NCBI GenBank assembly: GCA_947481595.1
Contig: CANKHC010000006.1
Span: 1-37,475 of the forward strand
Direction of reading: 5' to 3'
Source: Fidelibacterota bacterium
Lineage (GTDB): Bacteria; Pseudomonadota; Alphaproteobacteria; Rhodospirillales; Rhodospirillaceae
DNA: 37,475 bases
Shown: positions 1 through 37,475 of the stretch, piece after piece
How the letters are laid out: every line of letters begins with the position of its first letter
Position numbering within the stretch: position 1 is the stretch's first letter
The notes under the pieces: generated by a model
Database searches by the model: none
Seen by the model: only the letters and a program-made list of their open reading frames with translations
What the model was told of the DNA's origin: nothing
Program-made: the position numbers and the translations under genes

Positions 1-83
1 ACCGATTTACCCGATGACGTCGCAACTTCAATCTGACGCAGTAGCGTCACGATCTGCTCCGGACTGGGTCTCTTCTTTGGCAT
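1..83 (-). CDS. IS3-family transposase OrfA, N-terminal fragment (partial, continues off window)
   Basis: Reverse complement from 83: ATGCCAAAGAAGAGACCCAGTCCGGAGCAGATCGTGACG... = MPKKRPSPEQIVTLLRQIEVATSSGKS, typical IS3 OrfA (HTH) start. Confidence 0.8.
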   Translation of the reverse strand, partial: MPKKRPSPEQIVTLLRQIEVATSSGKS

Positions 84-129
84 GACAAAGCTCCTTTCCA
101 AGCTAGTTTCTATCAAATCGCTTGGTACA
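1..129 (-). mobile_element. End of an IS3-family insertion sequence, running off the left edge; terminal sequence on the minus strand is TGTACCAAGCG...
   Basis: Minus strand encodes a transposase OrfA N-terminus from 83, preceded by about 46 bp ending in TGTACC at about 129. Sequence beyond 129 switches to a MarR-like reading frame. Exact terminus is inferred. Confidence 0.72.
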
Positions 130-340
130 AAAAGAGCCGGTCAGGTCAGTGGTGCGCGGCCGATCGAAAGAAGACCGCCGCGTCGTCGAGGTCACGCTCA
201 CCCGCACTGGCCGCAAATTTTACGATCTCATCCAAGAGGCCCACGTCCAATCCGTGTCGAAGATTTTGCAGGCTCTCAGCGCCGGCGAACAGGACACATT
301 GTTGAAATTATTCCGAAAGATAACGGCGAACCTCAAATGA
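130..340 (+). pseudogene. MarR-family transcriptional regulator, C-terminal remnant truncated by the IS
   Basis: KEPVRSVVRGRSKEDRRVVEVTLTRTGRKFYDLIQEAHVQSVSKILQALSAGEQDTLLKLFRKITANLK: MarR wing (SKEDRRVVEVTLT..G) and C-terminal dimerisation helix; the N-terminal half is missing at the IS junction. Confidence 0.75.
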
Positions 341-1449
341 CCGACATTTTCATGCACCCTAGCGCTCGCAAGACGTATTTCATTGGCGCAGGCGTTCTTG
401 CCCTCGTCGCCGCGCTGGTCACGACCCTGGTCTGGCAGCGCGCGCCGCAAGGCGAGGCTCCGCAGACAGCTGTGCCGGCGCTGTCGGTGACCGCCGCGAC
501 GCCGCACCGCGCCTTGTGGCCGACGACACTCGACGTCAGCGGCGCCATCGCGCCATGGCAGGAAGCGGTCATCAGCTCACAGATCGGCGGCTACCAGATC
601 AGCGAAATTCTCGTCAACGTGGGCGATCAGGTGAAGAAAGGCCAGGTGCTGGCCCGTCTCGACCAAGCCCTGCTGCGCGCCGACGAGGCCCTTCTGCTCG
701 CGAACTTCGAGCAAGCCGAAGCTAACCACAAGCGCGGGCTTGCGCTGAAGGGCAAGGGGTTCATCAGCGACCAGAACATCCTGCAGACCGAAACCCAAGT
801 GAAGACCACGCGCGCACTGCTCGACAGCAAGCGGCTTCAGATCCGCTACACCGATATCGTCGCCCCCGATGACGGTGCTGTGGCCGCGCGCGACGCGACG
901 CTCGGCAGCGTTGTCTCTACCGGGCAGGAACTCTTCAGGCTCGTGCGCCAAAATCGCCTGGAGTGGCGGGGTGAGCTTTCTGCCAAGCAGATCACGCAGG
1001 TTCTCCCCGGCCAGTCTGTACGTCTGTCCTTGCCCAATGGGGCGCAGGCCTCGGCCGTGGTCCGCCAGGCCGCGCCCACACTCGATGCCGGCTCCCGTCT
1101 CGGCACTGTCTACGCCGACCTGGAAGCCAATTCCGCGGCGCGGGCAGGGATGTATGCGAGCGGTCGGATTGCCATCGGCGAAGTGCCGGCCCTCGCCGTT
1201 CCCGCCGAGGCCGTCGTTGTCCGCGATGGCCGCAACTATGTTTTGGAGATCACCGGCACTGAGGCTGTTTCCAAGGTTGTCTTGCGCGGCGTGGAAATCG
1301 GCCGCCGCGAAGGCGAGCATGTCGAGATCTTGACCGGTCTGACCGAGTTCACGCGCTTCGCTGTGCGCGGCGCCGGCTTCCTCAACGACGGCGCCGTCGT
1401 CCGCGTGGTGAAGGAACTGCTCGGCGTCTTGCAGGGGGCTCAGCGCTGA
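337..1449 (+). CDS. RND efflux periplasmic adaptor (HlyD/MFP family)
   Basis: Start ATG at 337 overlaps the MarR stop (ATGA). N-terminal TM anchor, then biotinyl-lipoyl-like WQEAVISSQIGGYQISEILVNVGDQVKKGQVLARLD and a hairpin. The longer ORF from 82 reads through the IS. Confidence 0.88.
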   Translation: MTDIFMHPSARKTYFIGAGVLALVAALVTTLVWQRAPQGEAPQTAVPALSVTAATPHRALWPTTLDVSGAIAPWQEAVISSQIGGYQISEILVNVGDQVKKGQVLARLDQALLRADEALLLANFEQAEANHKRGLALKGKGFISDQNILQTETQVKTTRALLDSKRLQIRYTDIVAPDDGAVAARDATLGSVVSTGQELFRLVRQNRLEWRGELSAKQITQVLPGQSVRLSLPNGAQASAVVRQAAPTLDAGSRLGTVYADLEANSAARAGMYASGRIAIGEVPALAVPAEAVVVRDGRNYVLEITGTEAVSKVVLRGVEIGRREGEHVEILTGLTEFTRFAVRGAGFLNDGAVVRVVKELLGVLQGAQR

Positions 1450-1450
1450 C

Positions 1451-4400
1451 ATGACTCTCGCGACCTGGTCCATCCGCAACCCTGTTCCCACCATCCTCAT
1501 CTTTGGCCTGCTGGCGCTGGCCGGAGTTTGGGGATTTTCCCGCCTGGCTATTCAGGATCTCCCAGATTTCGACTTTCCGACCGTAACCGTCACGCTGTCC
1601 CAACCCGGTGCTGCCCCCGCACAGCTTGAAACAGAGATCGCGCGCAAGGTCGAGGATTCACTCTCAGCGCTCCCGGCCGTGAAACACCTGCGTACGACCG
1701 TAAGCAGCGGAGCGGTCTCCGTCGTCGTGGAATTTGAATTGTCCAAGGCGCTGTCGGATGCGGTCAGTGAGACCAAGAACGCCGTCGATCAGATCCGCGG
1801 CGATTTGCCCAATGATATGCAGCCGCCGATCGTCACCGCGCTTGCCATCAACGGCGAAGCCCTCATGACCTATGCGGTCGGATCGACCCGCATGGATGAA
1901 GAGGCCTTGTCTTGGTTTGTCGACGACACCCTCTCGCGTGCGGTCCTTGCCGTGCCGGGTGTCGGCCGATTCGAGCGTATCGGCGGCGTGCAGCGTGAAG
2001 TCCTTGTCGAGATCGACCCCGCGCGGCTTTCCGGCCTCGGCATCACGGCGGCCCAAGTGTCGCGGGCCTTGCGCCTGGTGCAGCAGGAATCTTCGGGCGG
2101 CCGCGGCCAGATCGGCGGCGCGGAGCAGGCGGTACGTACCATCGCCACCGTAGGACAGGCGGCAGAACTCGCGGCCCTTCCCCTGGTCCTGCCCAATGGC
2201 CGCAGCGTCCGGCTGGACGAAGTCGCCACCATTACGGATGGCTCGGGCGAGCGCATGCAGATGGCGCTCTTGGACGGCAAGCCCGTGGTCGGCTTTCGCA
2301 TCTACCGCTCGCGAGGCTTCGACGAGGTCAGTATCTCCAAAGGCGTGCAGACTGCCCTCGACGCCCTGTCGAAGACCGATCCTTCGCTCAGCGTCACGCT
2401 CATTTCCGATACCGTGCGCTACACGCTGAACCAATACGAAGGTTCAATGGACCTGCTCTACGAGGGTGCGTTTCTCGCGATCTTGGTGGTCTTCCTTTTC
2501 CTGCGCGATTGGCGCGCCACCTTGATTTCGGCGGCTGCTTTGCCGTTGTCGATCTTGCCAGCCTTCGCCGCCATTGCGTGGCTCGGCTACTCCCTCAACA
2601 CGCTCACGCTTCTCGCTCTGGCCGTCATCGTCGGCATTCTTGTCGACGACGCCATTGTCGAGATCGAGAATGTCGAGCGCCACGTTCACATGGGCAAATC
2701 GGTGGAAAAAGCCACCGAGGATGCGGTGAACGAGATCGCCCTTGCGGTGATCGCGACAACCGCCAGCCTGGTCGTGGTCTTTCTTCCCACCGCCCTGATG
2801 AGCGGCATCGCGGGGGTCCTCTTCCAGCAGTTCGGTTGGACCGTCGTCATTGCCGTGCTGGCATCGCTCTTGGTGGCGCGCCTCTTTACGCCCATGCTGG
2901 CCGCACGCTTTCTCAAGCCCAAGCCGTTCAAGAGCGAAAGCCAAGGCCCCATCATGCGGCGGTACTTGGCCGCGGTCGACTGGTGCCTCGGGCATCGCAA
3001 GACCACGATCCTTGGCGCTACGGCCTTTTTCGCTGTCTCTCTCGCGCTGCTGCCGCTGATTCCCACGGGTTTTATTCCCGCCGGGGATCAGGGCCTCACC
3101 CGCGTCAGGATCGAGCTTCCCCCCGGCAGCACCGTCGAACGCACCCTCCAGACGGCCGAGGAGGCAAGGGCCGTGCTCTCCGAGGTCCCGGGCATCCAGA
3201 GTGTCTTCACCACCGTGGGCAATGCGGGGGTCGGCACGGGATTTGGCCGCCAAGCCGGCGAAGTCCGCAAAGCGCAGCTGTTGGTCATTCTCACGCCGCG
3301 CGAAGACCGTGCCCCTCAGGCCGAAATCGAAAGTTCCGTGCGCAAGGAGCTCCTGCGCGTTGCGGGGGCGCGCTTCGACGTCGGCAACGGCGGGTCGGGC
3401 GAAAAGATGCAAGTGACCTTGGCCAGCACCGATTCCCAAGCCCTCAAATCCAGCGCGCTCGCCCTTGAACGCGAATTGCGCGCCCTGGGAACGCTTTCCA
3501 ACATCACATCGACGGCAAGCTTGGAGCGTCCCGAAATTGTTGTCCGTCCCGATCCGCAATTGGCGGCGGAACGCGGCGTCACGGCCGCAAGCATCGGCGA
3601 GGCCTTGCGCATCGCCACCGGCGGCGACTTCGATTCTCAGGTCGCCAAACTGAATTTGGACAATCGCCAGCTTTATATCCGGGTCCGCGTACCGGATGTC
3701 TCGCGCATGGACCTCGACACTTTTGCCGCCCTTCCGATTCTGGGGCGCAGCGGCCTCGTCCCGCTGGCGAGCGTCGCCAAGGTGTCGATGGAAACCGGTC
3801 CGGCACAGATCGACCGCTTCGACCGCAGCCGCTATGTCACGGTTAATGCCGATCTGGATGGAATGCCGCTCAGCACGGCCTATGCCCAGGCCATGGCGTT
3901 ACCGTCCATGAAGCTGTTGCCGTCGACGGTCAAGACCATCAGCACCGGCGATACTGAGATCTTCGAAGAGGTGCTTTCGGGCTTCACGATCGCGCTGATC
4001 ACCGGATTTATCTGCATCTTCTGCGTCATCGTGCTGCTGTTTAAGGATTTCTTACAGCCGATCACCATCCTCTCGGCGATTCCGCTGTCGGCCGGCGGGG
4101 CCTTCCTTGCGCTGCTGCTGTTCAATATCGAGCTCGGCGTGCCGGCGATGATCGGCCTCATCACCCTCATGGGCATCGTCACCAAGAACTCGATTCTGCT
4201 GGTGGATTACGCCCTCGCGAACACCCGCGAGCGTGGCATGCCAACCCGCGAAGCCGTGATCGACGCCTGCCGTAAAAGGGCGCGCCCGATCGTCATGACC
4301 ACCATCGCGATGATCGCCGGCATGATGCCCATTGCCATTGGCTTTGGTTCGGACGCCAGTTTCCGCCAACCCATGGCCGTTGCGGTCATCGGCGGGCTGA

Positions 4401-4528
4401 TCACGTCAACGGCCCTCAGTCTGCTGGTTGTTCCGGTCGTCTTTGTCTATGTGGGCCGGTTTGAAGCCTGGATCGGTCGGATCGCCAACCGCGCGGGCCT
4501 ATCCCCCCGCAAGGCCGAGGTGCTCTAG
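1451..4528 (+). CDS. RND multidrug efflux permease (AcrB/HAE1 family)
   Basis: 1025 aa; SIRNPVPTILIF start, VTVTLSQPGAAPAQLETEIARKVED, GILVDDAIVEIENVERH, GIVTKNSILLVDYA. Confidence 0.95.
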   Translation: MTLATWSIRNPVPTILIFGLLALAGVWGFSRLAIQDLPDFDFPTVTVTLSQPGAAPAQLETEIARKVEDSLSALPAVKHLRTTVSSGAVSVVVEFELSKALSDAVSETKNAVDQIRGDLPNDMQPPIVTALAINGEALMTYAVGSTRMDEEALSWFVDDTLSRAVLAVPGVGRFERIGGVQREVLVEIDPARLSGLGITAAQVSRALRLVQQESSGGRGQIGGAEQAVRTIATVGQAAELAALPLVLPNGRSVRLDEVATITDGSGERMQMALLDGKPVVGFRIYRSRGFDEVSISKGVQTALDALSKTDPSLSVTLISDTVRYTLNQYEGSMDLLYEGAFLAILVVFLFLRDWRATLISAAALPLSILPAFAAIAWLGYSLNTLTLLALAVIVGILVDDAIVEIENVERHVHMGKSVEKATEDAVNEIALAVIATTASLVVVFLPTALMSGIAGVLFQQFGWTVVIAVLASLLVARLFTPMLAARFLKPKPFKSESQGPIMRRYLAAVDWCLGHRKTTILGATAFFAVSLALLPLIPTGFIPAGDQGLTRVRIELPPGSTVERTLQTAEEARAVLSEVPGIQSVFTTVGNAGVGTGFGRQAGEVRKAQLLVILTPREDRAPQAEIESSVRKELLRVAGARFDVGNGGSGEKMQVTLASTDSQALKSSALALERELRALGTLSNITSTASLERPEIVVRPDPQLAAERGVTAASIGEALRIATGGDFDSQVAKLNLDNRQLYIRVRVPDVSRMDLDTFAALPILGRSGLVPLASVAKVSMETGPAQIDRFDRSRYVTVNADLDGMPLSTAYAQAMALPSMKLLPSTVKTISTGDTEIFEEVLSGFTIALITGFICIFCVIVLLFKDFLQPITILSAIPLSAGGAFLALLLFNIELGVPAMIGLITLMGIVTKNSILLVDYALANTRERGMPTREAVIDACRKRARPIVMTTIAMIAGMMPIAIGFGSDASFRQPMAVAVIGGLITSTALSLLVVPVVFVYVGRFEAWIGRIANRAGLSPRKAEVL

Positions 4529-4629
4529 CTCAAGACCGGGAATTTATCCCCCTTACGGCAGAACTTTAAGTTCGCCTCAGCGTTTTATTCCGTGATTTCT
4601 CCTATCGGACGTAGCGCTGGGACACCGCC

Positions 4630-5451
4630 GTGACTGAACAGCGACCTCTCGAGCTCACCTGTTATGTCCATGAGGCGTGGGCGCCGCGCATTCGCCCCGC
4701 CGGATCAAAACGCGAATGGATGGAAAAATCGCCGGAGCGCTTCGCCTACCGCTGTCTTCCGCTCGCCATTGCCAATACGCACGGCTGGGAGATCGGAAGT
4801 CCCTGCGGTTTTGAAGCCCGCTGGCGCGGCGGCCGGGGTGTCGAGGCCGTCGAAATCCGCGCCGACAAGGACACGCCGCCCCACCTGGTGCCAACCTCGC
4901 TGTTCGGCGAGGGCACCATCACCTTCCATGTCGATGGCATCTTCCGCACGTCACCCGGTTGGAATCTGTGGGTGAGTGGTGCCCCCAACGCCGCAAAGGA
5001 CGGCATCGCCCCGCTCGGCGGCGTGATCGAGACCGATTGGTCGCCCTACACCTTCACCATGAACTGGCGCTTCACCCGGGCCAATCACTGGGTCCGCTGG
5101 GAAAAAGACGAGCCGTTTTGTTTCTTCTTTCCGGTGCAGCGGGGCGTTCTCGACGTCATCCAGCCCGAAATCAAACCGCTCTCGGATGCACCCGAGTTGG
5201 AAAAGACCTTCACGGACTGGGCCCACGCCCGCAAAGCTTTCCAAGAACATGTGCGCCGTACCAACCCCACCGCGCCCACCGATCAGTGGCAAAAACTCTA
5301 TTACCGCGGCGTGTGCCCCAACGACACTCCGGGTGCCCCCGATCATCAAACCAAATTGCACCTGGCCCCGTTCAAGGCATCCGACGGCTCCGCCGCGGCC
5401 TGCCCCATGCACCCTATTCCCGGCGAAACGCCACATCCGCCCCGGGATTAG
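4630..5451 (+). CDS. DUF6065-like uncharacterised protein
   Basis: EWMEKSPERFAYRCLPLAIANTHGWEI...GFEARWRGG...W and aromatic rich; resembles the DUF6065 family from memory. Confidence 0.6.
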   Translation: MTEQRPLELTCYVHEAWAPRIRPAGSKREWMEKSPERFAYRCLPLAIANTHGWEIGSPCGFEARWRGGRGVEAVEIRADKDTPPHLVPTSLFGEGTITFHVDGIFRTSPGWNLWVSGAPNAAKDGIAPLGGVIETDWSPYTFTMNWRFTRANHWVRWEKDEPFCFFFPVQRGVLDVIQPEIKPLSDAPELEKTFTDWAHARKAFQEHVRRTNPTAPTDQWQKLYYRGVCPNDTPGAPDHQTKLHLAPFKASDGSAAACPMHPIPGETPHPPRD

Positions 5452-5467
5452 ACCGTACCCGGCTGTT

Positions 5468-5483
5468 TTATTTATATAAATAA
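5468..5483. promoter_or_regulatory. Perfect 16-bp AT-only palindrome TTATTTATATAAATAA
   Basis: Read directly; intergenic, upstream of the 5647 gene, in a GC-rich background. Confidence 0.45.
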
Positions 5484-5646
5484 GACGAGACCGGCGGTCC
5501 GGCCCTTCCGCACGCTCATATATAGAGCAGGGCGCTTTCCAGTGTGCAGTGCAGCAACAGACGAGGGCCCTGACGAGCCCCTCGTTTGACCATATATTGC
5601 CGGGAGCGTCGGCCCGATTCGGGCCGCGCAAACACATCATCGGGAG

Positions 5647-6726
5647 ATGCAGGTGAAGATCGTTAGGAACGTATTGCTCGTGGGCAGCGCGCTGATGGCG
5701 GCCGGTCCCGCTCTGGCAGAGTCGCGCAGCTATGTCGTCAGCAATTTCACGCTCGCGTCCTACAGCACGGACGGCGACTGCTCGAAGGGCATCAATCCTT
5801 CGGTCGATGCGCAGAACGATTTGAACCTGCTGGCCTTGGGTTACACCAAGGAGGAAGTGGAAAAGTTCAACAACGCCGGACAGGGCGGCGGCGCCGGCCA
5901 AATCCTCATCAATCGCGCCAAGGTTGGCGGCAAAAACGTCAGTTCCTGGGTCAACCCGGCGAGCGCGCCCGATCCGAAGTTGAACGCCGTCGACGGCAAG
6001 TATGCCTTCGGCTTCAACCTCGACGGCCGCGGCGCTGACTCGCCCAACGGCTTCGAAGAACCGTTCACCAAGGAAAAAGGCATCAACAACCAGCTCTTCC
6101 GCGCCATGGGCTGCTTCACGGTCTTCCGCGGCGACGAGAAGGTGAAGCCGACCGCCTGGTTCTCTGCCTGGGACATCATTCGCCCGGGCATGCCGGCCTG
6201 GCTGATGACGTTTGAAGGTGCGGATCTCAGCAAAGACGGCGATATCAAAATCGTCTTCGACCGCGCGCTCGAGCACGCCGAACGTGATGCGAAGTCCGAA
6301 GTGCTGCGCGACATGACTTTCCGCCTCGACCCGAACCCCCGTGCGCACATCGAACTCAAGGGCCGGATCAAGGACGGCAAGATCGAGCTCGTCGAACACG
6401 GCGAAGTGCGCGCGGTCTTCGGCGAAGAAATGCTCTTCCCCGAACTTCTGCTGAAGAACACGCATTTGCGTCTCACCATGCAGAAGGACGGTTCGCTGGC
6501 GGGTTACATCGGCGGCTATCAGCCGTGGAAAGATACCTACAGCAGCAGCTGGTACGCCAACGGCGGCTCCGACCAGGTGGGCCTCTATTACCTGCTGCGC
6601 GCGGCAGCTGACGCCAACCCCGATCCCAAGACCGGCCTCAACCGCGACATCTCGACGGCCTATACCCTCGAAGCGGTCCCGGCGTTCACCGTTCCGCTGA
6701 ACAAAAACAAAATCGCGAACCGCTAG
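5647..6726 (+). CDS. Secreted protein of unknown function (signal peptide), partner of the downstream repeat protein
   Basis: MQVKIVRNVLLVGSALMAAGPALAES signal peptide; 359 aa; 11 bp before the next gene. Confidence 0.75.
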   Translation: MQVKIVRNVLLVGSALMAAGPALAESRSYVVSNFTLASYSTDGDCSKGINPSVDAQNDLNLLALGYTKEEVEKFNNAGQGGGAGQILINRAKVGGKNVSSWVNPASAPDPKLNAVDGKYAFGFNLDGRGADSPNGFEEPFTKEKGINNQLFRAMGCFTVFRGDEKVKPTAWFSAWDIIRPGMPAWLMTFEGADLSKDGDIKIVFDRALEHAERDAKSEVLRDMTFRLDPNPRAHIELKGRIKDGKIELVEHGEVRAVFGEEMLFPELLLKNTHLRLTMQKDGSLAGYIGGYQPWKDTYSSSWYANGGSDQVGLYYLLRAAADANPDPKTGLNRDISTAYTLEAVPAFTVPLNKNKIANR

Positions 6727-6737
6727 GAAAAACACCC

Positions 6738-8090
6738 ATGAAGATCACATTGAACGCGGCCGTCATTGCGATCGCCTGCGCCGTCGCCGCCAGCTCCGCC
6801 TCTGCTAAGGATATGCCGATCACCAAAGAAGCCATGCCGGCCGGCATCACGCTGCAACCCCTCGGCCGCGCGCAAGGCTACGGCGCGCAGCGCTGGCGCC
6901 AGATCAGCCGCGCGGAAATCGTCTATGCCAGCGACAAAGGCCTGACCACCTACACCTCCGACGCCGACCAGCCGGGCAAGTCCAATTGCGTCGCCGAATG
7001 CGCGCAGACCTGGATTCCGCTGTCACCCGTTGCCAAAGCCAAGGGCGTTCCGGGCTGGACGGTCATCAGCCGCGCCGACGGCACCAAGCAATGGGCCCAT
7101 GAAGGCAAGCCGCTTTACACGCACAAGGACGACAAAGAAGGCGGCGATGTCATGGGCCAGGGTGATGACCCCAATGGCCGGCAGTTTTTCGGCGGCGAGG
7201 GCAAGGCTCTCAAGGCGAAGCTCCCCGACGGCTGGCGTATCCACAAGTCTCACACCGGCGGCGAGTCGACGGGCGGCGTCGCCATGCCGGTTGGCTTTGC
7301 CGTTCACGAAGTCGGCGATGCCAATGGCGTGGTCATCGTCGACATGCACAACCCCGAAGTCGAGCGCACGCTCTATTACTACACCGGCGATATCGCGAAA
7401 GATAAGCGCGCCTGCGGCACGCAGTCGGCGGTGTGCGCCGGTTTCGAACCGGTGCAGGCGCCTGTCCTCGCCATGGCGATCGGTGAGTGGACCATCGTTG
7501 AGCGCAAGGACGGCATCCGCCAGTGGGCGTTCCGCAACAAGCCGCTCTACACCTACGAAGCCGACCGCATCACCGGCGACGTGCACGGCGTGAACGTCGA
7601 CAAGCGCTGGCAGCTCGCCGCAGTCGATACCTACTTCATGCCGAAGAATGTCATCTGGCGCGATGACTTCATCCAGGGCCGCATGCTTGCCACCGACAAA
7701 GGTATGACGCTCTACCGCCGCAACATCCTGTCCTTCAACCCGGCCTCGGTGCAGCTGGCACACGACCGTCCGTATCGTCCGCGCATCGGCCGCCACATCC
7801 GCGACGTGGCCTGCGACGCGGTGTGTCAGAAGGCCTACAAGCCTTACCTGGCACCGAAGGACGCGCAGCCCCAGGGCTACTTCGGCATCCACACGCTGCC
7901 CGATGGCAGCAAGCAGTGGACCTACAAGGACTTCGCGCTCTACACCTCCGTCGACGACAAAGCCCCGGGCGATTCCCTCGGCGATGTGGTCTACAGCCTC
8001 CTGATGTCCGATGAACCGAACGTCGACAACGACGTCGGCTTCCCCGGCCTTTACAAGGCCGGCTTCTATTGGATGGTCGCGACTTTCTAA
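6738..8090 (+). CDS. Secreted protein with about three COG4315/Lipoprotein_15 (PF03640-type) repeats
   Basis: Signal peptide; repeats GLTTYTSD...CVAECAQTWIPL...W.VISR.DGTKQWAHEGKPLYTHKDDKEGGDVMG; LYYYTGD...W.IVERKDGIRQWAFRNKPLYTYEADRITGDVHG; GMTLYRR...CDAVCQKAYKPYLA...LPDGSKQWTYKDFALYTSVDDKAPGDSLG. Confidence 0.8.
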   Translation: MKITLNAAVIAIACAVAASSASAKDMPITKEAMPAGITLQPLGRAQGYGAQRWRQISRAEIVYASDKGLTTYTSDADQPGKSNCVAECAQTWIPLSPVAKAKGVPGWTVISRADGTKQWAHEGKPLYTHKDDKEGGDVMGQGDDPNGRQFFGGEGKALKAKLPDGWRIHKSHTGGESTGGVAMPVGFAVHEVGDANGVVIVDMHNPEVERTLYYYTGDIAKDKRACGTQSAVCAGFEPVQAPVLAMAIGEWTIVERKDGIRQWAFRNKPLYTYEADRITGDVHGVNVDKRWQLAAVDTYFMPKNVIWRDDFIQGRMLATDKGMTLYRRNILSFNPASVQLAHDRPYRPRIGRHIRDVACDAVCQKAYKPYLAPKDAQPQGYFGIHTLPDGSKQWTYKDFALYTSVDDKAPGDSLGDVVYSLLMSDEPNVDNDVGFPGLYKAGFYWMVATF

Positions 8091-8115
8091 GTCGCGCACG
8101 CCTCTATTGATCGAG

Positions 8116-8145
8116 CGAGGGCGTCACACGCGTGTGACGCCCTCG
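8116..8145. terminator. Perfect 30-bp palindrome CGAGGGCGTCACACG/CGTGTGACGCCCTCG between convergent genes; probable bidirectional terminator
   Basis: 15+15 nt perfect inverted repeat between stops at 8090 (+) and 8158 (-). Confidence 0.65.
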
Positions 8146-8157
8146 TGTTATCTGGCG

Positions 8158-10353
<2,196 letters not shown>

Positions 10354-10554
10354 GAGAGTCCTTTGCGATGTGAAAAACGCCAGCCGGAGGCCCGGAGGCC
10401 GAGTCCAACGGAGCACTTCTGGAATAGTTCCAATCGTGCCGTGCGATACACGCCTGTGGGACGGCGCGCCGGCTCAAGGCATGGACAGCGTTTCCGCAAC
10501 GCACGCGCCTGGGCGGAGTTACACTTCGGGCCATCTGGTGAACAAGGAACATCC

Positions 10555-10968
10555 GTGAAACGCAAGCAGACGATCAGCACGAAGCCGCTGCGCGCCGCCG
10601 CACGTCAGGCGCAGCGCAACGTTGCTCAATCCCTCAAGCTCGCGGCGGGGGCGAGCGAGGTCATCGCCGCGCGAACCGGCGTATCCGGCAACGGTGACGT
10701 TCACGATCCTTGGGAACTGGCCAGGATCGTTCCCGAAAAAGCCGTCGCCTTCAGTTCATCGGGACTCATATGGATGATGAGCCTCATGCGCATCGGCGCC
10801 CAGTTCTCACAGGAGAGCCGCAACCCCGGCAGGGGGATGTTCGCGTTTCAAAGCGGCATGTGGATGGCCTGGACGCGCGCGGCCTCACGCACCTTGCGCG
10901 CCCAGCATGACGCCAGCCTTCCGCTTACGCGCGCGGTTGCGCGCAACCAGCGCCGCCTTTGTCGCTAA
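10555..10968 (+). CDS. Small hypothetical protein, possibly phasin-like
   Basis: GTG start; VKRKQTISTKPLRAAARQAQRNVAQSLKLAAGASEVIAARTG...WELARIVPEKAVAFSSSG. Divergent from katE. Confidence 0.5.
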   Translation: MKRKQTISTKPLRAAARQAQRNVAQSLKLAAGASEVIAARTGVSGNGDVHDPWELARIVPEKAVAFSSSGLIWMMSLMRIGAQFSQESRNPGRGMFAFQSGMWMAWTRAASRTLRAQHDASLPLTRAVARNQRRLCR

Positions 10969-11049
10969 GCGCCCTGACAAACCCCGCAACGAAAACGTGC
11001 GGCGCGCGTTGTTCTCATACATCCACCATCATAGCGCTGGTTTTTGACC

Positions 11050-11262
11050 ATGACCGAAGCCCCGACCGAAACCCCGACACGCGCGACCTTGGATCGCGCC
11101 GCCGCCATCGCCCGCGACAACTTGGTCTTTTCCGAACGCCGCGCCCGCGATGTGGAAAACCAGGCCAAGACCGCACGGCTGCGTGCCATGCGCCTCGCGC
11201 ACGAGGCCTCTCAAGCTTCTGAGAGTGCCGCGCAAGAGCCCGCGAAGAGAGCCTCTCGCTAA
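11050..11262 (+). CDS. Small hypothetical protein (70 aa), helical and Ala/Arg rich
   Basis: ATG at 11050, MTEAPTETPTRATLDRAAAIARDNLVFSERRARDVENQAKTARL. Confidence 0.4.
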   Translation: MTEAPTETPTRATLDRAAAIARDNLVFSERRARDVENQAKTARLRAMRLAHEASQASESAAQEPAKRASR

Positions 11263-11424
11263 CCTTTAAGCGACTCCGCCGCCGTCCCATCGCTGCGCCC
11301 CTCTTGTTATTTTGGGCCATGCCGTGACATAGCGGCCAATCCCGCGCCTCAACCCGTCAAAAGGGATTGCAGACCAAGGGCTTCCGGCCTGTTGTGCAAA
11401 TCCATATTGTGTTGCGCCGCAACG

Positions 11425-11450
11425 TGGCCCATTTTTGACGAGTTGGCCCA
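11425..11450 (+). promoter_or_regulatory. Two direct TGGCCCA repeats, 19 bp start to start, upstream of the AraC gene; candidate operator
   Basis: TGGCCCATTTTTG at 11425 and TGGCCCAAAAT at 11444; an inverted copy ATTTTGGGCCA lies at 11309-11319. Confidence 0.4.
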
Positions 11451-11585
11451 AAATTCCTTTTCATCAAGCGACCACAAGCCATGAGAGAGCCTTTTTTCTC
11501 TATGGAATCGGGCCACAACTGCAGAAGATTTGGCGTGTTACTCATGTTGCGTTCAGGTTGAGATGACTCACCGGCGAGCCTCACG

Positions 11586-12464
11586 ATGAATATGCAAATC
11601 AACCCGGTGTCGGTGATCGACGACGACACCGCCAAAATCATCATCGAGCACCGCTTGCAGGTGCCCGGTGTGACGTTCGAGCTGCACCAAGTCGAACGCG
11701 TCACGCCGCGCAAGATTTTCGTCAACACCGAGAATCATGCCGTCTCGCTCGCACTCTCGCCGCTGCCGAAAGACTGGTACTGGCAGTTTCTTCCTGACAC
11801 GCAGGCGGTTCCGGCCGGCACCTTGAACTTTCGCCCTGCCGGTCAGAAGCTGCGTGTCTTCCCGCGCCGTGGGCGCCACCGCTGGCTGTCGCTCAACATC
11901 GACCCGGCGCACTTCAAACAGATCAGCGGCCACAGCGACGACTGCGTGCTCAAAGCCTGCCCCAACATCAAGGGCACGCCGATGGACGCGGCATTGTTCC
12001 GCGTCGCGCGCGAGATGACCTCGCCCGGAATGGACACGCCGGCCCTGGTGGAAGCCATCAGCCGCACGTTTCTGATCGACCTTGCGCGCACGGTGGTTGG
12101 ACCGCGGCGTTCCCAGCTCGAACAGCAAGACGGTCTGTCGCAGCAGCAGTTCAACCGCATCAACGAATTCATCGAAAGCGCTGATTGCTACGCACCGTCG
12201 ATTTCGGACATCTCCGAACTCCTCGGCATCAGCCGGCGCCACCTGACACGCCTGTTCCGCATGTCCTCCGGCCAGACCATCCACGCGCACATCGCCGAGA
12301 TCCGGCTGCGCAAAGCGGTCGATCTCTTGGCTCGCACAGAGTTGTCGGTGAAAGAAATCTCGCACAAGCTGGGCTTCTCTTCGCCCAGCGGCTTGGCAGC
12401 TACGTTCCGCGCCGCCACCGGGCAATCGCCCAGCCAATTCCGCCACCAGTACCGCGCGCCTTAA
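11586..12464 (+). CDS. AraC-family transcriptional regulator
   Basis: C-terminal double HTH: SISDISELLGISRRHLTRLFRMSSGQTIHAHIAEIRLRKAVDLLARTELSVKEISHKLGFSSPSGLAATFRAATGQSPSQFRHQYR. Confidence 0.92.
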   Translation: MNMQINPVSVIDDDTAKIIIEHRLQVPGVTFELHQVERVTPRKIFVNTENHAVSLALSPLPKDWYWQFLPDTQAVPAGTLNFRPAGQKLRVFPRRGRHRWLSLNIDPAHFKQISGHSDDCVLKACPNIKGTPMDAALFRVAREMTSPGMDTPALVEAISRTFLIDLARTVVGPRRSQLEQQDGLSQQQFNRINEFIESADCYAPSISDISELLGISRRHLTRLFRMSSGQTIHAHIAEIRLRKAVDLLARTELSVKEISHKLGFSSPSGLAATFRAATGQSPSQFRHQYRAP

Positions 12465-12658
12465 GCACCTTCGGGTGCCGCCACGGCCTGATTTGGTAGC
12501 TTTGTCCCGATTTCAAAACGCTTGGGCCGGTCCTTTTCATTTCGTTTCGCATAAGCTTGCTTGGAGTTTGTCACCGACTTCCTCCCTGAAGTTGTGAGAG
12601 CCGGCCGGAAACAACACCTCCCAAGGTTGAAGCACTGGTTGACTCGACAGGTGACAAA

Positions 12659-12696
12659 GCTGGCCGGCAGCACTCCGCTGTCGGCCAGCATTTTTT
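12659..12696 (+). terminator. Rho-independent-terminator-like hairpin GCTGGCCGGCAG-cactccg-CTGTCGGCCAGC-ATTTTTT
   Basis: 12-position stem with one G-T pair, 7-nt loop, followed by A then six T; located between AraC and cytochrome genes. Confidence 0.7.
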
Positions 12697-12841
12697 CTGG
12701 GGCATCCCAAAAGTCCGAACAACTTTGCAACAGGATGTAACAGTTCTTCCGCTTTGTAACGGGCGGGGCGGGTAGCGTTTTTGGGACACCAAAGCCGTGT
12801 CCGATTTTACAGTCACTTGGTCCGGTCTTTCGCAGTGCAAT

Positions 12842-12857
12842 GGCCCATTTCTGGGCC
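12842..12857. promoter_or_regulatory. Inverted repeat GGCCCA-TTTC-TGGGCC upstream of the cytochrome c gene; candidate operator
   Basis: Read directly; shares TGGCCCATTTYTG with the site upstream of the AraC gene. Confidence 0.4.
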
Positions 12858-13006
12858 TTTGTCTCGAAAGCCTCACCAATACGAATTGCTGAATTACAGC
12901 GGTTCCTTAGTGTAGAATTGGGAGTCTCAAAAGAGTTCTTCGTAACGGCGCAGGATGGTTCGGTGAGGAGCCGCCCGCGCATGTCATAACGGGAGGCAAT
13001 CGCCAC

Positions 13007-13480
13007 ATGAAAAAGACACTTGCTGCTCTTGCCCTGTTGATCTCGGCGTCGGCCGGCATCGCGGTGGCATCCGAGCTGACCATCCAGGACAAAGCCGCGG
13101 TTGATGCCTGGACCAACCTGACCTACGGCCAGGCGAAAAGCCCCAACGATCCGATGGGCGACACCGCTCTCCTGCAGTCCTTGACCAAGGACGAACTCCG
13201 GGGCGCCGCACAGTTCAACATTCACTGCAACGCCTGCCATGGTCCTGAGGCGAGCATCGCCGTCACCTATGGTCCGCGCATCACGCAGGATAACCTCAAG
13301 GACCGCGAAGATTTCATCCGCATGCAGATCACCGACGGTTCGCCCAACATGCCGGCCTTCAAGTACGCGCTGAAGCCGCGCGACGTTGATCAAATCATGG
13401 CTTACCTGCGCAAGGTTCCGCCGCTCTGCTTCGACTGCAAGGTCGGCGACTTCCGCCGCGCCATTCCCGTTTCCCAATAA
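13007..13480 (+). CDS. Periplasmic mono-heme cytochrome c
   Basis: Signal peptide MKKTLAALALLISASAGIAVAS; AAQFNIHCNACHGPEA (CXXCH); NMPAFKYALKPRDVDQIMAYL distal Met region; extra C-terminal CFDC. Confidence 0.88.
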   Translation: MKKTLAALALLISASAGIAVASELTIQDKAAVDAWTNLTYGQAKSPNDPMGDTALLQSLTKDELRGAAQFNIHCNACHGPEASIAVTYGPRITQDNLKDREDFIRMQITDGSPNMPAFKYALKPRDVDQIMAYLRKVPPLCFDCKVGDFRRAIPVSQ

Positions 13481-13503
13481 CGCCAATCCGAGGGAGAAGT
13501 ACG

Positions 13504-15351
13504 ATGACAATGTTCAAAACATACGCGCTCAGCACGTCGATCCTCGCCGGTTTGGCGGTGGGTGCACTGGCGACACCGGCTTTCGCCGACACCATCCTGA
13601 CCGGCAAGATCACCAATGCCACCAACCAGCCGCTGGAAGGCGTCCCGGTCTCGTTCCGGCAGCTCGGCTCGAGCTACACCACCAGCGTCTATACCGACGC
13701 CGCCGGTGAATACGTTTTCCCGGCGATGCCCGTCGGCAAGTACAAGATGTGGGCCCAGGCCGTGGGCTTCCAGAACCACATCGCCGACGTCGACGTGAAA
13801 GGCAACGTCCTCAAGCAGGACATCAAGCTACCCGCGCGCGCCGACTTCGAAGTGCAGATGCGCGGCGATGAGTGGCTCCATTCGATGCCGCGCGAGACCG
13901 ACGAAGACAAGCGCATGGCGGTGGTCTTCCGCATGGCCTGCATGGGCTGTCATCCGCAGTCGGTCACGCTCAAAGACAAGTTCGACCAGAGGGGCTGGGA
14001 GAACATCATCACGGTGATGAGCCGCATCAACACCGCGGGTTACCGCAGCAATTACGGCGACATGGACGACACGTTGCCAAACCACAAGATGCTCTACTTC
14101 AAGAAGCGCTTGGCGGCCTGGCTGGCCAAGGGCCGCGGCCCGACCACCACAGCGGCCGATTTCAAGCCCTACGCCCGCCCGCGTCCGAAGGGTGAGGAGA
14201 CCATGCTGCTCATCCGCGAGTACGACACCAACCAGCCGGGCACCGGCCTGCCGTTGTTCGTCGACGGCAGCCTGTGGTCCGACAGCGCGCCCTCCAAGCT
14301 CTATATCAAGAACCATCACGCCATCGACGGCGCGCTGGATGCCAACGGCGACGTCTACTTCTCCGACGACGTCAACCTGAACCCGTACCGCACCGTCGGT
14401 AAGATCGACTGGAAGACCGGCAAGACCACCAACATCAAGATTGTGCGCCGCGACGGTTCGGGTCTGGCCGCCAACAACCACGACATCCTCACCGACAAGG
14501 AAGGCTTCGTGTGGTTCGGCACCGAAGGCAAGATGTACAAGTACGATCCCAAGACCGCGAAGCTCGACTCCTACCTGCCGCCGCGCGGCGTCAGCGTCGG
14601 CAGCATGCTGAACGAGGATCCCCTCGGCGGCATCTGGAGCCCGCGCTCACGCTTCGACTCCAAGACCGGCGAAGTGAAGGGTTTCAACCTGCCGATCTCG
14701 CAGAACCCCGAAGCGTATCCGGCCACCTACGGCATCGCGGCCGACCAGACCGGCGATGGCTGGGCGATCATGCAGTCGCTTGGCCTCTTGGTGCATATGG
14801 AGACCAAGACCGGCAAGACCGAGATCGTCAAGTTCCCCAAGGACGACAACCCCGACTACGCGCTGTTCACCGGCGACGACCGCGTCGTCTACGAGCAGGG
14901 CGGCGGCTCGAACTTCAACGGCCATGGCAAACCGGACACCTATACCGTCCGTAAGCCGGGTGCCGGCCCGGGCCCGACCGACTCGGTGTGGGGACCGGCC
15001 TGGTACAATGACGCCCTGGTGCGTGTGAACATCGATACGCGCCAAGTTTCGATCGTCAAAGCGCCGTGGAAGTATGCCGACCCCTACCACACGCAGGTGG
15101 ATAAAGACGGCAACGTGTTCACCATCTTCACCGATGGTGACTTCGTCGGCCGCTACAATCCGAAAACCAATACCTGGACGCGCTACGACATGCCGACCGT
15201 CGGCACCGAAGCGCACGGCCTCAACCTCTATACGGTCAACGGCAAGACGGAAGTCACCGTGCCCTATTGGGCTGCCGGCAAGACCGCGAAGGTCCAGTTC
15301 CGTACGCAAGCCGAGATCGATGCCCTCAAGGCCGCTGCCAAGAAGGGCTAA
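13504..15351 (+). CDS. Secreted fusion protein: carboxypeptidase regulatory-like domain + CXXCH heme motif + Vgb/NHL-like beta-propeller
   Basis: Signal peptide; ILTGKITNATNQPLEGVPVSFRQLGS..TTSVYTDAAGEYVFPAMPVGKYKMWAQAVGF; RMACMGCHPQSV; repeated D.G.VWF / YDPKT / IDWKTGKT propeller segments. Confidence 0.8.
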   Translation: MTMFKTYALSTSILAGLAVGALATPAFADTILTGKITNATNQPLEGVPVSFRQLGSSYTTSVYTDAAGEYVFPAMPVGKYKMWAQAVGFQNHIADVDVKGNVLKQDIKLPARADFEVQMRGDEWLHSMPRETDEDKRMAVVFRMACMGCHPQSVTLKDKFDQRGWENIITVMSRINTAGYRSNYGDMDDTLPNHKMLYFKKRLAAWLAKGRGPTTTAADFKPYARPRPKGEETMLLIREYDTNQPGTGLPLFVDGSLWSDSAPSKLYIKNHHAIDGALDANGDVYFSDDVNLNPYRTVGKIDWKTGKTTNIKIVRRDGSGLAANNHDILTDKEGFVWFGTEGKMYKYDPKTAKLDSYLPPRGVSVGSMLNEDPLGGIWSPRSRFDSKTGEVKGFNLPISQNPEAYPATYGIAADQTGDGWAIMQSLGLLVHMETKTGKTEIVKFPKDDNPDYALFTGDDRVVYEQGGGSNFNGHGKPDTYTVRKPGAGPGPTDSVWGPAWYNDALVRVNIDTRQVSIVKAPWKYADPYHTQVDKDGNVFTIFTDGDFVGRYNPKTNTWTRYDMPTVGTEAHGLNLYTVNGKTEVTVPYWAAGKTAKVQFRTQAEIDALKAAAKKG

Positions 15352-15391
15352 GACCAGGAAGGCTTAGGACGCGTCGCAACACAATGGAGTC

Positions 15392-15418
15392 CCGCCGCGC
15401 GCGATAAACGCGCGGCGG
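15392..15418 (+). terminator. Hairpin CCGCCGCGCG-cgataaa-CGCGCGGCGG followed by CTTTT
   Basis: 10-bp perfect stem, after the 15351 stop and before the 15437 start. Confidence 0.65.
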
Positions 15419-15436
15419 CTTTTCCGGGAGGAAACA

Positions 15437-16291
15437 ATGAAATCGAGAAAATACTTGAGCATGGCTGTGGCACTGATCGCCGGCCTGCTGATGGCCGCCC
15501 CAATGATGTCTAACGCGGCATTCGCTGCGGCAGCCAAAATCAATGAAGCCACAACGCCATTCGACTCCGTCGGGGCGAAAATCAATCTCCTGTCGTTCAA
15601 ATCCGGCTCGGGCAAGCAGCCCGCGGTCCTGCTCATCCATGATAAGGACGGCGTGACCGAGGACATGAAGGCCATCGCGCGCACCATCTCCGGTGCGGGC
15701 TTTGCGGTGTTCATGCCCGACTACCCGTCGCGCCCCGATCAGAAAAAAGTGCAAGGTGCGATTGACCAGATGGCCGGCATGTCGACCAAGGTGAAGCGCC
15801 TGAATGTCGCGGTGACGCTGGCCGATACGCTGGCTGCATTTGATGTTGTGGCGAAGGATCCGTCGGTTGATGCCGCCAAGATCTCCGTCATGGGCATCGG
15901 CTGGGGCGGTTGGCGTGCCTATCAGCTGGCCGCGGCCAAGCCCGAACTCTACAAGGCCGTGGTCGTGTACGGCGTGGCACCTGATGACGGCTCGCTCGCC
16001 CTCGTAAAGGCGCCCGTCCTGGGGATCTATGCGGCTGGCGATTTTTACATCACCGCAACCCACCTGACCACGAAGCAGGAACTGGGCAACAAGTTCAGCT
16101 ACGAAATCTACAAGGACACCTACCCCGGCTTCTTCGGTGGCAGTGAAGCTGGTGGGGGCCCTGCTCTGATGGGCGAAGGCGAAATCGACACCGCGGCCGC
16201 GGCCAAGGAAGCCGGGCTGTCGAAGGTCGTCGATAAAGGACCGGAGTCGCGCAAGTTGGCCATGGCCAGAGCGCTTGCATTCCTGAAGTAA
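15437..16291 (+). CDS. Secreted dienelactone-hydrolase-family (alpha/beta-hydrolase fold) protein, apparently lacking the catalytic nucleophile and His
   Basis: Signal peptide; QPAVLLIHDKDGVTEDMKAIARTISGAGFAVFMPDY, ISVMGIGWGGWRAYQLA (expected GxCxGG or GxSxGG), PVLGIYAAGDFYI. Confidence 0.75.
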   Translation: MKSRKYLSMAVALIAGLLMAAPMMSNAAFAAAAKINEATTPFDSVGAKINLLSFKSGSGKQPAVLLIHDKDGVTEDMKAIARTISGAGFAVFMPDYPSRPDQKKVQGAIDQMAGMSTKVKRLNVAVTLADTLAAFDVVAKDPSVDAAKISVMGIGWGGWRAYQLAAAKPELYKAVVVYGVAPDDGSLALVKAPVLGIYAAGDFYITATHLTTKQELGNKFSYEIYKDTYPGFFGGSEAGGGPALMGEGEIDTAAAAKEAGLSKVVDKGPESRKLAMARALAFLK

Positions 16292-16314
16292 TTTCGTCCG
16301 ATTGACGAGGATGA

Positions 16315-16344
16315 ACCGGCCGACGGGGCAACTCGCCGGCCGGT
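16315..16344 (+). terminator. Hairpin ACCGGCCG...CGGCCGGT followed by TTTGTTTT
   Basis: 8-bp outer stem plus inner CG/CG, T-rich tail, 24 bp after the DLH-like stop. Confidence 0.7.
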
Positions 16345-16424
16345 TTTGTTTTGGCAGCAAGGGACTCAGACCCTGTGATAATATTGGCGAAAGGAACCGC
16401 GGAGCATCACAGGAGGGATTCAAT

Positions 16425-16853
16425 ATGGTCTACCTCACGCGGCGCAAGGCACTGACGGCTGGACTTACGCTCGCCTGCGCGCCCACGCTTATTCGCACCG
16501 CTTCGGCCAACGGCGACGGCTTCTTCGGCCTCGAGCAGCTTGGCCCCATCGAATTCATGTACTACGGCACCGTCCGCGACACCGACGACGGCTACCTGAC
16601 CGATGCTCAAGTCACCATGACGGTCAGCAACCCGGACCTGATCTACACCGAGGTCTCCGACGTCATCGGCCACTACCGCATGCCGGATGTCGGCCGCTAT
16701 CTGGTGGATAACAACCACAAGGTCGATCCCTCCACGTTCAAACTCTTTTGCACGATGGAGGGCTACAAGCAGGTGCGCAAACTCGACCGCCGTCCAGGGC
16801 GCCTGACCAAAGGCGCCTTCGAGGTCAATTTCACGATGCAAAAGATCAAGTAG
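16425..16853 (+). CDS. Small Tat-secreted protein with carboxypeptidase regulatory-like/transthyretin-like fold
   Basis: LTRRKALTAGLTLACAPTLIRTASA twin-Arg signal; YYGTVRDTDDGYLTDAQVTMTVSN..IYTEVSDVIGHYRMPDVG; AGGAGGG upstream of ATG at 16425. Confidence 0.65.
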   Translation: MVYLTRRKALTAGLTLACAPTLIRTASANGDGFFGLEQLGPIEFMYYGTVRDTDDGYLTDAQVTMTVSNPDLIYTEVSDVIGHYRMPDVGRYLVDNNHKVDPSTFKLFCTMEGYKQVRKLDRRPGRLTKGAFEVNFTMQKIK

Positions 16854-16900
16854 GCAAAAACTAAAGTGAGTATGTGATTCAAATTTGGGGAGGGCTGCCT

Positions 16901-19054
16901 GTGTCGAAAAAAATCATCGCAGCGCTTTTTGCGTCGTCGTATCTCGCGACCGCAACGTTCTACGTAAGTCCGACTCAGGCCGCCGAGGCGATCCCGGTTG
17001 TCGCCGACAGCCTCAGTGGCGTGGTCACCAGCAGCAAGGGCCCCGAAGCCGGCGTCTGGGTCGTCGCCGAGACCTACGATTTCCCCTCGCGCCTGATCAA
17101 GATCGTCGTCACCGACGATCAGGGCCGCTACGTCCTGCCGCAACTCCCCAAAGCTAAATACGAAGTCTTCGTGCGCGGCTACGGCTTGGTGGATTCACCG
17201 CGCGTCGAAGCCGAACCCGGTAAGCGCCTTGACCTCAAGGCCGTCATCGCGCCGGACGGCAAGGCCGCTGCCCAGTACTATCCCGCCGAATACTGGTTCG
17301 CCATGATGAGGGTGCCGAAGGGTCCGCTCACCGTCGACCAGGCCTTCGGCAGCATCAAGAGCTGCGCCATCTGTCACCAGCTCGGCCACAAATACACCCG
17401 CGAATTCACCGAAGCCTTCCTCAAGCTTGGGCCCTTCAAGACTCCGCACGAAGCCTGGGACCGCCGCGTGCAGTCTGGTCCGCTGGGTCAGTCCATGAGC
17501 GGCATGTACAACCGCCTGGGTGAACAGCGCGCCATGTTCGGCGACTGGACGCAGCGCATCCAGAATGGCGAATTCCCCAAAGAGGCGCCGCCGCGTCCAA
17601 AAGGTATCGAGCGCAACATCGTCGTGACCGAATGGGAATGGGGCGAGCCTGACACTTATTCGCACGACGCTATCGCCACCGATCAGCGCAACCCCACCCT
17701 CAACGCCAACGGCAAGATCTGGGGCCCGACGCAATACGCCGATCAGCTGCTGTGGCTCGATCCGGTGAAGAACGAATCCGGCTTCGTGAAGGTACCCTCA
17801 TCTGCCAAACCCGTGGGCTCCGATCCCTCCCGCGACGGTTCCATGTTCAAGACCTCGCCGACCTTCGGCGACACCACCATGTGGGTCAGCTCGGCCAATC
17901 CGCGCAGCGTGATCATGGATCCGAAGATGCGCATCTGGTACGCCGTGCGTTCGCACGACGACAAGATCGCCGATTTCTGCAAGACCGGTGCGAACAACAA
18001 ATTCGCCCAGTACTTCCCCATCGACAAGCCGCAGAACGATTACGCGCTCGGCGTCAAGCAGGCCGGCGTCTACGATCCGGCCACGGGCAAGTTCGATGTC
18101 GTCGAAACCTGCACCACCACCGACCACAACCAGTTCGCCGACAACAAGGCGATGCCCGGCAACAACATCTTCTGGGGCCAAACCGGCATTTTGGGTTGGG
18201 TCAGCGTCGATGCCTGGGACAAGACCCACGATCCCGCGCAGTCAACCGGTTGGCTGCCGATGGTGATCGACACCAACGGCGACGGCAAGATTACCAAAGG
18301 CTGGACTGAGCCCAACCAGCCGGTCGATCCGAAGAAGGATCACCGCATCACCGCCGGCTGCTATTCGGTCGCCTCCAGTCCCATCGACGGTGCGGGCTGG
18401 TGCTCAGGCATCGGCGGATCGCGCCGCTTGGTGCGCGTGTTCATCGGTTCCAATCCGCCCGAAACATCGATTTCGGAAATGTTTGAGCCGCCACAGACCG
18501 ACCCGGAGGGCCTGCCCTACCAATCGGTCGGCGGTGTCGACGTCGATAGCAAAGGCGTGGTGTGGCAGAACTGGCGCCAGACCGATCAGATCACCGCTTT
18601 TGACCGCACCAAGTGCAAGATCAAGAACGGCCCTCAAACTGCCGACGGCCGCCACTGCCCCGAAGGCTGGACCACTTACCGTCTGCAGGGCCCAAGCCCC
18701 GAAGGCACCAAGCTGCGCGCCAACGTGCTCTATCTGATGGAAGTCGACCGCATGAACGGCGGCGGCTTCGGCGTCGACGCCGTGCTGCAGCAGCCCAACA
18801 ACTCCGACGCCGTGCTCGTGCTGATGCCCGAGCAGGCCGGCAAACGCGAGTGGGTCACGGCGCGCGTGCCCTATCCCATGGGCCAGTTGTGGCGGCGCAT
18901 CAGCTGGCGCATCGACGATCCCAACGGCGGCTGGAAAGGCCGCGGCCTGTGGACCTCCGATGGCTTCGTCGCCCCCTGGCACCTCGAGAATGGCCTGGGC
19001 GAGAAGCCGAAGGTCGTGAAAATCCAGGTCCGCCCGGATCCGCTGGCGAACTAA
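16901..19054 (+). CDS. Secreted fusion protein: carboxypeptidase regulatory-like domain + CXXCH heme motif + beta-propeller (second paralogue)
   Basis: GTG start at 16901 gives signal VSKKIIAALFASSYLATATFYVSPTQA; DSLSGVVTSSKGPEAGVWVVAET..IVVTDDQGRYVLPQLPKAKYEVFVRGYGL; IKSCAICHQLGHK; propeller-like repeats follow. Confidence 0.78.
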   Translation: MSKKIIAALFASSYLATATFYVSPTQAAEAIPVVADSLSGVVTSSKGPEAGVWVVAETYDFPSRLIKIVVTDDQGRYVLPQLPKAKYEVFVRGYGLVDSPRVEAEPGKRLDLKAVIAPDGKAAAQYYPAEYWFAMMRVPKGPLTVDQAFGSIKSCAICHQLGHKYTREFTEAFLKLGPFKTPHEAWDRRVQSGPLGQSMSGMYNRLGEQRAMFGDWTQRIQNGEFPKEAPPRPKGIERNIVVTEWEWGEPDTYSHDAIATDQRNPTLNANGKIWGPTQYADQLLWLDPVKNESGFVKVPSSAKPVGSDPSRDGSMFKTSPTFGDTTMWVSSANPRSVIMDPKMRIWYAVRSHDDKIADFCKTGANNKFAQYFPIDKPQNDYALGVKQAGVYDPATGKFDVVETCTTTDHNQFADNKAMPGNNIFWGQTGILGWVSVDAWDKTHDPAQSTGWLPMVIDTNGDGKITKGWTEPNQPVDPKKDHRITAGCYSVASSPIDGAGWCSGIGGSRRLVRVFIGSNPPETSISEMFEPPQTDPEGLPYQSVGGVDVDSKGVVWQNWRQTDQITAFDRTKCKIKNGPQTADGRHCPEGWTTYRLQGPSPEGTKLRANVLYLMEVDRMNGGGFGVDAVLQQPNNSDAVLVLMPEQAGKREWVTARVPYPMGQLWRRISWRIDDPNGGWKGRGLWTSDGFVAPWHLENGLGEKPKVVKIQVRPDPLAN

Positions 19055-19079
19055 GACTCAAAGCGAGAGGAATATCCGG

Positions 19080-19104
19080 CGGCGGCACTTTCAAAGTGCC
19101 GCCG
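19080..19104. terminator. Hairpin CGGCGGCACTTT-c-AAAGTGCCGCCG between convergent genes
   Basis: 12-bp perfect inverted repeat with a 1-nt centre; TTCGGCTTTT downstream; lies between stops at 19054 (+) and 19113 (-). Confidence 0.65.
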
Positions 19105-19112
19105 TTCGGCTT

Positions 19113-19919
19113 TTAAACCCGCACGCCGACGGTGACGTGACCGCGATAGCCGCTGCGCGGGTCGCCGGTCATCCGTGGCGTCATGGCCGCCAGTTGCGCG
19201 ATGGTGTTGTCGGCAAACAGCCCGTCTTGCATCGGCTGAGGCATGTCCTGAAAGAACGCCACGCTGCGCGCATAGCCTTGCGCCTTCTCGTAAACCTGCG
19301 CACAGGTCTCACCCGGCATCACCAGTTGCGAGGTCAGCACGCTGTTCTTGCCGGTGCCCGCCAGGTCCTGGCTCTTGAACACTTCGATATGCATGTGCGG
19401 GAAGCGCCCGGGATAACAGCCGGGGAAGATGGTGGAGAAGCTCACTTCACCCTTGGCATCGGTCACGCCGACGCCGCGCAAGTAGTTCTCGGTCGGCAAG
19501 TCATACATCGAATAGCGGCCTTCGCGGTCGCAGTGCCAAAGATAGACTGCGTGCCCCGCGAGCGGCGTGCAGCCGCTGGCATTGGCCATCGTCAAGGTGA
19601 GCGACAGCGGCAAGCCTTCGGCACGCGTCTCCGTCGCGCCGAAACTCTTGCGGATATCGCCGCGCACGATGCCGCTTTGCGCCAGCGCATTGGCGGCGCC
19701 GCCCCCCGGCCCGCGGTTGGTGCCGTCGCCGGGGAAGGGGCCTTCAGTCTCGCGCGGGCCCGCCACACAGCCCGCCGTTTGCGTTTCCGCGCCGCCGCTT
19801 TCGCCGCAGCCCGCGAGCACCGCCGCCGCGATCAAGCCGCAAGCACCGCGGCGGTTGATCGTTCTTCGCAACAGCGCGAGATCGGCGCGCAAGCCTTCGT
19901 CATGGCTGTGCTTTTCCAT
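19113..19919 (-). CDS. Intradiol ring-cleavage dioxygenase-like lipoprotein
   Basis: Lipobox VLAGC; YLWHCDREGRYSMYDLPTENYLRGVGVTDAKGEVSFSTIFPGCYPGRFPHMHIEVF preserves the Tyr/Tyr/His/His Fe-ligand pattern of the intradiol family. Confidence 0.85.
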   Translation of the reverse strand: MEKHSHDEGLRADLALLRRTINRRGACGLIAAAVLAGCGESGGAETQTAGCVAGPRETEGPFPGDGTNRGPGGGAANALAQSGIVRGDIRKSFGATETRAEGLPLSLTLTMANASGCTPLAGHAVYLWHCDREGRYSMYDLPTENYLRGVGVTDAKGEVSFSTIFPGCYPGRFPHMHIEVFKSQDLAGTGKNSVLTSQLVMPGETCAQVYEKAQGYARSVAFFQDMPQPMQDGLFADNTIAQLAAMTPRMTGDPRSGYRGHVTVGVRV

Positions 19920-20036
19920 TGCGCAATTCTATCACCGGCGCGAAAGCACATCCACCCAAACGCGTTACGTGCAGCTGCGGAACTCCTCCGCGCGAGGGCG
20001 CGTTGAATCGCCAGGTCTCTTGTAAGGAGCAGAGCC

Positions 20037-20414
20037 ATGTTGAAACACATCACAATTCTAAGCGCCGCCCTGCTGATCAGCGCCTCCGCCTCAGCCTTCA
20101 GCGGCATCAGCGCCAAATTCGACGGCACCTACAAAGGCACTGCCGAAGTCGTGCCGGCCAGCAGCGCACCGTCTTGCGCCCCCCTGGCCCTCGACCAGGT
20201 CAACATCAAGGCCGGTCAGCTGAGTTCCGGCAGCGGCGCGCTGCAAGTCAGCGGCTTCGTCACCGCGGAAGGCTACATCGACGCCGCGCTGAAGCCTGTG
20301 GACGGCACCAAGGCCAAGATGGACGGCCGCCTCGAAGGCGACGCCATTTCCGCCGGCGCCATCGACCCCGCTAAGGGCTGCTCTTGGATCGTACGCCTCT
20401 ACAAGGCTGACTAG
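20037..20414 (+). CDS. Small secreted hypothetical protein
   Basis: MLKHITILSAALLISASASAFS signal peptide; 125 aa; upstream AAGGAG. Confidence 0.6.
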   Translation: MLKHITILSAALLISASASAFSGISAKFDGTYKGTAEVVPASSAPSCAPLALDQVNIKAGQLSSGSGALQVSGFVTAEGYIDAALKPVDGTKAKMDGRLEGDAISAGAIDPAKGCSWIVRLYKAD

Positions 20415-20923
20415 ATCTTGCGGCTGTCGTAGGCCCAGTGCAGCAGCGCCTGGCGCTGGCCTTTGCGGCAACCGCAATCGCCGGGCTCGCAGTTGCGCTC
20501 GACCTGACGGATATGCCGGCGCATTTTCCGCCATCGGCTGATCTGGCGCGCGTCCTCATCGGGAATGCGCCGGCCCATGTAATAGCGGCAGTACCACTGG
20601 AACCAGCCCCGCGGATCCTCCGGATAAATCCAGCCGTTAGCGCGCCAGATCGCGAGTGACTGGCTGGCGGCCACCCCGAAGAAGTTCAGCTTTTTATCCG
20701 CCTTACCCTTGGCCAGCTTCGCGCGGGTGAACCAGGCCGCCGGGAATTCCTTGCGGCAGTCGGTCATATATCTCCCGCCGAAAACACCCAGCGTCAGCAT
20801 CTCTTTCGGCGTCAGTTCGGGTTTGAAGCCGGGGTCAAAGTCCCGCCCGATCCGCGCCACGCGAAGGTAGCGATATCCCTTCTGCATTTTGTCACGGACC
20901 GTGACCCATTTTGTGCGCGGCAT
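20411..20923 (-). CDS. Conserved hypothetical protein, Trp/Tyr/Cys rich
   Basis: ELTPKEMLTLGVFGGRYMTDCRKEFPAAWF...LNFFGVAASQSLAIWRANGWIYPEDPRGWFQWYCRYYMGRRIPDEDARQI; recalled as a widely conserved uncharacterised protein. Confidence 0.75.
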   Translation of the reverse strand: MPRTKWVTVRDKMQKGYRYLRVARIGRDFDPGFKPELTPKEMLTLGVFGGRYMTDCRKEFPAAWFTRAKLAKGKADKKLNFFGVAASQSLAIWRANGWIYPEDPRGWFQWYCRYYMGRRIPDEDARQISRWRKMRRHIRQVERNCEPGDCGCRKGQRQALLHWAYDSRKI

Positions 20924-20984
20924 GCTTTTCCCCAGTGGAAGGGCAGCGTAGCATCGCTGTTATCCGCAATCAGGGGAGATTCAC

Positions 20985-21842
20985 ATGCCGGTACCAAACA
21001 CAGGGCCTTGGGGAACCGTTCAAACCCATCACAAGAGCGCCAGCGTCGCCGACGACATCGATTTCGAGATCAAGGGCGAGGAGCTTCAGTTCGTCGAGAT
21101 CGAACTCGATCCCGGCGAGAGTGCGGTGGCCGAAGCCGGCGCCATGGTCTGGAAGGACGCGGCCGTCGGCATGACCACGGTCTTCGGCGACGGCAGCGAC
21201 GGCGGCGCCTCGGCCGGCTTCGCTGGAAAACTGCTCGGCGCCGGTAAGCGCCTTATCACCGGCGAAAGCCTGTTCACCACCGTCTTCACCCACAACGGCC
21301 GCGGCAAGGCGCGCGTCGCCTTCGCCTCGCCCACGCCCGGCGCGATCTTGCCCCTGCGCCTCGCCGATCTTGGCGGCACGCTGATCTGCCAGAAGGACAG
21401 CTTCCTTGCCGCCGCCAAGGGTGTGTCCATCGGCATCGAGTTCCAGCGCCGCGTGCTCGTCGGCCTCTTCGGCGGCGAGGGTTTCATCATGCAGAAGCTT
21501 GAGGGCGACGGCTGGGTCTTCGTGCAGATGGGCGGCACTGTCGTCGAGCGCGAGCTCAAAGACGGCGAGGAGCTGCACGTCGACACTGGCTGCCTCGCGG
21601 CTTACCAGCCGTCGGTCGACTTCGACCTGATCCAGGCCGGCGGCGTCAAAAGCGTCCTCTTCGGTGGTGAAGGCCTGTTCTTTGCCCGCCTGAAGGGTCC
21701 CGGCAAGGTCTGGATCCAATCGTTGCCGTTCTCGCGCCTGGCCGGCCGCATGCTGGCCGCCGCCGGCAGCCGCGGCGGTCAAAACCGCGGCGAGGGCTCG
21801 GTTTTGGGCGTTCTCGGCGACATTGTGGGGGGTAATCGCTAG
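20985..21842 (+). CDS. TIGR00266/AIM24 family protein
   Basis: DFEIKGEELQFVEIELDPGESAVAEAGAMVWKDAAVGMTTVFGDG..., GVSIGIEFQRRVLVGLFGGEGFIMQKLEGDGWVFVQMGG. Confidence 0.9.
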   Translation: MPVPNTGPWGTVQTHHKSASVADDIDFEIKGEELQFVEIELDPGESAVAEAGAMVWKDAAVGMTTVFGDGSDGGASAGFAGKLLGAGKRLITGESLFTTVFTHNGRGKARVAFASPTPGAILPLRLADLGGTLICQKDSFLAAAKGVSIGIEFQRRVLVGLFGGEGFIMQKLEGDGWVFVQMGGTVVERELKDGEELHVDTGCLAAYQPSVDFDLIQAGGVKSVLFGGEGLFFARLKGPGKVWIQSLPFSRLAGRMLAAAGSRGGQNRGEGSVLGVLGDIVGGNR

Positions 21843-21851
21843 AGTATTCTC

Positions 21852-21876
21852 CCGCGAAGTGGGAACCGGTTCGCGG
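21852..21876. repeat. Palindromic element CCGCGAAGTGGGAACCGGTTCGCGG, alphaproteobacterial interspersed-repeat-like
   Basis: Arms CCGCGAA/TTCGCGG around GTGGGAACCGG; resembles the GTGGGAACCGGTT elements common in Rhizobiales/Caulobacterales (from memory). Confidence 0.5.
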
Positions 21877-21898
21877 CGGAAAATGCGACCAAAATAAC

Positions 21899-21935
21899 GA
21901 GCTAGCGCGTGATCGTTGCGATCACACGCCAGCTC
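21899..21935. repeat. Long inverted repeat GAGCTAGCGCGTGATCG-ttg-CGATCACACGCCAGCTC (15/17 paired)
   Basis: Read directly in the intergenic region before the PBP gene. Confidence 0.6.
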
Positions 21936-22077
21936 TGGTTGTTCCCGCGCCCGAAAAAAATATACGTGGCGGGAATCACACGGACATGGCGGAAACGTCG
22001 GGAAAGGCGGAACAAACACGCGCCCAAAATCGTAGTGCGTAGCGAATTACCGCATTGTTAGTGCAAGGTTCGCTGCC

Positions 22078-25000
22078 GTGTTCGCTTCCGTATTTTCCGC
22101 CGTGCCCGCAGCCTTGCGTCAGGCGATCGCGCGGCGTTCTGCTCACCAGCCCCGCACCCGGCAGAGCCGCCTTCGCTGGCGTCTGATCCAGGTGACGAGC
22201 GTGGTCGCCCTGATGATCGGCGTCGGCGTCGCCTTCGAGGTGCAGAGCTCGATGCTGCAGGCGAAACTGCTTAGCCACGTCGCCGAGAACATGTCCTATT
22301 CGGTCCGTCCGGGCCCCGCCGCCACCACCCACTTCCCCGTCGCCGGCCCCTACGACGAGCGCCTCGGCTACACCGCCATCCCCAAGTTCGTCGAACGCCT
22401 GGGCCACGAAGGCTTCAAGGTTAGCCACCAAGCGCAACCCAACGCCGAACTTTCCGATTTTATCAGCCGTGGCGGTTATGCGGTTTACCGCGAGAAGACC
22501 CAAGCCGGTCTCTCCGTCCTCGACCGCGACGGCCACACCATGTTCTCCCGGCGCTATCCCGACTCCGCCTACCGTGACTTCGACGCGGTTCCGCCCGCCG
22601 TCGCCGGCACGCTGACGTTCATCGAAGACCGCGGCCTTCTGGATGCGCGCTATCCCGCCAAGAACCCCGCCGTCGATTGGATGCGCTTTAGCGCCGCAGC
22701 CGCCACGCGCCTGACCGGTCTCGAAGGCAAAGTCGGGATCAACGGCGGCGCCAGCACGCTGGCCACGCAGCTCGAGAAATTCCGCCACTCGCCGCAGGGG
22801 CGCACCGGATCGTCGGAAGAAAAACTCCGCCAGATGGCGACCGCCAGCGTGCGCGCCTACATGGGCGGCCCGGACTCCATGGGGGCCCGCCAGCGCATCA
22901 TCACCGACTACCTCAATTCCACGCCGCTGGGCTCGCGCCCCGGCTTCGGCGAGATCAACGGCATCGCCGATGGCCTTAAGGTCTGGTACGGCACCGACTT
23001 CGCCGCCGCCAACAAGGTGCTGACGCGCCTCGACCGCCCCGTGAACACCGCTGAAGCAGGCCGCGTCTACAAGCAGGTCTTGAGCCTGCTTCTCGCCCAA
23101 CGCCGCCCGGCCGCCTATCTGCGCGGTAACCTGGCCGCCCTCGACGAGCTCGCCAACAGCCACCTGGGCGCGCTCAAGACCGCCGGCGTCATCAGCCCCG
23201 AAGTCGCCGCCGCGGCGCGCAAGCACCGGCTCACCTTGCTGCCTGAAGCCCCGCTGCCGGCTGCTCCGAATTTCACGGACAGGAAGGCCGTCGATGCCAT
23301 CCGCACCGACCTGTTGGGCACGCTGCAGACCGCCGGTCTCTACAGCCTCGACCGCCTAGATCTCTCCGTTCAGTCGACCATCGACCAAAGTGCGCAGGTC
23401 GGCGTGGTCAAGGCCCTCAAGTCCCTCGCCACCCCGGAAGGCGTGAAGACCGCGGGCATGGTCGGCCACAACATGCTGGCCGATGAAGACCCTTCGAAGA
23501 TCCTCTACAGCGTCGTGCTGTATGAACGCGGTGAGGATCACCACGCTGTGCGTGTGCGCGCCGACAGCGTCGCGGCGCCCTTCGATCTCAACAGCGGCGG
23601 CAAGCTGATCTTGGGTTCCACCGCCAAGCTGCGCACGGCCGCCACGTACCTCAACATCGTGTACGACCTGCACCAGAAGTACGCGACGCTCACCGCCAAG
23701 GAACTGACCGCAGCCCAAGCCGAGGCGCGCGATCCCTTGACCGCCTGGGCCATCAACCACCTCAGCACGAGCGGCGACAAATCGCTGAAAGCCATGCTGG
23801 CCGCCGCCATGCAGCGGCAATATTCCGCCAGTCCCTGGGAAGGTTTTTTCACCGGCGGCGGTCTGCACCGTTTCGGCAATTTCAATCCGGACGACGACTA
23901 CACCAATCCGACCGTCCAGATCGCGCTCCGCCAATCGATCAACCTGCCGATGATCCGCCTGATGCGCGACGTCGTGCGCTACTACAGCTCCATCGATGAA
24001 ACGCCCACCGGCACCGCGCGCACCGCCTACCTGCGCCGCTTCGCCGACAAGGAAGGCCGTGAGTACCTGAGCCGCTTCTACCCCGACTACGCCAAGCTTG
24101 CGCCGGCCGAGGCCGCCAACCTCCTGATCGATCATGCCAAGGCCAGCCCGCGCAGCATCGCCGCCGTCTATCTCATGCTGCGCCCGAAGGCCAATGCTGC
24201 CCAGCTCCGCCGCTACATCAACGTGCGCCTTGACGAGGCGATCACCGACGCTGATGCGGAGAAGCTCCTCAAGGAATACGGCCCTGGCCGCTTCGACCTC
24301 ACCGACACCGCCTATATCGCCGGCGTGCATCCGCTCGAGCTGTGGCTCGCCAACTATGTGCAGACCGCGCCCATGGCGCCGCGTAGCCAAGTCATGACTG
24401 CCAGCACCGCTCTGCGTCAGGACGTCTATCAGTGGCTGTTCAAGACGCGCCACCGCGGCGCGCAGGATGCCCGCATCCGCACACTGCGCGAAGAAGACGC
24501 CTTCAAGCGCGTGCTGGAGGAATGGCGCGGCCAAGGTTACCCGTTCAGCCAGATTATCCCGTCGCTCGCCACCGCGCTCGGCAGCTCCGGCGACCGCCCC
24601 GACGCGCTCGCCAAGCTCATGGGCATCATCCTCAACGACGGCATCGACCTGCCCATCGCCACCGTCGAAGGCCTGACCTTCGCGTCAGGCACGCCCTTCG
24701 AGACCGGCTTGAAATATGCGCCCCAGCGCCGCCCGGTGCGCGTCTTCGCGCCCGAAGTGGCCGCCGTGCTCAAGAGCACGCTCCTCGGTGTGGTCGACGA
24801 AGGCACCGCCGTCCGCATTCACAACGCCATCCTCGACCCTGAGAACCACCCCGTGCCGATCGGCGGCAAAACCGGCACCGGCGACAACCGTTACAAAACC
24901 TTCGGCGACAACGGCGAGGTCCTCGATTCGCGCAGTGTCGACCGCACTGCAACCTTCGCCTTCTTTATTGGTGAGAACCTCTTCGGCACCATCACCGCCT

Positions 25001-25158
25001 ATGTGCCGGGCCCCTATTCCGAGCACTACAGCTTCACCAGCTCCCTGGTTGTCCAATTGCTCAAGACCTTATCGCCCGAAGTGCAAAAGTTAATGCGCGA
25101 TACGCCCCCGACCGTGGTGGCTGTGGGCAAGGAGCTCAAGGCGGCTTCGGCCCGGTAA
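22078..25158 (+). CDS. Bifunctional penicillin-binding protein-like (GT51 + transpeptidase), divergent
   Basis: GTG start; FIEDRGLLD, NGGASTLATQLEKF, RQRIITDYLNSTPLG (GT51); LGSTAKLRTA (SxxK), RQSINLPMIRLMRD (SxN), GGKTGTGDNRY (KTG). Confidence 0.85.
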   Translation: MFASVFSAVPAALRQAIARRSAHQPRTRQSRLRWRLIQVTSVVALMIGVGVAFEVQSSMLQAKLLSHVAENMSYSVRPGPAATTHFPVAGPYDERLGYTAIPKFVERLGHEGFKVSHQAQPNAELSDFISRGGYAVYREKTQAGLSVLDRDGHTMFSRRYPDSAYRDFDAVPPAVAGTLTFIEDRGLLDARYPAKNPAVDWMRFSAAAATRLTGLEGKVGINGGASTLATQLEKFRHSPQGRTGSSEEKLRQMATASVRAYMGGPDSMGARQRIITDYLNSTPLGSRPGFGEINGIADGLKVWYGTDFAAANKVLTRLDRPVNTAEAGRVYKQVLSLLLAQRRPAAYLRGNLAALDELANSHLGALKTAGVISPEVAAAARKHRLTLLPEAPLPAAPNFTDRKAVDAIRTDLLGTLQTAGLYSLDRLDLSVQSTIDQSAQVGVVKALKSLATPEGVKTAGMVGHNMLADEDPSKILYSVVLYERGEDHHAVRVRADSVAAPFDLNSGGKLILGSTAKLRTAATYLNIVYDLHQKYATLTAKELTAAQAEARDPLTAWAINHLSTSGDKSLKAMLAAAMQRQYSASPWEGFFTGGGLHRFGNFNPDDDYTNPTVQIALRQSINLPMIRLMRDVVRYYSSIDETPTGTARTAYLRRFADKEGREYLSRFYPDYAKLAPAEAANLLIDHAKASPRSIAAVYLMLRPKANAAQLRRYINVRLDEAITDADAEKLLKEYGPGRFDLTDTAYIAGVHPLELWLANYVQTAPMAPRSQVMTASTALRQDVYQWLFKTRHRGAQDARIRTLREEDAFKRVLEEWRGQGYPFSQIIPSLATALGSSGDRPDALAKLMGIILNDGIDLPIATVEGLTFASGTPFETGLKYAPQRRPVRVFAPEVAAVLKSTLLGVVDEGTAVRIHNAILDPENHPVPIGGKTGTGDNRYKTFGDNGEVLDSRSVDRTATFAFFIGENLFGTITAYVPGPYSEHYSFTSSLVVQLLKTLSPEVQKLMRDTPPTVVAVGKELKAASAR

Positions 25159-25195
25159 CTGAGACCGCGCTGTTTACAATCGCTTTTTCGGCTAT

Positions 25196-25221
25196 AAACG
25201 GGGCATGAAAATGCCCCGTTT
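25196..25221 (+). terminator. Hairpin AAACGGGGCAT-GAAA-ATGCCCCGTTT followed by TCTTT, overlapping the start of the M28 gene
   Basis: Perfect 11-bp stem with GNRA loop; contains both candidate ATG codons (25205, 25211). Confidence 0.65.
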
Positions 25222-26995
25222 TCTTTGGCTCGGATTGGTGCTTTCAGCCCCCGCCCTGGCCGCCGAACCGCAGGCCGCGCGCTACGCCGCCGACATCACA
25301 TATCTCGCCAGCGACGAACTGAAGGGCAGGGGCAACGGCACGCCCGAACTCGAAAAAGCCGCCGACTACATCGCCGACCAGTTTAAGCGCGCAGGCCTCA
25401 GGCCCGCCGGCGAGGACGGCACCTTTTTCCAGAAGTTCGAGATCACCGTCGGCGCCGACTTCGGCAAGAACAATGTGCTCTCCATTGCCGGCACCATGAT
25501 GAAGCGTGACGAGGACTTCGTCCCCATCGCCTTCTCGGACACCGCCGATTTCGAAGGCCCGCTGATTTTCGCCGGCTACGGCATCACCGCCCCGGAATAC
25601 AAGTACGACGATTACGGAGCCATCGACGCCACCAACAAGATCGTCGTCGTCTTCGGCCACGAACCGCAAGAGATCGACGCCAACTCCGTCTTCGCCGGCA
25701 CCGAATTCACGCCCTACGCCTCCTACGTCAACAAGGCCATCAACGCCCGCATGCACGGGGCCAAGGGCATCGTCTTCATCACCGATCCTAGCCACGACTA
25801 TGAAGACGTCGGCCCCGCCACGCGCCGCGAAGACACGGGCGACGTCGGCATCCCAGCCGTGCACGCCAAGCGCGCGGCGATCCTGGCCGCCTTCCAGAAC
25901 GGCGGCAAAAATCTCGCCGATCTCAAGCTTGCCATCGACAAGGACCTTACCCCGCAGTCCTTTGAACTCGCGAATGTTCGCGCGCGCATCGCCACCGAGA
26001 TCGTGCGTACGCGCAAGACCGTGCGCAACGTCATGGCCTCGCTGCCGGGCGCTGACCCGGAAATGGCCAAACAGTGGATCGTGCTCGGCGGCCACTACGA
26101 CCACCTGGGTCTGGGCGGCGCCAGCTCGCTCGCCCCCTCGCTGCAGGGCCAGCCGCACCACGGCGCCGACGACAACGCCTCTGGTACGGCCGGCGTGCTG
26201 GAACTCGGCCGCCTGGCCGCCCAGAACAAAGCCGACTGGAAACGCTCCGTCCTCTTCATCGCCTTCGCCGGTGAAGAAGTCGGCCTGCTCGGATCGAGCT
26301 ACTTCGCCAATCACCCGACCGTGCCGCTGTCGGCGATCGATCTCATGGTGAACATGGACATGATCGGCCGCCTCACCAACGAACGCCTCTATATCGGCGG
26401 CGTCGGCACGGCCTCGAGCTTCAAATCCGCCATCGACGAAAGTGCGAAAGGCCTGGGCCTTGCCATCACCACCACCGAGTCAGGTTACGGCCCCAGCGAC
26501 CAGACCGCTTTCAACGCCAAGAAAATTCCGGTGTTGGCCTTCTATACCGGCGCGCACACCGACTACCACAAGCCTTCAGACACCGCCGACAAAATCAACA
26601 CCGCCGGCGCCCTCAGGATTCTCTCCCTCGTCTACAAGACGGCGGGCCGCATCGATGGCGAGTCCCAGAAGCTCGCTTACGTCGACGTGAAAGAAGCTCT
26701 GCCCGCGTTGCGCGGCTCAGGCGGCGGCTACGGCCCTTACTTCGGCTCGGTGCCGGATTTCCGCGACGACGTCAAAGGCGTGCCCTTCTCCGACGTGGTC
26801 GCCGGAAGCCCCGCCGGAAAAGCCGGTCTCAAGGGCGGCGACATCATGATCGAATTCGACCACAAGCCCGTCACGTCGCTCGCCGACTACGCCTTTGTGC
26901 TGCGCCAGAGGAAGCCGGGCGACGTCGTCAACGTGGTTGTCAAACGCGGCAGCGCCGTCGTGCGCGTCGATGTCACTCTCGAAGCAAGGAAGTAA
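25205..26995 (+). CDS. Secreted M28-family aminopeptidase with C-terminal PDZ domain
   Basis: Signal peptide; WIVLGGHYDHLG, DDNASGTAGVLELGR, FIAFAGEEVGLLGSSYF, VNMDMIGR, HTDYHKPSDT; PDZ-like VVAGSPAGKAGLKGGDIMIEFDHKPV. Confidence 0.93.
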   Translation: MKMPRFLWLGLVLSAPALAAEPQAARYAADITYLASDELKGRGNGTPELEKAADYIADQFKRAGLRPAGEDGTFFQKFEITVGADFGKNNVLSIAGTMMKRDEDFVPIAFSDTADFEGPLIFAGYGITAPEYKYDDYGAIDATNKIVVVFGHEPQEIDANSVFAGTEFTPYASYVNKAINARMHGAKGIVFITDPSHDYEDVGPATRREDTGDVGIPAVHAKRAAILAAFQNGGKNLADLKLAIDKDLTPQSFELANVRARIATEIVRTRKTVRNVMASLPGADPEMAKQWIVLGGHYDHLGLGGASSLAPSLQGQPHHGADDNASGTAGVLELGRLAAQNKADWKRSVLFIAFAGEEVGLLGSSYFANHPTVPLSAIDLMVNMDMIGRLTNERLYIGGVGTASSFKSAIDESAKGLGLAITTTESGYGPSDQTAFNAKKIPVLAFYTGAHTDYHKPSDTADKINTAGALRILSLVYKTAGRIDGESQKLAYVDVKEALPALRGSGGGYGPYFGSVPDFRDDVKGVPFSDVVAGSPAGKAGLKGGDIMIEFDHKPVTSLADYAFVLRQRKPGDVVNVVVKRGSAVVRVDVTLEARK

Positions 26996-26997
26996 CG

Positions 26998-28044
26998 ATG
27001 CGCAACGCCCTTCTCGCCACGCTCGCGATCTTCGCCCTCGTGCCCGCGCAGGCCGCGCAGACTTCTGCGCCCATCACCGCAGGCCCCAAGGAAACCCACT
27101 TCAAAAACATCCGCCAACTCACCTTCGGCGGCGAGAACGCCGAGGCCTACTTCTCCCTCGACGGCAAGAAGATCAGCTTTCAGTCGACGCGCGCGCCTTA
27201 TAAGTGCGACCAGCAGTTCACCATGAACATCGACGGCTCCGACTTGAAGTTGGCCTCGACCGGCATGGGACGCACCACCTGCGGCTACTTCACGCCCGAT
27301 GGCCAGCGTCTGATCTACGCCTCCACGCATAAGGCTTCGCCCGACTGCCCGGCGCCGCCCAGCCAGAAGGAAGGCTATGTCTGGGCGATCTATCCCACCT
27401 TCGACATCTATTCGGTCAAGCTCGACGGCACCGACCTCAAGCAGCTGACCACGACCAATGGCTATGACGCCGAAGGCACCATCTCGCCCGACGGCAAGAA
27501 AATCCTGTTCACCTCCACTCGCGACGGCGACCTCGAGCTCTACGACATGAATCTCGACGGCTCCAGCCCGCGCCGCCTGACCAATGCCTTGGGCTATGAC
27601 GGCGGGGCTTGGCATTCGCAAGACGGCCAGTGGATCGTCTGGCGCGCCAACCGCCCGAAGACCGAAGCCGAAGTGGCGCGCTACAAGGATCTGTTCACGC
27701 GTGACATGGTGATGCCGTCGAAGATGGAGCTGTTCACCATGAAGGCCGACGGTACCGAGCAGAAGCAGATCACAAATAATGGCGCGGCCAACTTCGCGCC
27801 CTATTTCATGCCCGACGGCAAGCGCATCATCTTCGCCTCCAATATGACCAATCCGCGCGGCGGCAACTTCGACCTGTACACTATCAACCGCGACGGCACC
27901 GGCCTCACGCAGCTCACCTTCGACGAAAGCTTTGACGGCTTCCCGATGTTCTCGCCCGACGGCAAAAAGATCATCTGGGAATCCAACCGCAATGCCGCCA
28001 AGCCGGGCGAGACCAATATCTTCATCGCCGATTGGGTCGAATAA
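26998..28044 (+). CDS. TolB/PD40-type WD40-like beta-propeller secreted protein
   Basis: Repeats AEGTISPDGKKILFTSTRDGDLELYDMNLDGSSPRRLTN and FAPYFMPDGKRIIFASNM...FPMFSPDGKKIIWESNR; signal peptide. Confidence 0.9.
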   Translation: MRNALLATLAIFALVPAQAAQTSAPITAGPKETHFKNIRQLTFGGENAEAYFSLDGKKISFQSTRAPYKCDQQFTMNIDGSDLKLASTGMGRTTCGYFTPDGQRLIYASTHKASPDCPAPPSQKEGYVWAIYPTFDIYSVKLDGTDLKQLTTTNGYDAEGTISPDGKKILFTSTRDGDLELYDMNLDGSSPRRLTNALGYDGGAWHSQDGQWIVWRANRPKTEAEVARYKDLFTRDMVMPSKMELFTMKADGTEQKQITNNGAANFAPYFMPDGKRIIFASNMTNPRGGNFDLYTINRDGTGLTQLTFDESFDGFPMFSPDGKKIIWESNRNAAKPGETNIFIADWVE

Positions 28045-28070
28045 AGCACAGGGTGCCGGTTTCGTTTTTC

Positions 28071-29654
28071 ATGGTTCGTTTCCACAAATTCCTCTGCGTC
28101 GCCGCAGCCCTCGCGTTCACGGCTTGCGTGAATAGACCGGCCGCGCCCTACGGCGTCGAGGAGGTCTCGCTCCAGCAGATCTCCACCGATCTTGCTGCCG
28201 GGCGCACCACCTCGGTCGCCGTCACCGAGGCGTATATCGCGCGCATCAAGGCCTATGATGCGGCCCTGCATGCCGTCATCGCCATTTTGCCTGACGCCCT
28301 CGACCAGGCCCGCGCCTCGGACGCGCGGCGCAGCAAAGGCCACGCGCTCGGTCCGCTCGACGGGGTGCCGATCCTGATCAAGGACAACATCGACGTCGCC
28401 GGCATCCCCACCACCGCCGGGTCCTACGCCCTGATCGACAACTTGCCGGCCGAGGATTCCGAAATCGCGCGGCGCCTGCGCGCGGCGGGCGCTGTGCTTC
28501 TCGGCAAGACCAACACTACCCAGTTCGCCAACTTCCGCACGCGCTTTGTCCTGAACGGCTCCACCGTCGGCGGCGTGCCGCACAACCCCTATGACCTGAC
28601 CCGCACGCCTTGCGGCTCCAGCAGCGGCTCAGGCATCGCCGCAACCGTCAGCTTTGCCGCCGCCGCCATCGGCACCGAGACCAGCGGCTCGATCGTCTGC
28701 CCCGCTTCGGTGATGAGTCTCGTGGGCATCAAGCCCACCGTGGCGCTGATCTCGCGCCGGGGCATCATTCCCATCAGCCATAACCAGGATACCGCCGGAC
28801 CCTTGGCGCGTTCGGTGACCGACGCCGCCATGCTGCTCAACGTCATGGCAGGGTCCGACCCCGGCGACGCGCCGACCGCGGTCTCCGACAGCCACAAGAC
28901 CGACTATGTCAAAGGCCTCGATCCGAATGCACTGCGCGGCAAGCGCATCGGTGTCGTGCGCGGGCTCTCGGGCTACGACATCCGCTCGTCCGCACCCTTC
29001 GAAGCCGCCATCGATATCCTCGCCGCGCAAGGCGCTGAACTCGTCGACGTGCCGCGCCAGCTCTTCGAGGACCTGACCTCCGAGATGCAGGTCATCCTTC
29101 TCCACGACTTCAAGATCGAGCTCAACGCCTACCTCGCGCACACGTCCCCGGCGGTGAAAACGCGCACCCTGGCCGACCTCATCGCTTTCAGCAAAACCGA
29201 TCCGCGCGAAAAAATGCACCGCGTCGACATGTTCGAAGCCGCGCAGTCGACCGGCGGCGACGACACCGACTACCGGCGCATTGTCGCCCACGCCCAAGAC
29301 ACCGCCGGCGCGCACGGCATCGGCCGCGCGCTTTCGGAATACAATGTCACGGCACTGGTGGTCCCCACGCTGGGACCGGCACCGCACATCGCCCCCGACG
29401 GCACCGACACCGCCGTCTACGACCCCAACATATCGAAGGAATCCTTCCGCCCCAGCCCGATCAGCATCGCGGCCATCGCCGGCTATCCGCATATCACCAT
29501 GCCCAACGGCAACGTCAGCGGCCTTCCGGTGGGGCTCTCCTTTATCGGAGCGCCCTGGAGCGAATCCGTGCTGCTCTCCTATGCCTACGCCTACGAACAG
29601 GCCGCACCCAAACGTCTGGCGCCCCCGCCCCTCAAGGCGACACTCACGCCTTAA
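28071..29654 (+). CDS. Amidase-signature-family protein, predicted lipoprotein
   Basis: Lipobox-like AFTAC; GPLDGVPILIKDNIDVAGIPTTAGS, CGSSSGSGIAATVSFAAAAIGTETSGSIVCPAS (Ser-cisSer-Lys region). Confidence 0.92.
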   Translation: MVRFHKFLCVAAALAFTACVNRPAAPYGVEEVSLQQISTDLAAGRTTSVAVTEAYIARIKAYDAALHAVIAILPDALDQARASDARRSKGHALGPLDGVPILIKDNIDVAGIPTTAGSYALIDNLPAEDSEIARRLRAAGAVLLGKTNTTQFANFRTRFVLNGSTVGGVPHNPYDLTRTPCGSSSGSGIAATVSFAAAAIGTETSGSIVCPASVMSLVGIKPTVALISRRGIIPISHNQDTAGPLARSVTDAAMLLNVMAGSDPGDAPTAVSDSHKTDYVKGLDPNALRGKRIGVVRGLSGYDIRSSAPFEAAIDILAAQGAELVDVPRQLFEDLTSEMQVILLHDFKIELNAYLAHTSPAVKTRTLADLIAFSKTDPREKMHRVDMFEAAQSTGGDDTDYRRIVAHAQDTAGAHGIGRALSEYNVTALVVPTLGPAPHIAPDGTDTAVYDPNISKESFRPSPISIAAIAGYPHITMPNGNVSGLPVGLSFIGAPWSESVLLSYAYAYEQAAPKRLAPPPLKATLTP

Positions 29655-29871
29655 ACCGTGCAGCGTTTCGCGGACCACACGCAACGGTAGTGCGAATAAG
29701 GCAATGAACCCGTCGAGTCCTCCACATCTGTGGGGCTCTTCAGATTCCTTAATTCCCCACGCGACCTGTGTCTACATTTCAGCGTAAGTTCGGCGCAGGT
29801 CGTCTCCTGTGCCGGATAACTTGGGGTTTAGGCACAGCATCGGGCGACCCGCCGCCAGAAAGGGGGTTTCC

Positions 29872-31491
29872 ATGCTGCCGACTGAACCGGATCGAATCCG
29901 CCGTGCACTCAATCGCCTGACGTTCGGTGCCCGCGACACCGATGTCTCCAACGCCACCATCATGGGGCTTGGCACGTGGCTCGCCGAACAATTGGCGCCG
30001 CCGCCGGGCGACGACCCGGCGCTCTACAATTACATCTCTCAGCAAGTGATGCCGATCGAATACGCCGCGCCCTCCGTGAGCGACACGCGCGGCATGTGGT
30101 CGGCGGTCAAGGAATCGCGCCCGCTCTATTATCTCTTCACCGATGTGCCGACGTTGTGGTCGGTCGCTGTCGGGGCCAGCACGAGTTACGCGCCGGCCGA
30201 ACGCACGCGCATTCGTCAAGAATTGATCGCCGCCACCTATATCCGCAACGCCCACAGCCAATATCAGCTGCGCGAGGTCATGACCGACTTCTGGCTGAAC
30301 CATTTCAACATCGGCAAGGCCGAGAACGAACTCGCCACCGCCATGCTGCCGATGTTCGACAGCGTTTCCATCCGCCCGCAGGCCTTCGGCAACTTCCGCC
30401 AGCTGCTCGAAGCTACGGCGACCTCGCCTGCGATGCTGATCTATCTCGACAACTGGGTCAGCACCGCCGCCACGCCGAATGAGAACTACGCCCGCGAGAT
30501 CATGGAGCTGCATACGCTGGGGGCCACGTCCTACTTCGGCAAGGATCCTTCCGAGACCGGCTACTCGGTCGGCGTCGATGGCATCGCCAACGGTTATACC
30601 GACCAGGACGTCATCCAGGCTTCACGCGCGCTCTCGGGCTGGACGCTCAAGAACGGCCAGCGCAATGCCGGACGCTTGGTCTCTTCCACCGGCGAGTTCT
30701 TCTACAACCCCGGCCAGCACAACACGACCGCCAGCAAGATCCTCAATGTCGAAGTCGGCTCCTACCGCGGCGACATGGAGCAGGGGCGCCGCTTCCTCGA
30801 CATCATCGCCTATCACCCGAAGACTGGACCGTTCGTTGTCGGCAAGCTGATGCGCCGCTTCTTCGGCGACAACCCGCCGGCGGCGGTGACGGAGCGCGCG
30901 GTCGCGGCCTGGAACGCCAATCTCACCGCGCCCGATCAGATCAAGAAAGTACTCGAGGCCATCGTGTTGGGCGGCGACGAGATTTCCGCCCTGCCGGCCA
31001 CCAAAGTCCGTCGTCCTTATGAGCGCCTGCTCGCCATGGCCCGCACCACCGGGGCCATCATCAACGCCAACGCCACGCTCACGACGCTGCTCGACTCCCT
31101 CAACGACGGACCTTGGGCCTGGCAAGGGCCCAATGGCCGGCCCGACAACGACGATTATTGGCTGGCCACCGGTGCGGTGCTCACCACCTGGAATCTGCTG
31201 CTCGCGCAGCCGGGCGCTGCCTATGTCACAGCTTCGCTCACCAACCAGACGCCGGTTGAGGTGATGAATACCGCCATGGGTGTGGTCGACTACTGGGTCG
31301 GACGCATGGTCGGCCATAGCCTGGACGCAAGCCGCATGACCGCGCTCTACAACGATCAGGGCGGCACATCCGGCGTGCCCGCCGCGCGGCGCAGTTCGAC
31401 CAATACGAACACCGTCGCCACGCGCACCGAGACCGCGCTGCGCCGTCTGGTCGGCATGATCGCCGGCACCGTCGAATTCACCTATCGCTAG
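29872..31491 (+). CDS. DUF1800 family protein
   Basis: RIRRALNRLTFGA, MTDFWLNHFNI, NENYAREIMELHTLG, VIQASRALSGWT, HNTTASKIL, LMRRFFGDNPP. Confidence 0.9.
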   Translation: MLPTEPDRIRRALNRLTFGARDTDVSNATIMGLGTWLAEQLAPPPGDDPALYNYISQQVMPIEYAAPSVSDTRGMWSAVKESRPLYYLFTDVPTLWSVAVGASTSYAPAERTRIRQELIAATYIRNAHSQYQLREVMTDFWLNHFNIGKAENELATAMLPMFDSVSIRPQAFGNFRQLLEATATSPAMLIYLDNWVSTAATPNENYAREIMELHTLGATSYFGKDPSETGYSVGVDGIANGYTDQDVIQASRALSGWTLKNGQRNAGRLVSSTGEFFYNPGQHNTTASKILNVEVGSYRGDMEQGRRFLDIIAYHPKTGPFVVGKLMRRFFGDNPPAAVTERAVAAWNANLTAPDQIKKVLEAIVLGGDEISALPATKVRRPYERLLAMARTTGAIINANATLTTLLDSLNDGPWAWQGPNGRPDNDDYWLATGAVLTTWNLLLAQPGAAYVTASLTNQTPVEVMNTAMGVVDYWVGRMVGHSLDASRMTALYNDQGGTSGVPAARRSSTNTNTVATRTETALRRLVGMIAGTVEFTYR

Positions 31492-31501
31492 GGGGACCCA
31501 C

Positions 31502-32716
31502 ATGAACATCTCTCGCCGCAATCTTCTCGGCAGCACCCTCGCGGGTGCGGGCCTTGCCACACTCGCCCCCGGCCTGCGCGTCGCTTTCGGTGCCGACGCC
31601 GGCGCCACGCGTGACGCACTTGTCGTCATCTTCCAGCGCGGCGCCGCCGACTGGCTGCAGATGTTGGCGCCCTCAGGCGATGCCGACTACATCCGCGCGC
31701 GCCCGAACATCCGCGTCGCCGCCAATGCCGGCATCGGCCTCGGCACCATGAACGGCACCGACATGTATCTCTCGGCCAGCGCGCCCGAGCTCAAGACGCT
31801 CTACGACGCCGGCCAGCTGGCTTTCGTGCACGCCGCCGGCATGCCCACCAACAGCCGCAGCCACTTCGATTGCCAGGACATGATGGAGAAGGCGGCGGTG
31901 GAAACCGAAGGCAAGCAAACCACCGGCTGGCTGACGCGCCATCTCGCGTCCATCGACACCGGCCTGCCGATCCTCGCTACATTATCAGCAAGCCTCAGCG
32001 CCCCGGTTTCGCTCCAGGGCAACAATCAGGTCGTGGCTATCGGCAACTCCACCACCTTCAACGTCAGCGGCGGCGACGCCAACCTCAACCTCTTGCGCAA
32101 CTTGAATGCCGGCGGCTCGAAGTTCGAAGCCAAGGCGCGCGAGACCCTGGACGCGGTCTCCAGCATTCAGTTGGGCCTGCGCACCATCAACACCTCGCAG
32201 TCCAACAACGCCGGATATACGGGGGGCCAGCTCTCCACCGCCCTGCGCTCGCTGGCGCAGATGATCAAAATGAACGTCGGCGTCACCACGGCGACGGTCG
32301 ATTTCGGCGGCTGGGATATGCACAACGGCCTGGTCACTGAGTTCGCAGCCCGGACCCAGGAATTCAGCCGTTCCATCGCTGCCTTCTGGCGCGACATGGC
32401 TGACTACCAAAGCCGCATCACCGTCGTCACCATGACCGAGTTCGGCCGCCGCCTGACCGAGAACGCGAGCCTCGGCACCGACCACGGCTCGGCCTCGGGC
32501 ATGCTGGTGCTGGGCGGCAATGTGAACGGCGGCAAGCTCTACGGCAACTGGCCGGGGCTGGCTGCCAGCGCGCTCACCAGCGGCGACCTGACCGTGACCA
32601 CCGACTACCGCCAGGTCCTCTCGGAAATCCTGGTCAACCGCCATACCGAGAAAAACCTGGCCGCGGTCTTCCCCTCGGTCAAATACGCGCCTCTGGGGAT
32701 TATCAAGACGGCCTAG
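31502..32716 (+). CDS. DUF1501 family protein, Tat signal
   Basis: MNISRRNLLGSTLAGAGL twin-Arg; LVVIFQRGAADWLQMLAP, SRSHFDCQDMMEKA, VVTMTEFGRRLTENASLGTDHGSASGMLVLGGNVNGG. Confidence 0.93.
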   Translation: MNISRRNLLGSTLAGAGLATLAPGLRVAFGADAGATRDALVVIFQRGAADWLQMLAPSGDADYIRARPNIRVAANAGIGLGTMNGTDMYLSASAPELKTLYDAGQLAFVHAAGMPTNSRSHFDCQDMMEKAAVETEGKQTTGWLTRHLASIDTGLPILATLSASLSAPVSLQGNNQVVAIGNSTTFNVSGGDANLNLLRNLNAGGSKFEAKARETLDAVSSIQLGLRTINTSQSNNAGYTGGQLSTALRSLAQMIKMNVGVTTATVDFGGWDMHNGLVTEFAARTQEFSRSIAAFWRDMADYQSRITVVTMTEFGRRLTENASLGTDHGSASGMLVLGGNVNGGKLYGNWPGLAASALTSGDLTVTTDYRQVLSEILVNRHTEKNLAAVFPSVKYAPLGIIKTA

Positions 32717-32857
32717 GCTCGAATTTCCTGCGCGGACTTTTGCAGGCGCCTGAAAATTTCTCCCGCCGGCTGAATTGAACCTTCAGCCCTCTCGCACGTT
32801 GACCCCGGTCGTGGCAAAATTCCACGCGTACCGTTCAATCCGCTATGGAGGGCTCAC

Positions 32858-33736
32858 ATGGTTCGTCAGGGGTTTTTGTCCTGTCTGGTTTTGGCCGCAG
32901 CGCTGTTGAGCGCGCCGCTCCGCGCCGCCGAGGACGTCATCGATACGCGCGAAACCTCCAGCGAGCGCGCCATCCCGCTGCTCGCCACACCGAAGGCCGC
33001 TCCCGCTGCTGCGCGTGAAACCCAACAAGGCGTCGGCGGTTCCTGGGGCGCCTCCTACTTCGCCGGCGTCTCGGCCACCGGCACCAACGCTTTTGTCCTG
33101 CGCATCACCAACCGCGGCCCGCGCGCCGGCACCGCCACGGTGACCCTGGCGACGGCGTCGACCGGCGCGGTGCTTGGCACCTGGACCAGCGGCTCCATTC
33201 CGGTCTTTGGCGCGGTCCAATATCCCATCGCCACCATTGCCGCCGCCGTCACGCCGGCGCTGACCCCGGCCCAGCTCGCGGCACCCATGAACCTCTCGGT
33301 CAGCACGACCTTCGCCCCTGCCACGCAACTGCTCACCTTCCACAGCACCACCGGCACGGTTGCCAACGTGACGGCCTGTGGCGCCAATCTGTTCGAAGAC
33401 ATTTATCTTCTTGGCCACATGGAAGGCCCGAATACCGCCGGCATGTCGTCGGCGGTGCGTATATTCAACGGCTCTGGCCGCACTTTGGCGGCGCATCTGA
33501 CGATCTACGATGCGGGCGGCGGTGCACAGATCGGCACCTGGAATTCCCAGGACATTCCGTCCGGCGCCAGCATCACCATGTCCACGGCGGCCATCCTCGC
33601 CGCCGCCACGCCCGCCATTCCGGCGACAACGGCCGCGGTGACGATCCTGGCCACGCCGGTCCGCGGGCTTCGCCTCGAACACGTCGTCATGGCCGGCGGT
33701 GCGCTCACCGATCTCACCAGCGCCTGCAGCCCATAA
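32858..33736 (+). CDS. Secreted protein with two tandem Ig-like or beta-sandwich repeats, unknown function
   Basis: Signal peptide; repeat 1 VLRITNRGPRAGTATVTL..TGAVLGTWTSGSIPVFGAVQYPIATI, repeat 2 AVRIFNGSGRTLAAHLTIY..GAQIGTWNSQDIPSGASITMSTAAI. Confidence 0.7.
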   Translation: MVRQGFLSCLVLAAALLSAPLRAAEDVIDTRETSSERAIPLLATPKAAPAAARETQQGVGGSWGASYFAGVSATGTNAFVLRITNRGPRAGTATVTLATASTGAVLGTWTSGSIPVFGAVQYPIATIAAAVTPALTPAQLAAPMNLSVSTTFAPATQLLTFHSTTGTVANVTACGANLFEDIYLLGHMEGPNTAGMSSAVRIFNGSGRTLAAHLTIYDAGGGAQIGTWNSQDIPSGASITMSTAAILAAATPAIPATTAAVTILATPVRGLRLEHVVMAGGALTDLTSACSP

Positions 33737-33780
33737 CTCAACCGTTCAGAGAGACCGGGAGGCCATGCTATTCCTAGAGC

Positions 33781-34359
33781 ATGGTCCCGGCATTCCTCAA
33801 GCGCATCTACAAGAAACTCTTCCGCGATCCCGCGATCGCGGCGCTGCCTTCGCGCGTCTGGCTGCACACCGATCTCCTGCCGGCGCTCAAAGCCGCCGGC
33901 CATACGCGCATGCTGTTTGTCGGCACGCAGTCCTACAACGGACTCTTTTATCGCCATTGCCAAGGGCTCAAGGTTTTCAGCATCGACCCCGATCCGGTGA
34001 ACGCGCGCTACGCGGCTCCCAGCGGGCACTTCATCGGCTATGTCCAGGACTTGGCGCGCCTGGCACCCGGCACGTCCTTTGACGTCATTGTCTTCAACGG
34101 CATCATCGGCTTCGGCGTCAACGATGTGCCCGCCGCCCTCGACGCCCTGCGCGCCATGGCCGTTGCCGCGGCACCCGGCGCCTTGCTGATCATCGGCTGG
34201 AACCCGGGGCGCACCGACGGCCAGGAAATCCTGGCTATGCGTCCGCATCTGACGCCCACCACCGTCGGCGCGCTCTCGCATGTGGTGGAATTCCCGGCCT
34301 TGGGCCGCGCCCAACGCAATGCGCATATCTACGAGTTCTACCGCTTTGGACCTTCATAA
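33781..34359 (+). CDS. Class I SAM-methyltransferase-like protein
   Basis: RMLFVGTQSYNGLFYRHCQGLKVFSIDPDPVNARY, TSFDVIVFNGIIGFGVNDV, GALLIIGWNPGR. Confidence 0.65.
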   Translation: MVPAFLKRIYKKLFRDPAIAALPSRVWLHTDLLPALKAAGHTRMLFVGTQSYNGLFYRHCQGLKVFSIDPDPVNARYAAPSGHFIGYVQDLARLAPGTSFDVIVFNGIIGFGVNDVPAALDALRAMAVAAAPGALLIIGWNPGRTDGQEILAMRPHLTPTTVGALSHVVEFPALGRAQRNAHIYEFYRFGPS

Positions 34360-35264
34360 TGCCCTTGCGTAAGGACATCTGGCGCGTCGGCATCGTCCGC
34401 AAGCCGATGCAGGACCTCCTCAAGGCCGGCAGCCTGCAAGGCGAAGTCGTTCACTGGCTGCCCGAATTGCCCGCGCTGCATTTCGATGCAGATCCCTTCG
34501 CGGTGTGGCGCGACGGCGCATTGCACCTGTTTGTCGAAACCTACGACTACTGGCGCAGGCGCGGCAGCATCGACGTGCTGACCCTCGATGAAAATTTCCG
34601 CGTGCGTGAGCGTCGCCCGGCCCTCAACGAGCCCTGGCACTTGTCCTATCCCTTTCTCATCGAAGACGGCGGCCAGATCTACATGCTGCCCGAAGCCTTC
34701 CGCTCCGGCACATTGACGCTCTACCGCGCCGTGGAATTCCCCACGCGCTGGGAGCCGGCCGCACGCATCGTGCTGGACACCATCGCCATCGATGCGACGC
34801 CGGTCTTCCACAACGGTCTGTGGTGGCTGTTCTACACCTCGGCGGAAAGCAAACGCGCCAAGGTCGCGGCTCTGCATGTCGCCTTCGCCGAGCGTCTCAC
34901 GGGGCCCTGGCGCGTCCATGCGCACAATCCGGTGCGCTTTGATCCCACCAGTGCGCGGCCGGGCGGAACACCGCTTGTGATCGACGGCAACATCGTCCTG
35001 CCGGTGCAGGACTGCGCCGAAACCTACGGCGGCGGTTTGCGCAAGCTTACGATCACCAAGCTCACGCCCGATGTCTTCGAGGCCGATGCCAGCGCCCGCT
35101 TCATGCCGCCCGCCGCCGGCGCTTATGCCCACGGTCTGCACACGCTGTCAGCCGCCGGTGACCTGACGCTGATCGATGCCAAGAAGTTTGAAGTGTCCGC
35201 CGAGACGCTGGCGTCAGACGTAGACCATCTCTTCCGCAAAGCGCTCCGCCGCTTCGGGGGCTAG
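34359..35264 (+). CDS. Five-bladed-propeller sugar-active protein (glucosamine inositolphosphorylceramide transferase N-terminal-like / GH43-like)
   Basis: FDADPFAVWRDGALHLFVETYDYWRRRGSIDVL, WHLSYPFLIEDGGQIYMLPEAFRSGTLTLYRA, WWLFYTSAE; start overlaps the previous stop (TAATG). Confidence 0.65.
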   Translation: MPLRKDIWRVGIVRKPMQDLLKAGSLQGEVVHWLPELPALHFDADPFAVWRDGALHLFVETYDYWRRRGSIDVLTLDENFRVRERRPALNEPWHLSYPFLIEDGGQIYMLPEAFRSGTLTLYRAVEFPTRWEPAARIVLDTIAIDATPVFHNGLWWLFYTSAESKRAKVAALHVAFAERLTGPWRVHAHNPVRFDPTSARPGGTPLVIDGNIVLPVQDCAETYGGGLRKLTITKLTPDVFEADASARFMPPAAGAYAHGLHTLSAAGDLTLIDAKKFEVSAETLASDVDHLFRKALRRFGG

Positions 35265-36374
35265 ACCCCACTTCTGCGCGTGCACGCGGTCGAAGACGTT
35301 CAAATATTTTTCCGCGATCGGTCCGATGCGATAACCGGCCACCGCATCCGCCAGGAAGCGCGGGGCCGGGGCAGGGGACGCCAGGACACGGCTGAGCGCA
35401 TCGCCCATGCTGGCGTGGTCGCCGACAGGCGTCACCGCACAGCCGTCCAGGGTGCGCAACAGTTCCGAAGCCGCCGGCCCGCAGTCGGTGCTCACTACCG
35501 GCCGTCCCGCCGCCAGCGCTTCGACGATCACGGCGCCGTAACCTTCGTAATACGACGACAGCAGGAACACGCGGGCTTGCGCCAGCCACGGCGTGATGTC
35601 GGACACATAGCCCGCGAACTGCACGCGCGCGGCCACGCCCAGCGCCTTCGCCAGAGCCGTGAGGGCTGCACGTTCCGGGCCTTCGCCCAGGAATACCAGT
35701 TTGGTATCTTTGTTCTCGATGCGCGCGAAAGCCTTCAGCGCCACGTCGAACCCTTTTTCCCGCACCAGCCGTCCGGCGGCGACAATCAGGTTGCCTTCGG
35801 CGCGCGGCAACATCGACGGATCGTTCACGTCTTCCAGCGCCGGCAACTTGATGCATTGGGTGATGCGCCGGCCGAGGATCTGATCAGCCTCACTGATCAC
35901 CGACGGCGCCAAGCTGATGGCGGCATCGGCGCAGGCGAGGCGGTGACGCGTCAGCATGTTGTAGACCACCTGCTGCACCGGCCCGCGGCCGTGGCGATGC
36001 AACGGCGTGCTGATCTGCGCCACGACGCTGGGGCGACGCTCCTTCGGCAGCACAGCGATATCGGGCAACGCCGGCCAATGGAAATTGCCGGGCACAAAAA
36101 GTGTGTCGACGTGATTTTTTTCGACGTAGCGCGCCAGCGCTTGGCCCAACTTGCGCCGCGAGCCAAATCCGCGCGGGATCACGGGCGTGCATTCGACGAC
36201 ATCGACATTGCGCCCGATCATCTCGACCAAGGGCCCCTTGAGGGCGCCTGCGAAAACCACGACTTTGCGGCCCATCCCGGCCCAGCGGTTCATCAGGCGG
36301 ATGGCAATCCGCTCCGATCCGCCCAGCGGAAAGTCGTGAAAAACGGTCGCAATCGTGCCTGCCGTGCGATGCAT
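35214..36374 (-). CDS. GT4-family glycosyltransferase
   Basis: VFHDFPLGGSERIAIRLMNRWAGMGRKVVVF; LIVAAGRLVREKGFDVALKAFA; LVFLGEGPERAAL; VFLLSSYYEGYGAVIVEALAAGRPVVSTDCG. ATG at 36374 chosen over the track start at 36527. Confidence 0.9.
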   Translation of the reverse strand: MHRTAGTIATVFHDFPLGGSERIAIRLMNRWAGMGRKVVVFAGALKGPLVEMIGRNVDVVECTPVIPRGFGSRRKLGQALARYVEKNHVDTLFVPGNFHWPALPDIAVLPKERRPSVVAQISTPLHRHGRGPVQQVVYNMLTRHRLACADAAISLAPSVISEADQILGRRITQCIKLPALEDVNDPSMLPRAEGNLIVAAGRLVREKGFDVALKAFARIENKDTKLVFLGEGPERAALTALAKALGVAARVQFAGYVSDITPWLAQARVFLLSSYYEGYGAVIVEALAAGRPVVSTDCGPAASELLRTLDGCAVTPVGDHASMGDALSRVLASPAPAPRFLADAVAGYRIGPIAEKYLNVFDRVHAQKWGLAPEAAERFAEEMVYV

Positions 36375-36575
36375 GAAAGCCGCTAACCCCCAACGTATGA
36401 CCCTGTGCGCCCAACAGTTTTTGCTGTTTTTGTTCGAGGCTGAGCACCACCGGTCCGCGCAGAAAAGATGCCGCCCAAAGGGGCCTTCCCTACCCGCTTT
36501 TCTCCCTTGGCTCGGTAACAACCGCACTTTTGCTAAGACATTGGTTTTAGCGCGCGATTCGCCCTAAAATCGGCC

Positions 36576-37148
36576 ATGGTTCCCGCCCAGCCTTCACCGG
36601 TGTGCAACAGCACCGCTATTCAGGATCAGCTGCTCGCCTCCTACGGCGAGCTCAGGGCCGAGCTTTTGCGGTTTCTCGCCGCGCGCCTGGGCAACCTGGC
36701 CGCCGCCGAGGACGTTTATCAGGAGCTCTATCTGCGTCTGCGCGTCGCCGCACCGACGGCGGAGCTGCGCGATGCGCGCAGTTTCATTTACCGCTCGGCC
36801 TACAACCTCGCCAACGAACAGGTCCGCGCCTTGCGCCGCCGTGAAGCCCGCGATGCCAAATGGATCGACCAGACCACCGACCTCATGGGCGGCGAGGCGG
36901 TTGCCCCCGAGCGCGCCGCCGACGAAGCCCTGGCCGCGAAACAGCGCCTTCAGGCCGTGGCCAAGGGCATCTCTGAATTGCCGCCGCGCTGCCGCGAGGT
37001 TTTCACCCTCTGTCGGGTGCGTGGCCTTGGTCACCGGGAAGTGGCTGAAAATCTTGGTATTTCAATCAAGGCCGTGGAAAAGCACATCACCGCCGCGCTC
37101 AAGCACTTGGTCATAAAACTGCAAGGTCACAATGATGCGATCTCATAA
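36576..37148 (+). CDS. ECF sigma factor, FecI-like
   Basis: AEDVYQELYLRLR (sigma2), ELPPRCREVFTLCRVRGLGHREVAENLGISIKAVEKHITAALKHL (sigma4). Confidence 0.92.
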   Translation: MVPAQPSPVCNSTAIQDQLLASYGELRAELLRFLAARLGNLAAAEDVYQELYLRLRVAAPTAELRDARSFIYRSAYNLANEQVRALRRREARDAKWIDQTTDLMGGEAVAPERAADEALAAKQRLQAVAKGISELPPRCREVFTLCRVRGLGHREVAENLGISIKAVEKHITAALKHLVIKLQGHNDAIS

Positions 37149-37190
37149 ACCGGGCGTAGGGGGGGTGCCGCGCTGCGGCATCTGTTGGGC

Positions 37191-37475
37191 ATGACCGGTA
37201 CTCCGACAGCCTTGGATCAATCCCTCTTAGCTCAGGCCCGCCTCGATGCGGCGTTGGACTGGCACGTCCGCTTGGACGGCGAGCCCTCGGCGCAGGACTG
37301 GCAGGACTTCACCGCCTGGCTTGAGTCTGACCCGGCGCACCGCACCGTTTTTGACGAGGTTGATGCGCTGTCGGCTGATGCCGCTGCCGCGCTCCCGGCC
37401 ACCGCCGACATCATCGCTTTCCCGCAGCAAGCAGCCCCTGCGCCCTCGCGCCGCCGCGCCGGCCTCTGGGTCGCC
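37191..37475 (+). CDS. FecR-type anti-sigma regulator, N-terminal part (partial at window end)
   Basis: ATG at 37191: MTGTPTALDQSLLAQARLDAALDWHVRLDGEPSAQDWQDFTAWLESDPAHRTVFDEVDAL... (DUF4880/FecR N-terminus), open to 37475. Not listed in the ORF track. Confidence 0.85.
   Translation, partial: MTGTPTALDQSLLAQARLDAALDWHVRLDGEPSAQDWQDFTAWLESDPAHRTVFDEVDALSADAAAALPATADIIAFPQQAAPAPSRRRAGLWVA

Follow-up and report, generated by a model that had tools for sequence, protein, structure and literature searches.

Quinohemoprotein amine dehydrogenase and cd1 nitrite reductase are, among others, periplasmic enzymes that combine a propeller with a c-type heme and have a small cytochrome as partner. Another propeller protein is virginiamycin B lyase (Vgb), of the streptogramin lyase family, which folds into seven blades. 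For thiocyanate dehydrogenase from Thioalkalivibrio, a single-heme cytochrome c552 co-purified with the enzyme and is its putative acceptor (PMC9456337). The 'Planctomycete-specific' cytochromes (PSCyt) belong to a system of unknown function, for which a role in carbohydrate metabolism has been suggested (PMC5615132). Here, we describe a locus that encodes two exported heme-propeller proteins, A and B, and we found no literature on a described system of this kind. It lies in a 37,475-nt stretch of DNA, the whole of which is called the window below.

Gene content and heme-propeller proteins of the locus

The cluster opens on the forward strand with cytC (13007..13480), which encodes a small exported mono-heme cytochrome c (Pfam Cytochrome_CBB3, E=3.3e-11). 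On the same strand follow the genes for protein A (13504..15351; 615 aa), an exported DLH-like protein of dienelactone-hydrolase fold (15437..16291; Pfam DLH, E=6e-23), a small Tat-type exported protein with a weak CarboxypepD_reg match, here called CReg (16425..16853), and protein B (16874..19054; 726 aa), which starts at 16874 or, more likely, at 16901. Spacing between these genes is 23, 85, 133 and 47 bp, and such short distances are compatible with a single transcript. Convergent to them, on the reverse strand, is the gene of an intradiol ring-cleavage dioxygenase lipoprotein of the extracellular type (19113..19919; Pfam Dioxygenase_C, E=1.5e-9). All genes listed by an earlier note on this DNA are present: GC by codon position was coding-like in every gene named between 13007 and 19919, in agreement with the open reading frames and Pfam. 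Export signals of the cluster proteins were judged by inspection of the sequence.

Upstream, an AraC-family regulator (11586..12464, forward strand; HTH_18, E=4e-23) ends 542 bp before cytC, and a strong terminator-like hairpin of 13 pairs lies between the two (12659-12689). A promoter scan returned no sigma-70-like site, a result that is uninformative for this genome, and no relatives of AraC were found in the related loci of other genomes. The earlier note had called the cluster AraC-associated. The adjacency is real, but nothing beyond it ties the regulator to genes from which it is set apart by 542 bp and the hairpin, and AraC is best treated as a separate unit neighbouring the cluster, not as an established part of it.

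Further upstream on the forward strand are the genes of an exported 359-aa protein with no Pfam match (5647..6726; hereafter 5647-type), and of an exported Lipoprotein_15-repeat protein (6738..8090), which has homologs in PSCyt/DUF1552-type operons of relatives. At 29809-32713 of the window, a DUF1800 gene adjoins a DUF1501 gene, the two coming after an amidase gene.

Protein A consists of a signal peptide, a CarboxypepD_reg domain (Pfam, E=3e-13), a heme c region and a Vgb-fold propeller. Pfam matched the propeller to Vgb_lyase with E=9e-5 and 21.9 bits, under the family cut-off of 50. Its AlphaFold2 model, of middling confidence (pLDDT 72.9, pTM 0.80), shows a CarboxypepD_reg sandwich together with a propeller and a helical region that bears the CXXCH, and the top PDB match of this predicted structure was Vgb (2z2n; E=2.9e-17, TMt 0.82). 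The predicted structure of protein B, modelled from a 60-sequence alignment (pLDDT 88.7, pTM 0.89), has the same layout: a signal peptide, CarboxypepD_reg (Pfam, E=2e-5), a heme c region and a beta-propeller. Its top PDB match was again Vgb (E=2.4e-9, TMt 0.77). Neither Pfam nor NCBIfam detected this propeller in any of the 60 B-family members searched, and no PQQ-domain Pfam match was found in A or B. Because the two models share both layout and best PDB match, the two CarboxypepD_reg-CXXCH-propeller fusions read earlier from the sequence hold. For protein B, we reject a likeness by chance homology only, given the conserved family and the confident model.

The three proteins previously credited with c-type heme motifs all carry them: CNACH in cytC (13226-13240), CMGCH in A (13939-13953) and CAICH in B (17363-17377). 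In cytC the motif is followed later by Met115, in SPNMPAF. All 60 aligned B-family sequences have the CXXCH and Met208, and A-like proteins keep CXXCH and Met172 without exception in both alignments made. This combination of CXXCH and distal Met resembles His/Met cytochromes c, and we infer these Met residues as axial ligands and a covalent attachment of heme in A, B and cytC. The host genome encodes CcmF; therefore, c-type heme maturation is available.

Conservation of the genes in related genomes

The grouping of cytC, A and CReg was found again in one relative (G010), in which CReg, cytC and A lie together on one strand in an order differing from that of the window. Identities to the window's proteins are 63-68% for cytC, 71% for A and 49% for CReg; a divergent B-family gene adjoins the locus, and the contig ends within A. 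In a Beijerinckiaceae MAG (L072), A-type, small cytochrome, A-type and B genes are consecutive, and the locus also holds a small CReg-like gene and the gene of a 152-aa membrane protein (TM152). That cytC serves A is best supported by G010:C14, in which an A-like protein carries a fused cytC-like domain, and by what is probably the same fusion in the host's own genome, where the start of a protein with cytochrome c, CarboxypepD_reg and CXXCH is cut by the contig end (G000:C162:4982-5882, L033). The recurrence in G010 and the fusion in G010:C14 make it likely that the small cytochrome is an electron shuttle, as had been proposed. Full A orthologs were present in only 2 of 61 genomes.

On sequence grounds, CReg is a distinct, conserved and unnamed family: it gave 24 matches in 14 of the 61 genomes, with a conserved mature start (ANGDxFF) and a twin-Arg leader that is kept in relatives. 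Nineteen CReg loci of relatives were compared; an A-like propeller gene lay no more than 3 kb away in 5 of these 19 (P~4e-6) and TM152 in 9 (P~1e-14), both far in excess of a chance rate that was set generously. B stood beside CReg in 2 of the 19 loci, and PSCyt/DUF1552 genes within 3 kb likewise in 2, neither of which is above chance. Chance suffices to explain how often B adjoins CReg, so that A and B may act separately. At the level of whole genomes, B and CReg share 10 of the 12 genomes that each occupies among 41 related, non-independent genomes (Fisher P=3e-6), and co-occurrence among B, CReg and TM152 gave Fisher P values of 6e-7 to 3e-5 in the same non-independent set. In a class-wide sample of 143 genomes, B occurred in 5, and both CReg and TM152 only in the host's own genome, too rarely for co-occurrence statistics. 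TM152 (for example at L173:7394-7852), repeatedly found beside CReg, has no Pfam match; its alignment contains invariant His9, His22 and His97 and a near-invariant His144, and it may be a small b-type cytochrome. In all these comparisons, the genes of relatives were called by simple ORF rules on fragmented MAG contigs, and E-values and kin-based counts are raw, with phylogeny not factored in.

The DLH-like protein and the dioxygenase were in none of the related loci examined. In the DLH-like protein, Gly is aligned to the Cys nucleophile (GIGWGG versus GFCyGG) and the catalytic His is lost (YPGFFGG versus YPGvnHG). We reject an active hydrolase because these two residues are absent, and the protein is probably a catalytically dead pseudoenzyme. 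No ortholog of it was found in 60 genomes, and its best match elsewhere had 33% identity. The nearest solved structures to the dioxygenase are the mite extracellular intradiol dioxygenases 5vg2 and 6bdj; with these the 2-Tyr/2-His iron-ligand pattern could be aligned (GRYS, GCYPGRFPHMH), and the site is apparently intact. Among the 60 genomes the dioxygenase has a single close relative (48%), in an unrelated context. We regard both proteins as neighbours of the heme-propeller genes and not as demonstrated parts of the cluster. We reject the six-gene system of the earlier note for this absence of conserved linkage. Its core of cytC, A and CReg is kept in G010. The note had named independent scattering of the genes in relatives as a refutation; by this measure two of its six genes fall out, and B adjoins CReg at chance level.

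The B family is large, with at least 553 confirmed relatives in a genome scan, the best 80 of which are mostly from Acidobacteriota and Pseudomonadota and also include Gemmatimonadota, Bacteroidota, Myxococcota and MAGs labelled Actinomycetota and Cyanobacteria. Pararhodonellum marinum and Rhodocytophaga aerolata are cultured species that carry a B gene. It has no NCBIfam model, and Pfam covers just its N-terminal domain of about 80 residues. In the host's genus copies are often tandem, as in the arrays at G001:C40 (L036-L038), G010:C23 (L044) and G009:C13 (L039), and reach about 25 in one 3.5-Mb genome; B genes are absent from several genomes of the genus. The main subfamily has conserved histidines at H264, H344, H417-H418, H572, H594 and H703. 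The B of the window has R344, D417 and Q572 in place of three family-common histidines; thus, its chemistry may differ. It falls in a fully supported clade of 11 rows, otherwise mostly from Acidobacteriota, to which R344 and D417 are common, most of the family having His at these positions. Clade position and these substitutions suggest horizontal transfer of this B and a divergent active site.

Other B loci have PQQ dehydrogenase, amidohydrolase, PSCyt and DUF1552 genes as neighbours. In Acidobacteriota and Gammaproteobacteria, B stands beside PSCyt, DUF1552, ankyrin and PQQ-dehydrogenase genes. Several gammaproteobacterial loci (L086, L100, L118, L121 and L127) share a conserved set of B-family, glyoxalase-like, PSCyt, DUF1552 and ankyrin genes, with an amidohydrolase in most and a PQQ dehydrogenase in most. 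In two relatives (G011:C7 and G012:C20), a 5647-like gene shares a same-strand operon with PSCyt, DUF1552, Lipoprotein_15, heme-propeller and CReg genes, and related sets occur in G020. The window contains only the 5647-type and Lipoprotein_15 genes of this group, with no PSCyt or DUF1552 gene. The 5647 family has 11 copies in the host genome and 7 to over 30 in most genomes of the genus, many of which exceed 20 or 30, an abundance that makes it possible that the copy near the cluster is there by chance. A Pfam tally of neighbours across the genus gave mixed catabolic genes and no single pathway.

Possible functions of the heme-propeller proteins

We consider it somewhat probable that A and B are periplasmic oxidoreductases built from a Vgb-fold propeller, a heme c and CarboxypepD_reg, that they hand electrons to cytC and that CReg is an accessory. 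A small substrate would bind at the propeller face of A or B, electrons would pass from a site in the propeller to the fused heme c, and from there through cytC to the respiratory chain. CReg would be a conserved protein that assists the A-like propellers. Both the redox catalysis and the direction of electron flow are inferred. A more specific proposal, which we hold only tentatively and think doubtful as a whole, is that A and B form an undescribed class of such oxidoreductases, that the histidines of the main B subfamily are a metal site in the propeller, and that the subclade of the window's B acts on another substrate. The last part follows from the swap of H344 and H417 for Arg and Asp in this mainly acidobacterial-type subclade.

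The operons of G011:C7 and G012:C20 and the related G020 sets invite a wider reading, in which a larger exported system of PSCyt (DUF1587/1592/1588/1585), DUF1552, Lipoprotein_15 and 5647-type proteins acts on a polymer or oligomer and heme propellers are its interchangeable modules. The acidobacterial and gammaproteobacterial neighbourhoods of B point the same way, as do the two families at 5647-8090 of the window. However, the window has no PSCyt or DUF1552 gene among those two families, the abundance of the 5647 family makes chance nearness likely, and PSCyt/DUF1552 genes are near CReg no more often than chance would place them, which leaves this reading possible and rather unlikely. The heme of A and B could also be structural or sensory, in heme-stabilised binding or lyase proteins of the Vgb kind. 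Vgb is the closest fold, and both CarboxypepD_reg and the propeller are domains that commonly serve in binding. Nonetheless, the residue of A matched to the catalytic H228 of Vgb is Tyr528, and the position of H270, still His in A, is Arg in its nearest A-like relatives. Because the His228/His270 pair is not conserved, neither A nor B is classed as a lyase, and cytochromes that are adjacent or fused point to electron transfer; we judge a non-redox role improbable.

The earlier note had envisaged oxidation of an aromatic or polyphenolic substrate outside the cytoplasm, with the dioxygenase and the DLH-like protein as pathway enzymes under AraC. Proximity of the genes and the apparently intact dioxygenase site agree with it, and in relatives some B or CReg genes have tannase/feruloyl-esterase and DUF6351 tannase-like genes nearby. 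Against these stand the absence of co-conservation of the dioxygenase and the DLH-like protein with the cluster, the lost DLH active site, the hairpin between AraC and cytC, and the neighbours of other B loci, among which aromatic genes do not dominate. The case for such a substrate is weak, and we consider this pathway quite improbable. Should A and B indeed prove to be propeller enzymes coupled to heme, then uncultured bacteria of soil and freshwater have periplasmic redox chemistry of which a notable part is unassigned. In that case cytC and A together offer a compact target for testing it.

Comparison with known systems

The models of A and B both have the seven-bladed fold of Vgb, from which they differ by an extra CarboxypepD_reg domain and a c-type heme. 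The heme region of A gave a weak match to the alpha subunit of an amine dehydrogenase (1jmx, E=0.0027). The propellers of A and B are nevertheless of another subtype than those of quinohemoprotein amine dehydrogenase and cd1 nitrite reductase, and we saw no sign in them of CTQ, d1 heme or matching subunits. The product of 19113-19919 is of the same kind as the mite dioxygenases, and its gene is unlinked to the heme-propeller genes. The histidine metal site proposed for the B family would be comparable in principle to those of N2O reductase or thiocyanate dehydrogenase. Thiocyanate dehydrogenase with cytochrome c552 offers a works-like analogy only to A or B with cytC, and its cytochrome is a separate protein (PMC9456337). 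The PSCyt/PSD proteins, multi-copy uncharacterised c-type cytochromes with conserved neighbours of unknown function, show a similar kind of organisation (PMC5615132), and B-family genes adjoin PSCyt genes in several phyla. Their domains are different ones, whereas A and B are predicted propellers.
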